Source: Candidatus Flavonifractor intestinigallinarum
GTDB taxonomy: Bacteria; Bacillota; Clostridia; Oscillospirales; Oscillospiraceae
Direction: 5' to 3'
DNA length: 59,013 bases
NCBI GenBank assembly: GCA_019119165.1
Contig: DWXO01000024.1
Span: forward strand, 1 to 59,013
This document shows positions 1-59,013 of this stretch, in pieces. How positions within the stretch are numbered: position 1 is the stretch's first letter; each line of letters begins with the position of its first letter. Position numbers and translations under genes: made by a program. Below the pieces are notes generated by a model. The model was not told where the DNA came from, searched no databases, and saw only the letters and a program-made list of their open reading frames with translations.

Positions 1-13
1 GCACGGGTCACCA
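1..13 (+). tRNA. 3' end of a tRNA cut by the window edge
   Basis: The first 13 bases end in a discriminator A plus CCA, preceded by ACGGGTC, which would be the 3' half of an acceptor stem. Five bases later tRNA-Lys(CTT) begins, so a tRNA array entering from the left is likely. A 5' strand GACCCGT is common in clostridial tRNA-Lys(UUU), which makes that a reasonable guess. The body of the gene is outside the window, so identity is not shown. Confidence 0.5.
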
Positions 14-18
14 AACCT

Positions 19-94
19 GCGCCTTTAGCTCAGCTGGTAGAGCAACTGACTCTTAATCAGTGGGTCCCCGGTTCGAATCCGTGAAGGCGCACCA
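19..94 (+). tRNA. tRNA-Lys (anticodon CTT)
   Basis: A full cloverleaf is readable. The acceptor stem GCGCCTT pairs with AAGGCGC, the D arm carries AGCTCAGCTGGTAGAGC, and the anticodon stem ACTGA/TCAGT encloses the loop CTCTTAA. This gives anticodon CTT, which reads the lysine codon AAG. The T arm contains GGTTCGAATCC, and ACCA at the 3' end is genome-encoded. The gene lies between another tRNA end and a 5S rRNA gene. Confidence 0.96.
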
Positions 95-131
95 TTCTCT
101 ATGGAGCGTCTACGCGGCGCTCCATAGAGAA
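95..131 (+). other. Perfect 14-bp inverted repeat after tRNA-Lys
   Basis: TTCTCTATGGAGCG and CGCTCCATAGAGAA form a perfect 14-bp stem around a 9-base loop, starting right after the tRNA CCA end. No T-run follows, so it is not a standard intrinsic terminator. It may be a processing hairpin between tRNA and 5S rRNA or a remnant of a small extragenic repeat. Its function is unknown. Confidence 0.5.
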
Positions 132-202
132 CCCCTTAAAATTTAGACTTACCTGATGAGAAAGACGGTAAGGAGAGAAAAGTTCAGTTGAAGTTTTCTT
201 TG

Positions 203-230
203 CTTACTTTCTTTTTCAAAAGAAAGTAAG
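203..230 (+). repeat. AT-rich perfect palindrome before 5S rRNA
   Basis: Two 13-base arms, CTTACTTTCTTTT and its complement, are separated by only TC, immediately upstream of the 5S rRNA. Its base composition is very unlike the GC-rich surroundings. It could be a 5S precursor processing stem, a terminator acting on either strand, or an extragenic palindromic repeat. Confidence 0.45.
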
Positions 231-231
231 T

Positions 232-346
<115 letters not shown>

Positions 347-352
347 GAAGAG

Positions 353-378
353 CGGACAGCTTAGGCTGTCCGTTTTTT
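353..378 (+). terminator. Intrinsic terminator of the 5S/tRNA unit
   Basis: The stem CGGACAGC/GCTGTCCG with loop TTAG is followed by six T residues. It lies just past the 5S rRNA and should end plus-strand transcription of the tRNA-5S unit. Confidence 0.88.
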
Positions 379-438
379 GCTGTCTTAATATGACCTGACC
401 TATGGAATTGCGGTTTTATGGGTAGTATCAAGAAATGG

Positions 439-465
439 AAGGCCCCCGCCATTGGCGGGGGCCTT
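439..465 (-). terminator. Hairpin downstream of the hnd operon
   Basis: AAGGCCCCCGCC and GGCGGGGGCCTT form a perfect 12-bp stem with a 3-base loop, 22 bases past the hndD stop. On the minus strand it is followed by a mixed T-rich stretch rather than a clean T-run. The position makes it the likely end of the hnd transcript. Confidence 0.6.
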
Positions 466-487
466 CGTCTGTATTCTGTATTGCGTT

Positions 488-2242
488 TTATACCCGATAG
501 CGCTTCTGCTTGATGTAGGAGCAGTGGAGCAGGGCGTGGGCCAGGGGGCTGCCGGGCTCGCCCAGATAGCTGTGGTAGACGGTCTGTACCACCGGATTCT
601 TGTGGCTGCGGCGGTACTCCATGTCCTGATCCTGCTTGTAGAGAGCGGCGGCCCGCAGGGCTTTGATGTCGGTAAAGTTACGCACGTCGGCGTGCTGGAT
701 GGGTTGTCCGCCGCCGTTGATGCAGCCGCCGGGACAGGCCATAAACTCCACAAAGTCGTAATTCAGAGTGCCGTCCTTGATGCCGTCCAGCACCAGCTTC
801 ACGTTGTGAAGGCCGGAGGCCACGCACACACGAACGGTGCGGCCGGGCAGCTCATAGCTGGCCTCCTTGACGCCCTCCATACCACGGACCTCGTAGTACT
901 CCAGGGGAGCCATACCGTCGCCGGTCAGTTCCTCCACCACGGTGCGGAGAGCCGCCTCCATGACGCCGCCGGAGGCACCGAAGATGGTGGCGGCGCCGGT
1001 GGAGATGCCAAGCATCTCGTCAAATTCGCCGTCAGGTAGGTGATCGAAGAGCATACCGGCCTGGGTGATCATGCGGCCCAGCTCCCGGGTGGTGAGGGAC
1101 ACGTCCACCGGCATACAGCCGTTGGGCAGCCGCTGCTCCTCTCGGCGGACCTCGTACTTTTTGGCGGTGCAGGGCATGATGGAGACCACGAAGATATCGT
1201 GGGGGTCAATGCCCGCCTGCTCAGCATAGTAGGTTTTGACCAATGCGCCGAACATCTGCTGAGGAGAGCGGCAGGTGGATACGTTGCGGATCATTTCGGG
1301 GGCGTGCTGCTCCATGTACCGGATCCAGCCGGGGGAGCAGGAGGTGATGAGGGGGAGCACCCCGTCGCCGCGCAGCCGGTGGAGGAACTCGGTGCCTTCC
1401 TCCATGATGGTGAAGTCGGCGGCGGTGTCCACGTCGAACACCTTGTCAAAGCCCAAACGGCGGAGCGCGGTGACCATCTTGCCCTCCACGTTGGTGCCGA
1501 TGGGCAGGCCGAAGCACTCTCCCAGGGTGACTCGGATGGAGGGAGCGGGACCCACCACAACGTGCTTGGTGGGATCGGCCAGGGCGGCCAGCACCTGGGC
1601 GGTGTCGTCCTTTTCAGACAGCGCGCCGGTGGGGCAGGCCACAATGCACTGGCCGCAGGACACGCAGTCCACCTCGTTCAGGTCACGGTCGAAGGCACAG
1701 CCGATGTGAGTGGCAAAGCCACGGTCGTTGGGGCCGATGACGCCCACCTCCTGGGTGGCCCGGCACACAGCGGTGCAGCGGCGGCAGAGGACGCACTTGG
1801 AGTTGTCCCGCACCAGATGGGGGGCGGAATCCTCGATCTGAGGATACATATTGTCACTGGCGTAACGCACCGCGTCAATGCCCAGATCAGCGGCCAGCTG
1901 GCGCAGCTCGCAGTGGCTGTTGCGGGCGCAGGTCAGGCAGTCCATGCGGTGGTTGGAGAGGATTAGCTCCAGGGTGAGCTGGCGGGATTTCCGGACCCGC
2001 TCCGTGTTGGTGTACACCTCCATGCCTTCGGCCACGGGGTAGACACAGGAGGCCACCAGGCTCTTGGCACCCTTGACCTCCACCACGCAGATGCGGCAGG
2101 CGCCGATCTCGTTGATGTCCTTCAGAAAGCACAGAGAAGGAATGTTGAAGCCCGCGGAACGGGCGGCTTCCAGCACCGTGGTCCCGGCGAGAACGGTGAC
2201 GGGAATATCGTTGATGCGCAGAGATACCATCTTTTCGTCCAT
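488..2242 (-). CDS. hndD: [FeFe] hydrogenase catalytic subunit, HndD/HydA type
   Basis: 584 aa. This is the H2-forming subunit of a cytoplasmic NAD(P)-linked hydrogenase. The N-terminus is a [2Fe-2S] ferredoxin domain (Cys38, 49, 52, 66). A His-Cys [4Fe-4S] region (His98, Cys102, 105, 111) and two [4Fe-4S] ferredoxin clusters (Cys150-160 and Cys193-203) follow. The H-cluster domain has TSCSPGW (about 301), MPCTAKKYE (about 357) and [12 protein letters not shown] (about 501), and a small-subunit-like tail ends the protein. The ATG at 2242 is chosen over the longer frame at 2317 because it has GGGAGG at good spacing; the longer form would overlap hndC. It is the last gene of the operon. With HndC and HndA, electron bifurcation between ferredoxin and NAD(P)H is likely but not provable from sequence. 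Confidence 0.95.
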
Positions 2243-2256
2243 GTCCGTTCCCTCCC

Positions 2257-4059
2257 TTACTGCTTGCTGATGGCGCCAAAGCGGCAGTGATCCATACAGG
2301 CGCCGCACTTGATGCACTTGGACTGGTTGATGATATGGGGCGCCCGCACCGCGCCGGAGATGGCGCCGGTGGGACAGCCCTGGGCGCAGCGGGTACAGCC
2401 CTTACACTTGGCGGGGTCCACCACATACTGGATCAGGGCCTTACACACGCCGGCGGGGCAGCGCTTCTCGTAGATATGGGCCTCGTACTCCTCCCGGAAG
2501 TGCTTCAGGGTGGAGAGCACCGGGTTGGGGGCGGTCTGGCCCAGGCCGCACAGGGCGGACTGCTTGATGTGGTTGCACAGCTCCTCGATGGTGTCCAGAT
2601 CCTCCGGTTCGCCGTTGCCCTCGGTGATCTTGGTCAGCAGGCCCAGCAGCCGCTTGGTGCCGATCCGGCAGGGGGCGCACTTGCCGCAGGACTCATCCAC
2701 GATGAACTCCAGATAGAACTTGGCAATGTCCACCATGCAGTTGTCCTCGTCCATGACGATGAGGCCGCCGGAGCCCATCATGGAGCCGATGGAGGCCAGG
2801 GACTCGTAGTCGATGGGGGTGTCGATGAGGGAGGCGGGAATACAGCCGCCGGAGGGGCCGCCGGTCTGGGCGGCCTTGAACTTCTTGCCGCCGGGGACGC
2901 CGCCGCCGATGTCCTCCACCACGGTACGCAGGGTGGTACCCATGGGGACCTCCACCAGGCCGGTGTTGGTGATCTTGCCGCCCAGGGCGAACACCTTGGT
3001 GCCCTTGCTCTTCTCGGTACCGATGGCGGCGAAGGCCTCGGCTCCATGGTTAAAGATCCAGGTGATGTTGGCGTAGGTCTCCACGTTGTTGAGCAGGGTG
3101 GGCCGGTCAAACAGACCCTTTACAGCGGGGAAGGGGGGACGGGTCTTGGGCTCGCCCCGGTGACCCTCGATGGAGCGCATGAGGGCGGTCTCCTCGCCGC
3201 AGACGAAAGCGCCGGCGCCCAGCCGCAGCTCCAGGTCGAAGTCAAAGCCGGAGTCAAAGATGTTTTTGCCCAGCAGGCCGTACTCCTTGGCCTGGCCAAT
3301 GGCGGTCTCCAGCCGCTTGACGGCGATGGGATACTCGGCACGGACGTAGATGTAGCCCTGATGGGCGCCTACGGCGTAGCCGGCGATGGTCATGGCCTCG
3401 ATGATGGTGTGGGGATCGCCCTCCAGCACGGAGCGGTCCATAAAGGCGCCGGGGTCGCCCTCGTCGGCGTTACAGCAGACGTATTTCACACCGTCGGGGC
3501 TCACTGCGTTGGCGGTAAACTGCCACTTCAGGCCGGTGGGGAAGCCGGCGCCGCCGCGGCCACGAAGGCCGGAGGCCAGCACGGTGTCGATGACCTGCTG
3601 GGGCGGCATCTGCTCGGTGAGGATCTTGCCCAGAGCGGCGTAGCCGTCCACGCCGATGTACTCGTCGATGCTCTCCGGGTTGATGACGCCGCAGTTGCGC
3701 AGGGCGATGCGCTGCTGGTGCTTATAGAACTGAGTCTCGGTCAGAGAGGTGACGGCCCCCTCCTCGCTGGCGCTCTTGTTGAGCAGGCGCTTGACGATAC
3801 GGCCCTTGACGATGTGCTCGGAGACGATCTCCTCCACGTCGTCCACGGTGACGTGGGTATAGCAGGCTCCTTCCGGATAGATGGTGACGATGGGACCCAG
3901 GGCGCACAGGCCGAAGCAGCCGGTACGGACCACCTTGGCCTCCTTCTCCATGCCCTGCGCCACCAGCTGCTTCTCAAACTCCTCGATGATTTTCAGGCTG
4001 TTGGAGGAGGAGCAGCCGGTACCGGTGCAGACCAGGATGTGAGAACGGATAAAACTCAT
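2257..4059 (-). CDS. hndC: NAD(P)H-binding flavoprotein subunit of hydrogenase, HndC/NuoF type
   Basis: 600 aa. This subunit binds FMN and NAD(P)H and links the nucleotide to the iron-sulphur chain of HndD. A thioredoxin-like [2Fe-2S] domain at the N-terminus uses Cys11, Cys16, Cys48 and Cys52. A NuoF core follows, with the glycine-rich GLRGRGGAGFPTG, then the NuoF [4Fe-4S] motif SCGKCAPCRIGTKR. A C-terminal 2x[4Fe-4S] ferredoxin has CKGCTRCAQGCP and CIKCGACMDHC. This fused architecture is typical of bifurcating hydrogenases (HydB/HndC). AAGGGAGGG precedes the ATG, and hndD starts 14 bases after its stop. Respiratory complex I is excluded by the hydrogenase neighbours. Confidence 0.95.
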   Translation of the reverse strand: MSFIRSHILVCTGTGCSSSNSLKIIEEFEKQLVAQGMEKEAKVVRTGCFGLCALGPIVTIYPEGACYTHVTVDDVEEIVSEHIVKGRIVKRLLNKSASEEGAVTSLTETQFYKHQQRIALRNCGVINPESIDEYIGVDGYAALGKILTEQMPPQQVIDTVLASGLRGRGGAGFPTGLKWQFTANAVSPDGVKYVCCNADEGDPGAFMDRSVLEGDPHTIIEAMTIAGYAVGAHQGYIYVRAEYPIAVKRLETAIGQAKEYGLLGKNIFDSGFDFDLELRLGAGAFVCGEETALMRSIEGHRGEPKTRPPFPAVKGLFDRPTLLNNVETYANITWIFNHGAEAFAAIGTEKSKGTKVFALGGKITNTGLVEVPMGTTLRTVVEDIGGGVPGGKKFKAAQTGGPSGGCIPASLIDTPIDYESLASIGSMMGSGGLIVMDEDNCMVDIAKFYLEFIVDESCGKCAPCRIGTKRLLGLLTKITEGNGEPEDLDTIEELCNHIKQSALCGLGQTAPNPVLSTLKHFREEYEAHIYEKRCPAGVCKALIQYVVDPAKCKGCTRCAQGCPTGAISGAVRAPHIINQSKCIKCGACMDHCRFGAISKQ

Positions 4060-4073
4060 CTCTTCACCCTCCC

Positions 4074-4442
4074 TTATTCGGCTGCGCCGATGGTGTACTC
4101 TTCCACCACCCGGCCGTTGACCAGATGCTCACTGACAAGGGAGGCTACCTTGTCGGGGGTCATCTTCACATAGGTGACCTTCTCCTGACCGGGCACATAG
4201 ACCTCCACAATGGGCTCCAGGCGGCAGACGCCGATGCAGCCGGTCTGGGACACCGTTACATTTTTCAGGTCCCGCTTGTTCACTTCCTCCAGCAGGGCGT
4301 TGAGGACAGGGCGGGCGCCGGCGGCGATGCCGCAGGTGGCCATGCCCACCACAACGCGGATGCGGTCGTCTCCCGAGTCCCGCAGATCGATCTGGCTGCG
4401 CATCCGATCCCGGATGGCCTGCAGTTCTGCAAGTGTTTTCAT
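4074..4442 (-). CDS. hndB: [2Fe-2S] thioredoxin-like hydrogenase subunit, HndB type
   Basis: 122 aa. It is a small electron-transfer subunit with the thioredoxin-like [2Fe-2S] fold. The visible cysteines are in MATCGIAAGA and in TGCIGVCRLEP, which suits the C-x(n)-C-x3-C arrangement of HndB-type proteins, where the first cysteine pair is not clear. It lies 14 bases upstream of hndC and overlaps the ATPase gene before it by 4 bases (ATGA), showing translational coupling. Its exact role in Hnd complexes is less well defined than those of A, C and D. Confidence 0.88.
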   Translation of the reverse strand: MKTLAELQAIRDRMRSQIDLRDSGDDRIRVVVGMATCGIAAGARPVLNALLEEVNKRDLKNVTVSQTGCIGVCRLEPIVEVYVPGQEKVTYVKMTPDKVASLVSEHLVNGRVVEEYTIGAAE

Positions 4443-4996
4443 GCTTTCATCCCCTTATTTTCTCGTAACAGCATTTCTTGTTCCTGGAGATAGTCCCTGA
4501 TCCAGAGGATGACCTCCGGTTCCGCCAGGGAGATCTCGGGTCCCAGCTGAGCCCGCAGTTCCTCTGTGGTCAGCTGGAAACGGTTGTTGTCAATGGTATG
4601 GACGTAGTGCAGCTCCAGCTGGGGCGTCCCCTGGAGTAGGAGCGTGATGGTGCCGGCCATATCACCCACCGGGGGGCAGTCGATATGGGCGGGGCGGAAC
4701 TGGGCGGTGACGGTGGTGCCCACGCCCTCCGTGCTGTCAATGGTCAGGCTGCCGCCGGTCTGCTCCACCGCCATACGCAGCAGTGGAATCCCCAGCCCCA
4801 TCTTTCTGGTGGTGCGGGTGGTGGTGAAGGGATCGCTGACCTGGGCCAGCAACTCCGGACTCATGCCCCTGCCGTTGTCCACGATGGTGAAGGTAATGGC
4901 CTCCGGCGTTTCCGACAGGGTGAGATCAACCAGAGTGGCCTTGGCGGAAATGGAGTTCTGGGCAATGTCCAGTATGTGGAGTGCAATTTCTTTCAC
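4439..4996 (-). CDS. Histidine-kinase-type ATPase inside the hydrogenase operon
   Basis: 185 aa with a GHKL/HATPase_c fold: an N-box-like start (LDIAQNSISAKAT), the G1 box DNGRGM and the G2-like GLGIPLLRMAVEQTGG. There is no HisKA dimerisation domain and no sensor domain, so it is not a classical sensor kinase. ATPases of this type recur in clostridial hydrogenase operons, but their role there is not established; serine kinase or regulatory activity is a guess. The start is GTG at 4996 with GGAGG nearby. The gene overlaps hndB by 4 bases but is separated from hndA by a GC-rich repetitive spacer of about 180 bases. Confidence 0.82.
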   Translation of the reverse strand: MKEIALHILDIAQNSISAKATLVDLTLSETPEAITFTIVDNGRGMSPELLAQVSDPFTTTRTTRKMGLGIPLLRMAVEQTGGSLTIDSTEGVGTTVTAQFRPAHIDCPPVGDMAGTITLLLQGTPQLELHYVHTIDNNRFQLTTEELRAQLGPEISLAEPEVILWIRDYLQEQEMLLRENKGMKA

Positions 4997-5179
4997 GTCT
5001 CTTCGCCTCCGTGGTCGCGGCTCCTCCCCGCGGCTCCGCGCTTCATTGTCACGCTGCGCTCGCTTCGCGGCCGGGTCGCCTTCCCTGCGACTCGGGCTGG
5101 TCTGCGGGCCGCAAAGCGGCCCTGCGCTCGCCCTCGCTTCGGTGCAGGCTCCCCTGCTCAGCGGCTCCGCGCTTCTTTT
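4997..5179. repeat. GC-rich extragenic element between hndA and the ATPase gene
   Basis: This 183-base spacer has no plausible gene. It contains the direct repeat GCGGCTCCGCGCTTC twice (near 5029 and 5161) and related CGCTCGC..TTCG-type words between them, with many short inverted repeats. The other genes of this operon are 14 bases apart or overlap, so the spacer looks like an inserted extragenic repeat. On the RNA it would form a highly structured region inside the hnd transcript. Confidence 0.55.
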
Positions 5180-5674
5180 TTACTTATACATATCCAGAAT
5201 GGGGCCCACCTGGTCGGGGGTGAGGCGGCCGTACACGTCGTTGTTGATCATCATGACCGGGGCCAGGCCGCAGGCGCCCACGCAGCGGCAGGAGTCCAGA
5301 GAGAACTTGCCGTCGGCGGTGATGGAGCCGGGGACGATGCCCAGCTTCTGCTCCACCGCGTTCAAAATGGCGGCGGCGCCCTTGACGTAGCAGGCGGTGC
5401 CCAGACAGACCGAGATCTGATACTTGCCCTTGGGGTTCAGGGTAAACTGGGCATAAAAAGAGGCCACCCCGTACACTTCGGACAGCGGAATCTCCAGCCC
5501 TTCCGCCACGATGATCTGGACCTCCTCGGGCAGATAGCCGAAGATTTCCTGGGCGGCCTGGAGAACAGGCATGGTAGCGCCTGGCTGTCCCTTGTGCTCG
5601 GCGATGACCTTCCGCAGGCGTTCTTCCTGCTCAGGTGTCCCACGATAGGGGACCACAGTCTTGCAGTTTGGCAT
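5180..5674 (-). CDS. hndA: NuoE-like [2Fe-2S] hydrogenase subunit HndA
   Basis: 164 aa, the 24-kDa-type subunit that carries one [2Fe-2S] cluster next to the flavin subunit. The four ligands are visible as CLGTACY (first pair) and CRCVGACGLAP (second pair), with the family core GYLPEEV and VYGVASFYAQF before them. The length is normal for NuoE/HndA. It is the first gene of the hnd operon, directly behind a strong minus-strand promoter, with GAAAGGAAGG as ribosome binding site. Confidence 0.95.
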   Translation of the reverse strand: MPNCKTVVPYRGTPEQEERLRKVIAEHKGQPGATMPVLQAAQEIFGYLPEEVQIIVAEGLEIPLSEVYGVASFYAQFTLNPKGKYQISVCLGTACYVKGAAAILNAVEQKLGIVPGSITADGKFSLDSCRCVGACGLAPVMMINNDVYGRLTPDQVGPILDMYK

Positions 5675-5702
5675 AGGTGCGTCCTTCCTTTCTGAAACAA
5701 TT

Positions 5703-5713
5703 AGTTTAGTTTT
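5703..5713. promoter_or_regulatory. Candidate operator downstream of the hndA promoter
   Basis: AGTTTAGTTTT (plus strand) lies 14 bases downstream of the hndA -10 box. The reverse complement of the same 11-base word lies at exactly 14 bases from the -10 box of the second hydrogenase promoter (9469-9479). The shared word and spacing suggest a common regulator. No known operator is matched with confidence. Confidence 0.4.
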
Positions 5714-5727
5714 ACTTTCAAGGCACT

Positions 5728-5755
5728 ATTATAGCGAAAAAAAGCCGGTTGTAAA
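5728..5755 (-). promoter_or_regulatory. Promoter of the hnd operon
   Basis: Read on the minus strand: -35 TTTACA, 16-bp spacer, -10 TATAAT, about 50 bases before the hndA start. It is close to the SigA consensus and lies in an AT-rich island. Confidence 0.82.
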
Positions 5756-5824
5756 GAGTTTCCATGGTTAAAAATACAAAACTATATAGTTTAAATTGAA
5801 GTATTGCACAAAAAGGATGGGAGT

Positions 5825-5894
5825 AAAAAACAGCCCTGTTGTTACATCGGTACTTTTTCTGATCAGGAGAAAATACGGATGGGGCCAACAGGGC
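5825..5894 (-). terminator. Long imperfect hairpin terminator after the PHP gene
   Basis: On the minus strand, GCCCTGTTG pairs with CAACAGGGC across about 44 bases. The inside pairs further (CATCCGTA with TACCGATG with one mismatch, TTTTCT with AGAAAA). The outer stem is followed by TGTTTTTTA. This fits a terminator for the PHP gene and separates it from the hnd promoter. Its size leaves room for an attenuator or small-RNA role. Confidence 0.68.
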
Positions 5895-5963
5895 AAGCAG
5901 TTACTTTATGGAAAGTATAGCACATCAAACTACTGTTGTAAAGAAAGTTATCCCGGGACGGAT

Positions 5964-6674
5964 TTACACTCGGCAGGCCAGGCGCTGGATCACGGCCTGA
6001 GGGGTACATTCCGGAAGATCCAGCATATGCTCCGCGCCCCACACCTGATCCAGGTAGTGGGCGTCGGAATTGGTAAGCAGCAGCAGGTCCTTCAGATCGG
6101 GCCGCCGGGCCAGCTCCGGGGGACAGCGGTGGGACAGCTCGGCGGCGGAAAATCCCAGGTCAGGGTCCCACAGCCCCAGCACGCTCAGCAGGGAGAAGGA
6201 GGGACGGTCGATGTGGGAGGGGAAGGCGGCGCCGCCCCACTGGGTTACCAGCCGGGGAACCTCAGAAAGGGGAATGTCGGTGCATCCGGACAGGAAGGCG
6301 GTCTCCACCCCCAGAATGCCGTCCCCGTCGTCCATCCGCAGCTGTTTGCCAAACCGGTCGGGATTGTTGCGGATAGGAGGGAGGTGCCTGGCGATCTCGC
6401 TGGAAAAGGCCTCCGCCCGCTCCGGGTCGGGGAAGAGGCAGACCACATGGATCTCCTCCTGGGTACACAGCTCCATACCGGCCAGGGCGGTGAGGCCGTG
6501 GGCCTGGGCGGCCCGGCAGAAGGAGGCGCAGTTGCCGCAGCTGTTGTGGTCGGTGAGGGCCACGATCTCCAGCCCGGCCAGGGCGCACATGGCGGCCAGA
6601 TTGGCGGGGGTCATCTCGTCGCTGCCGCAGGGCGACAGACAGGAGTGTAAATGTAGGTCATAATAAAACTGCAC
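5964..6674 (-). CDS. PHP-domain metal-dependent phosphoesterase
   Basis: 236 aa. The PHP fold is shown by the N-terminal YDLHLHSCLSPCG (metal-binding His-x-His), ALTDHNSC, GMELCTQEE, the internal SHIDRPS and the C-terminal LLLTNSDAHYLDQ. PHP proteins hydrolyse phosphoester bonds such as histidinol phosphate or nucleotides; the substrate here is unknown. The start is GTG at 6674, eight bases after GGGGG. PHP genes often travel with DRTGG, ATPase and divergent hydrogenase genes, as here. A truncated copy of its own 5' end lies about 210 bases upstream. Confidence 0.88.
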   Translation of the reverse strand: MQFYYDLHLHSCLSPCGSDEMTPANLAAMCALAGLEIVALTDHNSCGNCASFCRAAQAHGLTALAGMELCTQEEIHVVCLFPDPERAEAFSSEIARHLPPIRNNPDRFGKQLRMDDGDGILGVETAFLSGCTDIPLSEVPRLVTQWGGAAFPSHIDRPSFSLLSVLGLWDPDLGFSAAELSHRCPPELARRPDLKDLLLLTNSDAHYLDQVWGAEHMLDLPECTPQAVIQRLACRV

Positions 6675-6724
6675 GGAGATGCCCCCTTTTGGACATAGAG
6701 AGATATACGGGTCTGTCGCCCGTC

Positions 6725-6835
6725 CGCGCCGCAGGCGCGTCCAAGCGTTTTTACCGCAGGTAAAAACCTTGCCGCAGGGCGGATTTATTCCGCCCGAGGA
6801 AGTGAAAAAAGGGACCCCCGCGGGGCTGTCGCCCC
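6725..6835. repeat. Array of tandem short hairpins, three with GCA loops
   Basis: Three consecutive inverted repeats share a GCA triloop: CGCGCC-GCA-GGCGCG (6725-6739), GTTTTTACC-GCA-GGTAAAAAC (6747-6767) and GCC-GCA-GGGC (6771-6780). Next come GGGCGGA/TCCGCCC (6777-6795) and an imperfect CCCCGCGGGGC hairpin near 6810-6835. The array lies between the PHP gene and the truncated PHP copy. Nothing coding is visible in most of it. It resembles a composite extragenic repeat. Confidence 0.6.
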
Positions 6836-6883
6836 GTGGGGTGACAGGCAGGAATGTAAATGCAGGTCATAATAAAATTGCAA
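6785..6883 (-). pseudogene. Truncated duplicate of the PHP gene 5' end
   Basis: Read from TTG at 6883, the frame begins LQFYYDLHLHSCLSP, identical in protein to the first 15 residues of the intact PHP gene apart from the start residue. The upstream GGGGG ribosome binding site is also duplicated. It then departs into the hairpin array and stops after 32 codons. Within the matching codons the differences are synonymous (for example CTA/CTG, CAC/CAT, TGT/TGC), so the copy seems to have diverged while still coding, then lost its body. No functional domain remains. Confidence 0.72.
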
Positions 6884-6912
6884 AGAGATCCCCCTTTCCA
6901 GTCATCATAAGA

Positions 6913-7248
6913 TTAGGCCAGCAGCTGACCCAGCCGGCAGGCGGCGGCAAAGGTGTCCAGGCCAACCCCCAGCAGGTTGACCTCTTTTTCCTGGGCGCGG
7001 CGGAGCAGGTCGGCGTCGGGCTGGACCCCCTCGGTGAGGATCACGCAGGAGACATCGGCCATCAGTGCCACAGCGGCCACGTTCTGGTTGGACATAATGG
7101 TGAGCCAGGCGCAGTCCTGGCCGGCCCGGCCCATGACCCAGCTGAGCAGATCGCCCACATAGCCGCCGCTCACCGGCCGCTCCGGCTGGGCCAGGTGGAA
7201 GGCCGTCAGGCCCATGGAATGGATCAATTCCTGTACAGTCATTGTCAT
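6913..7248 (-). CDS. DRTGG-domain protein (second copy)
   Basis: 111 aa. It resembles a stand-alone DRTGG domain, a small ligand-binding-like module also found in phosphotransacetylases and CBS proteins. The sequence has the family features GGYVGDLLSWVMGRA, MSNQNVAAVALMADVSCVILTEG and the C-terminal VNLLGVGLDTFAAA. A GGAGGAGG ribosome binding site precedes the ATG. It lies downstream of the divergent hydrogenase gene, with a terminator-like hairpin between. A sensory or regulatory partner role is inferred from context. Confidence 0.8.
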   Translation of the reverse strand: MTMTVQELIHSMGLTAFHLAQPERPVSGGYVGDLLSWVMGRAGQDCAWLTIMSNQNVAAVALMADVSCVILTEGVQPDADLLRRAQEKEVNLLGVGLDTFAAACRLGQLLA

Positions 7249-7271
7249 ATGCCTCCTCCATTTGGTGAAAC

Positions 7272-7311
7272 AAAAGGGCGCGTTACAGAGAAGGATTTCT
7301 GCAACGCGCCC
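7272..7311 (-). terminator. Hairpin between the divergent hydrogenase and the DRTGG gene
   Basis: On the minus strand GGGCGCGTT and AACGCGCCC enclose 18 bases, and TTTTG follows. It is 7 bases past the hydrogenase stop. It may reduce, rather than abolish, transcription into the DRTGG and PHP genes, since no separate promoter is obvious. Confidence 0.62.
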
Positions 7312-7317
7312 AATGGT

Positions 7318-8643
7318 CTACTTGTTCGACGGTTCCGGCTGACAGCGGCGGAAGGGGGGCGGCAGGTAGTCGTCCGCCTCGTCCTTGCCTGCCATAGAGC
7401 GCATACGCTCCCGCACCTTGAAGATACAGTCCTCCACCGTGGCCCGGCCCAGGATCACATCCTCCGCAAAGGCGTGGCAGGATGGGGCGCCGCAGGACCC
7501 GCAGTGGAGACCAGGCAGGTGGGATTCCAGCTCCTGAATCCGCAGCTGCTTGTTCAGGGCGGCACCCAGGTCCTGGTCCAGGACAAATGTGGGTAAGTAC
7601 TGTAATTCCTTGTCCCGCCGGACAATGTCCCGTTCCGCCCCCTCGAACCGGAAGCGGTTCCGGGACACCGGCTGGCCCTTCATCAGGCTTTTCAGGCGCA
7701 TCTTGGCGGCATAGGGATTTTCCACCGTGAAGCAGCCCCCCACGCACCCCTGGGTGCAGGCGGACAGCTCCAGAAAATCGGCCTCCGGCAGGCGGCCGTC
7801 CTCGATCTCCTCCAGCATCCGGATCACGTTGTTGATACCGTCCACCGCCACACAGCGCTCCCGCAGCCGGGCGGCGCTCTCGCCGCCGCAAGAAGCCCAG
7901 CCCATTCCGATGATACCGGCGGAGGTCATGGGCTCCACGGTCTCCAGGTGCTTCATGGGGCTGAGGAGACGCAGATAGATGTCCCGGATGGCGAAGGCGC
8001 CATCCAGCACCGGATGGCTCAGACCCTCGGACTCACGGGCGGCGGTCACTTTGGAGGAGCAGGGGACGATGGCAAAGACCCCGATCCGCTCCGGGGGCAG
8101 GCCGGTCTCCTCCGCCGCCTCCCGCCGGGCCAGAATGGCCGCCAGCTCCATGGGCAGGATGGTGCAGGCCACATGACCCATCAGCTTGGGAAAGCGCATC
8201 CGGATGAGCCGGAGCACCGTGGGGCAGGAGGAGGAGATCAGGGGGGTGACGGAGGCCGGTCCCTCACAGATGCACTGGCGCTCAAAGTCGGAGAGCATCT
8301 CGGCGGCCTTGGCCACCTCGTACACCTTGTGAAAGCCGATCTCCAGCAGGGCGTTGAGCACGATGTCAATGTTGTCCAGATTGTGGAACTGCCCGTAGAG
8401 GGCAGGCTCCGGCAGGGCAACGCAATATTCATACCGGGACAGCACATCCAGACTGTCGCCCACCGACTTGATAGCCTTGTGTGGGCAGATCCGGATGCAC
8501 TCGCCGCAGTCGATGCAGCGGTCGGGCAGGATGGTGGCCTTGCGGCCCCGGACGCGAATGGCCTCGGTGGGGCAGCCTTTGATGCAGGAGGTACAGCCCC
8601 GGCAGCGGCGGCTGTCCAGTACCACGGAATGCTTCATCGCCAT
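7318..8643 (-). CDS. Divergent, putatively sensory [FeFe] hydrogenase
   Basis: 441 aa. Two [4Fe-4S] ferredoxin motifs open the protein (Cys14-24 and Cys43-53). A hydrogenase large-subunit domain follows with changed H-cluster motifs: SSSCPTV (Cys140), VPCSSK (Cys195) and SACTQGCVGGC (Cys296, Cys300). All four probable cluster ligands have a cysteine, but the usual TSCxPGW, MPCTxKxxE and ACPGGCxxGGG consensus is lost. A C-terminal Fe-S module has CGSCGAPSC and a later Cys406. Enzymes of this type, next to DRTGG, ATPase and PHP genes, have been proposed as H2 or redox sensors rather than main catalysts. GGGAGG lies 12 bases before the ATG. Confidence 0.87.
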   Translation of the reverse strand: MAMKHSVVLDSRRCRGCTSCIKGCPTEAIRVRGRKATILPDRCIDCGECIRICPHKAIKSVGDSLDVLSRYEYCVALPEPALYGQFHNLDNIDIVLNALLEIGFHKVYEVAKAAEMLSDFERQCICEGPASVTPLISSSCPTVLRLIRMRFPKLMGHVACTILPMELAAILARREAAEETGLPPERIGVFAIVPCSSKVTAARESEGLSHPVLDGAFAIRDIYLRLLSPMKHLETVEPMTSAGIIGMGWASCGGESAARLRERCVAVDGINNVIRMLEEIEDGRLPEADFLELSACTQGCVGGCFTVENPYAAKMRLKSLMKGQPVSRNRFRFEGAERDIVRRDKELQYLPTFVLDQDLGAALNKQLRIQELESHLPGLHCGSCGAPSCHAFAEDVILGRATVEDCIFKVRERMRSMAGKDEADDYLPPPFRRCQPEPSNK

Positions 8644-8678
8644 GGCACTGCCTTACCTCCCTTCGCCAGAGACATGAT

Positions 8679-9104
8679 TCACTGGGGGATTTTGATTTTG
8701 ACCGTGACGGTGGTACCCTTGCCCACCTCGGTGTCAATGGTCATCTCGTCGGAGTAGCGCTTCATGTTGGGCAGACCCATGCCGGCGCCGAAGCCCAGCT
8801 CCCGGGCGGTGGAACCGGCGGTGGAGTAGCCCTCCTGCATAGCCTGCTCTACGTCGGGAATGCCGGGGCCGGAATCGATCATGCGGATCACGATCTGGTC
8901 CATCTCCACCTCCACCTCGGCCTGACCGCCGTCGGCGTGGATGACCATGTTGATCTCGCCCTCATACATACAGATGGAGGCCCTGCGGATCACGTCCTGG
9001 GGCAGGCCCAGCTTCTTCAGGGTCAGCTTCATCTTGCTGGAGGCTTCGCCGGCCTCGATGAGGTCGCCGCCCTCCACGGGGTATACCAGTCTAATCGTTT
9101 CCAT
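8679..9104 (-). CDS. Anti-sigma-factor-type ATPase (RsbW/SpoIIAB-like)
   Basis: About 141 aa, a GHKL ATP-binding domain with the N box CMYEGEINMVIHADG, G1 box DSGPGIPD and G2 region GFGAGMGLPNMKR. This resembles RsbW and SpoIIAB, which bind or phosphorylate partner proteins. The ATG at 9104 is chosen because GAGGGA lies six to seven bases upstream; ATGs at 9110 and 9125 are less well placed. The gene overlaps the end of the DRTGG gene before it. In this cluster it may pass a signal from the divergent hydrogenase, but the partner is unknown. Confidence 0.82.
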   Translation of the reverse strand: METIRLVYPVEGGDLIEAGEASSKMKLTLKKLGLPQDVIRRASICMYEGEINMVIHADGGQAEVEVEMDQIVIRMIDSGPGIPDVEQAMQEGYSTAGSTARELGFGAGMGLPNMKRYSDEMTIDTEVGKGTTVTVKIKIPQ

Positions 9105-9447
9105 CGCCATTCCCTCGCAATCCATTGTAGTAAAGCAGGCCGCAGGCCTCGTACATCCGCTTGGGGCAGGTCATAACCACGATGTCCCGTTCCTCGGCCA
9201 GACTGAGGATATCCTTGCCCGGCACCTTGCCCCGGACAAAGACGATGCACTTCATCTCCACCATGTCTGCCGTACGGACCACCTGCGGATTGACCAGGCC
9301 GGTGAGCAGAAGCGCCTGATTTTTTACGAAAGCAAGCACATCGCTCATGAAATCGCTGCCGCAGGCGGACATGACCTCCCGGTCCAGATGATCCTCACCC
9401 CACAGTACCGTGGCGTTGAGAATCTGTTTGATGTCGGAAAGCAGCAT
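9091..9447 (-). CDS. DRTGG-domain protein (first copy)
   Basis: 118 aa, first gene of the sensory hydrogenase cluster. It has DRTGG-like features: SACGSDFMSDVLAFVKNQALLLTG, a central MVEMKCIVFVRGK and ERDIVVMTCPKRMYEACGLLY near the end. It is distantly similar to the DRTGG protein at 6913-7248, suggesting an old duplication. GGGGGGAAGG provides the ribosome binding site. The ligand of these domains is not known. Confidence 0.8.
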   Translation of the reverse strand: MLLSDIKQILNATVLWGEDHLDREVMSACGSDFMSDVLAFVKNQALLLTGLVNPQVVRTADMVEMKCIVFVRGKVPGKDILSLAEERDIVVMTCPKRMYEACGLLYYNGLRGNGDGND

Positions 9448-9468
9448 TGCCTTCCCCCCTTCCGTGGG

Positions 9469-9479
9469 AAAACTAAACT
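9469..9479. promoter_or_regulatory. Candidate operator shared with the hnd promoter
   Basis: AAAACTAAACT (plus strand) begins 14 bases downstream of the -10 box of the promoter at 9494-9522. It is the exact reverse complement of the word at 5703-5713, which lies at the same distance from the hndA -10 box. The pairing suggests one regulator for both hydrogenase units. Confidence 0.4.
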
Positions 9480-9493
9480 CTCAGTTCATGGGC

Positions 9494-9522
9494 ATTGTAC
9501 CACAAAACAGCTGGAAGTGCAA
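9494..9522 (-). promoter_or_regulatory. Promoter of the sensory hydrogenase cluster
   Basis: On the minus strand: -35 TTGCAC, 17-bp spacer, -10 TACAAT, 46 bases before the first DRTGG gene. A good SigA-type match. Confidence 0.8.
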
Positions 9523-9587
9523 AGGGTTCGTTGAATCTTTCACAAAGTTTTTGTAGTAGACTGCTTGGTTTTGGTGATACCACGCTA

Positions 9588-9617
9588 TTGACAGGGGAGT
9601 AGTTTGATGGCTATAAT
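9588..9617 (+). promoter_or_regulatory. Promoter of serC-serA
   Basis: -35 TTGACA, 18-bp spacer, -10 TATAAT, both perfect consensus hexamers. Transcription would start near 9624, giving a leader of about 90 bases before serC. Confidence 0.88.
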
Positions 9618-9620
9618 ATG

Positions 9621-9686
9621 CTTTATCAAGATAAAGCGGTCAACTGTAATGGCTTTGGAAGTACCGCTATCTTGGAGTTTTATTTT
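9621..9686 (+). promoter_or_regulatory. Structured serC leader with two exclusive hairpins
   Basis: CTTTATC/GATAAAG (9621-9636) forms a tight hairpin at the very start of the transcript. AAGATAAAGCGGT (9628-9640) can instead pair with ACCGCTATCTT (9663-9673), and a T-rich stretch follows. The two structures share bases 9628-9636 and cannot coexist. This is the layout of an attenuator, but no known riboswitch or T-box motif is visible. Confidence 0.45.
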
Positions 9687-9714
9687 AAAATTGGAATCAA
9701 GGAGGCCATCTATC

Positions 9715-10800
9715 ATGGGTAACGAGCGAGTGTACAATTTCTCCGCGGGCCCGTCCATGCTGCCGCTGGAAGTACTGGAGCGCGCCGGATCTGAAATCAC
9801 CAATTATCAGGGTTCCGGTATGTCAGTCATGGAGATGAGTCACCGTTCCAAGGTGTTCCAGAAGATTTTTGACGACACCCAGGCCAAGTTCCGCAAGCTG
9901 ATGAACGTGCCTGAGGGATATAAGGTTCTCTTCCTCCAGGGCGGCGCGTCCACCCAGTTCTCCATGGCGCCCCTGAACCTGATCGGCAAGACCGGCAAGG
10001 CCGACTATGCCGTCACCGGCAATTTCTCCAACATTGCCTACAAGGAGGCCAAGAAGTACGGCGAGATCAATCTGGCCGCCTCCTCCGCTGACAAGAACCA
10101 CACCTACATCCCCACCCAGGACCAGCTGAAGCTGGACCCTGAGGCCAGCTACTTCTATTACTGCGCCAACAACACCATCTACGGCACCGAGTGGCAGTAT
10201 GTCCCCGAGACCAACGGGGTGCCCATCGTGTGCGATATGTCCTCCGACATCCTGTCCCGCCCGGTGGACGTGAGCAAGTACGGCATCATCTTTGCCGGCG
10301 CCCAGAAGAACATGGCCCCCGCCGGTCTGACGGTGGTCATCATCAAGGAAGAGCTGGCCGGCAACGAGCTGCCCTACACCCCCCTCATGATGAACTACAA
10401 GACCATGATCGACAAGGATTCCATGTACAACACCCCGCCCTGCTGGTGCATCTATATGCTGGGTCTGGTGCTGGACTGGCTGGAGTCCAAGGGCGGCATC
10501 CCCGGCATGGAGGCCATCAAGCACGCCAAGGCCCAGATGCTGTACGACGTGATCGACAACTCCAAGCTGTTCACCTGCGCCGTGGAGCCCGGCTCCCGTT
10601 CCGACATGAACGTGGTGTTCCGCACCGGCAATGACGAGCTGGACGCCCAGTTCGTCAAGGAGAGCGTGGAGGCCGGCTTCACCAATCTGAAGGGCCACCG
10701 CTCCGTGGGCGGTATGCGCGCTTCCATCTATAACGCCATGCCCACCGAGGGCGTGGAGAAGCTGTGCGATTTCATTAAGGCGTTTGAAAAGAATCATTGA
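9715..10800 (+). CDS. serC: Phosphoserine aminotransferase
   Basis: 361 aa, PLP-dependent enzyme converting 3-phosphohydroxypyruvate and glutamate to phosphoserine in serine synthesis. It begins with the family signature VYNFSAGPSMLP and carries the lysine region FAGAQKNMAPAG, where the lysine binds PLP, then the conserved GGMRASIYNAMP near the end. The ATG at 9715 has AAGGAGG upstream; the longer frame from 9604 covers the promoter region and is rejected. serA follows 17 bases later. Confidence 0.96.
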   Translation: MGNERVYNFSAGPSMLPLEVLERAGSEITNYQGSGMSVMEMSHRSKVFQKIFDDTQAKFRKLMNVPEGYKVLFLQGGASTQFSMAPLNLIGKTGKADYAVTGNFSNIAYKEAKKYGEINLAASSADKNHTYIPTQDQLKLDPEASYFYYCANNTIYGTEWQYVPETNGVPIVCDMSSDILSRPVDVSKYGIIFAGAQKNMAPAGLTVVIIKEELAGNELPYTPLMMNYKTMIDKDSMYNTPPCWCIYMLGLVLDWLESKGGIPGMEAIKHAKAQMLYDVIDNSKLFTCAVEPGSRSDMNVVFRTGNDELDAQFVKESVEAGFTNLKGHRSVGGMRASIYNAMPTEGVEKLCDFIKAFEKNH

Positions 10801-10817
10801 CAGGAGGCAATGCCATC

Positions 10818-11987
10818 ATGTTTCGTATTAAGACACTGAATAAGATTTCTCCTGCCGGCCTGTCCGTGCTGGATCAGACCCGCTTTTCCGTCAGCGACGA
10901 CGTGGAGAACGAGGACGGCATCCTGGTCCGCTCCGCCGATATGCACGAGTATCAGTTCCCCGACTCCCTCCGGGCCATCGCCCGGGCGGGCGCCGGTACC
11001 AACAATATTCCCATCGACCGCTGCTCCGAGGCGGGCATCGTGGTGTTCAACACCCCCGGCGCCAATGCCAACGCCGTGAAGGAGCTGGCCCTGTGCGCCC
11101 TGCTGCTGGCCTCCCGGAAGATCACCGCCGGAGCCGAGTGGGTCAAGACCCAGGCTGGGGCCGGGGCCGATGTGGAGAAGGTGGTGGAGAAGGGCAAGAG
11201 CCAGTTTGTGGGCCCTGAGATCGCCGGCAAGACCCTGGGCGTCATCGGCCTGGGCGCCATCGGCGTCCAGGTGGCCAACATCGCCACCAAGCTGGGCATG
11301 ACCGTCTACGGCTACGACCCCTTCCTCAGCGTGGACGCCGCCCTGTCCCTGTCCCGCATGGTCCACCGGGCCATGGACCTGGAGACCATCTATAAAAACT
11401 GCGACTACATCACCCTCCATGTGCCTCAGACCTCTGAGACCAAGGGGATGATCAACGAGGACGCCTTCCACATGATGAAGGGCGGCGTGCGCATTCTCAA
11501 CCTGGCCCGGGGCGGTCTGGTCAACGACGACGATATGCTGGCGGCCCTGGATTCCGGCAAGGTGGCCGCCTACGTCACCGACTTCCCCAACAACAAGATT
11601 CTCCAGGGCAAGAATGTCATTGCCATCCCCCATCTGGGCGCTTCTACCCCCGAGAGCGAGGAGAACTGCGCCGTCATGGCCGCCCAGGAGCTGAAGGATT
11701 ACCTGGAGAACGGCAACATCAAGAACTCCGTCAACCTGCCCACCCTGGTGCAGGAGTGGAGCGGCGTGTCCCGGCTGTGCATCATTCACCGGAACATTCC
11801 CGGCGCCATCGCCAACATCACCGGCCTGCTGTCCCGGGATGGGGTCAACGTGGAGAACATGACCAACAAGTCCAAGAAGGACTACGCCTATACCGTGGTG
11901 GATCTGGGCAGCCGTATCACCGACACCGTGGCCAACGAGATCCGCGCCCTGGAGGGCGTGTTCCGTGTCCGGGTGCTCAATCATTAA
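10818..11987 (+). CDS. serA: D-3-phosphoglycerate dehydrogenase
   Basis: 389 aa. It oxidises 3-phosphoglycerate with NAD+, the first step of serine synthesis. The NAD-binding motif is GVIGLGAIGVQVANIA, the substrate region has ARAGAGTNNIPID, and catalytic elements include NLARGGLVND and the histidine in IPHLGASTPES. A C-terminal ACT domain (RLCIIHRNIPGAIANITGLL) suggests feedback control by serine. AGGAGG precedes the ATG at 10818. It forms an operon with serC. Confidence 0.95.
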   Translation: MFRIKTLNKISPAGLSVLDQTRFSVSDDVENEDGILVRSADMHEYQFPDSLRAIARAGAGTNNIPIDRCSEAGIVVFNTPGANANAVKELALCALLLASRKITAGAEWVKTQAGAGADVEKVVEKGKSQFVGPEIAGKTLGVIGLGAIGVQVANIATKLGMTVYGYDPFLSVDAALSLSRMVHRAMDLETIYKNCDYITLHVPQTSETKGMINEDAFHMMKGGVRILNLARGGLVNDDDMLAALDSGKVAAYVTDFPNNKILQGKNVIAIPHLGASTPESEENCAVMAAQELKDYLENGNIKNSVNLPTLVQEWSGVSRLCIIHRNIPGAIANITGLLSRDGVNVENMTNKSKKDYAYTVVDLGSRITDTVANEIRALEGVFRVRVLNH

Positions 11988-11990
11988 GGA

Positions 11991-12019
11991 TTGACAAAAA
12001 GGGCGAAACAAGTTAAAAT
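11991..12019 (+). promoter_or_regulatory. Promoter of the thiamine salvage operon
   Basis: -35 TTGACA, 17-bp spacer, -10 TAAAAT. It begins three bases after the serA stop and places the transcript start at the first base of the riboswitch. Confidence 0.84.
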
Positions 12020-12024
12020 CTGAC

Positions 12025-12115
12025 GTGCAAGGGAGCTTCCGCGAGGAGGCTGAGAGGAGGGGAGAGTCCCTCGACCTGACCTGATTTGGGTAATGCCAAC
12101 GTAGGGACGCAGCAC
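12025..12115 (+). promoter_or_regulatory. TPP riboswitch (THI element)
   Basis: The conserved core words are present: GGCTGAGAGGA, then ACCTGATTTGGGTAATGCCA and ACGTAGGGA. The closing stem pairs GTGC (12025-12028) with GCAC (12112-12115). TPP binding should reduce expression of the thi operon through the terminators just downstream. The GCAC strand can also pair with GTGC at about 12123, a likely switching element. Confidence 0.96.
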
Positions 12116-12131
12116 AAGTTCCGTGCGGAGT

Positions 12132-12156
12132 CTCCTCCGTCCGGAGGAGTTTATTT
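12132..12156 (+). terminator. First terminator of the TPP expression platform
   Basis: CTCCTCCG/CGGAGGAG with a 2-base loop is followed by TTTATTT. It lies right after the aptamer and can act as the ligand-controlled terminator. Confidence 0.75.
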
Positions 12157-12168
12157 GACGTACAGAGA

Positions 12169-12201
12169 AGCGGCGGGTCCCGTTGGGGCCCGCCGCTTTT
12201 T
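12169..12201 (+). terminator. Second terminator in the thi leader
   Basis: AGCGGCGGG/CCCGCCGCT is followed by TTTTT, 36 bases before thiD. Together with the first hairpin it makes a tandem terminator in the leader. Confidence 0.8.
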
Positions 12202-12236
12202 GCGTGCCCATCCATCCAGAGAAAGAAGGAACAGCA

Positions 12237-13055
12237 ATGAAATGCGTATTGACCATCGCCGGCAGCGACTCCAGCGGCGGCGCCGGTATCCAGGCTGATC
12301 TCAAGACCATGACCTGCCTGGGGGTGTACGGTATGAGCGCCATCACCGCCCTTACCGCTCAGAATACCACCGGCGTCCGGGATGTGCTGGAGGCCACCCC
12401 GGAGTTTGTGGGGGAGCAGCTGGACTGCATCTTTGAGGACATCCGGCCCCAGGCCGTGAAGATCGGCATGGTGTCCTCCGCCCCCATCATCAAAGTTATC
12501 GGCGCCAAGCTGCGGCAGTACGGGGCGGAAAACATCGTGGTGGACCCGGTGATGGTGTCCACCAGCGGCTCCGCCCTGATGCAGGACAGCGCCCTTACAG
12601 CCCTGATGGAGGAGCTTTTCCCCCTGGCAGCCATCATCACTCCCAACATCCCCGAGGCCCAGCGGCTGTGCGGCTTTGCCATTGAGACGGAGGAGGATAT
12701 GCTGCGGGCCGCTGAGACCATCGGGAAAACTATGGAGGGCGCGGTGCTGGTAAAGGGCGGCCACCTGAGCCACAGCGCCGACGATCTGCTGTGGCAGAAG
12801 GGCCAGGTCCACTGGTTCCGTTCCCCCCGGGTGGACAACCCCAACAACCACGGCTCCGGCTGTACTCTGTCCTCCGCCATCGCCTCCTTCCTGGCTCTGG
12901 GTGAGGAGCTGCCCGGTGCGGTACAGAAGGCCAAAGCCTACATCACCGCCGCCATGGAGGCCAAGCTGGACCTGGGCCGGGGCAGCGGCCCCCTGTGGCA
13001 CAACTACGCCGTCCCGGCGGGGGGCGGCTTCCAACAGGGGAGGGGAGAGGCGTGA
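12237..13055 (+). CDS. thiD: Hydroxymethylpyrimidine/phosphomethylpyrimidine kinase
   Basis: 272 aa. It phosphorylates HMP to HMP-PP in thiamine synthesis. Ribokinase-fold features are clear: the start VLTIAGSDSSGGAGIQADLKT, IKIGMVSS-like VKIGMVSSAPIIK, VDPVMVSTSG, TPNIPEAQ and the anion-hole motif NNHGSGCTLSSA near the C-terminus. The ATG at 12237 has AGAAGGA upstream. It is the first gene of the TPP-controlled operon and overlaps thiW by 4 bases. Confidence 0.95.
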   Translation: MKCVLTIAGSDSSGGAGIQADLKTMTCLGVYGMSAITALTAQNTTGVRDVLEATPEFVGEQLDCIFEDIRPQAVKIGMVSSAPIIKVIGAKLRQYGAENIVVDPVMVSTSGSALMQDSALTALMEELFPLAAIITPNIPEAQRLCGFAIETEEDMLRAAETIGKTMEGAVLVKGGHLSHSADDLLWQKGQVHWFRSPRVDNPNNHGSGCTLSSAIASFLALGEELPGAVQKAKAYITAAMEAKLDLGRGSGPLWHNYAVPAGGGFQQGRGEA

Positions 13056-13564
13056 GGCAGCAGACCGCCGTCAAAAAGCTGGCCATCGCCAGCCTGCTCA
13101 CCTCAGTGGCGGTGGTGGGCAGCCTGGTTTCCTTCCCGGTGCTGGGGTCCCGGTGCTCCCCGGTGCAGCACATGGTCAACATCCTGTGCGCTGTGTTCCT
13201 GGGGCCCTGGTACGGGCTGGCATCCGCCTTTGCCGCCAGTCTGCTGCGTAACCTGCTGGGTCTGGGCACCCTGCTGGCCTTCCCCGGCAGCATGGTGGGG
13301 GCGCTGGTGTGCGGCCTGACCTATTGGGGCACCCGCAACCTTGGGGCTACCTGCGTGGGCGAGGTCTTTGGCACCGGCATCCTGGGCGGCCTGGCCGCCT
13401 GGCCCATTGCCAATCTGATTTTGGGCCAGGGCGTGGCGGCCTGGGCCTATATGGGTCCCTTCCTTATCTCCACTGTGGGCGGTTCGGTCATTGCTGGGGC
13501 GGTGCTCTTTGCCCTCAAGCGCTCCGGCGGCCTGGACGTGATGCAGACTCTGGTCAGGCGGTGA
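13052..13564 (+). CDS. thiW: Thiazole-specific ECF transporter substrate component ThiW
   Basis: 170 aa, hydrophobic with about five membrane segments. It matches ThiW-type S components, which bind hydroxyethylthiazole and work with a shared ECF energising module encoded elsewhere. Useful motifs are SFPVLGSRCSPVQHMVNILCA and FLGPWYGLASAFAASLLRN. The start is GTG at 13052, overlapping the thiD stop (GTGA), with AGGGGAG upstream. Its place between thiD and thiM supports thiazole uptake. Confidence 0.9.
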   Translation: MRQQTAVKKLAIASLLTSVAVVGSLVSFPVLGSRCSPVQHMVNILCAVFLGPWYGLASAFAASLLRNLLGLGTLLAFPGSMVGALVCGLTYWGTRNLGATCVGEVFGTGILGGLAAWPIANLILGQGVAAWAYMGPFLISTVGGSVIAGAVLFALKRSGGLDVMQTLVRR

Positions 13565-13569
13565 AGGGC

Positions 13570-14406
13570 ATGGAACGAATGGAATTTGCCGCCATGCTGG
13601 CGGAAGTGCGGGAGCGCGCCCCCCTGGTCCAGTGCATCACCAATATCGTCACCGTCAACGACTGCGCCAACATCCTGCTGGCGGCGGGGGCTTCCGCCAC
13701 CATGGCCCACCATCCCCTGGAGGTGGCCGACGCGGTGGCCGGGGTCCAGGCCCTGGTCCTCAATCTGGGGGCTGTGGGTGACCGGGAGGCCATGCTCATT
13801 GCCGGAAAAGAGGCCAACCGGCTGGGCGTACCGGTGATCTTCGACCCGGTGGCCGCCGGGTTTACCGGCCTGCGGCGGGAGACCGCCCGTACCTTGCTGG
13901 AAGAAGTGCGGTTTGCCGTTATCCGGGGCAACGCCTCGGAGATTCGCTCGCTCACCGAGGATAAAGAGGGAGGCAGCGGGGTGGATGTGGCCCAGGCCGA
14001 CGCGGTCACCGAGTCCGGCCTGCCTCAGGCTGCGGAGCTGGCCTCCGCCCTGTCCAAGCGGACCGGGGCGGCGGTGACCCTCTCTGGGGCGGTGGATGTG
14101 ATTGCCCAGGGGGAGCGGGTGCTCTTCCTCCGCAACGGCAGCCCCACCATGGCCCGGATCACCGGCAGCGGCTGTATGCTGTCCGCCCTGACTGGGGCCT
14201 TCTGCGGAGCCAGCCCGGACAAGCCCTTTGAGGCGGCTGCCGCTGCCGCCGCCAGTATTGCCCTGGCGGGCGAGCGGGCGGAGGAGCTGCGGCTCAGGAA
14301 GGGGACGGGCAACGCCACCTTCCGCATCGATCTCATCGACAGCGTGTTCAACCTGACGGGGGAACAGCTGATACAAGGAGTGCGCTATGAAGTTTACCAA
14401 GGATGA
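13570..14406 (+). CDS. thiM: Hydroxyethylthiazole kinase
   Basis: 278 aa from the ATG at 13570. It phosphorylates salvaged hydroxyethylthiazole. The family core is present: APLVQCITNIVTVNDCAN, LLAAGASATMAHHP, LVLNLGAVGD, VIFDPVAAGFT, VIRGNASEI and the phosphate-binding MARITGSGCMLSALTGAF. The ribosome binding site GAAGGG is too close to 13570 and better spaced for the ATG at 13579, so the protein may be three residues shorter. It overlaps thiE by 20 bases. Confidence 0.94.
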   Translation: MERMEFAAMLAEVRERAPLVQCITNIVTVNDCANILLAAGASATMAHHPLEVADAVAGVQALVLNLGAVGDREAMLIAGKEANRLGVPVIFDPVAAGFTGLRRETARTLLEEVRFAVIRGNASEIRSLTEDKEGGSGVDVAQADAVTESGLPQAAELASALSKRTGAAVTLSGAVDVIAQGERVLFLRNGSPTMARITGSGCMLSALTGAFCGASPDKPFEAAAAAAASIALAGERAEELRLRKGTGNATFRIDLIDSVFNLTGEQLIQGVRYEVYQG

Positions 14407-15046
14407 AATTCGGCGGGGTATGACCCTCTACGCCGTCACCGACCGGAGCTGGCTGGGGGAGCGTACCCTGGCCCAGGTGGTGGAGGAGGTGCTGAAAGGG
14501 GGCGCTACCTTCCTCCAGCTGCGGGAGAAGGAGCTGGATCAGGCCGCCATTCTGGCGGAGGCCAAGGAGATCCAGGCCATTGCCGGGCGCTATCATGTGC
14601 CCTTTGTCATCAACGACAGCGTGGACATCACCCTGGCCTGTGACGCCGACGGGGTCCATGTGGGTCAGACCGACCTGATGGGCCGGGATGTGCGCGCCCT
14701 CATCGGCCCGGACAAGATTCTGGGCATCACCGCCAACACCGTGGAGCTGGCGGTGGCGGCGGAGCGGGCCGGGGCCGACTACATCGGCGCCGGGGCGGTG
14801 TTCGGCACCACCACCAAGCAGAACGCCAAAAATCTCAGCCTGGATACCCTGAAGGCCATCTGCCAGGCGGTGTCCATTCCGGTGGTGGCCATCGGCGGCA
14901 TCAACGCCCACAATCTGCCCCAGCTGACGGGAACCGGAGCGGCGGGAGCCGCCGTGGTGTCCGCCCTCTTTGCTCAGAAGGATCCGGAGGCGGCTGCCCG
15001 GCATCTGCGGGCGCTGGCGGACAAGATGGTGGCCAGCCATGGATAA
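14387..15046 (+). CDS. thiE: Thiamine-phosphate synthase
   Basis: 219 aa TIM barrel that joins HMP-PP and thiazole phosphate to thiamine phosphate. Signature elements are LYAVTDRSWL, FLQLREKELDQ, VINDSVDITLACDADGVHVGQTD, YIGAGAVFGTTTK and VVAIGGINAHN. AAGGAG precedes the ATG at 14387. The HAD gene starts inside its last codons. Confidence 0.96.
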   Translation: MKFTKDEIRRGMTLYAVTDRSWLGERTLAQVVEEVLKGGATFLQLREKELDQAAILAEAKEIQAIAGRYHVPFVINDSVDITLACDADGVHVGQTDLMGRDVRALIGPDKILGITANTVELAVAAERAGADYIGAGAVFGTTTKQNAKNLSLDTLKAICQAVSIPVVAIGGINAHNLPQLTGTGAAGAAVVSALFAQKDPEAAARHLRALADKMVASHG

Positions 15047-15677
15047 AAAGTTCTGTATCTTTGACATGGACGGTACTCTGGTGGACTCCATGCCCATCTG
15101 GAAGTCCCTGGGCAAAGACTACCTGGAGGCCAGAGGGCATCAGCCCACCCAGGCCCAGCTGGCCGCCATGGGCCCCATGACCATGCTGGAGGGGGCCGCC
15201 TTTCTCATGGAGACCTTTGGGGTGGAGGGTCCGCCGGAGCGCATTATTGGGGAGATGCACGCCGTCATGGAGACCCACTACCGTACCGACATCCCCCTGA
15301 AGCCGGGGATTCAGGACTATCTGGAGGGGCTGAAAAGGCAGGGGACCCGGATGTGTGTGGCCACCGCCACGGCGGAACCGCTGGCCCGGGCCTGCCTGGA
15401 GCGGCTGGGGGTGGCTCACTATTTTGACTTTATCCTCAGCTGTGAGACGGTAGGGAAGGGCAAGACCCAGCCCGATGTCTACCTGGAGGCTGCCCGCCGC
15501 ATGGGGAGCGTCCCGGAAGATACCGCCGTCTTTGAGGACGCCCTTTACGCCGCACAAACGGCGAAAGAGGCGGGATTTTACACCGTTGGAGTGCCGGAGG
15601 CGGCCTATGGTCAGGATTGGCCTGCCCTGGCTGCTTTGGCGGATGAAACCATCTTGGATTGGAGGAAGGCCCTATGA
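15039..15677 (+). CDS. HAD-family phosphatase in the thiamine operon
   Basis: 212 aa HAD hydrolase of the beta-phosphoglucomutase-like group: motif I FDMDGTLVDSMP, motif II in VATATAEP, motif III lysine in GKGKTQPDVY and motif IV VFEDALYAA. The start at 15039 overlaps the thiE stop, and its own stop overlaps tenA (ATGA). The operon position suggests dephosphorylation of a thiamine-pathway intermediate, such as thiamine phosphate or HMP phosphate. General house-cleaning activity cannot be ruled out. Confidence 0.85.
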   Translation: MDKKFCIFDMDGTLVDSMPIWKSLGKDYLEARGHQPTQAQLAAMGPMTMLEGAAFLMETFGVEGPPERIIGEMHAVMETHYRTDIPLKPGIQDYLEGLKRQGTRMCVATATAEPLARACLERLGVAHYFDFILSCETVGKGKTQPDVYLEAARRMGSVPEDTAVFEDALYAAQTAKEAGFYTVGVPEAAYGQDWPALAALADETILDWRKAL

Positions 15678-16333
15678 CCGTAACCCAACGGCTTTATGAA
15701 GCGGCAAAGCCCATCTGGCAGGCCTGCCACGACCACCCCTTTGTGAAAGGTATCGGGGACGGCACCCTGGACCGGGAGAAGTTTCAGTATTTTCTGCTCC
15801 AGGATTATCTGTATCTCTTCGACTACGCCAAGGTGTTTGCCTGGGGTGTGGTGAAGGCCAGGGACCCTGAGCTGATGCGGTTCTTCTCCGCCAATGTGGA
15901 CGCCATTCTGGGGGGCGAGATGAAAACCCACCGGGCCTATATGGCACGCCTGGGCATCACCGAGGAGCAGGTGTTCCAGGTGAAGCCCGCCCTGCCCAAC
16001 CTGTCCTACACCAGCTATATGCTCTCGGCGGCCGCCGCCGGCGGCCCGGCGGAGATCGTGGCCTCCATTCTGGCCTGCTCCTGGAGCTACGCTGAGATCG
16101 GCGCCCGGCTGGCGCAGATCCCCGGCGCGGCGGACCATCCCTTCTACGGCGAGTGGGTGCGTGGCTACTCCAGTCAGGAGTACCAGGACACCAACGACGC
16201 CCTGGTGGCCCGGATGGACGCTCTGGCGGAGGGCTGCACCGAAGAGGAGTATCAGCGGCTGGAGGACATCTTCGTGGTGTGCAGCCGGTATGAGCTGGGC
16301 TTCTGGGAGATGGCATGGAGGCTGGAACCGTGA
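15674..16333 (+). CDS. tenA: TenA family aminopyrimidine aminohydrolase / thiaminase II
   Basis: 219 aa all-alpha protein. TenA releases HMP from thiamine breakdown products such as aminomethyl-HMP. Family features are HPFVKGIGDGTLDREKFQYF, QDYLYLFDYAKVFA, the cysteine in ILACSWSYAEIG and the C-terminal SRYELGFWEMAW. GGAGGAAGG precedes the ATG at 15674. It sits between the phosphatase and the ThiZXY transporter, a pairing known for salvage of base-degraded thiamine. Confidence 0.94.
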   Translation: MTVTQRLYEAAKPIWQACHDHPFVKGIGDGTLDREKFQYFLLQDYLYLFDYAKVFAWGVVKARDPELMRFFSANVDAILGGEMKTHRAYMARLGITEEQVFQVKPALPNLSYTSYMLSAAAAGGPAEIVASILACSWSYAEIGARLAQIPGAADHPFYGEWVRGYSSQEYQDTNDALVARMDALAEGCTEEEYQRLEDIFVVCSRYELGFWEMAWRLEP

Positions 16334-17091
16334 GCGCCCTGGAATTTCGTCAGGTGTCCTACCAGTATCCCTCGGAGGACTTCGATATCATCGACCGGCT
16401 GTCCTTTCAGGTGGAGCCGGGGTCCTTTCACTGTGTCCTGGGGGTGAGCGGCTGCGGTAAGAGCACCATTTTCCGCATGACCAATGGCCTGCTCCAGCCC
16501 AAGGCTGGGGAGATCCTGGTGGACGGACAGCCCATCGGGGGCCGGAAGCGGTACTGCGGCTATATGCCCCAGAAGGATCTGCTCTTCCCCTGGCGGACGG
16601 TGGGGGAGAACGTGGCCCTGCCTCTGGAGATCGCCGGAGGCCTGTCCAAGGCCCAGCGGCGGCAGAAGGTGGAGGAGGCCCTGGCCGATGTGGGGCTGGA
16701 GGGCTGCTGCGACAAGATGCCGGACGAGCTGTCCGGCGGAATGCGGCAGCGGGCGGCCTTTGCCCGCACCATGCTGACGGGGAGCGACCTGCTGCTGCTG
16801 GACGAGCCCTTCTCCGCTCTGGACTTCCTCACCCGCATTTCCATGCAGGAGTGGCTGCTGGACCAGTGGGGGCGGCACAAAAAGACCATTTTGTTCATTA
16901 CCCACGACGTGGAGGAGGCGGTGTTTCTCTCCTCCAGCGTGCTGGTGGTGGAGTCCACCCCCATCCACACCCTGACGGAGATCCCGGTGCCCGCCGCCTT
17001 CCCCCGGGACCGGTCCTGTCTCAAAAACCCGGAGATGGTGGAATTGAAGGAGCGGCTCATTACGCTGCTGAGAAAGCAGGTGATGGTATGA
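16330..17091 (+). CDS. thiZ: ABC transporter ATP-binding protein for thiamine precursor
   Basis: 253 aa from GTG 16330. Walker A is GVSGCGKSTIFR, the Q-loop lies in YMPQKDLLFPW, the signature is LSGGMRQR and Walker B is LLLLDEPFSALD, followed by the H-loop ITHDVEEAV. It resembles the nitrate/taurine/ThiZ group. The GTG overlaps the tenA stop and has GGAGG nine bases upstream; the ATG at 16315 itself overlaps that site. With ThiX and ThiY it should import a pyrimidine precursor. Confidence 0.9.
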   Translation: MSALEFRQVSYQYPSEDFDIIDRLSFQVEPGSFHCVLGVSGCGKSTIFRMTNGLLQPKAGEILVDGQPIGGRKRYCGYMPQKDLLFPWRTVGENVALPLEIAGGLSKAQRRQKVEEALADVGLEGCCDKMPDELSGGMRQRAAFARTMLTGSDLLLLDEPFSALDFLTRISMQEWLLDQWGRHKKTILFITHDVEEAVFLSSSVLVVESTPIHTLTEIPVPAAFPRDRSCLKNPEMVELKERLITLLRKQVMV

Positions 17092-17846
17092 AGAAGGCCT
17101 GCAAAGCCAATCTGCCCGCCCTCATCTTCCTGCTGGTCCTGGTGATGGTGTGGCAGGCGGGGGCCATGGGCATGAACGCCTCCTACATCCTGCCCACCCC
17201 CGTTGAGATTTTCCAGCGGCTGTGGGAGCTGCGGGAGCCCCTCTTCACCGTTCATCTGCCCGCCACCATGACGGTGACCGCCATCGGTCTGGCCATCTCT
17301 TTGGTGCTGGGGCTGGCCCTGGCGGTGGCCATGGATGCCAGCGATATGGTGCGGCGGATGCTCTATCCCGTGGTGGTGGTGTCACAGACCATTCCCACCA
17401 CCGCCATTGCGCCCCTGTTTGTGCTGTGGTTCGGCTATGGCATCTGGAGCAAGGTGCTGGTGACGGTGCTCATCACCTTTTTCCCCATCACCATTACGGT
17501 GTACGACGGCCTGCGTTCCGCCAAGACCGAGATGGCGGAGCTGCTCCAGACCTACGGCGCCACCCGCCGGGAAATCTTCTGGAAGATCAAGGCCCCCTGC
17601 GCCCTGCCCTACTTCTTCTCGGCCATCAAAATGGCGGTACCCATGAGCATCATCGGCGCGGCCATCGGGGAGTGGCTGGGGGCTCAGAGCGGCCTGGGCT
17701 ACTTCTCACGACGGATGATGACCCAGCTGGACGGGGCGGGTGTGTTTGCCCCCATTGTACTGCTGTCGGCCACCGCCATGATCGCGGTGGGCATTGTGGC
17801 CCTGCTGGAGCGGAAGTTCGTCCGCTGGCGGGGAGAATCCTCATAA
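17088..17846 (+). CDS. thiX: ABC transporter permease for thiamine precursor
   Basis: 252 aa with about six membrane segments. The EAA loop that contacts the ATPase is visible as ELLQTYGATRREIFWKIKAP. The periplasmic-side motif SQTIPTTAIAPLFVLWFGYG is typical of the ThiX/SsuC/TauC group. It overlaps thiZ by 4 bases (ATGA) and precedes the binding protein gene by 17 bases. Confidence 0.92.
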   Translation: MKKACKANLPALIFLLVLVMVWQAGAMGMNASYILPTPVEIFQRLWELREPLFTVHLPATMTVTAIGLAISLVLGLALAVAMDASDMVRRMLYPVVVVSQTIPTTAIAPLFVLWFGYGIWSKVLVTVLITFFPITITVYDGLRSAKTEMAELLQTYGATRREIFWKIKAPCALPYFFSAIKMAVPMSIIGAAIGEWLGAQSGLGYFSRRMMTQLDGAGVFAPIVLLSATAMIAVGIVALLERKFVRWRGESS

Positions 17847-17863
17847 AGAAAGGAAAGATGGAT

Positions 17864-18874
17864 ATGAAACGAATTGCTGCGCTTGCTTTGGCGGGGTCCC
17901 TCCTCCTGGCCGGCTGTTCCGCCCCCGCCGGCGGCGGTCAGGAGACCGGCAGCCAGGATCAGCTGCGGGAGATCAGCGTGGTGCTGGACTGGTACCCCAA
18001 CGCCCTCCATGCCTTCCTCTATGACGCCATCGAGAAGGGTTACTTTGAGGAGGAGGGGCTGAAGGTCAACATCCAGTTCCCCTCCAACGCCAACGACGCC
18101 ATCTCCCTGGTGGCCGCCGGTCAGGCGGAGATCGGCCTGTACTACCAGCAGGACGTGATCATCGCCCGGGCCAACCAGGATGTGCCGGTGAAGTCCATCG
18201 GCGCGGTGGTTCAGGGCCCCCTGAACATCGTTCTCTCCCTGAAGGACAAGAACATCACCTCCCCGGAGGATCTGGTGGGCAAGACCGTGGGCTATGCGGG
18301 CACCGAGCTGTCCGAGGCCCTGATCCATTCCATCATGGCCTATGTGGGGGCCGATTCCAGCGACGTGACCCTCATCGACGTGGGCTTTGATCTCATGAGC
18401 TCCATGACCACCGGCAATGTGGACGCCACCATCGGCTGCCTGGTGAACCATGAGGTGCCCCAGCTGGAGGAGGAGGGATTTGCGGTCAACTACTTTGACC
18501 TGGACGACTACGGCGTGCCCACCTACTATGAGGGCGTGTTCCTGGCCAGCGATACCATGATCGAGGAGGAGCCGGAGGTGCTCCAGGGTTTCCTGCGGGC
18601 CTGCGCCAAGGGCTTTGACGATATGCAGGCCGACCCGGACGGCGTGCTCCAGATCCTGCTGGACAACCAGAACGAGGAGAACTTCCCTCTGTCCAAGACC
18701 GTGGAGCAGAAGAGCATGGATACCCTGCTGCCCATGATGGAGACTGCCGACGCTCCCTTCCTGTCCCAGAGCGCGGAGTGCTGGCAGGAGAATGTGGACT
18801 GGCTGCTGAGTGAGGGCCTCATTGACGAGGCTCCGGCGCTGGATGAGCTGTATGTGGACCTGCTGAGTGAATAA
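17864..18874 (+). CDS. thiY: Thiamine precursor-binding lipoprotein (THI5/NMT1 type)
   Basis: 336 aa. A lipoprotein signal peptide is present (ALAGSLLLAGC, lipobox LLAGC). The mature part has the NMT1/ThiY core, VLDWYPNALHAFLYDAIEKG, then DAISLVAAGQAEIGLYYQQD and GKTVGYAGTE. ThiY proteins bind formylaminopyrimidine or HMP. ATG 17864 fits AGGAAA at seven bases; ATG 17858 is also possible. It is the last gene of the operon, before a strong terminator. Confidence 0.92.
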   Translation: MKRIAALALAGSLLLAGCSAPAGGGQETGSQDQLREISVVLDWYPNALHAFLYDAIEKGYFEEEGLKVNIQFPSNANDAISLVAAGQAEIGLYYQQDVIIARANQDVPVKSIGAVVQGPLNIVLSLKDKNITSPEDLVGKTVGYAGTELSEALIHSIMAYVGADSSDVTLIDVGFDLMSSMTTGNVDATIGCLVNHEVPQLEEEGFAVNYFDLDDYGVPTYYEGVFLASDTMIEEEPEVLQGFLRACAKGFDDMQADPDGVLQILLDNQNEENFPLSKTVEQKSMDTLLPMMETADAPFLSQSAECWQENVDWLLSEGLIDEAPALDELYVDLLSE

Positions 18875-18875
18875 C

Positions 18876-18913
18876 AAAAAATCGCCTGCTGCTCACGCAG
18901 CAGGCGATTTTTT
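18876..18913. terminator. Bidirectional terminator between thiY and the carboxypeptidase gene
   Basis: AAAAAATCGCCTGCTGC pairs with GCAGCAGGCGATTTTTT around a TCAC loop. It has an A-run on one side and a T-run on the other, so it can stop both convergent genes. Confidence 0.93.
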
Positions 18914-18914
18914 G

Positions 18915-20306
18915 TTATCTTCTTCTGCGGCGTCCGCTGTAGCGGGAGCCGCCGCTGTAGGAGTAGCCGCCCCGGCGGCTGCCCCGCCGTCCTCCGAAGA
19001 TGAGACGGCGGACAATGAAAAACAGGATAACCACCAGAAGGATGACCAGCAGAATCTTCACCCACAGCTGGGAGAAGAACTTCTGGATGCGGTCCAGATT
19101 GTACATAAGGGTGTCCACTTCCACCCCGATGCTGGCTACCAGGGGGAGGGAGCCGTACTCCTTGCCGTTGAAGCTGGCGGTGATGGTGCCCAGCACCTGG
19201 CCCTTTTCCACGGGGGCCTCCACGGAATTGGCGTTCAGGGTGTAGTCATACTTGAAGTCCTCGGTGGAGATGTCGTTGGGGAGCAGGGCGGAAATCTCAC
19301 CCTGGGGTTCCAGAGTCACATAGTTGGTGCCCTTGCCCAGGGTGACCTCAATCTCGGGGATGTCCCGTTTGGTGGCGTCCAGAATGGTCTGGGTGGAGAA
19401 GTTGTTGAAGCCCCACTCAAACAGCCGGATGGTCTCGGAGAAGTCGGTGCGGCCCTTGCTGCCGCTGGTGCCCGGCTCCCGCTCACAGCCCATGACCACC
19501 GAGATCAGGCTCCGGTCCTCCTTGGTGGCGGCGGCAGCCAGGCAGTAGCCCGATTCGTTGGTGTGGCCGGTTTTGATGCCGGTGGCGTAGGAGTAGAGAT
19601 AGCCGGTCACGTTCCAGTTGGAGATCAGGGCGTTGGTGGAGTGGACGGTGCGGACCTCGGGGTGAATGTTGGTGGCGGGCATATCGTAGCTTTTGGTGGT
19701 GACAATGGTACGGAAGGTCTCGTGCTTCATGGCCTCCTGGCACATGAGGAACACGTCGTAGGCGGAGGTATAGTGGTTGTCATCGTGGTAGCCGTGGGTG
19801 TTGGCAAAATGGGTGTTCGTCATGCCCAGCTCGGCGGCCCGCTGGTTCATCAGATCCACAAAGCTGGCCACATCGCCGGCCACCGCCTCGGCCATCACGT
19901 TGCAGGCCTCGTTGGCAGAGGGGATGAGAGCGGCGTACAGCAGGTCGATCACCCGGATCTCCTCCCCCTCCTTGATGTCGGCGGTGGAGGCGCCTTCCCC
20001 GATGCCGGTGTGGATGCTGGAGCTGGCGGTGACCACCTGATCCAGCGTGAGCTTGCCCTCGTCCACCGCCTCCAGGGTGAGCAGGCAGGTCATCACCTTG
20101 GTGATGGAGGCGGGGTACATCTTCTCGTGGGCGTTTTTCTCATACAGAATTTCGTTGGTGTTGGGGTCCACCAGAACGGCGGCTTTGGCGTTAACGTCCA
20201 TCTCGTCCAAAATGGCGCTGCCGCTGCTGGCGGAGGCGAAGGTGGTGAGCAGTCCCGTCATCAGGACCAGGGAGAGAAACAGGGAGAGCAGTCTTGATTT
20301 TTTCAT
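18915..20306 (-). CDS. D-alanyl-D-alanine carboxypeptidase (DacF/PBP5 family)
   Basis: 463 aa. It trims the terminal D-Ala from peptidoglycan stem peptides outside the membrane. A signal peptide (KKSRLLSLFLSLVLMTGLLTTFA) is followed by the catalytic SxxK in PASITKVMT, the SxN in PSANEACN and the KTG in TGIKTGHTNESG. A PBP5-type C-terminal domain and a transmembrane helix (ILLVILLVVILFFIVRRLI) follow. The tail is rich in Arg, Gly, Ser and Tyr, ending in five arginines, which should lie in the cytoplasm. The ATG at 20306 has GGAG upstream. Confidence 0.94.
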   Translation of the reverse strand: MKKSRLLSLFLSLVLMTGLLTTFASASSGSAILDEMDVNAKAAVLVDPNTNEILYEKNAHEKMYPASITKVMTCLLTLEAVDEGKLTLDQVVTASSSIHTGIGEGASTADIKEGEEIRVIDLLYAALIPSANEACNVMAEAVAGDVASFVDLMNQRAAELGMTNTHFANTHGYHDDNHYTSAYDVFLMCQEAMKHETFRTIVTTKSYDMPATNIHPEVRTVHSTNALISNWNVTGYLYSYATGIKTGHTNESGYCLAAAATKEDRSLISVVMGCEREPGTSGSKGRTDFSETIRLFEWGFNNFSTQTILDATKRDIPEIEVTLGKGTNYVTLEPQGEISALLPNDISTEDFKYDYTLNANSVEAPVEKGQVLGTITASFNGKEYGSLPLVASIGVEVDTLMYNLDRIQKFFSQLWVKILLVILLVVILFFIVRRLIFGGRRGSRRGGYSYSGGSRYSGRRRRR

Positions 20307-20355
20307 AGGAAACTCCATTTGTGTATGATATAATAGGAACAAAGTTTTCTCACCC

Positions 20356-20384
20356 ATTATAACAAACCATGGACCTGGAAGCAA
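20356..20384 (-). promoter_or_regulatory. Promoter of the carboxypeptidase gene
   Basis: On the minus strand: -35 TTGCTT, 17-bp spacer, -10 TATAAT, about 50 bases before the start codon. Confidence 0.7.
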
Positions 20385-20404
20385 CGGGAAGGCGGTTACA
20401 AATC

Positions 20405-20818
20405 ATGAAGATTTCCAGACTGGAACTGATTTCCCTCCTGCTGGCTATCGCCTTTTCCGCCTTTGCGGCGGGGTGGTTCCTGCGGGGCGCCTCCACCGCC
20501 CAGCCGGTGCGGGTAGAAACGGAACATCTGCTGGCCCAGCCTACCGCCGTCATCGTTTCCGAAGCCCCGATCCAGCCGTCCGGAACCCCGGCGGCAGCCG
20601 AAACTCCGGCGGCCACGGCCTCCGGAAAAATCGACCTGAACACTGCAACGGCGGAGGAGCTGATGACCCTGCCCGGCATAGGGGAGAAGCGGGCGGCGGC
20701 CATCATTGCCGACCGTGAGGCAAACGGTCCCTTCCGGGTGCCGGAGGACCTGACCCGGGTGGACGGGATCGGCGAGGGCATTTTAAGCGGACTGATCGAC
20801 CTGGTTACGGTTTCTTAA
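20405..20818 (+). CDS. ComEA-like helix-hairpin-helix protein
   Basis: 137 aa. One N-terminal membrane anchor (LISLLLAIAFSAFAAGWFL) precedes a Pro/Ala-rich linker and a C-terminal ComEA-type helix-hairpin-helix repeat: KIDLNTATAEELMTLPGIG, RAAAIIADRE and VDGIGEGILSGL. ComEA binds DNA at the cell surface during transformation. No other competence gene is in the window. The ATG at 20405 is chosen over 20369, which would add 12 residues overlapping the opposite promoter. Confidence 0.86.
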   Translation: MKISRLELISLLLAIAFSAFAAGWFLRGASTAQPVRVETEHLLAQPTAVIVSEAPIQPSGTPAAAETPAATASGKIDLNTATAEELMTLPGIGEKRAAAIIADREANGPFRVPEDLTRVDGIGEGILSGLIDLVTVS

Positions 20819-20838
20819 GTGAAAAAGGAGGATAAACC

Positions 20839-21525
20839 TTGAAGATATTGGTTGTGGACGACGAAAAGGTGCTGGTCAAAGGCATCAAGTTCAATCTGGA
20901 GAGCGAGGGCTACCAGGTGGAGGTGGGCTACGACGGGGAGGAGGCGGTGGAGCTGGCCCGGGGGGGCGGCTTCGACCTCATTATCCTGGACCTGATGATG
21001 CCCAAGATTGACGGCCTCCAGGCCTGTATGCGGATTCGGGAGTTCTCCAACGTGCCCATCATCATGCTCACCGCCCGCAGCGAGGACACCGACAAGATCA
21101 TCGGCTTTGAGTGCGGGGCGGACGACTATATCACCAAGCCCTTCAACATTCTGGAACTGAAAGCCCGGGTGCGGGCCCTGCTCCGCCGGGCGGGCATGGC
21201 CGCCCAGCAGATGGGAGGAGGCCGCAAGCTGGTCATTGGACACATCACCCTGGACCCGGACGCCCGGGCGGCCTGGAAGGACGGCCAGAGTGTGGATCTC
21301 ACCGCCAAGGAGTTCGATCTGATGGAGCTGCTCATGCGCAACCCCGGCCGGGTGTACAGCCGGGAGAATCTCCTCAACGTGGTGTGGGGCTATGAGTACG
21401 CCGGGGATTACCGAACGGTGGACGTCCATGTCCGCCGCCTGCGGGAGAAGCTGGAGCTGGACCCGGCCAACCCCCAGTATATCCTCACCAAGTGGGGCGT
21501 GGGCTATTATTTGAAGCATGGATAA
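20839..21525 (+). CDS. OmpR/PhoB-family response regulator
   Basis: 228 aa. The receiver domain has the acidic pair in VVDDEKV, the phospho-acceptor Asp in LIILDLMMPK and the lysine in DDYITKPFN. The winged-helix output domain has LTAKEFDLMELLMRNPGRVYSRENLL and TVDVHVRRLREKLE. The start is TTG at 20839, right behind AAAGGAGG. It overlaps the kinase gene by 8 bases, so they form a two-component pair. The signal is unknown. Confidence 0.95.
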   Translation: MKILVVDDEKVLVKGIKFNLESEGYQVEVGYDGEEAVELARGGGFDLIILDLMMPKIDGLQACMRIREFSNVPIIMLTARSEDTDKIIGFECGADDYITKPFNILELKARVRALLRRAGMAAQQMGGGRKLVIGHITLDPDARAAWKDGQSVDLTAKEFDLMELLMRNPGRVYSRENLLNVVWGYEYAGDYRTVDVHVRRLREKLELDPANPQYILTKWGVGYYLKHG

Positions 21526-22987
21526 GCAGAGAAGGGAAGAGGGGGCCAGGCGGGTGCCCTTCTGGCGGTCCCTCCGGGTCAAGTACGCCATGACCTATCT
21601 GGTCATCGTGGCGGCGGTGGTGGTGCTGCTCAACACCTATCCGGTGATGGTGACCCAGACCCTGGCCTACCAGTCCAAGCAGACCGCCCTGCAAAACCAG
21701 GCCTCGGTGCTGGCCTCCGCTCTGGCCACCGGGCCGGAGGCCCTGACCCAGGAGGGGGCCACCAAGACCGTCAGCCTGCTGCTGGGCAGCCTGGGGGTGA
21801 CCCGGGTGGTGGTCACCGATCCCAGCGGTCTGGTGCTGTGCGACTTTCAGGAGGGCAGCCAGCGGGCGGATACCACCGGACAGTATGCCATGATCTGGGA
21901 GATTGTCACCGCCCTCCAGGGCAACGACGTGTTCCGCTCGGAGTATGAGGGCGGGGCGCTGTGCAGCCGGGCGGCGGTGCCGGTAACCTACCGCTCCATG
22001 ACCCAGGGGGCGGTCTATCTCTATGAGTACGACGAACAGCAGGGAGCCCTGCTCCAGGGTATCCAGAACAACCTGCGTACCATCTCCGTGGTGATCTGTG
22101 TGGTGACGGCGGCCATGGGCGTGGTGTTCTCCAAGGCCCTCACCCGACGGATCGCCCTGCTGCTGCGGGGCATCCACACGGTGCGCCAGGGCGAATACAG
22201 CCATCGAGTCACCGTCAGAGGCGGGGACGAGCTCAGCCGTCTGGCCGATGAGTTCAACGAGCTTACCGGCCGTCTCCAGACCACCGAGGAGGTGCGCCGC
22301 CGCTTTGTGTCCGACGCCTCCCACGAGCTGAAAACCCCGCTGGCCTCCATTCGGCTGCTCACCGACTCCATCCTCCAGACGGACAACATGGACGGCGATA
22401 CCGCCCGGGAGTTTCTCATCGACATCGGGGACGAGGCCGAGCGCCTCACCCGCATCACCGAAAAGCTGCTCACCCTCACCCGGCTGGACACCGCCCATGA
22501 GTTCCACACCGCTCCGGTGGATGTGAAGGCCGTGGTGGAGCGGGTGGAGCATATGCTCACCCCGTTGGCCCGGGCGGCGGAGGTGGAGCTGAAGCTGTCT
22601 CTTGAGAGCGGCTGCATCATTCGGGCCACCGAGGACGATTTGTACCAGGTGGCGTTTAACCTGATGGAGAACGCGGTGAAATACAACCTGCCCGGCGGAA
22701 CGGTGACCGTGACCCTGGAGCGGGAGGGGGACCAGGTGGTCCTGCGGGTGGAGGATACCGGCGTGGGCATTCCGGAGGCCGATCTACCCAAGATTTTCGA
22801 CCGGTTCTACCGGGTGGACAAGGCCCGCTCCCGGGCCGCCGGCGGCACCGGTCTGGGCCTGTCCATCGTCCGGGACACGGTGCGCCAGCACGGCGGAACC
22901 GTCACCGCCCGGCGGCGGGAGCCGGAGGGCACCTGCTTTGAAGTGCGATTTTCCTGCTGGACGGAGAAGGGAGGGGAGCAAGCATGA
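21518..22987 (+). CDS. Membrane sensor histidine kinase
   Basis: 489 aa. Two membrane segments (about residues 28-48 and 190-210) flank an extracytoplasmic sensor region. A HAMP linker follows, then HisKA with the phospho-acceptor His in SDASHELKTPLASI and a HATPase with N box NLMENAVKYN, G1 VEDTGVGIPEADLP and G2 GTGLGLSIV. It is coupled to the response regulator before it and to a GerMN lipoprotein after it. Confidence 0.94.
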   Translation: MDKQRREEGARRVPFWRSLRVKYAMTYLVIVAAVVVLLNTYPVMVTQTLAYQSKQTALQNQASVLASALATGPEALTQEGATKTVSLLLGSLGVTRVVVTDPSGLVLCDFQEGSQRADTTGQYAMIWEIVTALQGNDVFRSEYEGGALCSRAAVPVTYRSMTQGAVYLYEYDEQQGALLQGIQNNLRTISVVICVVTAAMGVVFSKALTRRIALLLRGIHTVRQGEYSHRVTVRGGDELSRLADEFNELTGRLQTTEEVRRRFVSDASHELKTPLASIRLLTDSILQTDNMDGDTAREFLIDIGDEAERLTRITEKLLTLTRLDTAHEFHTAPVDVKAVVERVEHMLTPLARAAEVELKLSLESGCIIRATEDDLYQVAFNLMENAVKYNLPGGTVTVTLEREGDQVVLRVEDTGVGIPEADLPKIFDRFYRVDKARSRAAGGTGLGLSIVRDTVRQHGGTVTARRREPEGTCFEVRFSCWTEKGGEQA

Positions 22988-23907
22988 GCAGACGGGGTGT
23001 ATCGGTGCTGCTCTGCGCCGCCCTTTTGACCGTCGGCGGCTGCGCCGCCCGGGAATCGGGGTCCGGAAGCCAGGAAGAGGGAAGCTATCTGATCTACTAT
23101 TCCGCCCTGGCCGACCAGGAGGGAGAATCCGCCGTGGAAGGAGAACGCCGGGTCCTGTCCCAGGGACAGGAGACCATCCCCGGCCTGATGGAGCTGCTGC
23201 TGGAACAGCCCCAGTCGCCGGAGCTGACCAGCCCTTTCCCCAGCGGCCTGCAGCTGCTGGACTGGCAGCTGTCGGAGGGGGTGCTCTACCTGAATCTGTC
23301 CGACCAGTATTACAGCCTCTCCGGCGTCGACCTGACCCTGGCCGACGCCTGCCTGACCCTCACCCTTTGCCAGCTGGAGGAGGTAGACTCCGTCTATGTA
23401 ACGGTGGAGGGCCACGATTTGCCCTATCGGTCCATTCAGCAGCTGTCCGCGGAGGATATCCTGCTGGCCGGCGGGGCGGATGAACCCATGTCCCTGGGCG
23501 TGGATCTGTGGTATCTGCGGCAGGGCGGGCAGAACCTGGGGGTGGAGCGGCGGCAGATCATCAAGGATGTGGACCAGACCGTGGTGGAGGCGGTGCTGTC
23601 CGCCTGGGCCGAGGGCCCGGAGGAGAAGGGACTCAGCCCCTGCCTGCCGGAGGGCACCCAGATCCTGTCCGCCCAGGTGGAGGACGGGGTCTGTCTGGTG
23701 GACCTGTCCCCCGAGTTTATCCAGGGCCTGCCCGCCAGCCAGACAACGGCGGCCCTGATGGTGTATGCCATGGTCAATACCCTGTGCGAACTGGACGGGG
23801 TGGAGGCGGTCCAGCTTTACATCGAGGGACAGCCCGCTCCCGCTGTGGGCAATCTGCCCCTGGACCGGGCCCTGATCCCCGACACGACCCTGGGTGTGGA
23901 AGGGTAA
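22984..23907 (+). CDS. GerMN-domain lipoprotein
   Basis: 307 aa. The signal peptide ends in a lipobox (LLTVGGCAA). Two GerMN-like repeats follow, roughly residues 35-155 and 165-290, each with the pattern LL..LL.GP/P...L....P.G..., then LYLNLSDQY or CLVDLSPEF. GerMN domains occur in spore and cell-envelope proteins. It overlaps the kinase by 4 bases, suggesting it acts outside the cell with that sensor, perhaps as a signal-modulating lipoprotein. Confidence 0.87.
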   Translation: MSRRGVSVLLCAALLTVGGCAARESGSGSQEEGSYLIYYSALADQEGESAVEGERRVLSQGQETIPGLMELLLEQPQSPELTSPFPSGLQLLDWQLSEGVLYLNLSDQYYSLSGVDLTLADACLTLTLCQLEEVDSVYVTVEGHDLPYRSIQQLSAEDILLAGGADEPMSLGVDLWYLRQGGQNLGVERRQIIKDVDQTVVEAVLSAWAEGPEEKGLSPCLPEGTQILSAQVEDGVCLVDLSPEFIQGLPASQTTAALMVYAMVNTLCELDGVEAVQLYIEGQPAPAVGNLPLDRALIPDTTLGVEG

Positions 23908-23910
23908 GTA

Positions 23911-23939
23911 TTGACAACCGGCCCTGCCGGGTGTACCAT
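23911..23939 (+). promoter_or_regulatory. Promoter of metY
   Basis: -35 TTGACA, 17-bp spacer with a GC-rich dyad, -10 TACCAT. The leader of about 80 bases has no SAM riboswitch motif. Confidence 0.65.
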
Positions 23940-24024
23940 ACCACATATTGTTTGATGCTTTATAGCATTAGTGTGTGAATCATTTCGCCACTGGAACCCA
24001 CGCATAGAAAGGAAGAATCAGCCC

Positions 24025-25308
24025 ATGAGCCAGCACCGTATCAGTACCCAGTGTATCCACGCGGGCTATACCCCCGGCAACGGAGAGCCCCGGAACATCC
24101 CCATTGTCCAGTCCACCACCTTCCGGTACGCCACCGGCGAGCAGATGGGGGCTCTCTTCGACCTGGAGGCCAGCGGATATTTTTACACCCGGCTGCAAAA
24201 CCCCACCAACGACCATGTGGCCGCCAAGATCTGCGCCCTGGAGGGGGGAACCGCGGCCATGCTCACCTCCTCCGGTCAGGCTGCTTCCTTCTATGCCATT
24301 TTCAACATCGTCTCCTGCGGGGAGCACGTGGTCTGCTCCTCCTCCATCTACGGCGGCACCTACAACCTCTTTGCCGTCACCATGAAGCGGATGGGCATTG
24401 ACTTCACCTTTGTGGACCCGGACTGCACCGAGGAGGAGCTGAACGCGGCCTTCCGGCCCGAGACCCGGGCGGTGTTCGGTGAGACCATCGCCAACCCGGC
24501 CCTCACCGTGCTGGACATCGAGAAGTTTGCCAAGGCCGCCCACGCCCACGGGGTGCCTCTCATTGTGGACAACACCTTTGCCACCCCGGTGAACTGCCGG
24601 CCCTTTGAGTGGGGCGCTGACATTGTTACCCACTCCACCACCAAGTACATGGACGGCCACGCCAACGCGGTGGGCGGCGCTATCGTGGACTCCGGCAAGT
24701 TTGACTGGAACGCCCACGCCGACAAATTCCCCGGCCTGACCACCCCCGACGAGAGCTACCACGGCGTCACCTACACCGAGCGCTTCGGCCTGGAGGGGGC
24801 CTACATCACCAAGGCCACCGTTCAGCTCATGCGGGACCTGGGCGCCATCCCCTCCCCTCAGAACTGCTATTATCTGAACATCGGCCTGGAGACCTTGCCT
24901 CTGCGGGTTGCAAAGCACTGCGAGAACGGCCTGGCCGTGGCCAAGTTCCTGAAGGACCACCCCAAGGTGGCCTGGGTGCGCTACCCCGGTCTGGAGGGGG
25001 ACCCCTACTACCAGCGGGCTCAGAAGTATATGCCCAACGGCACCTGCGGCGTGGTGTCCTTTGGCGTCAAGGGCGGCCGTGAGGCGGCCTCCAAATTCAT
25101 GGCCGGTCTGGAGCTGGCCTCCATCGCCACCCATGTGGCCGACGCCAAGACCTGCACCCTGCACCCCGCCTCCACCACCCACCGCCAGATGACCGATGAG
25201 GAGCTGGCCGCCGCCGGCGTCTCTCCCGACCTGGTGCGCCTCAGCGTGGGCATTGAGGACATCAACGACATTCTGGAGGACGTGGCCCACGCCCTGGAGC
25301 AGGTGTAA
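24025..25308 (+). CDS. metY: O-acetylhomoserine sulfhydrylase / Cys-Met metabolism PLP enzyme
   Basis: 427 aa, PLP-dependent fold type I. It probably makes homocysteine from O-acetylhomoserine and sulfide. Key parts are TQCIHAGYTPGNGEPRN, YTRLQNPTNDHV, SSIYGGTYNLF, the aspartate in VDNTFATP and the PLP lysine in HSTTKYMDGHAN. The length and the long segment after the lysine fit MetY better than cystathionine gamma-synthase. The ATG at 24025 has GGAAG upstream. A second gene follows 3 bases later. Confidence 0.93.
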   Translation: MSQHRISTQCIHAGYTPGNGEPRNIPIVQSTTFRYATGEQMGALFDLEASGYFYTRLQNPTNDHVAAKICALEGGTAAMLTSSGQAASFYAIFNIVSCGEHVVCSSSIYGGTYNLFAVTMKRMGIDFTFVDPDCTEEELNAAFRPETRAVFGETIANPALTVLDIEKFAKAAHAHGVPLIVDNTFATPVNCRPFEWGADIVTHSTTKYMDGHANAVGGAIVDSGKFDWNAHADKFPGLTTPDESYHGVTYTERFGLEGAYITKATVQLMRDLGAIPSPQNCYYLNIGLETLPLRVAKHCENGLAVAKFLKDHPKVAWVRYPGLEGDPYYQRAQKYMPNGTCGVVSFGVKGGREAASKFMAGLELASIATHVADAKTCTLHPASTTHRQMTDEELAAAGVSPDLVRLSVGIEDINDILEDVAHALEQV

Positions 25309-25311
25309 GCC

Positions 25312-25878
25312 ATGGTAGTGGATCCCAACGTATACAGCGGTCCGCCCGCGGAGGAGCGCCACCCCAATGAGATGGCGGTGTACGCCTTTCTGGATGAGCT
25401 GGGCGTTCCCTACCAGCGGTGTGACCATGAATATGCCAACACCATGGAGGACTGCAAGGCGGTGGAACAGGTGCTGGGCGCTCCCATCTGCAAAAACCTG
25501 CTGCTCACCAACCGGAAGCAGACCGACTTCTATCTGTTGATGATGCCGGGGGACAAGCCCTTCAAGACCAAGGACGTCACCGCCCAGCTGGGCTGCGCCC
25601 GGCTGTCCTTTGCCACACCGGAGCATATGATGGAGCTGCTGGGGGCCGCCCCCGGGTCGGCCAGCGCCTTTGAGCTGATGCACGACAGGGAGGGAAAGGT
25701 GCAGCTTGTGATGGACCGGGAGCTGATGGAGGGAGACTTCATCAGCGGACACCCCTGCTTTTCCACCTCCACCCTCAAGCTGACCCGGTCCGACTTCCTG
25801 GACCGCTTTCTGCCGGCGGTGGGCCATAAGCCCATCCTGGTGGATCTGCCCTGGCCGGAGCCGGAAACAGAAGCATGA
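25312..25878 (+). CDS. Prolyl-tRNA editing protein (YbaK/ProX family)
   Basis: 188 aa. It resembles the stand-alone editing domain that removes alanine or cysteine mischarged on tRNA-Pro. Recognisable parts are VYAFLDELGVPYQRCDHEYANTM, the lysine region CKNLLLTNRKQTDFYLLMM and SASAFELMHDREGKVQLVMD, followed by GHPCFSTSTLKL. It is co-transcribed with metY, with a terminator just after. A link to sulphur amino-acid metabolism is not obvious, though such enzymes can clear Cys-tRNA-Pro. Confidence 0.9.
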   Translation: MVVDPNVYSGPPAEERHPNEMAVYAFLDELGVPYQRCDHEYANTMEDCKAVEQVLGAPICKNLLLTNRKQTDFYLLMMPGDKPFKTKDVTAQLGCARLSFATPEHMMELLGAAPGSASAFELMHDREGKVQLVMDRELMEGDFISGHPCFSTSTLKLTRSDFLDRFLPAVGHKPILVDLPWPEPETEA

Positions 25879-25882
25879 TATT

Positions 25883-25912
25883 GGGCGTGCCGCCTCTGCG
25901 GCACGCCCTTTT
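25883..25912 (+). terminator. Terminator of metY and the editing gene
   Basis: GGGCGTGCCGC/GCGGCACGCCC with a CTCT loop and TTTT. Confidence 0.88.
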
Positions 25913-25939
25913 GCATGACCGGCGGGGTTGTGATATACT
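25911..25939 (+). promoter_or_regulatory. Promoter of the zinc alcohol dehydrogenase
   Basis: -35 TTGCAT, 17-bp spacer, -10 TATACT. It starts inside the T-run of the terminator before it. Confidence 0.7.
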
Positions 25940-25961
25940 GTGACAAAAAGGAGGGGTGGTC

Positions 25962-27002
25962 ATGCTGGCCTATACCTATGTGGAGCGGGGGAAATTTGCC
26001 CTGCTGAACAAGCCCAAGCCCCCGCTGCTGGCGGACGGGGACGCCATTGTGAGGGTCACCTTGTCCAGCATCTGCACCAGCGACCTGCATATCAAGCACG
26101 GCTCGGTGCCCCGGGCGGTACCCGGCGTCACTGTGGGTCACGAGATGGTGGGCGTGGTGGAGCAGGTAGGCACGGGGGTGTCCACCGTGAAGCCAGGAGA
26201 TCGGGTGACGGTGAACGTGGAGACCTTCTGCGGTCAGTGCTGGTTCTGCCGCCACGGCTGGGTCAATAACTGCACGGACCCCAACGGCGGCTGGGCCCTG
26301 GGCTGCCGCATTGACGGCGGGCAGGCGGAGTATGTCCGGGTGCCCTACGCCGACCAGGGCCTGAACAAGATCCCGGATACGGTGTCCGACCGGCAGGCCC
26401 TCTTTGTGGGGGATATCCTGGCCACTGGCTACTGGGCGGCGGATATCTCCAACATCGGGGCGGAGGACACGGTGCTCATCATCGGCGGCGGGCCCACCGG
26501 GCTGTGTACCCTCCAGTGCGTCCAGCTGCAAAAGCCCCGGCAGATCATCCTGTGCGAGCGGGACCCCCTCCGCCGCGCCTTTGTGGAGGCCAATTATCCC
26601 GGCGTGCTGACGGTGGGGCCGGAGGAGGCGGAGGCCTTTGTCCAGGCCCACAGCGACCACGGCGGCGCCGACGTGGTGCTGGAGGTGGCGGGGGGACAGG
26701 ACACCTTCCGCCTGGCCTGGCGGTGCGCCCGGCCCAACGCCGTGGTGACGGTGGTGGCCCTGTACGACACCGACCAGGTGCTGCCCCTGCCGGAGATGTA
26801 CGGCAAGAACCTGACCTTCAAGACCGGCGGGGTGGACGGCTGCAACTGCGCCCAGACCCTGGACCTGATTGCCCAGGGCAGACTGGACACCACCGCCCTC
26901 ATCACCCACACCTATCCCCTCAGCCGCATTGAGGAGGCCTACGATCTCTTTGAACACCGGCGTGACGGGGTGATCAAGGTAGCGGTGACGGCGGATGGAT
27001 AA
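25962..27002 (+). CDS. Zinc-dependent medium-chain alcohol dehydrogenase
   Basis: 346 aa. The catalytic zinc ligands are in SICTSDLH and VGHEMVG; the structural zinc motif is CGQCWFCRHGWVNNC. The Rossmann motif is VLIIGGGPTGLC, followed by CERDPLRR, whose acidic residue suggests NAD preference. The substrate is unknown; threonine-, sorbitol- or butanediol-like dehydrogenases share this layout. AAGGAGGGG precedes the ATG at 25962. It stands alone with its own promoter. Confidence 0.9.
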   Translation: MLAYTYVERGKFALLNKPKPPLLADGDAIVRVTLSSICTSDLHIKHGSVPRAVPGVTVGHEMVGVVEQVGTGVSTVKPGDRVTVNVETFCGQCWFCRHGWVNNCTDPNGGWALGCRIDGGQAEYVRVPYADQGLNKIPDTVSDRQALFVGDILATGYWAADISNIGAEDTVLIIGGGPTGLCTLQCVQLQKPRQIILCERDPLRRAFVEANYPGVLTVGPEEAEAFVQAHSDHGGADVVLEVAGGQDTFRLAWRCARPNAVVTVVALYDTDQVLPLPEMYGKNLTFKTGGVDGCNCAQTLDLIAQGRLDTTALITHTYPLSRIEEAYDLFEHRRDGVIKVAVTADG

Positions 27003-27029
27003 GGCTGGAGAATTTGTGGAAGATATGGG

Positions 27030-27058
27030 TTTACAAATATCGAAGGATGAAATAAAAT
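27030..27058 (+). promoter_or_regulatory. Promoter of the Q/W-repeat membrane protein
   Basis: -35 TTTACA, 17-bp spacer, -10 TAAAAT in an AT-rich gap. A GGAGGAG site precedes the ATG at 27100. Confidence 0.7.
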
Positions 27059-27099
27059 AAAGTATCCCAGCAACTGCAAGAGAGTGTGGAGGAGAGTAT

Positions 27100-28305
27100 A
27101 TGTATTGTGAACACTGTGGGACTCAGATCCCGGAAGGCAGCATTTTCTGTGTTGCCTGCGGAAAGAAGCAGTCCGGCGGCGTGGTCACGGAGGAGCCCCG
27201 GCAGGATGTGATCCCGCCTCAGGAGCCGGAGCCTGTTGTGACCCAGGAGCCGGAGCCTGCTGCCCCCCAGCCGGAGCAGGAGAGCGCCCCGGCCAACGAT
27301 GAATTTGACTGGAGCACCTTCAACCCTGTGCCGGAGGAGCCGGAGGAGCCGGTCAAGGCCCAGTCCGAGCCTGTTCAGCAGGAGCCTCAGAGTCCCTGGC
27401 AGGCCAGCGCCCCCCAGCAGGAGACCCAGAGCCCCTGGCAGGCCAGCGCTCCCCAGCAGGGGGCCCAAAACCCCTGGCAGAGCAGCCAGCAGAGCGCCCC
27501 CGGCTGGCAGCAGAGCGGCTGGCAGAACGACGCCCAGCAGGCCGCCCCCGGTTGGCAGCAGCAGAGCGGCTGGCAGAACAGCCAGCAGAGCGCTCCCGGC
27601 TGGCAGCAGCAGAATGGCTGGCAGCAAAGCCCGCCTGGCTGGCAGAACAATCAGCAGCAGGGCTGGCAGAGCGGTCCCCAGCAGGGCTATCAGGGGAACT
27701 GGCAGTCCCAGCCCCAGCAGAGCGCCTACAGCTCCCCTTATGAGGAGCGCAAGCAGCCCACCTACCGCAATGGCCGCATCGACTACGGCTGCCCCATGAA
27801 CTGGTACAAATTCCAGGTCTATTTCTGCATGATCCCCAACGCGTTTTACTACCTGATTCTGGGTGTGCTTTTGGTCATCTTGGGGGCGGGCATGGCCGGC
27901 TATAGCGCCTATGCCTCCAGTATGGATTTCTATCAGAGTTTTATTTACGCGCTGAGACAGCCTCAGGGTGCGCTTTTGCTGTATCTGCCTTCCTTTATCC
28001 CCAATCCCCTGGTCATTGGCCTGATCTGTGTGGCTTATGGCATCCTGATGTTTGTGGCCTGGGTGAAGATGATCCGCCTCCAGCAGGGAGGCTGGAGTCT
28101 GTTCCTGGTGCTCAGCGCCCTTCCCACCGTATTTGTAGCCATTAATATGCTTATGGCGTTTGTCCAGGTGGGGCAGTACATCCCCAGCGGGTACATGGCC
28201 GAGATCATGACCATTCCGCTGGTGGCGCTGGTCATCAGTGTGCTGATCCTGATTTTGCAGATCATCTACTTCAAGAAGCGGTCCTATCTGTTTGTCAATC
28301 ACTAA
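27100..28305 (+). CDS. Zinc-ribbon membrane protein with Gln/Trp-rich repeats
   Basis: 401 aa. A zinc ribbon opens the protein (CEHCGTQIPEG..FCVACGKK). Residues about 40-100 are acidic and Pro/Glu-rich. A low-complexity zone (about 90-215) repeats units like SPWQASAPQQ and APGWQQQSGWQN. Four membrane helices follow (for example YYLILGVLLVILGAGMAGYSAYA and MTIPLVALVISVLILILQIIYF). The zinc ribbon plus membrane layout is common in Firmicutes proteins of unknown role. No function can be assigned. Confidence 0.9.
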   Translation: MYCEHCGTQIPEGSIFCVACGKKQSGGVVTEEPRQDVIPPQEPEPVVTQEPEPAAPQPEQESAPANDEFDWSTFNPVPEEPEEPVKAQSEPVQQEPQSPWQASAPQQETQSPWQASAPQQGAQNPWQSSQQSAPGWQQSGWQNDAQQAAPGWQQQSGWQNSQQSAPGWQQQNGWQQSPPGWQNNQQQGWQSGPQQGYQGNWQSQPQQSAYSSPYEERKQPTYRNGRIDYGCPMNWYKFQVYFCMIPNAFYYLILGVLLVILGAGMAGYSAYASSMDFYQSFIYALRQPQGALLLYLPSFIPNPLVIGLICVAYGILMFVAWVKMIRLQQGGWSLFLVLSALPTVFVAINMLMAFVQVGQYIPSGYMAEIMTIPLVALVISVLILILQIIYFKKRSYLFVNH

Positions 28306-28306
28306 T

Positions 28307-28349
28307 CAAAAAAAGAAGTTCCGCGCCACCGGCGCGGAACTCCTTTTTT
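28307..28349. terminator. Bidirectional terminator between convergent genes
   Basis: AGTTCCGCGCC/GGCGCGGAACT with a 3-base loop is flanked by an A-run and a T-run, ending both the Q/W-repeat gene and recR. Confidence 0.92.
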
Positions 28350-28351
28350 GG

Positions 28352-28954
28352 TTACATTTCCCGGCGGCCCTCCAGGGCCCGCATGAGGGTGGCGTCGTCG
28401 GCATACTCCAGATGGCTGCCCACCGGGATGCCGTAGGCCAGCCGGGTCACTCTGACGCCAAAGGGGCGCAGCAGGCGGGAGAGGTACATGGCGGTGGCCT
28501 CTCCCTCGGTATCCGGGTTGGTGGCCATGATAACCTCGCTGACGCCGCCTTCGGCCACCCGGTTGACCAGCTCCTTCACCCGCAGCTCATCGGGACCCAC
28601 ATGATTCATGGGGGAGATGACGCCGTGGAGGACGTGGTATACGCCGGGGTACTCCCGGGAGCGCTCCATAGCAGCCACGTCCTTGGGGTCGGCCACCACG
28701 CAGATCACCGAGGGGTCCCGCTTGGGGTCCTGGCAGATGGGACACAGGCCATCCCCCTGGGAGAAGTTCTGACACACCGGGCAGCAGTGGATGGCGGCCT
28801 TTGCCTCGGTGATGGCCTGCGCGAAAGCGGCGGCGTCCTCCTCCGGCAGGGAGAGGACATAGAAAGCCAGCCGCTGGGCGCTCTTCCGGCCGATGCCGGG
28901 CAGACGGGCGAACTGCTCCACCAGCTGCTCCAGCGCGGGGGGAAAGTATTGCAT
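28352..28954 (-). CDS. recR: Recombination mediator RecR
   Basis: 200 aa. RecR acts with RecO/RecF to load RecA on gapped DNA. It has the helix-hairpin-helix LPGIGRKSAQRLAFYVL, the zinc finger CCPVCQNFSQGDGLCPIC and the Toprim domain (VICVVADPKDVAAME, IMATNPDTEGEATA). The ATG at 28954 is used because AAGGGA is 11 bases upstream; the frame could open four codons earlier. It ends the rpe-cupin-recR unit. dnaX and ybaB, frequent neighbours, are not here. Confidence 0.96.
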   Translation of the reverse strand: MQYFPPALEQLVEQFARLPGIGRKSAQRLAFYVLSLPEEDAAAFAQAITEAKAAIHCCPVCQNFSQGDGLCPICQDPKRDPSVICVVADPKDVAAMERSREYPGVYHVLHGVISPMNHVGPDELRVKELVNRVAEGGVSEVIMATNPDTEGEATAMYLSRLLRPFGVRVTRLAYGIPVGSHLEYADDATLMRALEGRREM

Positions 28955-28972
28955 AGGTGAAAACATCCCTTC

Positions 28973-29440
28973 TTAGAGATCAAGGTCCCGGGCAGGGGAC
29001 GGGGAACCTGCCCGGAGGAGGGCGTCCACGTCCAGGGCCCGACAGCGGGGGTCCAGCTGGGGGCAGGCCACCCAGTCCACATCGGGCAGGTCCTGGCCGT
29101 ATTTTACCGTGTGGGCCACCGTGCCCGGCAGCAGATAGGAGTTGTGGGGCACGTTCAGCGGGCAGAGGTAGAAATCGCCGGTGCGGAGCACCCGGGGCAC
29201 AAGAACTCCGTCGTGCGCCTCCACCACCAGCATGACGCCCTGCTGAATGACGTTGAGCTCATGGACATACCGGTGGAGGTGGCTGTTCTGCCAGCCGCTT
29301 TGGGCCCCTGCCTCGGTGCGGATGTAGGAGCTGCCGTCCGAGGCGCACAGGCGGAACCGCAGCTCGCCGTTGTCCATCCGCTCATGGCGGGCGGTGACGC
29401 CCAGGTCTTTGGCCTGCCGGTCGCTGAGGGGCGCGGGCAT
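28973..29440 (-). CDS. Cupin-type protein of unknown function
   Basis: 155 aa. The centre resembles a small cupin barrel: GWQNSHLHRYVHELNVIQQG, then MLVVEAHDG, LRTGDFYLCPLNVPHNSYLL with a histidine-rich metal-site pattern. The ends are less conserved. It starts next to the rpe stop (GAGGG within rpe serves as ribosome binding site) and precedes recR, so it belongs to that operon. Substrate and reaction are unknown; a sugar-phosphate isomerase-like or sensor role is speculation. Confidence 0.72.
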   Translation of the reverse strand: MPAPLSDRQAKDLGVTARHERMDNGELRFRLCASDGSSYIRTEAGAQSGWQNSHLHRYVHELNVIQQGVMLVVEAHDGVLVPRVLRTGDFYLCPLNVPHNSYLLPGTVAHTVKYGQDLPDVDWVACPQLDPRCRALDVDALLRAGSPSPARDLDL

Positions 29441-29442
29441 GA

Positions 29443-30093
29443 TCAGCCCTCCCGCAGGGCGGCGATGGCGGCGGCAGGGTCCACCGCTCCGTATACCGCG
29501 GAACCGGCCACCAGGGTGTCGGCGCCGGCGGAGATCACCTTGCCGGCGGTTTTGGGGCTGATGCCTCCGTCCACCTCCAGCCGGCAGGCGGGGTTATAGC
29601 GGTCGATGAGGGTGCGTACCTGGTGAATGGTGTCCAGCTGGTGCTCCATAAAGGCCTGGCCGCCGAAGCCGGGCTCCACCGTCATCACCAGCACCATGTC
29701 CAGGTGCTCCAGATAGGGCAGGATGGCGGTGGCGGCGGTGATGGGCCGCAGGGCCACCGCTTTCTTCACTCCGAATTCGTCCATCAGGCGGAGGGCCTCG
29801 GCGATGCGGGTGGGGTGGTCGGCCTCCAGGTGAACCGACAGCAGATCGGCGCCCGCCTTGGCAAAGGCCTCGATGTAGCGCACCGGCTTGTCGATCATCA
29901 GGTGTACGTCCAGGAACATATCGGTACACTTGCGGATGGACTGGACCACCGGCACGCCGATGGTGATGTTGGGCACAAAGCAGCCGTCCATCACGTCCAC
30001 ATGGAGCCAGTCGGCGGAGGACACCCGCTTGATGTCCCGCTCCAGGTTTACAAAATCGGCGGAGAGGATGGAAGGGGCAATCTTGATCATCAT
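29443..30093 (-). CDS. rpe: Ribulose-phosphate 3-epimerase
   Basis: 216 aa TIM barrel that interconverts ribulose 5-phosphate and xylulose 5-phosphate. It has IAPSILSADFVNLE, LHVDVMDGCFVPNITIG, FLDVHLMIDKP, VLVMTVEPGFGGQ and LEVDGGISPKTA, including the metal-binding His and Asp residues. The length is normal. It is first in the rpe-cupin-recR unit. Confidence 0.96.
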   Translation of the reverse strand: MMIKIAPSILSADFVNLERDIKRVSSADWLHVDVMDGCFVPNITIGVPVVQSIRKCTDMFLDVHLMIDKPVRYIEAFAKAGADLLSVHLEADHPTRIAEALRLMDEFGVKKAVALRPITAATAILPYLEHLDMVLVMTVEPGFGGQAFMEHQLDTIHQVRTLIDRYNPACRLEVDGGISPKTAGKVISAGADTLVAGSAVYGAVDPAAAIAALREG

Positions 30094-30293
30094 TTACCAC
30101 TCCATTATTGAAAAAGATCGGGAGAACGGGCAAAGAGCCTGTCCTCTGTTGGGGGGTAGGTCGGGGCAAAGGGGGCGGCGGGGACATAAGATACAGCAAG
30201 CGGATGTCGCCCAGGGCCCCGCCGCTCCCCCCGCGCGCCCACGGGCTGCCGGCCCGGCGGTCCATGCCCTGGAATCGCGCGCCGCATCATATA

Positions 30294-30323
30294 GTGTCCG
30301 GGGGAGGATGCTCCCCCGGACAC
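30294..30323 (-). other. Perfect 13-bp hairpin after ilvA, no T-run
   Basis: GTGTCCGGGGGAG and CTCCCCCGGACAC enclose GATG. It lies about 40 bases past the ilvA stop. The very strong stem suggests transcript end formation or RNA stability, but the T-run of an intrinsic terminator is missing on both strands. The rest of 30094-30360 has no gene that I can support. Confidence 0.5.
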
Positions 30324-30360
30324 AGCTGGTTTGCGGGGGTCGGTCCGCTTAATGATAGCA

Positions 30361-31581
30361 TCAATTATAGAAGTCGTTGGTATGGCACTCCCGGGCCTGA
30401 TAGCCGGCGGCGCACATGGCATCCAGAATGGCCTTCTTGTGGGTGTGGCCGAAGGCCTCCAGGGTGACCCGCAGCTCCACGCCGCTCTGGCGGTTGATGT
30501 TGATAAACTGGTTGTGCTCCAGCTTGATGATGTTGCCGTTGGCCTGGGCCACGATCTGGGCCACCCGCAGCAGCTCGCCGGGACGGTCGGGCAGCTGCAC
30601 CGAGAAGGTGAACACCCGGCCCCGGTTGATGAGGCCGTGCTGTACCAGACTGGCCACGGTGATCACGTCCATGTTGCCGCCGGAGAGGACAGGCACCACA
30701 TTCTTGCCCTTGCACTTGAGATGGTTCAGGGCGGCGATGGGCAGCAGACCGGCATTTTCCACGATCATCTTGTGCTTCTCCATCATGTCCAGGAAGGCGT
30801 CCACCAGCTCGTCGTCGTCGATGGTGATGATGTCGTCGATGTTCTGCTGGATGTAGGGGAAGATCTTGTCGCCGGGGGTCTTGACCGCCACGCCGTCGGC
30901 GATGGTCTCCACCTTGTCCAGAGTGACCACATGACCGGCTTCCACGCTGGCCTTCATGGAGGCGGCTCCGGTGGGCTCCACACCGATGACGGTGACATTG
31001 GGGTTGAGCAGCTTGGCCAAGGTGGACACGCCGGTGGCCAGTCCGCCGCCGCCGATGGGTACCAGGATCACGTCCACGTCGGGCAGGTCCTGGAAGATCT
31101 CATAGGAGATGGTGCCCTGGCCGGTGGCGATGGCGGGGTCGTTGAAGGGATGGACGTAGGTCAGCCCCTTCTCTTTGGACAGCTTGGCGGCCAGCTCGGC
31201 GGCGTCGTCAAAGGTCTCCCCGTGGAGCACCACCTTGGCGCCGTAGTCCTTGGTGTTGTTCACCTTCACCAGGGGAGTGGTGGTGGGCATGACAATGGTG
31301 GCGCTCACGCCGGCCTGCTGGGCGGCGTAGGCCACGCCCTGGGCGTGGTTGCCGGCGGAGGCGGTGACCAGTCCCTTGGACTTCTCCTCCTCGCTCAAAG
31401 TGCTGATCTTATAGTAAGCGCCCCGGATCTTGTAGGCGCCGGTGACCTGCATATTTTCCGGCTTGATGTACACATGGTTGCCGGTGGCCTTGGAAAAGGC
31501 GGTGCTGTAGACCAGACTGGTGTTCCGGATGACCCCGGAGAGCACGCCGCGGGCCTCCTTAAATTCTTTCAGGGTGAGCAT
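30361..31581 (-). CDS. ilvA: Threonine ammonia-lyase
   Basis: 406 aa, PLP enzyme converting threonine to 2-oxobutanoate. The PLP lysine is in GAYKIRGAYYK, with TASAGNHAQGVAYAA and the phosphate loop GGGGLATGVSTL. The C-terminus has an ACT domain (FSVQLPDRPGELLRVAQIV), as in the catabolic/ACT form, and is shorter than the two-ACT IlvA of E. coli. The ATG at 31581 has GAGAGGAAG. It stands alone with its own promoter; no other branched-chain genes are nearby. Confidence 0.94.
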   Translation of the reverse strand: MLTLKEFKEARGVLSGVIRNTSLVYSTAFSKATGNHVYIKPENMQVTGAYKIRGAYYKISTLSEEEKSKGLVTASAGNHAQGVAYAAQQAGVSATIVMPTTTPLVKVNNTKDYGAKVVLHGETFDDAAELAAKLSKEKGLTYVHPFNDPAIATGQGTISYEIFQDLPDVDVILVPIGGGGLATGVSTLAKLLNPNVTVIGVEPTGAASMKASVEAGHVVTLDKVETIADGVAVKTPGDKIFPYIQQNIDDIITIDDDELVDAFLDMMEKHKMIVENAGLLPIAALNHLKCKGKNVVPVLSGGNMDVITVASLVQHGLINRGRVFTFSVQLPDRPGELLRVAQIVAQANGNIIKLEHNQFININRQSGVELRVTLEAFGHTHKKAILDAMCAAGYQARECHTNDFYN

Positions 31582-31627
31582 GGGACAAGACTTCCTCTCT
31601 AAAACGGAATATCGGAATATGTTTTTA

Positions 31628-31656
31628 ATGATACTGACTTTTTGGGGGAAAGTCAA
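31628..31656 (-). promoter_or_regulatory. Promoter of ilvA
   Basis: On the minus strand: -35 TTGACT, 17-bp spacer, -10 TATCAT, 46 bases before the start codon. Confidence 0.75.
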
Positions 31657-31663
31657 CGTGTTC

Positions 31664-31692
31664 TTGACAGGGGAAGGGGGGAACGGTACAAT
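31664..31692 (+). promoter_or_regulatory. Promoter of telA
   Basis: -35 TTGACA, 17-bp purine-rich spacer, -10 TACAAT. It lies back to back with the ilvA promoter, with 7 bases between the two -35 boxes. Confidence 0.8.
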
Positions 31693-31745
31693 GATTTGGA
31701 AGAACGAGCCGGCGCTGCCGGTATGGAATATGGAGGGACGCAGTC

Positions 31746-32909
31746 ATGGCTGACAACATGGATTTTACTCCGGAGCTGACCCTGACCCCGGATCTGGGCG
31801 CCGCCGCGGCGGAGGCCCCTGCCGCGCCTCAGCTGAGCCTGGACCCCAACGCCAGTGAGGAGGCCAAGGCCATCCAGCTGGACGAGAGCCAGCTCACCGA
31901 GGCCGAGCGCAAGATGGTGGACGACTTTGCGCAGAAGATCGACCTGACCGATACCAACATGGTGCTCCAGTACGGCGCGGCGGCTCAGAAGAACATCGCC
32001 GGTTTCTCTGAAAATACCCTTAACTCGGTGCGTACCAAGGACCTGGGCGAGGTGGGACAGGCTCTGTCCTCTCTGGTGGTGGAGCTGAAGGGCTTTGGCG
32101 GCGAGGAGGAGGAGAAGGGCTTCTTCGGCTTCTTCAAGAAGAAGCGCAACCAGCTGGAGGCCATGAAGGCCTCCTACTCCAAGGCGGAAACCAACGTGAA
32201 CAAGATCGTGGAGGTGCTGGAGGCCCATCAGGTGACCCTGATGAAGGACATCGCCATGCTGGACCAGATGTACGACCTCAACACCAAATATTATAAGGAA
32301 CTGACCATGTATATCCTGGCGGGCAAGAAGCGCCTGGCCCAGGTGCGGGCCGGGGAGCTGGAGGAGCTGCGGCAGAAGGCGGCCCGGACCGGCGCCCAGG
32401 AGGACGCTCAGGCCTATAACGATCTGGCCAATATGTGCTCCCGCTTTGAGAAGAAGATCCACGATCTGGAGCTGACCCGGATGATCTCCATTCAGATGGG
32501 GCCCCAGACCCGGCTGATCCAGAACAACGACACCCTGATGCTGGAGAAGATCCAGTCCTCCCTGGTCAATACCATCCCTCTGTGGAAGAGCCAGATGGTG
32601 CTGGCCCTGGGGCTGGAGCACTCCCGCCAAGCCACCGCTGCCCAGAGCGCGGTGACCAACATGACCAACGAACTGCTGAAGAAGAACGCCGATATGCTGA
32701 AGATGGGTACCCTGGAGACCGCCAAGGAGGCCGAGCGGTCGGTGGTGGACCTGGAGACCCTCCAGCACACCAACCAGCAGCTCATCTCCACCCTGGATGA
32801 GGTCATGAACATCCAGCAGGAGGGCGCTCAGAAGCGCCGGGAGGCCGAGGCGGAGCTGGGACGCATCGAAGGCGAGCTCAAGCAGAAGCTGCTGGAGCTG
32901 CGGAACTGA
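31746..32909 (+). CDS. telA: Toxic anion resistance protein (TelA family)
   Basis: 387 aa, largely alpha-helical. It matches the TelA/KlaA family: GFSENTLNSVRTKDLGEVGQ, GFFGFFKKKRNQLEAMKASY, then QMGPQTRLIQNNDTLMLEKI and TIPLWKSQMVLALG. The family is linked to tellurite and other anion stress, and to cell-envelope stress, but the mechanism is unclear. The N-terminus is acidic and Ala/Pro-rich. GGAGG precedes the ATG at 31746. No other ter genes are in the window. Confidence 0.92.
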   Translation: MADNMDFTPELTLTPDLGAAAAEAPAAPQLSLDPNASEEAKAIQLDESQLTEAERKMVDDFAQKIDLTDTNMVLQYGAAAQKNIAGFSENTLNSVRTKDLGEVGQALSSLVVELKGFGGEEEEKGFFGFFKKKRNQLEAMKASYSKAETNVNKIVEVLEAHQVTLMKDIAMLDQMYDLNTKYYKELTMYILAGKKRLAQVRAGELEELRQKAARTGAQEDAQAYNDLANMCSRFEKKIHDLELTRMISIQMGPQTRLIQNNDTLMLEKIQSSLVNTIPLWKSQMVLALGLEHSRQATAAQSAVTNMTNELLKKNADMLKMGTLETAKEAERSVVDLETLQHTNQQLISTLDEVMNIQQEGAQKRREAEAELGRIEGELKQKLLELRN

Positions 32910-32921
32910 TCGAGAAGAGCC

Positions 32922-32955
32922 AAAGGGCGCTGCAATATCATTGCAGCGCCCTTTT
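32922..32955 (+). terminator. Terminator of telA
   Basis: GGGCGCTGCAAT/ATTGCAGCGCCC around a 3-base loop, then TTTT. Confidence 0.9.
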
Positions 32956-33010
32956 GACATCAGATGGACACATCTTTTTGCTATCCTGTGGATGAAAGGA
33001 GAGAGGAGCC

Positions 33011-33676
33011 ATGGCGGACCACATTTTGGTGGTGGAGGATGAGAACCGTATCCGTGATATTATCCGGGACTACTTTACCGCCCACGGTCTGGACTGCGAT
33101 TTGGCCCGGGATGGGGAGGAGGCCCTGGATCTGCTGCGGGACCATGACTACGACGCCATGCTGCTGGACGTACTCATGCCCAACCTGGACGGTTTTTCAG
33201 TCTGTCGGGCGGTACGGGCCAAGAGTCAGCTGCCCATCCTCTTTCTCACCGCTTTGGGCAGCGAAGAGGACGTGCTTCAAGGGTATGCTCTGGGAGCGGA
33301 TGATTATGTGACCAAGCCCTTCTCTCTGGCGGTGCTGCTGGCCAAGACAAGGGCGGTGATCCGCCGCAGTCGGGGAGGGGGAGAGACACTGACCTGCGGG
33401 ACCGTCGCCCTGGACCCTGCGGGACATACCTGCACTGTGGCGGGGAGGCCGGTAAGCCTAACCAAACGGGAATATGACCTGCTGCTCTGCCTCATCCGCA
33501 ACAAAGGTCAGGTGCTCAGCCGGGACCAGCTGCTGGACAAGGTGTGGGGCATCGACTTCGAGGGGGGAGAGCGGGCGGTGGATGTGCGGATCAAAAGCCT
33601 GCGCTCCGCCCTGGGGAGCGCAGGAAAGCAGATCAAAACGGTATTCAAGGCAGGGTATCGGATGGAGGGCGGCTGA
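33011..33676 (+). CDS. OmpR/PhoB-family response regulator
   Basis: 221 aa. Receiver domain: acidic pair in VVEDENR, phospho-acceptor Asp in AMLLDVLMPN, lysine in DDYVTKPFS. Winged-helix domain: LTKREYDLLLCLIRNKGQVLSRDQLL and AVDVRIKSLRSAL. GAAAGGAGAGAGG precedes the ATG. A kinase gene starts 1 base after its stop. The target genes are unknown; the downstream membrane protein has its own promoter. Confidence 0.95.
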   Translation: MADHILVVEDENRIRDIIRDYFTAHGLDCDLARDGEEALDLLRDHDYDAMLLDVLMPNLDGFSVCRAVRAKSQLPILFLTALGSEEDVLQGYALGADDYVTKPFSLAVLLAKTRAVIRRSRGGGETLTCGTVALDPAGHTCTVAGRPVSLTKREYDLLLCLIRNKGQVLSRDQLLDKVWGIDFEGGERAVDVRIKSLRSALGSAGKQIKTVFKAGYRMEGG

Positions 33677-33677
33677 T

Positions 33678-35321
33678 ATGAAGGACAAACGGCTGTTTTT
33701 CGGATGCTTTGCCAAGTCGCTGCTGATCTCCCTGCTCCTCTGGGGGGTGGCCATGGGGGCTATGCTCTGGGTCAATCACCAGTGGAGCTGGGAGGATATC
33801 ATCAGTCAGCGGTATGAGCTTCCCAATGCCATCACGCAGGGGACCACCAATTTTACGATCCCTACCGGGTCGGAGGAAGAGGAGATCCAGCCCTGGGAGC
33901 GGGACAGCCTGTCCGTCATGCTGACCATGAACAGCTGCGACACCCTGAAGAAGTACGGCGGGCAGTTCTTTGTACGGGTGTACGACCAGGAAGGGGAGCG
34001 GCTGGGACAGAGCCAGATGCTGGCGGGCCAAGGCGCGGTGTACCAGCCGGATGGGACGTCGGAGATCCGGTATCTCCTCTTTGACCCGGCCCTGACCGAA
34101 GAGGGGCAGATGGCAGCCGCCCGTATTCTGAACGGCTACTCCGACCACAGCTTTTGGACCGGCGAGGCGGGGGATCATGTCGGCACGGACAAAATTGAGC
34201 TGACCGGCTGGGAGGAGGGAGAGGTAATCTATGTCCGGACCCTCACCCTGCACTTTGGGGAAGAGCGGGTGGTGCTGGCCGATTCTGACGCCCAACTCTT
34301 TCCCGACCGGGAGGCGGAGACCTTTCAGGCCGTATGGCTGGAATGCTACTCCGCCCTGATGGGCCGGGGCGGGCCGGAGCGGCGGCTGGAGCAGTATCGG
34401 GACATGGCGGCGCAGGTAGACGCTGTTGAAGCGGACAATCCACGGTGGATGCTTGAACAGTCCAGCACCGTTTACTATGGAAAGGGAAACACTGACCTGA
34501 GGGCCTACGGCGTGCATCCGATGGCCTACAACTATTACCTGCCCGGCGATTATCTCCTGGCCGGCCTGGAGCCGGCGGCCCTGATTACCCTGGGGGCGGC
34601 GGTGGCCCTGGCGCTGTTCACCGCCTGGCTGGAGACCCGGGCCATCCGGCGGGAGCGGGCCTTTACCCGGGCGGCGGCCCATGAACTGAAAACGCCTCTG
34701 GCGGTGCTCCGCACCCACGCCGAGGCCCTGCGGGAGGACATCGACCCCGCCAAGCGGGGCCAGTACCTGGACACTGTGGTGGCCGAGAGCGACCGGATGG
34801 CCGCCCTGGTAGGCAGCCTGATGGACCTGGCCCGGCTGGAGCGCGGCGGCAGGGTGGAGCGGGAGCCACTGGATCTGACCGCACTGGTGGAGAATGGTGC
34901 TGCCCGGCTGTCCCTGCTGGCGGAGGAAAAGAACATTGAACTGCGTACCCAACTGGCACCGGCGTCCATGCTGGGGGACCGGCTGCGGCTGGAGGAGGTG
35001 GTGGACAATCTGGCGGACAATGCCCTGCGCCACTGCACCCCCGGCGGCGCGGTGACCGTTTCCCTGGCCCAAAAGGGACGGCGGATCACGCTGACCGTGG
35101 ACAACGACGGCGCGCCCATCCCGCAAAAACATCTGGACCGCCTGTTTGAGCCCTTCTACCGGGGGGACGAAGGCCGCAGCCGGGCGGACGGAGGTACCGG
35201 CCTGGGTCTGGCCATTGTCCGGGCCGCGGTGGAGGCCCATGGAGGCCGCTGCTGGGCGGTCAACCGTACGGGAGGCGTGACCTTTACGGTGGTGCTGCCC
35301 GGGTTGCAATCGAAAATATGA
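33678..35321 (+). CDS. Membrane sensor histidine kinase
   Basis: 547 aa. An N-terminal membrane helix (SLLISLLLWGVAMGAMLWV) and a second helix (about 295-315, PAALITLGAAVALALFTAWL) bracket a large extracytoplasmic domain of about 260 residues. No HAMP is obvious. HisKA has AAAHELKTPLAVLRTH; the HATPase has LADNALRHC, VDNDGAPIPQKHLD and GTGLGLAIV. The ATG at 33678 sits next to the regulator stop. The large sensor region has no recognised fold. Confidence 0.93.
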   Translation: MKDKRLFFGCFAKSLLISLLLWGVAMGAMLWVNHQWSWEDIISQRYELPNAITQGTTNFTIPTGSEEEEIQPWERDSLSVMLTMNSCDTLKKYGGQFFVRVYDQEGERLGQSQMLAGQGAVYQPDGTSEIRYLLFDPALTEEGQMAAARILNGYSDHSFWTGEAGDHVGTDKIELTGWEEGEVIYVRTLTLHFGEERVVLADSDAQLFPDREAETFQAVWLECYSALMGRGGPERRLEQYRDMAAQVDAVEADNPRWMLEQSSTVYYGKGNTDLRAYGVHPMAYNYYLPGDYLLAGLEPAALITLGAAVALALFTAWLETRAIRRERAFTRAAAHELKTPLAVLRTHAEALREDIDPAKRGQYLDTVVAESDRMAALVGSLMDLARLERGGRVEREPLDLTALVENGAARLSLLAEEKNIELRTQLAPASMLGDRLRLEEVVDNLADNALRHCTPGGAVTVSLAQKGRRITLTVDNDGAPIPQKHLDRLFEPFYRGDEGRSRADGGTGLGLAIVRAAVEAHGGRCWAVNRTGGVTFTVVLPGLQSKI

Positions 35322-35332
35322 TGTGGTATTAT
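35304..35332 (+). promoter_or_regulatory. Promoter of the DUF975-like gene
   Basis: -35 TTGCAA, 17-bp spacer, -10 TATTAT, overlapping the kinase stop. The ATG at 35369 follows GTGAGGGA. Confidence 0.65.
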
Positions 35333-35368
35333 TTCCTCAATTATAAAAATAGATTGTGAGGGAATACC

Positions 35369-36196
35369 ATGGGATATGACCGTCCTCAGTCCAAGTGGCT
35401 GGCTCGGGACGCCATGCGGGGGGCCTATCCCCACCCCATGCTGGTGACGCTGGTGTATGTGCTGCTCACCGGCATACTGGGCAGCATCGTGATGAATTTT
35501 GTGGCGGAGCCCTTTCAGGCGGCCTATTTTTACCTGACAAAGACTGATTATGAGGTGAACGAGATCCTGACAGCCATCTTTACCCCCCAGCGTATCGCGG
35601 TGATCGCGGCCATGGAGTTGCTGCTGGCACTGTACCGCTGGGTGATGGATTACGGATATGTCTCCTATACTCTGCGGCTGGCCCGGCGGGAGCGGCCCGG
35701 CTACCGCAATCTGCTGGACGGCTTTTACACCATAGGCCGGGCGCTGGCGGTGAATGTTCTCTCCGCCCTGTTCGTGCTGCTGTGGGGGCTTATCGGCATG
35801 GCGGTCTACGCGGGCTTTGTGTTCCTGGCCTATCTGACCCACAGCGGTATGCTGATTCTGGTGGGCGCTCTGATCATGCTGGTCTGGATGATCGCCGTAT
35901 CCTACCGCTACCGTCTGGCGGTCTACTTCCTGCTGGATCACCCGGAGATGGGGGCCCTGGAGGCCATCGGCCACAGCAAGCGGGCCATGCGGGGCAATGT
36001 GACGGCCCTGTTTGTACAGGACCTGTCCTTCCTGGGGTGGCTGCTCCTGACTCCCTTCACCCTGGGGATTCTGAGCCTGTGGATCGGCCCCTATATGGGG
36101 GCGGCGGAGGCCAATTTCTACAGCTGGGTGGTATACGGCTCCTTCCCGGAGCGGCCCCAGCCCAGCGGCTGGAGCGGACCCTACAGCGGATTTTAA
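35369..36196 (+). CDS. DUF975-like multi-spanning membrane protein
   Basis: 275 aa with about five to six hydrophobic segments. It has the DUF975 pattern of an amphipathic start, SYTLRLARRERPGYRNLLDGF between helices, and YRYRLAVYFLLDHPEMGALEAIGHSKRAMRGN before the last helices. Function is unknown. It follows a two-component system and could be a target, but it has its own promoter and its 3' end abuts the cobalamin riboswitch promoter. Confidence 0.85.
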   Translation: MGYDRPQSKWLARDAMRGAYPHPMLVTLVYVLLTGILGSIVMNFVAEPFQAAYFYLTKTDYEVNEILTAIFTPQRIAVIAAMELLLALYRWVMDYGYVSYTLRLARRERPGYRNLLDGFYTIGRALAVNVLSALFVLLWGLIGMAVYAGFVFLAYLTHSGMLILVGALIMLVWMIAVSYRYRLAVYFLLDHPEMGALEAIGHSKRAMRGNVTALFVQDLSFLGWLLLTPFTLGILSLWIGPYMGAAEANFYSWVVYGSFPERPQPSGWSGPYSGF

Positions 36197-36208
36197 GTCA
36201 GACAGGCA

Positions 36209-36236
36209 TTGTAATTTCAGATAAAACTGCTATAAT
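36209..36236 (+). promoter_or_regulatory. Promoter of the cobalamin riboswitch transcript
   Basis: -35 TTGTAA, 16-bp spacer, -10 TATAAT, about 27 bases before the aptamer. Confidence 0.75.
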
Positions 36237-36262
36237 AGAGGCAACAACTGAATCCAATCAGC

Positions 36263-36427
36263 GGTTGGTAGCTGTCCGCCCACGGGGCGGAGCTTTCAAT
36301 GGGAATGCGGTGCGAATCCGCAGCAGCCCTCTCTACTGTAAGGATGACGAGCGCTCACAAGGTCACTGTCCGGCTGACGGATGGGAAGACGGGCGTAAGG
36401 TGGAGTCCAAGCCAGGAGACCAGCCAG
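36263..36427 (+). promoter_or_regulatory. Cobalamin (B12) riboswitch
   Basis: The conserved core is readable: AATGGGAATGCGGTGCGAAT with a CCGCAGCAGCCC pairing partner, CTACTGTAAGG, and the B12 box AAGCCAGGAGACCAGCC. A GC-rich TGACGCGC/GCGCGTCA stem (about 36437-36471) and a terminator at 36497 form the expression platform. Cobalamin should switch off the genes downstream, none of which is a known B12 gene. Confidence 0.95.
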
Positions 36428-36496
36428 CCGCGAAGGTGACGCGCGTGTTCGGCGGGGAAAGGGCGCGTCATGACAGCCCAGGCACTGTGCGAATGT

Positions 36497-36530
36497 AAAA
36501 GAGTTTCCCGTCGGGGAAACTCTTTTCTTT
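36497..36530 (+). terminator. Terminator of the cobalamin riboswitch
   Basis: AAAAGAGTTTCCC/GGGAAACTCTTTT with a GTCG loop, then CTTTT. It lies about 65 bases before the first gene, where a riboswitch-controlled terminator is expected. Confidence 0.9.
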
Positions 36531-36595
36531 TGCCCGGCCTGAATTTGAGACGTCCCCGCCCACACCCATTTGCAGCGGCAGGGAGGCGGCAAAAC

Positions 36596-37255
36596 ATGAA
36601 TCAGATCGGAAAGAACAGATTGTCCCAGCGGGAACTGAATGGATATCGCCAGTGGCTGGCGGAGCTGGAGGAGGAGATGAGCGACACCCCCGGCCTGTCT
36701 CAACGGCTGGACGGGGACCTGACCCTCTATTTTTCACCGGAATGTCCCATCGGCAGGCAGGTGTACACCAGCTTTTCCGACGAGGAGCTGCTGGAGCCGC
36801 TGGTGGAGACCATGGAGGGGCGGAACGGCTCGCCCCGGCCGGAGCGGCTGCTGTGCGTCTACCGCTGGTACCTGGAAAAACGCTTCGGCTCCCTCCACCA
36901 TGCCTGCTGGCGGGCCCGAGGCAGAAGCCGCCAGAAGGCGGCCGAGGGGATGTGGCCGGCGGACTGGCCGGAGCGGGTGGACATAGAGCCTTTTTTGGAG
37001 CGGTGCGCCTCCCGGGGCCTGATCCTGGACGGCGACGACCGGGCCGGGCTTGGGACCTACTGCGCCATGGTGCGTCGGACAGGCCAGCCCCCCAGCCGGA
37101 CGGACCTGCCGGAGGAGGTGAGCCGCCTGTTTGAGCGGGCGGGCTGCACCTGGCAGACCGGGCTGGAGCTGCTGGGCATCCCGGCGCTGAGCAAATCGGT
37201 GCGCCGGCATATGCGCCGCTATTGGGCCGGGGCGGCGGAGAAGAACCAGGCCTGA
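36596..37255 (+). CDS. Unknown protein under B12 riboswitch control, HNH-repeat-like helices
   Basis: 219 aa. I do not recognise a characterised family. Two stretches resemble the small helical repeats found beside HNH and homing endonucleases: SDEELLEPLVETMEG with YLEKRFGSLHHACWRARG, and MVRRTGQPPSRTDLP with LFERAGCTWQTGLELLGI. No nuclease motif is visible, so a DNA- or RNA-binding role is only a guess. It is Arg-rich. The ATG at 36596 has GGGAGG; an upstream extension to 36470 would run through the terminator and is rejected. It is the first gene after a cobalamin riboswitch. Confidence 0.8.
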   Translation: MNQIGKNRLSQRELNGYRQWLAELEEEMSDTPGLSQRLDGDLTLYFSPECPIGRQVYTSFSDEELLEPLVETMEGRNGSPRPERLLCVYRWYLEKRFGSLHHACWRARGRSRQKAAEGMWPADWPERVDIEPFLERCASRGLILDGDDRAGLGTYCAMVRRTGQPPSRTDLPEEVSRLFERAGCTWQTGLELLGIPALSKSVRRHMRRYWAGAAEKNQA

Positions 37256-37349
37256 GCACCACCGGGGAAACTCCTGAATAGGATGGGCTGTGCGCTGCCC
37301 GGCAGCGCACAGGCTGATTTCATCAGACCATCATACAGGAGGATATGTT

Positions 37350-38210
37350 ATGGCGGACATCAAGCAGGACCTTCTCGGCCTGGAGTACAGCGCCAGCTTT
37401 ACGCTGCAAGGCATCCAGGAGGCGGACATCAACCTGGAGCTGCCTCCGGTATCGGGCGGTTCCGCCACAGTATATGGTACGGTGACCGACGGCACGGACC
37501 CTCTGGCCGACGCCACCGTCAAGCTGTTTGACAGCACCGGAGCGCCCTTCCAGCATACCCTGACCGACGCCAGCGGTCAGTATTCCATGAGCGGCATCCC
37601 CGCGGGCACCTATACCATCGCCGCGGTCAAGGACGGCTACCGCCTCAGCGGGGCGCTGGGCGTGACGCTGGCAGCCAGCGACACCACCCAGATGAACCTG
37701 ACCTGTACGGCGGACGCCACGCTGACCCTGGGCGCCATCGCCGGCACCATCACCACCCTTGTGGGGACGGGGCTGACTCCCATGGCGGGGGCCAAGATCA
37801 CCCTGAAGGACAGCAACGGCGCGGTGGTGGCATCCACCTACTCGGCAGACGACGGCGAGTTCCTGTTTTACGACGTGGCTGACGGGCTCTATACCATGCT
37901 GGCCTCGGCGGAGGGTTATCTGACCTCCGCGCCCATGGCGGTCACCATCACCGGCGGCTCCATTGCCAACGTGACCATGTCTCTGACGGTGGACACCCGC
38001 ACCTACAACGGCACCGTCAGCGGCGTGATCCGGGACCAGAAGGGCACCGCTGTGGCCGGCTGCTTCGTGGGTTTGTACCAGATAACCGGGACCGGCGCCG
38101 GGGCGACGGAGACCCTGATCGCCACCACCAAGACCAATGCCGAGGGGAAGTATCTCTTTGGCGGCGTGGTGGGCGGCCAGTACCTGGTCAAGGCCAAGCT
38201 GGAGCAGTAA
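37350..38210 (+). CDS. Carboxypeptidase-regulatory-like (Cna-B-like) repeat protein
   Basis: 286 aa. About three beta-sandwich repeats are visible, each with a G.V.....P...A.V.L pattern followed by T...G.Y....I..G.Y: VYGTVTDGTDPLADATVKLF, AGAKITLKDSNGAVVASTYS and VSGVIRDQKGTAVAGCFVGL. No signal peptide, anchor or catalytic site is seen, so it may stay in the cell or be a scaffold. CAGGAGG precedes the ATG at 37350. It lies 94 bases after the previous gene, with a TGTGCGCTGCC palindrome (37289-37311) between. Confidence 0.86.
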   Translation: MADIKQDLLGLEYSASFTLQGIQEADINLELPPVSGGSATVYGTVTDGTDPLADATVKLFDSTGAPFQHTLTDASGQYSMSGIPAGTYTIAAVKDGYRLSGALGVTLAASDTTQMNLTCTADATLTLGAIAGTITTLVGTGLTPMAGAKITLKDSNGAVVASTYSADDGEFLFYDVADGLYTMLASAEGYLTSAPMAVTITGGSIANVTMSLTVDTRTYNGTVSGVIRDQKGTAVAGCFVGLYQITGTGAGATETLIATTKTNAEGKYLFGGVVGGQYLVKAKLEQ

Positions 38211-38299
38211 TTGGCGGACTTCCCTTTTATCTGTGAGGATCGGGGGAGCGGGAGGAATCCCTCTGCCGGACCCCCGGCTTTACCCTGTGTTCCGTCCGG

Positions 38300-38572
38300 G
38301 TGCTGGTGTGCCATCCCTGCTGGAGGGATGGCTTGATCCTGTGTCCGCGGCATAAATGCGACTGCTGGGTGCGGCGGGCGGCGGGGGAGACCCTGTTCGG
38401 CTTTCTGCCGCCGGGGCGGTATCTGCTGGCGCTGACCAGAGAGCGGCATACCCTGTGCCGTCTGGGCCTGTCCCTGCCGCCGGGGGCCAACGTGACGGTG
38501 CGTCTGGACCCGGAGGAGAGGACCTGGAGCTGGCGGCGGGAGCTGTTCCACTGCTTCTATAACCAAGGGTAA
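38300..38572 (+). CDS. Small Cys-rich protein, possible prealbumin-like fold
   Basis: About 90 aa from GTG 38300, but the open frame extends upstream to 38237 without a good start, so the 5' end is unsure. The first part is dense in cysteine (CHPCW, then CPRHKCDCW). The rest, LFGFLPPGRYLLAL and LSLPPGANVTVRLDPEE, looks like one beta-sandwich repeat similar to the gene before it. A terminator follows directly. It may be a fused or decayed fragment of that family. Confidence 0.5.
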   Translation: MLVCHPCWRDGLILCPRHKCDCWVRRAAGETLFGFLPPGRYLLALTRERHTLCRLGLSLPPGANVTVRLDPEERTWSWRRELFHCFYNQG

Positions 38573-38579
38573 CGACAGT

Positions 38580-38613
38580 CCGTCAGGTCCTGTGGGACCT
38601 GACGGGCTTTTCT
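38580..38613 (+). terminator. Terminator of the B12-controlled unit
   Basis: CCGTCAGGTCC/GGACCTGACGG with a 4-base loop and a T-rich tail (GCTTTTCT). Confidence 0.85.
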
Positions 38614-38614
38614 C

Positions 38615-38643
38615 TTGTATGGGGCGGGGAAAGCTGGTATACT
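38615..38643 (+). promoter_or_regulatory. Promoter of polA
   Basis: -35 TTGTAT, 17-bp spacer, -10 TATACT, 50 bases before the polA start. Confidence 0.68.
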
Positions 38644-38693
38644 ATATCGTGAGATTTTATGTCCGGGCATACCGGGCGGCAGGAGGTCCTTTC

Positions 38694-41354
38694 ATGAAGC
38701 TCATGGTCATCGACGGTAATTCCATCATCAACCGGGCCTTTTACGGTATCCGGCTGCTTACTACCAAGGACGGCACCCCCACCAACGCCGTCTACGGCTT
38801 TGTGAACATCCTGCTCAAGCTGATCGATGAGGAGGGGCCTGACGCCCTGTGTGTCACCTTCGACCGGAAGGCCCCCACCTTCCGCCACCTGGCCTACGAG
38901 GGCTACAAGGCCCAGCGGAAGGGGATGCCAGACGAGCTGGCCGCCCAGCTGCCCATCCTGAAGGACGTGCTGGCCGCCATGAATATCCCCCGGTATGAGC
39001 TGGACGGCTGGGAGGCCGACGATCTCATCGGCACCATCTCGGTGAAGGACACCGCCGCCGGGTGGGACACCGTTATCGTCACCGGCGACAAGGACTCCCT
39101 CCAGTTGGTCACCGACACCACACGGGTGAAGCTGGTGTCCACCCGTATGGGCCAGACCACCACAAAGGAGATGACCCCCGAGACCTTCCGGGAGGCCTAC
39201 GGCTTCGAGCCCATCCATATGGTGGACCTGAAAGCCCTGATGGGGGATACCAGCGACAACATTCCCGGCGTCAAGGGCATTGGGGAAAAGACCGCCATGG
39301 ACCTGATCCAACGCTACCATAGCGTGGAAGCCATTTATCAGGATCTGGACGGGGTGGAGGCCAAGCCCGCCGTACTGAAAAAGCTGGCCGAGGGGGCGGA
39401 CCAGGCAAAAATGTCCTACGACCTGGCCCTGATCCACTGTGACGCCCCCATCGACTTTACCCCCGAGGCCAACCTGCGGCAGGAGCCCAATGCCCCCGCC
39501 CTGTACGAGCTCTTTCTCAAGCTGGAGTTTAACAAGCTCATCGATAAGCTGGGCCTGAACGCCCCCCAGGGGGAGGTACAGCAGGAGGAGCAGTTCACCG
39601 GCACCTGCACCAGTGAGGAGGTTGCCGACCCCGCCCGGGCGGAGGAACTGCTGGCCATCTGGCGGCAGCAGGACAGCGTAGATGTGCTGGCTCTGCCCTC
39701 CCTGGATGTGGTTGTGGTGGAGCACTGGGAAAATGAGCATGACAGCCACGCCGCCATTCTCCGGGCGGACAAGCTGGAGGGGTACAACGGCGTTTTGAAG
39801 GGCCTTTTTTCCTCCGACATCAAAAAGAATACCCACGATGTGAAAACCCTGCTGTCCCGGCTGCTGGACGAGGGTATTGAGGGGGGCGGCTTCGTCTTTG
39901 ATACGGCTCTGGCCGCCTATCTGCTGGCTCCCACCGACGGCAGCTATGAGTTGGAGACCCTGGGTATGCGGTGGTTCAACCATGAGTATGCCAAGGCCAA
40001 GGACACCTATCTGGCCAAGGACGCCTTCACCCCTCTGGCCGATCCAACGGCGGCTCTGGCCGCCCTGCTGTCCCACTGTGCCCTGATCGGGGCGCTGAAG
40101 GAGGCCATGGCCCCCAGGCTCACCGAGCTGGGTATGGACAAGCTGTACTATGAGGTGGAGCTGCCCCTGTGCCCGGTGCTGGCCGGGATGGAGCACGCCG
40201 GGGTGCTGGTGGACCGGAGCGCCCTCACCGCCTTCGGCCAGATGCTGGATGAGCGCATCCAGGCCGACGAGGCCCTCATTTATGAACTGGCGGGGGAGCA
40301 GTTCAACATCAATTCCACCCAGCAGTTCGGAAAGATCCTCTTTGACAAACTGGGCCTGCCTCCGGTGAAAAAGACCAAGACGGGCTATTCCACCAACGCC
40401 GAGGTATTGGAGAAGCTGCGGGACAAGCACCCCATCGTGGAGGCGGTGCTGGACTACCGGCAGCTGGCCAAGCTGAAATCCACCTATGTGGACGGGCTCA
40501 CCAAGGTCATCGCCGCCGACGGGCGTATCCACACCTCCTTCCAAAATACCGTCACAGCCACCGGGCGGCTTAGTTCCACCGAGCCCAATCTGCAAAACAT
40601 CCCCGTTCGCACCGAACTGGGGGCGGAGCTGCGAAAGATGTTTGTGGCCCCGGCGGGGAAGATGCTGGTGGACGCCGACTACTCCCAGATCGAGCTGCGG
40701 CTGCTGGCCCACATCGCCGGGGACGAGCACATGATCGCTGCCTTCCGCTCCGGGGAGGACATCCACACCGTTACCGCCTCCCAGGTGTTCGGGGTGGCGC
40801 CTGAGGATGTGACCCACGAGATGCGCCGCCAGGCCAAGGCGGTGAACTTCGGCATCGTCTACGGTATCTCCGACTTCTCCCTGTCCCAGGACATCGGGGT
40901 GACCCGGGCGGAGGCCAAGGCGTATATGGAGAAATATTTTGAGAAGTATTCCGGCGTCCACGCCTATATGACCCAGGTGGTGGAGCGGGCCAAGGCCGAC
41001 GGCTATGTATCCACCCTCATGGGCCGCCGCCGGTGGCTGCCCGAGCTGAAATCCTCCAACTTCAATATGCGCTCCTTCGGGGAGCGGGTGGCGCTGAATA
41101 TGCCCATCCAGGGCACCGCCGCTGACATCATCAAGCTGGCCATGATCCGGGTGGCGGACAAGCTGCGCTCCGAGGGCCTGGAGGCCCGGCTTATCCTCCA
41201 GGTCCACGATGAGCTCATCGTGGAGTGCCCGGAAGGTGAGACCGAGCGGGTCAAGAACCTGCTGGAGAGAGAGATGGAGCAGGTGGTGGAACTGGCCCTG
41301 CCTCTCATTGCCGAGGCCCACGCCGGCAAGAGCTGGGCGGAGGCCAAGGGCTAA
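38694..41354 (+). CDS. polA: DNA polymerase I
   Basis: 886 aa. It fills gaps and removes RNA primers. The 5' nuclease domain (about 1-290) has VIDGNSIINRAFYG, VTFDRKAPTFRH, WEADDLIG, VTGDKDSLQLV and DNIPGVKGIGEKTA. A 3'-5' exonuclease-like region (about 300-480) lacks the DxE metal-binding motif I, so proofreading is probably absent, as in many Firmicutes. The polymerase part has motif A DADYSQIELRLLAH (about 660), motif B RRQAKAVNFGIVYG (about 711) and motif C QVHDELIVE (about 837). AGGAGG precedes ATG 38694. Confidence 0.97.
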   Translation: MKLMVIDGNSIINRAFYGIRLLTTKDGTPTNAVYGFVNILLKLIDEEGPDALCVTFDRKAPTFRHLAYEGYKAQRKGMPDELAAQLPILKDVLAAMNIPRYELDGWEADDLIGTISVKDTAAGWDTVIVTGDKDSLQLVTDTTRVKLVSTRMGQTTTKEMTPETFREAYGFEPIHMVDLKALMGDTSDNIPGVKGIGEKTAMDLIQRYHSVEAIYQDLDGVEAKPAVLKKLAEGADQAKMSYDLALIHCDAPIDFTPEANLRQEPNAPALYELFLKLEFNKLIDKLGLNAPQGEVQQEEQFTGTCTSEEVADPARAEELLAIWRQQDSVDVLALPSLDVVVVEHWENEHDSHAAILRADKLEGYNGVLKGLFSSDIKKNTHDVKTLLSRLLDEGIEGGGFVFDTALAAYLLAPTDGSYELETLGMRWFNHEYAKAKDTYLAKDAFTPLADPTAALAALLSHCALIGALKEAMAPRLTELGMDKLYYEVELPLCPVLAGMEHAGVLVDRSALTAFGQMLDERIQADEALIYELAGEQFNINSTQQFGKILFDKLGLPPVKKTKTGYSTNAEVLEKLRDKHPIVEAVLDYRQLAKLKSTYVDGLTKVIAADGRIHTSFQNTVTATGRLSSTEPNLQNIPVRTELGAELRKMFVAPAGKMLVDADYSQIELRLLAHIAGDEHMIAAFRSGEDIHTVTASQVFGVAPEDVTHEMRRQAKAVNFGIVYGISDFSLSQDIGVTRAEAKAYMEKYFEKYSGVHAYMTQVVERAKADGYVSTLMGRRRWLPELKSSNFNMRSFGERVALNMPIQGTAADIIKLAMIRVADKLRSEGLEARLILQVHDELIVECPEGETERVKNLLEREMEQVVELALPLIAEAHAGKSWAEAKG

Positions 41355-41412
41355 GAAAGATGCACTTGATAGAATTGACATCCGTCCCGTGCCATGGTGG
41401 AGGAGGGAGAAC

Positions 41413-41655
41413 ATGAGTCTGTTAGAACACGCCTTGCTGTGTCTGGTCGGTGGAGGGTTGACCGCCCTGGGGGTGTTAATGCTGGTGCGGCCGGAGTGGA
41501 TGTGGAAGCTGGAACACTGGTGGGATACCGTGGGGGGTGAGCCGTCTGACTTGTACCTTTCCATCATGCGGGTAAGCGGTACCTTGGTGCTTATCTCCTG
41601 CGGGCTGTTTACACTGGGGGCATTGATTGTCCTGGTGGTGCGACTGTTTTCATAG
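41413..41655 (+). CDS. Small two-helix membrane protein
   Basis: 80 aa. Two hydrophobic helices (ALLCLVGGGLTALGVLMLV and VSGTLVLISCGLFTLGALIV) flank a polar loop rich in Trp and acidic residues (EWMWKLEHWWDTVGGEPSDL). AGGAGGGAG precedes the ATG at 41413. It lies 58 bases after polA. Function unknown; similar small proteins occur widely in this group. Confidence 0.8.
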   Translation: MSLLEHALLCLVGGGLTALGVLMLVRPEWMWKLEHWWDTVGGEPSDLYLSIMRVSGTLVLISCGLFTLGALIVLVVRLFS

Positions 41656-41741
41656 ATAGATTAGGTTTTGGCACGCTGGCAGGGACGGTGCCGTATTTGT
41701 CCCTGCAAATCATATGTGTTATGTTTTAAGGAGCGATCTTT

Positions 41742-42194
41742 GTGAACTATAAGCTGGTCCCTATGGACAAGTCCCACCTGAGCCAGGTGGCGGCTATTGA
41801 GCGGGAGTGCTTCTCCCACCCCTGGTCGGAGGCCCTGCTGGAGCAGGAGCTGTATAACGATATGATCTCCCTGGTGGTGGCCGAGGGGGAGGACGGCACC
41901 GTGCTGGGCTACGGCGAGGTGCGGGCCGTGCTGGACGAGGGCACCCTGGAGAAGATCGCGGTGGCCCCGGCCTTCCGCCGCCAGGGGGTGGCGGAAGCCA
42001 TCCTGGGGGCCTACATCCGGTTTGGGCAGGCCCATCTGGCTTTCCTTACCCTGGAGGTGCGGGAGAGCAACGCACCCGCCATCGCCCTGTATGAAAAGCT
42101 GGGCTTTCAAACCGTGGGCCGCCGGAAAAACTACTACCGGGAGGAGCATGAGGACGCCCTGCTGATGACGGTGGAGTTTGGAGACCATGCCTGA
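41742..42194 (+). CDS. rimI: Ribosomal protein alanine N-acetyltransferase
   Basis: 150 aa GNAT enzyme. RimI acetylates the N-terminal alanine of ribosomal protein S18. Family features are IERECFSHPWSEALLEQEL, the acetyl-CoA loop VAPAFRRQGVAEAIL, LEVRESNAPAIALYEKLGF and GRRKNYYREE. The start is GTG at 41742 with AAGGAG. It overlaps the next GNAT gene and is close to tsaD, a usual rimI-tsaD association; tsaB and tsaE are absent here. Confidence 0.92.
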   Translation: MNYKLVPMDKSHLSQVAAIERECFSHPWSEALLEQELYNDMISLVVAEGEDGTVLGYGEVRAVLDEGTLEKIAVAPAFRRQGVAEAILGAYIRFGQAHLAFLTLEVRESNAPAIALYEKLGFQTVGRRKNYYREEHEDALLMTVEFGDHA

Positions 42195-42780
42195 ACTGCG
42201 GCTGCTTACCGACAGCCAGCTGCGGCAGGTCTACCGAGTCCATGTGAAACGGGATTTTCCTCGCAGCGAACGGAGACCTCTTACCTCCATCCGCAGCCTG
42301 CGCCGGGCTGGACGCTATGACACCTGGGGCATCTTTGAGGGGGACGTGCTGCTGGCCTATGCCTTTTTATGGCGGACGGCGGAGGGTAACTGCGCCCTGC
42401 TGGACTACCTGGCTGTGTGTCCTGAGGGACGGGGCCAGGGACTGGGTACCCAGGCGTTGGAACTGTTGAAAGCCCGGTATGGACCGGCGTGCGCCATGCT
42501 GGCAGAGGCGGAGGCGCCGGAGCTAGGGATTTCTCCAGAGGAGGACCGGGTGCGCCGCCGTCGGTTGGCCTTTTATCAGCGGGCAGGATTCCGGCTGCTG
42601 AATTACCAGGCGGATATTTTCCGTGTGCGCTATGCTGTGTTGGTGTGGTCTGAAGCCTGCGCTTTGGACGAAGAGACCTTTCGGGAAATCCACCGGGGGC
42701 TTTATCGGAGCCAGATGCCCCCTGTTCTGTTTCGCCGGATGATCCATATTCCGGCGGTTCACTGCGGAAAGAAGGAATGA
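42187..42780 (+). CDS. GNAT-family acetyltransferase
   Basis: 197 aa. The GNAT core is visible as LLDYLAVCPEGRGQGLGTQALELL, which contains the acetyl-CoA loop. The substrate is not known. The ATG at 42187 overlaps the rimI stop by 8 bases and GGTGGAG lies upstream; TTG 42178 is an alternative. It is placed between rimI and tsaD in one operon. Confidence 0.85.
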   Translation: MPELRLLTDSQLRQVYRVHVKRDFPRSERRPLTSIRSLRRAGRYDTWGIFEGDVLLAYAFLWRTAEGNCALLDYLAVCPEGRGQGLGTQALELLKARYGPACAMLAEAEAPELGISPEEDRVRRRRLAFYQRAGFRLLNYQADIFRVRYAVLVWSEACALDEETFREIHRGLYRSQMPPVLFRRMIHIPAVHCGKKE

Positions 42781-42783
42781 ACC

Positions 42784-43794
42784 ATGAATATTCTTGCCAT
42801 TGAATCCTCCTGCGACGAGACCGCCGTGGCGGTGGTGCGGGATGGCCGCACCGTCCTGTCCGACGCCATTGCCTCCCAGGCGGATATGCACGCCATTTAC
42901 GGCGGCGTGGTGCCCGAGATCGCCTCCCGCAAGCACATCGAGGCCATTGCCGGGCTGGCCGACCAGGCCCTGGGCCAGGCGGGGATCACCCGGAGCGACA
43001 TTGACGCGGTGGCGGTGACCTACGCCCCCGGCCTTATCGGCGCCCTGCTGGTGGGGGTCAACTTCGCCAAGTCGGTGGCCTTCGGCCTCAATGTGCCCAT
43101 TGTGCCCGTCCACCACGTCCGGGGCCACATTGCCGCCAACTACATCGCCCATCCCGACCTGGAGCCCCCCTTTGTGTGCCTGTGCGTGTCGGGGGGCAAC
43201 ACCATGATCGTGGACGTGAAGGGCTATACCGATATGGAGATTCTGGGGGCCACCCGGGACGACGCGGCGGGGGAGTGCTTTGACAAGGTGGCCCGGGTGC
43301 TGGGCATCGGCTACCCCGGCGGTGCCCCCATGGACAGGCTGGCTCAGGGCGGGGACGACAAGAAGTACCCCTTCCCATCGGTTCACGTCCATGATGCCCC
43401 CATGGATATGTCTTTTTCCGGCCTAAAGACGGCCGCCATCAACCTGATCCACAACGCCCAGCAGAAGGGGGAGGCGCTGGACCAGCCCGCTCTGGCGGCC
43501 TCCTTTGCCGGGGCGGTCAGCGAGATGCTGGTGCCCCGCACCATGGAGGCGGCCAAACACTGTGGCTATGGCAAGATCGCCGTGGCGGGTGGTGTGGCAG
43601 CCAATTCCCGTATCCGGGCCGATCTGGAGGCGGCTTGCCGCAAGACAGGGGACAAGCTGTTCCTGCCCCCTCTGTCCCTGTGCGGGGACAACGGGGCCAT
43701 GATCGGCTGCCAGGGCTACTATGAATATCTGGCGGGCAAGCGGGGCGGCATGGACCTGAACGCCTACGCCACCCGGGACATTAAAAAAGGTTAA
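42784..43794 (+). CDS. tsaD: tRNA N6-adenosine threonylcarbamoyltransferase
   Basis: 336 aa. It transfers threonylcarbamoyl to A37 of tRNAs that read ANN codons. Key parts are ILAIESSCDETAVAVV, the metal-binding HHVRGHIAANYI, CLCVSGGNTMIV, DDAAGECFDKVARVLG and VAGGVAANSRIR. The length is normal. It is three bases after the GNAT gene and ends before a strong terminator. Confidence 0.97.
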   Translation: MNILAIESSCDETAVAVVRDGRTVLSDAIASQADMHAIYGGVVPEIASRKHIEAIAGLADQALGQAGITRSDIDAVAVTYAPGLIGALLVGVNFAKSVAFGLNVPIVPVHHVRGHIAANYIAHPDLEPPFVCLCVSGGNTMIVDVKGYTDMEILGATRDDAAGECFDKVARVLGIGYPGGAPMDRLAQGGDDKKYPFPSVHVHDAPMDMSFSGLKTAAINLIHNAQQKGEALDQPALAASFAGAVSEMLVPRTMEAAKHCGYGKIAVAGGVAANSRIRADLEAACRKTGDKLFLPPLSLCGDNGAMIGCQGYYEYLAGKRGGMDLNAYATRDIKKG

Positions 43795-43807
43795 TCGGAT
43801 TTGAATG

Positions 43808-43843
43808 AAAAGCGGCGGTTTTTTGAAAAAACCGCCGCTTTTT
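43808..43843 (+). terminator. Terminator of the rimI-tsaD unit
   Basis: AAGCGGCGGTTTTTT/AAAAAACCGCCGCTT with a GA loop, then TTT. It has A- and T-runs on both sides. Confidence 0.9.
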
Positions 43844-43903
43844 GCCGCCTTTTCTGGAAAGAGGATAGAACAGAGGGGAATCGGGTATGCTACAGACATC
43901 ATG

Positions 43904-43979
43904 TACAGAAACTGTAATATAATTTTAAAAATTATATTATATTTTGATGTTGACAATATTACAGAATGAAGGCTATACT
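43904..43979 (+). promoter_or_regulatory. Promoter and candidate operators of the hemolysin III gene
   Basis: -35 TTGACA (43950-43955), 18-bp spacer, -10 TATACT (43974-43979). A dyad TACAG-N3-CTGTA lies at about 43905-43917. The half-site CTGTAATAT (43912-43920) recurs inverted as ATATTACAG (about 43956-43964), inside the spacer between -35 and -10. This layout suits a repressor that blocks RNA polymerase. Confidence 0.55.
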
Positions 43980-44034
43980 ATAAGAGAAGAAAAGATATCT
44001 CCTATTGGCTTTGACAGAATGGCAGGTGTATGGT

Positions 44035-44784
44035 ATGAATCAGGAGAATATTTTAAGAGGCAATCCTTCCGCCCTCTATTATCATCCCAAGGCCCGTAGG
44101 GTCCGGAAGGTGAAGCAGAAGCGGGACCCCTATGACGGCCTGCGGCCCTGGTCGGCCATCACCCACGGCGTGGGCGCGGCCCTGGCCGCCGTGGGCACGG
44201 TGCTGCTGGCAGCCCGCTGCCTGCTGGAGGGACTGAGCGTGTGGCATCTGGTCTCCTTCCTGATTTATGGCATCAGTATGGTGGGCCTGTACACCGCCAG
44301 CACTCTGTACCACTGCATCAACACCAGCGTGGCCGGGCGCATCGCCCTGCGGAAGTATGACCACGCGTCCATCTACTTCCTGATTGCCGGCAGCTACACC
44401 CCCGTATGTCTGGTGGCCCTGCGGGAGATGGGCGGCTGGGGCTGGGGCCTCTTTGGTGTGATCTGGGGTCTGGCTCTGGCGGGGCTGGTGCTTACTCTGG
44501 TGTGGCTCTCCGCCCCCCGCTGGCTTACCTCCAGCATCTATATTGCCATGGGCTGGCTGGCCATCATTGCCCTGGTGCCCCTGATGCAGGTGCTGCCTGC
44601 CGAGGGAATGTTCTGGGTGCTGGGCGGCGGCGTGCTCTACACCATCGGCGGCGTGCTCTATGCCGTCAAGTGGCCTGGCCGCAACAACCCCAAGTTCGGC
44701 TGCCATGAGATCTTCCATGTGTTCATTCTGGCGGGCTCCCTGTTCCACTTCATGCTGATGTATCAGGTGATCGCCGCGCTGTAA
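44035..44784 (+). CDS. Hemolysin III / PAQR-like seven-helix membrane protein
   Basis: 249 aa with about seven membrane helices. The hemolysin III features are WSAITHGVGAALAA, the histidine-containing STLYHCIN, KYDHASIYFLIAGSYTPVC and the C-terminal GCHEIFHVFILAGSLFHFMLM. These histidines probably bind a metal, as in PAQR proteins. The name comes from an early hemolysin; the real function is likely in membrane lipid handling. The ATG at 44035 is used; TTG 44005 would add ten residues. Confidence 0.9.
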   Translation: MNQENILRGNPSALYYHPKARRVRKVKQKRDPYDGLRPWSAITHGVGAALAAVGTVLLAARCLLEGLSVWHLVSFLIYGISMVGLYTASTLYHCINTSVAGRIALRKYDHASIYFLIAGSYTPVCLVALREMGGWGWGLFGVIWGLALAGLVLTLVWLSAPRWLTSSIYIAMGWLAIIALVPLMQVLPAEGMFWVLGGGVLYTIGGVLYAVKWPGRNNPKFGCHEIFHVFILAGSLFHFMLMYQVIAAL

Positions 44785-44788
44785 CGCA

Positions 44789-44827
44789 TAAGGAAAGCCC
44801 CCCGGCTTGACCGGGGGGCTTTCCTTA
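44789..44827. terminator. Bidirectional terminator between hemolysin III gene and gltD
   Basis: AAGGAAAGCCCCCCGG/CCGGGGGGCTTTCCTT with a 5-base loop lies between convergent genes and overlaps the gltD stop. Confidence 0.85.
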
Positions 44828-46282
44828 TAGATTGGTGTATCCCATCAAATACTGGTCCACCTCACGGGCGGCCTGGCGGCCCTCCTGGATGGCCCACACC
44901 ACCAGAGACTGTCCACGGCGCATATCGCCGGCGGCAAAGACGCCGGGCGCCGTCGTGGCGTAGCTTCCCTCCGCTGTCTGAACGCAGGAGCGGGGCGTTA
45001 GGGCCAGCCCGAAGGCCTGGGGCACATAGGCCTGGGGCCCTAAAAAGCCGGCGGCGATAAGAAGCAGGTCGCAGTCCAGCACCGCCTCGGTGCCGGGAAT
45101 GGGCTGGTGATCCCGGCCCAGCCGTACGGTCTTGACGGCCTTCAGCTTGCCGTCCTTGTGGCCCATCAGCTCGGCCACGGTGGTCTCGTAGACCCGGGGA
45201 TCGTGGCCGAAGAGGGCGATGGCCTCCTCCTGGCCGTAATCGGTTTTACACACCCTTGGCCACTCCGGCCAGGGGTTATTTTCCGCCCGCTGATCGGGGG
45301 CCTTGGGCATCATCTCCAGCTGGGTCACGCTGGCGCAGCCGTGGCGGATGCAGGTGCCCACGCAGTCGTTGCCGGTGTCGCCGCCGCCCACGATGACAAC
45401 GTGCTTGCCCTTGGCGGAGGGGTAGGTGCCGTCGGCCAGATTGGAGTCCAGCAGGGAACGGGTGGTCTCCTTCAAAAAGTCCACTGCGAACCACACCCCG
45501 TCCAGCTCCCGGCCGGGAACGGCCAGATCCCGGGGCTGGGCGGCGCCGCAGCACAGCACCACCGCGTCAAAGTCCCGCCGCAGCTGCTCCGGGCTGAGGT
45601 CTTTGCCCACATCCACGCCGGTGCGGAAGGTGATGCCCTCGGCGGCCATCTTGTCCAGCCGCCGCTGGACCACCGGCTTCTCCAGCTTCATGTTGGGAAT
45701 GCCGTACATCAAAAGGCCTCCGGGCCGGTCCTCTCGCTCCAACACGGTCACGCTGTGGCCACGGCGGTTGAGCTGGTCGGCGCAGGCCAGACCGGCGGGG
45801 CCGGAGCCCACCACCGCCACCTGCTTGCCGGTGCGGGCCCTGGGAGGCCGGGGGGACATGAGTCCCCGGTCCCAGGCGTCCTCAATGATGCCCAGCTCGT
45901 TGTCCTTGACGGTAACCGGGTCCCCGTGGAGGCCGCAGGTGCAGGCCGCCTCGCACAGGGCGGGACACACCCGGCCGGTAAACTCAGGGAAGTTGTTGGT
46001 CTTTAAAAGCCGCTCCAGGGCGTGGGTGAAGTTGCCGGTGTAGATGAGGTCGTTCCACTCGGGGACTAAGTTGTGGAGGGGACAGCCGGACACCATGCCG
46101 TTCAGCACCGCCCCCGACTGGCAGAAGGGCACGCCGCACTCCATGCACCGGGCGCCCTGCCGCCGCCGCTCGTCCCGACTGAGCCGGGGGTGAAACTCAT
46201 TGTAATGCTTGATGCGCTCCAGGGGGGACTGAGCGGGATTCCCCCTGCGCTGATATTCCATAAATCCGGTGGGTTTTCCCAT
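44825..46282 (-). CDS. gltD: Glutamate synthase small subunit
   Basis: 485 aa. It passes electrons from NADPH to the large subunit. An N-terminal [4Fe-4S] region ([36 protein letters not shown]) precedes two nucleotide-binding folds: [20 protein letters not shown] and [20 protein letters not shown]. The conserved [16 protein letters not shown] completes the FAD site. It starts 2 bases after the gltB stop and ends the glnA-ANTAR-gltB-gltD cluster. Confidence 0.96.
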
Positions 46283-46284
46283 GG

Positions 46285-49200
46285 TTATTCCCCCTTCTGT
46301 TGGGTGTTGACGTAGAAGGCCTCTACCTGGGCCTCCTCCCGGCTCATGCCCTTCTCCTCGTACTGGGCAATGGTGCGCAGCATCCGGTCGTAGTCGTGGG
46401 GCAGGATCTTCTTAAATAGAGGCAGGTAGTCCTCAAAGTGGGCCAAAATGTGGCTGGCCTTGGCCGAGCCGGTGGCGTCGGCATGGGCCTGGATCAGCTC
46501 CCGCAGCTCGGCGGCGTCGTGCTTTTCCATTACCGGCTCCATGGAGACCAGGGCCTTGTTGAGCCGCAGGTACAGGTCCCGGTGCTCGTCCAGCACATAG
46601 GCCACGCCGCCGCTCATACCGGCGGCAAAGTTCTTGCCGGTGGGACCCAGCACCACCACCCGGCCGCCGGTCATATATTCGCAGCCGTGGTCGCCCACGC
46701 CCTCCACCACGGCGGTGGCACCCGAGTTGCGGACGCAGAACCGCTCGCCGGCCACGCCGTTGAGGAAGGCCTGGCCGCTGGTGGCGCCGTAGAGGGCCAC
46801 GTTGCCCACCAGGATGTTCTCCGCCGGGTCAAAGGTGCTGTTCTTGGGGGGATAGACCACCAGACGGCCGCCGGACAGGCCCTTGCCCAGGTAGTCGTTG
46901 GCGTCGCCCTCCAGCTCCAGGGTCAGCCCCTTGGGCAGGAAGGCGCCGAAGGACTGGCCGCCGCCGCCGGTACACTTGACGGTGAAGGTGCCGCCGGGCA
47001 GGCTGTCGCCGTGGAGCCGGGTGATGTCGGAACCCAGAATGGTGCCCACCGCCCGGTCGGTGGAGGAGACCGCCACCTCCAGCCGCTTGGGGACGCCCTG
47101 GGCCAGGGCGCTGCCCAGCCTGCGCTCCAGCACCTTCAGGTCCACCGTGTCCTCCAGGTGGAAGTCGTAGACGTCGGCGGGATCAAAGTGCGTCTTTTCC
47201 GCGCCCACATAGGGGTTGTCCAGAATGGCGGACAGATCCACCGTGGCGGCCCGGTGGTTGACCGCCGGGGTGCGGACGGCCAGTAGATCGGTGCGGCCCA
47301 CCAGCTCCTCCACGGTGCGTACCCCCAGCTTGGCCATGTGCTCCCGCAGCTCCCGGGCGATGAAGCGCATAAAGTTGACCACATATTCCGGCTTGCCGGT
47401 GAACCGCTTTCTCAGCTCCGGATTCTGGGTAGCCACGCCCACCGGGCAGGTATCCAGGTTGCACACCCGCATCATGACGCAGCCCATGGTCACCAGGGGG
47501 GCGGTGGCAAAGCCGAACTCCTCGGCCCCCAGCATACAGGCGATGGCCACGTCCCGGCCGCTCATCAGCTTGCCGTCGGTCTCCACCACCACCCGGGACC
47601 GCAGTCCGTTCTGGATCAGGGTCTGGTGGGTCTCCGCCAGGCCCAGCTCCCAGGGCAGGCCCGCATTGTGGATGGAGGTGCGGGGGGCGGCGCCGGTGCC
47701 GCCGTCATAGCCGGACACCAGTACCACCTGGGCGCCCGCCTTGGCCACGCCGGCGGCCACGGTACCCACCCCCGCTTCGCTGACCAGCTTCACCGAGATG
47801 CGGGCCTGACGGTTGGCGCACTTGAGGTCGTAAATCAGCTGGGCCAGATCCTCGATGGAGTAGATGTCGTGGTGGGGCGGGGGAGAGATGAGGGTGACGC
47901 CGGGGGTGGAGTGGCGGCACCGGGCGATCCAGGGATATACCTTTCCGGCGGGCAGATGGCCGCCCTCGCCGGGCTTGGCGCCCTGGGCCATCTTGATCTG
48001 GATCTCCTTAGCAGATACCAGGTATTCGCTGGTGACGCCGAAGCGGCCGGAGGCCACCTGCTTGATGGCGGAGTTGCGGGCCGGGTCGTGGAGCCGGTCT
48101 GGCTCTTCACCGCCCTCGCCGGAGTTGGACTTGCCCCCCAGCAGGTTCATGGCCTGGGCCAGACACTCATGGGCCTCCCGGGAGATGGAGCCGTAGCTCA
48201 TGGCGCCGGTCTTGAAGCGCTTGACGATGGAGTCCACGCTCTCCACTTCCTCCAAAGGCAGAGGGGTGGGGGCGTACTTCATGTCCAGCAGGCCCCGGAG
48301 GGTGTGGGGGCTGGTTTCGTCGTCCACCAGGGCGGTGTACTGCTTGAACAGCTCATAATCCTCCAGACGGGTGGCCTGCTGGAGCAGGTGGATGGTCCGG
48401 GGATTGTACATATGGTCCTCGCCGCCGGACCGGGCCTTGTGGGCGCCCAGAGAGTCCAGGGTGGGGTCGGCCTCCAGCCCCAGGGGGTCGTAGGCCTTGG
48501 AGTGGTTGCGCTCCACCATGGCGGCGATCTCCCCCAGGCCGATGCCGCCCACCCGGGAGACGGTATTGGTGAAGTATTTGTCAATGACCGCCTGGTTGAT
48601 ACCGATGGCCTCGAAGATCTGGGCGGACTGATAGGACTGGAGGGTGGAGATGCCCATTTTGGAGGCGATCTTCACGATGCCGTGGAGGATGGCGGAGTGG
48701 TAGTCGGCCACGGCGGTGTGGTAGTCCTTGTCCAGCAGGCCCTCCTCGATGAGCTCCACAATGGTCTCCTCTGCCAGATAGGGATTGATGGCCCGGGCGC
48801 CGTAGCCCAGCAGGGTGGCAAAGTGGTGGACGTCCCGGGGCTCGGCGGACTCCAGCAGGATGGAGACGGCGGTGCGCTTCTTGGTGCGGATCAGGTGCTG
48901 CTCCATGGCGGATACCGCCAGCAGGGAGGGGATGGCCACATGGTTCTCATCCACGCCCCGGTCGGAGAGGATGATGATGTTGGCCCCCTTCCGCCAGGCC
49001 CGGTCCACCGCCAGGGCCAGATGGTCCAGAGCGCGGTCCAGAGGGGTGTTCTTATAGTAGAGGATGGACACCGTCTCCACCTGGAAGCCGGGCTGGTTCA
49101 TGGACCGTATCTTCATCAGGTCGGTGGAGGTGAGAATGGGGTTGTGGATCTGGAGCACCCGGCAGTTGTCCGCCGTCTCGGTGAGCAGATTGCCGTCGTC

Positions 49201-50823
49201 TCCCACATACACGGTGGTATCGGTGACGATCTCCTCACGGATGGCGTCGATGGGCGGGTTGGTCACCTGGGCGAAGAGCTGCTTGAAGTAGCTGAACAGG
49301 GGCTGATCCTTGTGGTCCAGCACCGCCAGGGGGATGTCGGTGCCCATGGCGGCGGTGGGCTCGGCCCCGGTGCGGGCCATGGGGAGGATGGTGTTGCGTA
49401 CATCCTCATAGGTGTAGCCGAAGGCCTTCTGGAGCCGGTGGAGCCCCTCTCTGGTGTGGCGCTCCACCCGGCGGTTGGGGATGGGCAGATCCTTTAAATG
49501 GAGCAGGTTGCGGTCCAGCCACTCGCCGTAGGGCTGCCGGGCGGCGTAGGATTCCTTCAGCTCGTCGTCTCCGATAATCCGGCCCTGGGTGGTGTCCACC
49601 AGCAGCATCCGCCCGGGCTGGAGCCGGGATTTCTCCACGATCTGCTCGGAGGGAATGTCCAGTACGCCCACCTCGGAGGCCAGGATGAGCCGTCCGTCCC
49701 GGGTGACATAATACCGGGAGGGGCGCAGGCCGTTGCGGTCCAGCACCGCCCCCACCACGTCGCCGTCGGAAAAGAGGATGGAGGCCGGGCCGTCCCAGGG
49801 CTCCATCAGGGTGGCGTAATACTGGTACAGATCCCGCTTGGACCGGGAGATGGCCTTATCCTCCATCCAGGGCTCCGGGATGCAGGCCATGACGGCCAGA
49901 GGCAGGTCCATGCCCGCCATCATGAGGAACTCCAGGGTGTTGTCCAGCATGGCGGAGTCGGAACCGTTTACATTGACCACCGGCAGCACCTTGTCCATCT
50001 GGTCGTCCAGCAGGGGGGAGGACATGGTCTCCTCCCGGGCCAGCATCCGGTCCACATTGCCTCGGATGGTGTTGATCTCGCCGTTGTGGGCCATGAGCCG
50101 GTTGGGATGGGCCCGCTCCCAGGAGGGATTGGTGTTGGTGGAGAAGCGGGAGTGGACCAGGGCAATGGCGGATTCATAGTCTCTGCTTTGCAGGTCGGGG
50201 TAGAACTTCCGCAGCTGGTCCACCAGGAACATCCCTTTATAGACGATGGTGCGGCTGGACAGGGAGGGGACATAGGTGTTGTCGTTGGATTGCTCAAACA
50301 CCCGGCGGGCGATATAGAGCTTCCGGTCGAAGGGCAGGCCCTGGGCGGTATCTGCCGGACGGGCCACAAAGGCCTGCTGGATGACGGGCATCTTGTCCCG
50401 GGCTTTCTGGCCCAGGATCTGGGGGCACACCGGCACCTCCCGCCAGCCCAGGAAGGTCAGGCCCTCCTTTTCGGCAATGACCTCGAACATCTTCCTGGCC
50501 TGGTTCCGCTTCAGGGTATCCTGGGGGAAGAAAAACATACCAACGCCGTAATCCCGGGGTCCGGGCAGCTGGATGCCTGCCGCCTGGGCAGCCTTGGAGA
50601 AAAAGCGGTGGGAGATCTGGACCAAAATACCCACGCCGTCGCCGGTCTTGCCCTCGGCGTCCTTGCCGGCGCGGTGTTCCAGCTTCTCCACAATTTTCAG
50701 TGCGTCGTCCACTGTCTGGTGGCTGGGTTTGCCCTGGATGTCCACCACGGCCCCAATACCGCAGCTGTCGTGTTCAAAGGCGGGGTGATAGAGTCCCCGG
50801 GGCGGATAGCCTTCTGTTTTCAT
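46285..50823 (-). CDS. gltB: Glutamate synthase large subunit
   Basis: 1512 aa. It makes two glutamates from glutamine and 2-oxoglutarate. The protein is processed after residue 20 so that Cys21 (HDSCGIGAVVD) becomes the glutaminase nucleophile. The amidotransferase (about 21-420), central, FMN/[3Fe-4S] domain (EGGEEPDRLHDPARNS, VSGYDGGTGAAPRTS, CNLDTCPVGVATQNPEL) and C-terminal beta-helix domain (GGRLVVYPP) are all present, and the length is normal. A terminator hairpin and ANTAR-type hairpin lie between it and the regulator gene upstream. Confidence 0.97.
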   Translation of the reverse strand: MKTEGYPPRGLYHPAFEHDSCGIGAVVDIQGKPSHQTVDDALKIVEKLEHRAGKDAEGKTGDGVGILVQISHRFFSKAAQAAGIQLPGPRDYGVGMFFFPQDTLKRNQARKMFEVIAEKEGLTFLGWREVPVCPQILGQKARDKMPVIQQAFVARPADTAQGLPFDRKLYIARRVFEQSNDNTYVPSLSSRTIVYKGMFLVDQLRKFYPDLQSRDYESAIALVHSRFSTNTNPSWERAHPNRLMAHNGEINTIRGNVDRMLAREETMSSPLLDDQMDKVLPVVNVNGSDSAMLDNTLEFLMMAGMDLPLAVMACIPEPWMEDKAISRSKRDLYQYYATLMEPWDGPASILFSDGDVVGAVLDRNGLRPSRYYVTRDGRLILASEVGVLDIPSEQIVEKSRLQPGRMLLVDTTQGRIIGDDELKESYAARQPYGEWLDRNLLHLKDLPIPNRRVERHTREGLHRLQKAFGYTYEDVRNTILPMARTGAEPTAAMGTDIPLAVLDHKDQPLFSYFKQLFAQVTNPPIDAIREEIVTDTTVYVGDDGNLLTETADNCRVLQIHNPILTSTDLMKIRSMNQPGFQVETVSILYYKNTPLDRALDHLALAVDRAWRKGANIIILSDRGVDENHVAIPSLLAVSAMEQHLIRTKKRTAVSILLESAEPRDVHHFATLLGYGARAINPYLAEETIVELIEEGLLDKDYHTAVADYHSAILHGIVKIASKMGISTLQSYQSAQIFEAIGINQAVIDKYFTNTVSRVGGIGLGEIAAMVERNHSKAYDPLGLEADPTLDSLGAHKARSGGEDHMYNPRTIHLLQQATRLEDYELFKQYTALVDDETSPHTLRGLLDMKYAPTPLPLEEVESVDSIVKRFKTGAMSYGSISREAHECLAQAMNLLGGKSNSGEGGEEPDRLHDPARNSAIKQVASGRFGVTSEYLVSAKEIQIKMAQGAKPGEGGHLPAGKVYPWIARCRHSTPGVTLISPPPHHDIYSIEDLAQLIYDLKCANRQARISVKLVSEAGVGTVAAGVAKAGAQVVLVSGYDGGTGAAPRTSIHNAGLPWELGLAETHQTLIQNGLRSRVVVETDGKLMSGRDVAIACMLGAEEFGFATAPLVTMGCVMMRVCNLDTCPVGVATQNPELRKRFTGKPEYVVNFMRFIARELREHMAKLGVRTVEELVGRTDLLAVRTPAVNHRAATVDLSAILDNPYVGAEKTHFDPADVYDFHLEDTVDLKVLERRLGSALAQGVPKRLEVAVSSTDRAVGTILGSDITRLHGDSLPGGTFTVKCTGGGGQSFGAFLPKGLTLELEGDANDYLGKGLSGGRLVVYPPKNSTFDPAENILVGNVALYGATSGQAFLNGVAGERFCVRNSGATAVVEGVGDHGCEYMTGGRVVVLGPTGKNFAAGMSGGVAYVLDEHRDLYLRLNKALVSMEPVMEKHDAAELRELIQAHADATGSAKASHILAHFEDYLPLFKKILPHDYDRMLRTIAQYEEKGMSREEAQVEAFYVNTQQKGE

Positions 50824-50867
50824 GGTTCATTCCCCTTTCCGGGTGAGTTTGGGCAGTGGGACGGTAG

Positions 50868-50920
50868 TAAAAAACGGCGGCAGTACGTCCCCGACTGCCG
50901 CCGTGAGACTGCATTGTCTC
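50868..50920 (-). promoter_or_regulatory. ANTAR-type hairpin plus terminator in front of gltB
   Basis: On the minus strand GAGAC-AATGCA-GTCTC (50905-50920) is a hairpin with a six-base loop having A at position 1 and G at position 4, the rule for ANTAR target loops. Directly after it, ACGGCGGCAGT/ACTGCCGCCGT (50874-50904) is followed by TTTTTT. This is the layout of an antitermination leader, and the ANTAR protein gene lies just upstream. A second hexaloop hairpin, usual in ANTAR targets, is not clear. Confidence 0.68.
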
Positions 50921-50937
50921 GTCCTGTTTAGTTTGCC

Positions 50938-51474
50938 CTATTCTGCGCTGTCCAGTACCATTTGGGCAGTCTGAAGCAATTTTGTACCGTTGTCCATACT
51001 GGACTTCTGCAAAAAGCGGTGGGCCTGCTCTTCTGTCATGCCGTTGCGGTCCATCAGCAGGGCCTTGGCCTGCTGAATGACTTCCAGCTCCTCCGGGGAG
51101 CGGCGGGGCCGCAGGGCCCGCTCCAGCCGCCGCCCCATCTGGAGAAGCATCCGCACCGATGCGGTCAGGTCCCCTTTGGATACCGGGGCGGGCAGCTGGA
51201 AGAGATCGTCGTTCTGCAGCAGGTCCAGCAGGTTCTGGGAGGCCAGAACCAGGACGGCACAGGAGGAGGGCAGATCGCCTGCCAGAGCCTCCACGCTCTG
51301 GTCGGCCAGCTTGAAGCCGCAGATCACTGCAGTGATGTGGAGTTTATTTGCCGTGCGGCGGACCTGGTCGGCAGTCTTGCAGAGAATACAGGAGGCCGTG
51401 CCTGAGGTCTCCAGGATCTCCTTGATGCGGCTTGCGCTTTTGGTATTTTCAAAGGCAACGATCACCTGTTCCAT
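50938..51474 (-). CDS. ANTAR-domain RNA-binding antiterminator
   Basis: 178 aa. The C-terminus (about 115-178) is an ANTAR domain: SPEELEVIQQAKALLMDRNGMTEEQAHRFLQKSS with the helical three-bundle pattern. The N-terminal receiver-like domain is degenerate: the acidic pair is replaced (VAFENTK) and the phospho-acceptor is missing (AVICGFKLAD), so phosphorylation is unlikely. It lies 41 bases after glnA and before a gltB terminator. A similar glnA - ANTAR gene - glt arrangement (nitR) is known in a solventogenic Clostridium, where it regulates nitrogen assimilation by antitermination. Confidence 0.88.
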   Translation of the reverse strand: MEQVIVAFENTKSASRIKEILETSGTASCILCKTADQVRRTANKLHITAVICGFKLADQSVEALAGDLPSSCAVLVLASQNLLDLLQNDDLFQLPAPVSKGDLTASVRMLLQMGRRLERALRPRRSPEELEVIQQAKALLMDRNGMTEEQAHRFLQKSSMDNGTKLLQTAQMVLDSAE

Positions 51475-51515
51475 GGATCATCACTCCCAACTGTGAGGAG
51501 GGTGTTGCTGAGAAA

Positions 51516-52847
51516 TCAATAGTTGATGATGTACTTCTCCCGCTCCCAGGAGGATACACGGGTGCGGTACTCATCCCATTCGGCTTCCTTGCCGGCCAGA
51601 TAGTTGCTGGTAATGTGCTCGCCCAGAGTGTCCATAATGAGGGAGTCGGCTTTCATAGCCTGGATGGCCTCCTCCAGGGAGCCGGGCAGGGAGTCGATGC
51701 CGTGGGCCTCGCGGGTGGCCTGATCCATCACAAAGATGTTCTCGGTGACCTCCGCCGGGGGAACCATGCCCTTCTCGATGCCGTCCAGACCGGCGGCCAG
51801 GCAGACGGCCAGTTCCAGGTAGGGGTTGCAGGCCGGGTCGGGGGAGCGGAGCTCCACACGAGTGGACTGGCCGCGGGAGGCGGGGATGCGGATGAGGGCG
51901 GAGCGGTTGGAGGCGGACCAGGCCAGGTAGCAGGGGGCCTCATAGCCGGGCACCAGACGCTTGTAGGAGTTGACCAGCGGGTTGGTCACGGCGGCCATGC
52001 CCTTCACGTGGGCCAGCAGACCGGCGATGAAGGAGTAGGCTTCCTTGGACAGGCCCCGCTCGTCACTGGGATCGTAGAATGCGTTCTTGCCGCCCCGGAA
52101 CAGGGACATATTGGTGTGCATTCCAGAGCCGTTGATGCCGAAGATGGGCTTTGGCATAAAGGTGGCGTGAAGGCCGTTCTTCTGAGCCAGGGTCTTGACC
52201 GCCAGCTTGAAGGTCATGATGTTGTCGGCAGCGTGAAGGGCTTCCTCGTACTTGAAGTCGATCTCGTGCTGACCTGCGGCCACTTCGTGGTGGCTGGCCT
52301 CGATCTCGAAGCCCATCTGCTCCAAGGCCATACAGATCTCCCGGCGGGTGCCCTCGCCGTGGTCCAGGGGGCCCAGGTCGAAGTAGCCCGCCTCGTCGTT
52401 GGTCTTGGTGGTGGGACGGCCCTCGTCGTCGGTCTGGAACAGGAAGAACTCGGCCTCGGGGCCTACGTTGAAGGCATCGTAGCCCATATCCTTGGCCCGC
52501 TGGAGGACCCGCTTCAGGGTGCCTCGGGGGTCGCCCACAAAGGGGGTGCCGTCGGGGTTGTGGACGTCGCAGATCAGACGGGCCACCTTGCCGTGGCTGG
52601 GCCGCCAGGGGAAAACCACGAAGGAGTTCAGATCAGGATAGAGATACTGGTCAGACTCGTCGATACGGACGAAACCCTCGATGGAGGAACCGTCGAACAT
52701 GATTTGATTGTTGACCGCCTTCTCAATCTGGGAGGCGGTGATGGCCACATTCTTCAGCTGACCAAAGATGTCGGTGAACTGGAGGCGGATAAACTCAATA
52801 TCCTCCTCATGGACGATGCGGATGATATCTTCCTTGGTGTACGACAT
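51516..52847 (-). CDS. glnA: Glutamine synthetase type I
   Basis: 443 aa. It makes glutamine from glutamate, ammonia and ATP. The usual motifs are [59 protein letters not shown] and [19 protein letters not shown]. The length fits the GS-I alpha type without an adenylylation Tyr loop. AAAGGAG precedes the ATG at 52847. It is first in the nitrogen cluster and has a terminator between its promoter and start codon. Confidence 0.96.
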
Positions 52848-52878
52848 TGCAGGTATCTCCTTTCCTTCTTTCATATTG

Positions 52879-52935
52879 AAAGAAAAAGAAGAAGGCGCTC
52901 CCACCCTGGCCGGGTTGGAACGCCTTCGTTCTCAA
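52879..52935 (-). promoter_or_regulatory. glnA leader with terminator and alternative hairpin
   Basis: On the minus strand, GAAGGCG...CGCCTTC (52891-52927), with ACCC/GGGT further pairing inside, is followed by TTCTTTTTCTTT, an intrinsic terminator. An alternative hairpin, TTGAGAACG-AAGG-CGTTCCAA (52915-52935), uses the terminator's 5' strand. The two exclude each other. ANTAR or other control of readthrough is inferred; the alternative hairpin has no hexaloop. Confidence 0.68.
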
Positions 52936-52946
52936 CTGATGGTGTA

Positions 52947-52975
52947 AGTATAGTGTGGACAGCTGTTTTTGTCAA
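52947..52975 (-). promoter_or_regulatory. Promoter of the glnA cluster
   Basis: On the minus strand: -35 TTGACA, 17-bp spacer, -10 TATACT. Transcription would begin just before the leader hairpins. Confidence 0.85.
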
Positions 52976-53084
52976 TAGGAAATTAACGGAATAGACGAAT
53001 TTAGGAAAGATAACTGTAAAACAAATGCTTTTGTGAGCTAAATTTTATGCAACTAGTGACATAAGGACTTGCACAAATGGGACG

Positions 53085-54773
<1,689 letters not shown>

Positions 54774-54786
54774 GTTCACGGCGGAT

Positions 54787-54815
54787 ACTTTACCACCACA
54801 GGGACGGTTTGTCAA
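54787..54815 (-). promoter_or_regulatory. Promoter of pyrG
   Basis: On the minus strand: -35 TTGACA, 17-bp spacer, -10 TAAAGT. The -35 box overlaps the last codons of spoVAE. Confidence 0.75.
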
Positions 54816-55180
54816 GATTTTGGGCGGGATTTGAAAAGCAGCGCCCCTAGCAGGCCGAAAAGCACCGCAGCGGTGATCCCGCCTGCCGCGGCAGTAATGC
54901 CGCCGGGCAGAATGCCCAGTGCGCCTTTTTCTGCCACTGCCTCCGCCACACCCTTGGACAGCAGATAGCCGAAGCCGGTGAGGGGCACGGTGGCCCCAGC
55001 TCCGCCCCACTCCACCAGCCAGGGGTAGATTCCCAGGCCCCCCAGGATCACCCCGGCCACCACATAGGAGACCAGGATGCGGGCGGGGGTGAGGGAGGTC
55101 TTGTCAATGAGAATCTGCCCGATGAGGCAGAGGGTCCCGCCGCAGAGAAAGACTCGGGCATAGGTCCAGAAAATCTCCAT
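54812..55180 (-). CDS. spoVAE: Stage V sporulation protein AE
   Basis: 122 aa with about three to four membrane helices. It matches SpoVAE, part of the inner spore membrane channel for dipicolinic acid: GGTLCLIGQILIDKTSLTPARILVSYV, VPLTGFGYLLSKGVAEAV and a hydrophobic C-terminus. AGTGAGG precedes the ATG. It is 9 bases downstream of spoVAD. Confidence 0.92.
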   Translation of the reverse strand: MEIFWTYARVFLCGGTLCLIGQILIDKTSLTPARILVSYVVAGVILGGLGIYPWLVEWGGAGATVPLTGFGYLLSKGVAEAVAEKGALGILPGGITAAAGGITAAVLFGLLGALLFKSRPKS

Positions 55181-55189
55181 GGATATACC

Positions 55190-56203
55190 TCACTTTCTGA
55201 TGTCCAGCGCCACCGCATGGCAGATGGCGGGGATACTCTCCCCCTGCTGGGAGGAGGTGGGGGAGAGGAGAGCGCCGGTGCCGCAGAACAGGATACGTTT
55301 CCAGCGGCCTCCTGCCATACCGTTAAGGAGCATCCCTGCCAGCACCACTGCCGAGCAGCCGCAGCCGGAGCCACCGCAGTGGACGTCCTGCCCCTCCAGA
55401 TCGTAGATCAGAGTACCGCAGTCATTGAAGTTTTTCAGGTCCATGCCGTCCCGGTGGAACCAGTCGGCCACAATGTCCCGGCCCAGCTGCCCCAAATCTC
55501 CTGTGACGATCAGATCGTAGTCGGAGGGCTTGCGGCCCGTGTCCTGAAAATGGGCTGAGAGCGTGGAATAGGCGGCGGGCGCCATAGCTGCTCCCATATT
55601 GGCTGCATCCTTGATGCCCTTGTCCACCACTTTGCCGGTGGTGACGTGGGTGATATAGGGGCCAGGCCCCTGGTCGGCCAGAATGACGCAGCCCGACCCG
55701 GTCACCGTCCACTGGGCGGTAGGAGTGCGCTGGCCTCCATATTCCAGGGGGGAGCGGTACTGCCGCTCGGCGGAGCAGAAGTGGGAGGAGGTCATGGCCG
55801 CGATCTTTGTGCCGTATCCCCCGTCCAGCAGCATGGAGGCCAGGGACAGACTCTCCGCCATGGTGGAGCAGGCCCCGTACAGCCCCAAGAAGGGCACATC
55901 CTGTCCCCGGACGGCAAAGCCGGAGCCGATACACTGGTTGAGCAGATCTCCCGCCAGCAGGTAGTCCAGACCGGATACACTGAGGCCGGCCTTGCTGAGG
56001 GCGGCGGCCAGGGCCAGCTTCTGCATGGCACTCTCCGCCTTTTCCCAGCTCCGTTCTCCAAAGGAATCGTCCTGACTGATGTGATCGAAGGTGGCGGCCA
56101 GAGGACCTTCCCCTTCTTTTTTGCCCACCACGGCGGCGCTGCCGATGACCGAAGGCGGGTCCTGCAGGGCCACGGTCTGCCGGCCCAGTTTTTTGTTTGC
56201 CAT
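55190..56203 (-). CDS. spoVAD: Stage V sporulation protein AD
   Basis: 337 aa, thiolase-like fold. SpoVAD binds dipicolinic acid and helps load it into the spore. Features are KSWEKAES-like RSWEKAESAMQ, FLGLYGACSTMAESLSLASM, SSHFCSAERQYRSPLEYG and YDLIVTGDLGQLG, with CGGSGCGCSAVV near the end. GAGGTGAGG precedes the ATG at 56203. spoVAC, normally just upstream, is missing; the upstream DNA reads the other way. Confidence 0.94.
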   Translation of the reverse strand: MANKKLGRQTVALQDPPSVIGSAAVVGKKEGEGPLAATFDHISQDDSFGERSWEKAESAMQKLALAAALSKAGLSVSGLDYLLAGDLLNQCIGSGFAVRGQDVPFLGLYGACSTMAESLSLASMLLDGGYGTKIAAMTSSHFCSAERQYRSPLEYGGQRTPTAQWTVTGSGCVILADQGPGPYITHVTTGKVVDKGIKDAANMGAAMAPAAYSTLSAHFQDTGRKPSDYDLIVTGDLGQLGRDIVADWFHRDGMDLKNFNDCGTLIYDLEGQDVHCGGSGCGCSAVVLAGMLLNGMAGGRWKRILFCGTGALLSPTSSQQGESIPAICHAVALDIRK

Positions 56204-56303
56204 ATCCTCACCTCTGTTTGCTTGGGCGGCTGTCCGCCTGACAAATACTATTTTGAACGAAAAGTACGCAAAATATGACTCTGGATTTTGTAGGCGGACT
56301 GGC

Positions 56304-56332
56304 TGGTCAATCCGTCCTGTTTGCGTTATAAT
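56304..56332 (+). promoter_or_regulatory. Promoter of the zinc-ribbon gene
   Basis: -35 TGGTCA (4 of 6 to consensus), 17-bp spacer, -10 TATAAT. A sporulation-sigma promoter for spoVAD on the other strand could not be fixed in the same gap (56204-56395). Confidence 0.6.
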
Positions 56333-56395
56333 GTAACATATATATTGCCGGGTCACCGGCACAACCGGCCTTACGGGCCGAACGGGAGGTCCGCT

Positions 56396-57013
56396 ATGGA
56401 AGAACAATCCAAACGTACCCTGGCCTATCTGTGCCCTTCCTGCCACCAGAGTGTAGCGGTGGAGCGTACGGTGTTTCAACTGGCGGCCGCCGCCAACGAG
56501 CTGCCCTGTCCCTGCGGCAAGTCCGCCCTGCGGGTGGAGATGATGGGGGACCGGGTGCGGCTGACGGTGCCCTGCCTGTCCTGCGGCCGGGACCATACCG
56601 TGACCTGTTCCACCCAGGCCTTCCTTCACCAGAAGGTGCTGGCCTTCTCCTGTGCTCAGTCCGGCCTGGACTGCTGCTATGTGGGGGAGGAGGGGCCGGT
56701 GTTCGCCGCCCTCCAGCGGCTGGAGGCCGCCGCCGACAAGCTGGAGCGGGCCGAGGGGGAGGAGAAGGGCGCCTTCCTGGATGAGCTGGTGATGCACGAG
56801 GTGCTCTCCGAGCTGAAGGAGATCGCCCAGCGGGACGGCATCTCCTGCACCTGCGGGTCCCACCGCTGGAAGCTCCAGGTCAACTACAGCTCCATCGACC
56901 TCTTCTGCGCCGACTGCGGGGCTGCCATGCGCATCCCGGCGGCTACCGACAATGACATTGACGACATCTGCTGCAAGACCAAGCTGGTGATCCGCGGCAA
57001 GAAGGAGGGGTGA
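56396..57013 (+). CDS. Multi-zinc-ribbon protein of unknown function
   Basis: 205 aa. Cysteine pairs suggest several zinc ribbons: CPSC with CPCG, CLSCG, CTCG and CADCG. A helical, acidic stretch (RLEAAADKLERAEGEEKG) divides the N- and C-terminal parts. No enzyme or DNA-binding family is recognised. GGGAGG precedes the ATG at 56396. It lies 3 bases before the thioesterase gene, so they are co-transcribed. Confidence 0.8.
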   Translation: MEEQSKRTLAYLCPSCHQSVAVERTVFQLAAAANELPCPCGKSALRVEMMGDRVRLTVPCLSCGRDHTVTCSTQAFLHQKVLAFSCAQSGLDCCYVGEEGPVFAALQRLEAAADKLERAEGEEKGAFLDELVMHEVLSELKEIAQRDGISCTCGSHRWKLQVNYSSIDLFCADCGAAMRIPAATDNDIDDICCKTKLVIRGKKEG

Positions 57014-57016
57014 GCG

Positions 57017-57769
57017 GTGTATTTTGAGGGCAGCTACCCCATCGATTCCCGGGACGTGGACCCCTGGAACCACTGCAAGCCCTCCGGCCTGATGGGTATT
57101 TTGCAGGAGGCGGCGGTGGCCGCGGCCTGTGAACTCCACGCCTCACGGCCGGAGATGCTGGAAAAGTACAACCTGTTCTGGATGCTGGCCCGGATGTGGT
57201 ACCGGCTGGACCGGCCTCTGGGCTGGAACGAGACCCTGACGGTCCGCACCTGGCACCGTGGGGGCAGCGGGGCCTCCTGCTACCGGGACTTTGATTTGTT
57301 TGTAGATGGCAAGCCGGTGGGCGAGGCGGTGTCCGTGTGGGTGCTGGCCGACGTGGATACCCACCGCCTGGCCCGTATGAGCAAGATAGCGGAGTTTCAG
57401 GGCACGGACGGCGGCGCACTGTGCAAGGACAGGACCCTGTCCCGGTTTAAATTGCCGGACGGAATGACAGCGGCGGATCACCGGGCCATGCACTACAGCG
57501 ACACCGACATCAACGGCCATGTGAACAACGTCCGCTATGCCGACTTTATCTGCGACGCCATCCGGATGGACCTGCTGGGGCAGGAATGTTATGTCTCGGC
57601 TCTCCAGGTGGACTACCTGGCGGAGTGCCGGGCGGGGGAGACCATCACCCTCCTCACCGGGGCCCAGGACGGTCTGCGATATGTCCGGGGCGCTGACCAG
57701 GCGGGAAAGAGCCGCTTTGAGGGCGCGGTTACCTTGACGCCACTTGACAGGGCGTCTGCAATCAAGTAG
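57017..57769 (+). CDS. Acyl-ACP thioesterase
   Basis: 250 aa, two hot-dog domains. It hydrolyses acyl-ACP to free fatty acid. The family features are DVDPWNHCKPSGLMGILQEAA, FWMLARMWYRLDRPLGWNETL and the second-domain active-site region YSDTDINGHVNNVRYADF with Asp, Asn and His. The start is GTG at 57017 with AAGGAGGGG. The guaB promoter overlaps its 3' end. Confidence 0.9.
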   Translation: MYFEGSYPIDSRDVDPWNHCKPSGLMGILQEAAVAAACELHASRPEMLEKYNLFWMLARMWYRLDRPLGWNETLTVRTWHRGGSGASCYRDFDLFVDGKPVGEAVSVWVLADVDTHRLARMSKIAEFQGTDGGALCKDRTLSRFKLPDGMTAADHRAMHYSDTDINGHVNNVRYADFICDAIRMDLLGQECYVSALQVDYLAECRAGETITLLTGAQDGLRYVRGADQAGKSRFEGAVTLTPLDRASAIK

Positions 57770-57772
57770 AAT
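57744..57772 (+). promoter_or_regulatory. Promoter of guaB
   Basis: -35 TTGACA, 17-bp spacer, -10 TAGAAT, overlapping the end of the thioesterase gene. AAAAAAGGAG precedes the guaB ATG. Confidence 0.8.
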
Positions 57773-57788
57773 AGGTAAAATTTCATAA

Positions 57789-59013
<1,225 letters not shown>

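Follow-up and report, generated by a model that had tools for sequence, protein, structure and literature searches.

An ANTAR-domain protein gene lies between the glutamine synthetase and glutamate synthase genes of Candidatus Flavonifractor intestinigallinarum, and the short leader behind it raises the question of how such a protein could act on an RNA that presents a single hexaloop hairpin. The window, that is the whole 59,013-nucleotide stretch of DNA that was analysed, comes from a 2.29-Mb assembly that is 85.6% complete and contains two ANTAR genes, each located right behind a glnA gene. The minus strand of the window carries, in this order, pyrG, glnA, the ANTAR gene, gltB and gltD. The pyrG gene (53085..54698, start at 54698) encodes a glutamine-hydrolysing CTP synthase (Pfam CTP_synth_N, 2.3e-123, and GATase, 4.8e-40), and glnA (51516..52847, ATG at 52847) a type I glutamine synthetase (NCBIfam TIGR00653, 555 bits against a cut-off of 429). 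The ANTAR gene (50938..51474) is followed by gltB (46285..50823, ATG at 50823), the glutamate synthase large subunit with the Pfam domains GATase_2, Glu_synthase, Glu_syn_central and GXGXG, and by gltD (44825..46282), an open reading frame named as the small subunit from its sequence and its position behind gltB. Elsewhere, the window holds a cobalamin riboswitch aptamer (36249-36442 on the plus strand, 107.7 bits) and, at its start, a tRNA (19-91) and a 5S rRNA (230-345).

A promoter of the form TTGACA-17-TATACT, with 11 of 12 consensus matches, precedes glnA on the minus strand (52947..52975). A scan of the minus strand of 50700-53200 returned two promoter-like sites, this one and a 9/12 match within glnA (shuffled sequences gave 0.9), and none between the ANTAR gene and gltB. 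Because no promoter-like site separates the latter two genes, glnA, the ANTAR gene and gltBD probably form a single transcription unit, which, judged from its sequence, would be controlled at its start and again in its middle.

As reviews describe it (PMC6316151, PMC4676874), NitR of Clostridium saccharobutylicum (Stutz et al. 2007) is an ANTAR-family antiterminator that induces glutamine synthetase and glutamate synthase genes; nitR had been named beforehand as a similar system, and by the description in the first of these reviews it is indeed the nearest one known. The present ANTAR gene is likewise clustered with genes for both enzymes (glnA-ANTAR-gltB-gltD). The NitR system is reportedly induced on nitrogen limitation and is said to involve an antisense RNA. 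What sets the present system apart from the review descriptions of NitR is the single hexaloops in three leaders, the CTP synthase target, and the links to dapF and dapL.

The RNA targets of ANTAR proteins such as EutV, NasR and AmiR were described by Ramesh et al. 2012 (PMC3369931) as dual hexaloops, and such targets were predicted to precede glutamate synthase and glutamine synthetase genes as well. The leaders described below resemble them in the hexaloop hairpin, with its C-G closing pair and a G at loop position 4 (G4), and in its place next to an intrinsic terminator; they differ in having one hexaloop per leader, in accepting G at position 1 and, at gltB, in lacking an overlap with the terminator. 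Walshe et al. 2022 (PMC8934654) conclude that an EutV dimer takes up hexaloops singly, and redefine the minimal motif as a single hexaloop. In their proposal the first hairpin, P1, recruits the EutV dimer, and the second, P2, which overlaps the terminator, blocks termination. Further literature was also drawn on (PMC7496416, PMC8164766, PMC3369936).

The hairpin of the gltB leader, GAGAC-AATGCA-GTCTC (50905..50920, minus strand), is defined by its sequence and conservation and has a C-G closing pair, A at loop position 1 and G4. It is adjoined, with no overlap, by an intrinsic terminator with an 11-bp stem and a T run (50868..50904, minus strand), the stem being ACGGCGGCAGT/ACTGCCGCCGT at 50904-50874 with the T run behind it. 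The 60-nt leader folds at -31.5 kcal/mol (z -6.16), and none of 200 shuffles folds as well. An ANTAR gene followed by an AATGCA hexaloop hairpin and a terminator before gltB is what the original prediction had described, and sequence and fold agree with it in all but two details: 17 nt, where 18 had been predicted, separate the ANTAR stop codon (ending at 50938) from the hairpin stem, and the hairpin, said to be placed against the terminator, is adjacent to it without acting as an antiterminator in the usual sense, since the two stand side by side in the same minimum-energy fold.

The pattern behind the ANTAR gene recurs in relatives, both before gltB and before dapF. A strict script with no hand-picking found an RRNG hexaloop with a terminator-like stem behind it in 22 of the 38 relatives whose ANTAR proteins are at least 55% identical, against one, two and one with A, C and T at position 4; the remaining 16 of the 38 fail. 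Conservation of the loop, on which the prediction had depended, is thus seen among close relatives. Over all 109 post-ANTAR regions the RRNG pattern was found in 26, compared with three, two and one for A, C and T, and 83 of the 109 fail. In 26 loops of the gltB/dapF type, chosen by hand from 92 post-ANTAR regions, position 4 is always G (a count that is not unbiased, because the loops were picked by hand), position 1 is A (16) or G (10), and position 2 is A in 24.

Leaders of this type were aligned as A3 (28 leaders, leaving out L056, L061 and L066) and A4 (24 leaders, leaving out also L010, L017, L058 and L070, in which the hairpin did not align). Across hairpin and terminator, five of 16 pairs are altered on both sides and 96.3% of cells are paired, which supports both elements, and seven of the 11 terminator pairs are invariant among the 24 relatives of A4. 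The terminator arm GGCGGCAGTC (50874-50904) is near-constant across diverged species in which nothing around it aligns, and it is also present in three relatives that lack the hexaloop (L080, L084, L085). The nine-base arms of the gltB terminator occur at one site in the own genome, where the search for a second gltB-type element gave nothing convincing; the leader of the paralogue is lost at a contig end, and the next matches, of 27.1 and 25.4 bits, are the two strands of one spot (L128) that is a plain terminator. At two further loci a hairpin just behind the ANTAR gene covers the gltB ribosome-binding site, namely CATCAC-AAGGAT-GTGATG (L031) and, by eye, ACAC-GAGGAC-GTGTT (L027); no terminator-like stem was found at either post-ANTAR hairpin, and together with their position this would suit translation control.

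Three leaders of this general kind are present in the window, before gltB, glnA and pyrG, each with one G4 hexaloop. Those of glnA (52891-52931) and pyrG (54722-54777) lie outside the range to which the original prediction applied and were not mentioned in it. In the glnA leader the hairpin GAAC-GAAGGC-GTTC (G1, G4; 52918..52931, minus strand) lies 15 nt behind the -10 box, and its loop and 3′ arm are included in the 5′ arm of a terminator (52875..52927, minus strand; stem 52927-52891, T-rich tail). The pyrG hairpin, GAAC-GAGGGC-GTTC (G1, G4; 54764..54777, minus strand), is found 9 nt behind a -10-like TAAAGT recognized by eye, and overlaps a terminator (54713..54774, minus strand; stem 54774-54722, T run). 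The C-G closing pair and G4 are common to all three hexaloops. A G at position 1, as in the leaders of glnA and pyrG, is in keeping with the observation that EutV makes no contact with A1 of the hexaloop (PMC8934654). By fold, then, the hairpin overlaps the terminator at glnA and pyrG and does not at gltB. The unusual layout of the RNA target, with one hexaloop, had been predicted for gltB and is borne out.

In a test that applied the same criteria throughout (a 4-bp stem, an RRNG hexaloop and a terminator overlapping them), 47 of 87 glnA leaders passed, with a Markov shuffle mean of 0.13, as did eight of 30 pyrG leaders, with a mean of 0.03; with A, C or T at position 4 the count falls to 0 in both sets, and one of 89 random 150-mers from the loci passes. 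The test is failed by 40 of the 87 glnA leaders and 22 of the 30 pyrG leaders. The 87 glnA leaders, like the 124 loci considered below, include near-duplicates and the same genomes from two collections and are not independent. Over the 31 glnA leaders of alignment A5, nine of the 16 pairs of the terminator stem show changes on both sides, amounting to 41 such cells compared with 15.4 in shuffles; A5 was obtained by dropping 19 of 48 regex leaders as near-duplicate, atypical or weak and adding L112 and L119 by eye, and the 100% pairing of its glnA hairpin carries no weight because the regex already requires the hairpin.

Model R2, of which the glnA leader of the window is part, recovered both glnA leaders of the own genome (E 1.6e-11 and 1.2e-10), the next match, at 0.0013, being a plain terminator. 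The pyrG leader of the window scored E 0.013 with the same model, and a match at window 28308-28353 was rejected as a plain terminator. Among 150 family genomes there were 24 matches at E<=1e-5, several of which were training sequences; 21 of the 24 precede glnA (by coordinates and tblastn), and one, from outside the model, precedes an unlinked gltB (G089). Of the remaining two R2-type leaders, one (G138:C21:6567-6623, L183) is located about 150 nt before an ANTAR-domain coding stretch, where autoregulation is possible, and the other (G083:C180:745-798, L184) precedes an ATP-grasp gene that is circularly permuted, in a genome in which a protein search found no ANTAR relative. Beyond the family, R2 marks a class-II glutamine amidotransferase gene in G163 and, in G443, the leader of a type III glutamine synthetase, and R2 matches are also recorded at L258 (G261) and L259 (G443). 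Under strict filters R2 matches occur in four of 391 genomes of the class, the own genome included, and a relative of the protein in 192 of the 391. Model R1 gave 26 matches in the 150 family genomes; those examined, the 12 at E<=1.1e-5, all adjoin ANTAR genes, 10 of them being training sequences or identical to one.

No Rfam family reaches its gathering score in these leaders, and the sub-threshold matches (one at E 0.29, eight at E 0.25-2.8) are to unrelated families. Hexaloop hairpins taken alone show no enrichment in the own genome, with 46 matches against 107 for the reversed pattern, and for this reason they were not used as evidence. When terminator overlap was scored by script at 29 loci, covering 30 of the 46 matches, the second glnA alone passed; among the other 16, the glnA and pyrG sites of the window were the ones checked for overlap.

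The gene order is similarly recurrent. Of 124 loci that were not de-duplicated, 118 have a glnA gene at most 400 nt upstream of the ANTAR gene; the gene that follows is dapF in 47, gltB in 42, dapL in 13 and pyrG in two, and the other 20 loci have none of the four there. In seven of the 27 family genomes in which both were found, the ANTAR and pyrG genes lie no more than 1 kb apart (G003, G015, G023, G024, G026, G054, G058). In these seven, as at L043 and L044, more distant ANTAR genes stand directly before pyrG, and two of the seven, G023 and G058, have an RRNG hexaloop hairpin in front of pyrG.

The reading that we consider likely, though well short of assured, is that a NitR-like ANTAR regulator works through these single hexaloops, causing antitermination at glnA and pyrG and tuning readthrough into gltBD, with its input arriving through a pseudo-receiver domain. 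Here, the ANTAR protein would recognise single hexaloop hairpins in the pyrG, glnA and gltB leaders by the closing C-G pair, the G at loop position 4 and a purine at position 1. The glnA and pyrG hairpins would arise within the first nucleotides of the transcript, and the 5′ arm of the terminator would take in their loop and 3′ arm; antitermination is proposed for these two leaders because hairpin and terminator are mutually exclusive. Active protein would hold the hairpin, the terminator would be blocked and the operon transcribed. The second hexaloop, just before the gltB terminator, would let the protein set the amount of transcription that continues into gltBD. Since hairpin and terminator coexist there, binding would have to act sterically, through a mini-hairpin in the terminator arm, or in the opposite direction. 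By analogy with EutV targets, the glnA and pyrG leaders may be seen as P2 without P1, and the gltB leader as P1 without a canonical P2.

For EutV, a single P1 or P2 loop is bound with about the same strength as the two together (PMC8934654). Against this reading stand the need of EutV antitermination for both loops in vivo, the weak binding of a single hairpin by NasR (about 12 µM), and the gltB hairpin that does not exclude its terminator; the leaders that fail the tests above, the lack of enrichment of lone hexaloop hairpins, the modest R2 score of the pyrG leader and the few R2 matches in the class also count against it. To reconcile single loops with EutV, one has to suppose either a difference in this clade or a second element that is hidden. 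The conserved sequence feature is well supported, and the mechanism is put forward as a proposal.

The opposite direction of action at gltB leads to an alternative that we regard as unlikely but worth weighing, in which bound ANTAR protein promotes termination, so that the regulator would increase expression of glnA and pyrG while decreasing or balancing that of gltBD. The bound hairpin would keep its 3′ arm, GTCTC, off the purines of the terminator loop; a competitor hairpin would be prevented and the terminator would fold. Without the 3′ arm of the terminator the gltB leader does fold into GTCTC...GGGAC and not into the hexaloop hairpin, and a 5-bp complementarity between the 3′ arm of the hairpin and the terminator loop is found in 12 of 24 leaders, where shuffles average 5.0 and reach 12 in two of 2000. 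However, the full terminator is far more stable than the competitor (-31.5 versus -12.7 kcal/mol), the 24 sequences are related and rich in purines, and the other 12 have no 5-bp match.

A hidden second element is the substance of another alternative, also improbable in our estimation, according to which the leaders are ordinary two-hairpin ANTAR targets with the second hairpin in disguise. A mini-hairpin, GGC-GGCA-GTC, can form in the 5′ arm of the terminator in all 24 aligned gltB/dapF leaders, and this arm is unusually constant; it is the sole second element that they share, no second canonical hexaloop being present at a shared place among the 24. The mini-hairpin, however, is a tetraloop without A1 or G4, and Met172 of EutV has been suggested to exclude tetraloops (PMC8934654). 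In the glnA and pyrG RNAs no hexaloop hairpin fits upstream, because only 15 and 9 nt, respectively, separate the -10 box from the hairpin, which is too short.

It is also conceivable, and to our mind rather doubtful, that hairpin and terminator at gltB together work as a fixed partial terminator, by which the ratio of glnA to gltB is set without the ANTAR protein, leaving only glnA and pyrG regulated. The coexistence of hairpin and terminator would suit such a device, and in many relatives the ANTAR gene is followed by a terminator that has no hexaloop with it, so the terminator by itself can evidently serve. A plain terminator, on the other hand, has no need of G4, which was found in 22 of the 26 RRN-type hexaloops when the 38 close relatives were counted by letter, nor does it require the closing GAC/GTC that is near-constant in the 24 leaders.

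Returning to single-hexaloop recognition, the protein itself has features that bear on both RNA contact and input. It is 178 aa long, and its closest named relative is 96% identical and from an uncultured Flavonifractor. The ANTAR domain at its C-terminus (Pfam PF03861, residues 125-174) is recognized at E 7.6e-17 and 61.3 bits against a curated cut-off of 27.3. An AlphaFold2 model (pLDDT 87.8, pTM 0.63) consists of a receiver-like N-terminal domain, a long helix and the helical ANTAR domain; the six best fold matches include Rv1626, EutV (free and with RNA) and AmiR, at TM-scores of about 0.5-0.6, and the N-terminal part resembles many receivers, although Pfam has no receiver-domain match in the protein at E<=1.

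The residues by which EutV contacts G4 are Lys149, Glu160, Tyr164 and Met172, and its Arg142, Lys143 and Lys147 hold the loop from the second chain or G4 (PMC8934654). In our mapping through an alignment with Rv1626 and EutV, the counterparts Lys137, Glu148 and Met160 are kept and His152 takes the place of Tyr164, all four being invariant among 59 relatives. Unlike in EutV, Arg142, Lys143 and Lys147 are replaced by Leu130, Glu131 and Gln135, and Asp54 is lost.

That the receiver domain lacks its phospho-acceptor had been predicted and is confirmed by the alignment, in which the acceptor Asp of Rv1626 and EutV corresponds to Gly53, at least 90% conserved in 59 relatives, and the receiver Lys to Ala96. 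It is therefore highly improbable, despite the predicted receiver fold of the N-terminal domain, that the protein is a phosphorylated response regulator of the ordinary two-component kind, as EutV is, and kinase input is unlikely. Two cysteines of the pseudo-receiver, Cys52 beside the lost Asp and Cys32, are each at least 90% conserved in the same number of relatives.

With the phospho-acceptor Asp lost, the putative signal would be a metabolite or a protein, entering through the pseudo-receiver and not by phosphorylation. AmiR (1qo0), which is among the top fold matches, likewise has a receiver-like domain without phosphorylation, and its pseudo-receiver is gated by a protein partner, AmiC (PMC8934654); its targets differ, being amidase genes where those of the present protein would serve nitrogen assimilation. 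The AmiC-AmiR pair provides the model for gating by a partner, and the likeliest gate would be a protein, perhaps the adjacent glutamine synthetase, as gene order suggests. Glutamine synthetase is proposed because it is the constant neighbour and because there is a precedent in Bacillus, where, according to a review, glutamine synthetase senses for the nitrogen regulator TnrA. Unlike the DNA-binding TnrA, the output here would be RNA attenuation, and the interaction with glutamine synthetase is hypothetical. Another possible partner is a PII domain, of which the own genome has one (G000:C2:3590-3904, L255); as it lies inside a 603-codon open frame, it is probably fused to another domain.

In the literature searched, which mostly excluded subscription papers, ANTAR was not found together with CTP synthase (as whole words), and 'single hexaloop' occurred together with ANTAR in PMC8934654 alone. 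The kind of system is already known, whereas its layout with one loop and its CTP synthase target appear to be new; within that literature the family-wide one-hexaloop leaders, the CTP synthase target, and dapF and dapL as linked genes are new.

Walshe et al. 2022 (PMC8934654) called for bioinformatics on the role of single hexaloops, and the present leaders are a conserved natural set, of antitermination-only (glnA, pyrG) and recruitment-only (gltB) type, near the gene of the likely regulator, which makes the two-loop rule directly testable. Tentatively, and with less confidence than in the reading favoured for this locus, the Oscillospiraceae may possess a nitrogen regulon built on single-hexaloop ANTAR attenuators, with the antitermination hairpin only at glnA and pyrG and the recruitment-type hairpin only at gltB and dapF, in which one hexaloop would be enough co-transcriptionally and the pseudo-receiver would be gated by the neighbouring glutamine synthetase and not by a kinase. 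If true, one hexaloop would suffice for co-transcriptional control, against the two-loop rule drawn from EutV. The arrangement also suggests a way in which these gut Firmicutes could link the synthesis of glutamine, glutamate and CTP and, in relatives, that of diaminopimelate.
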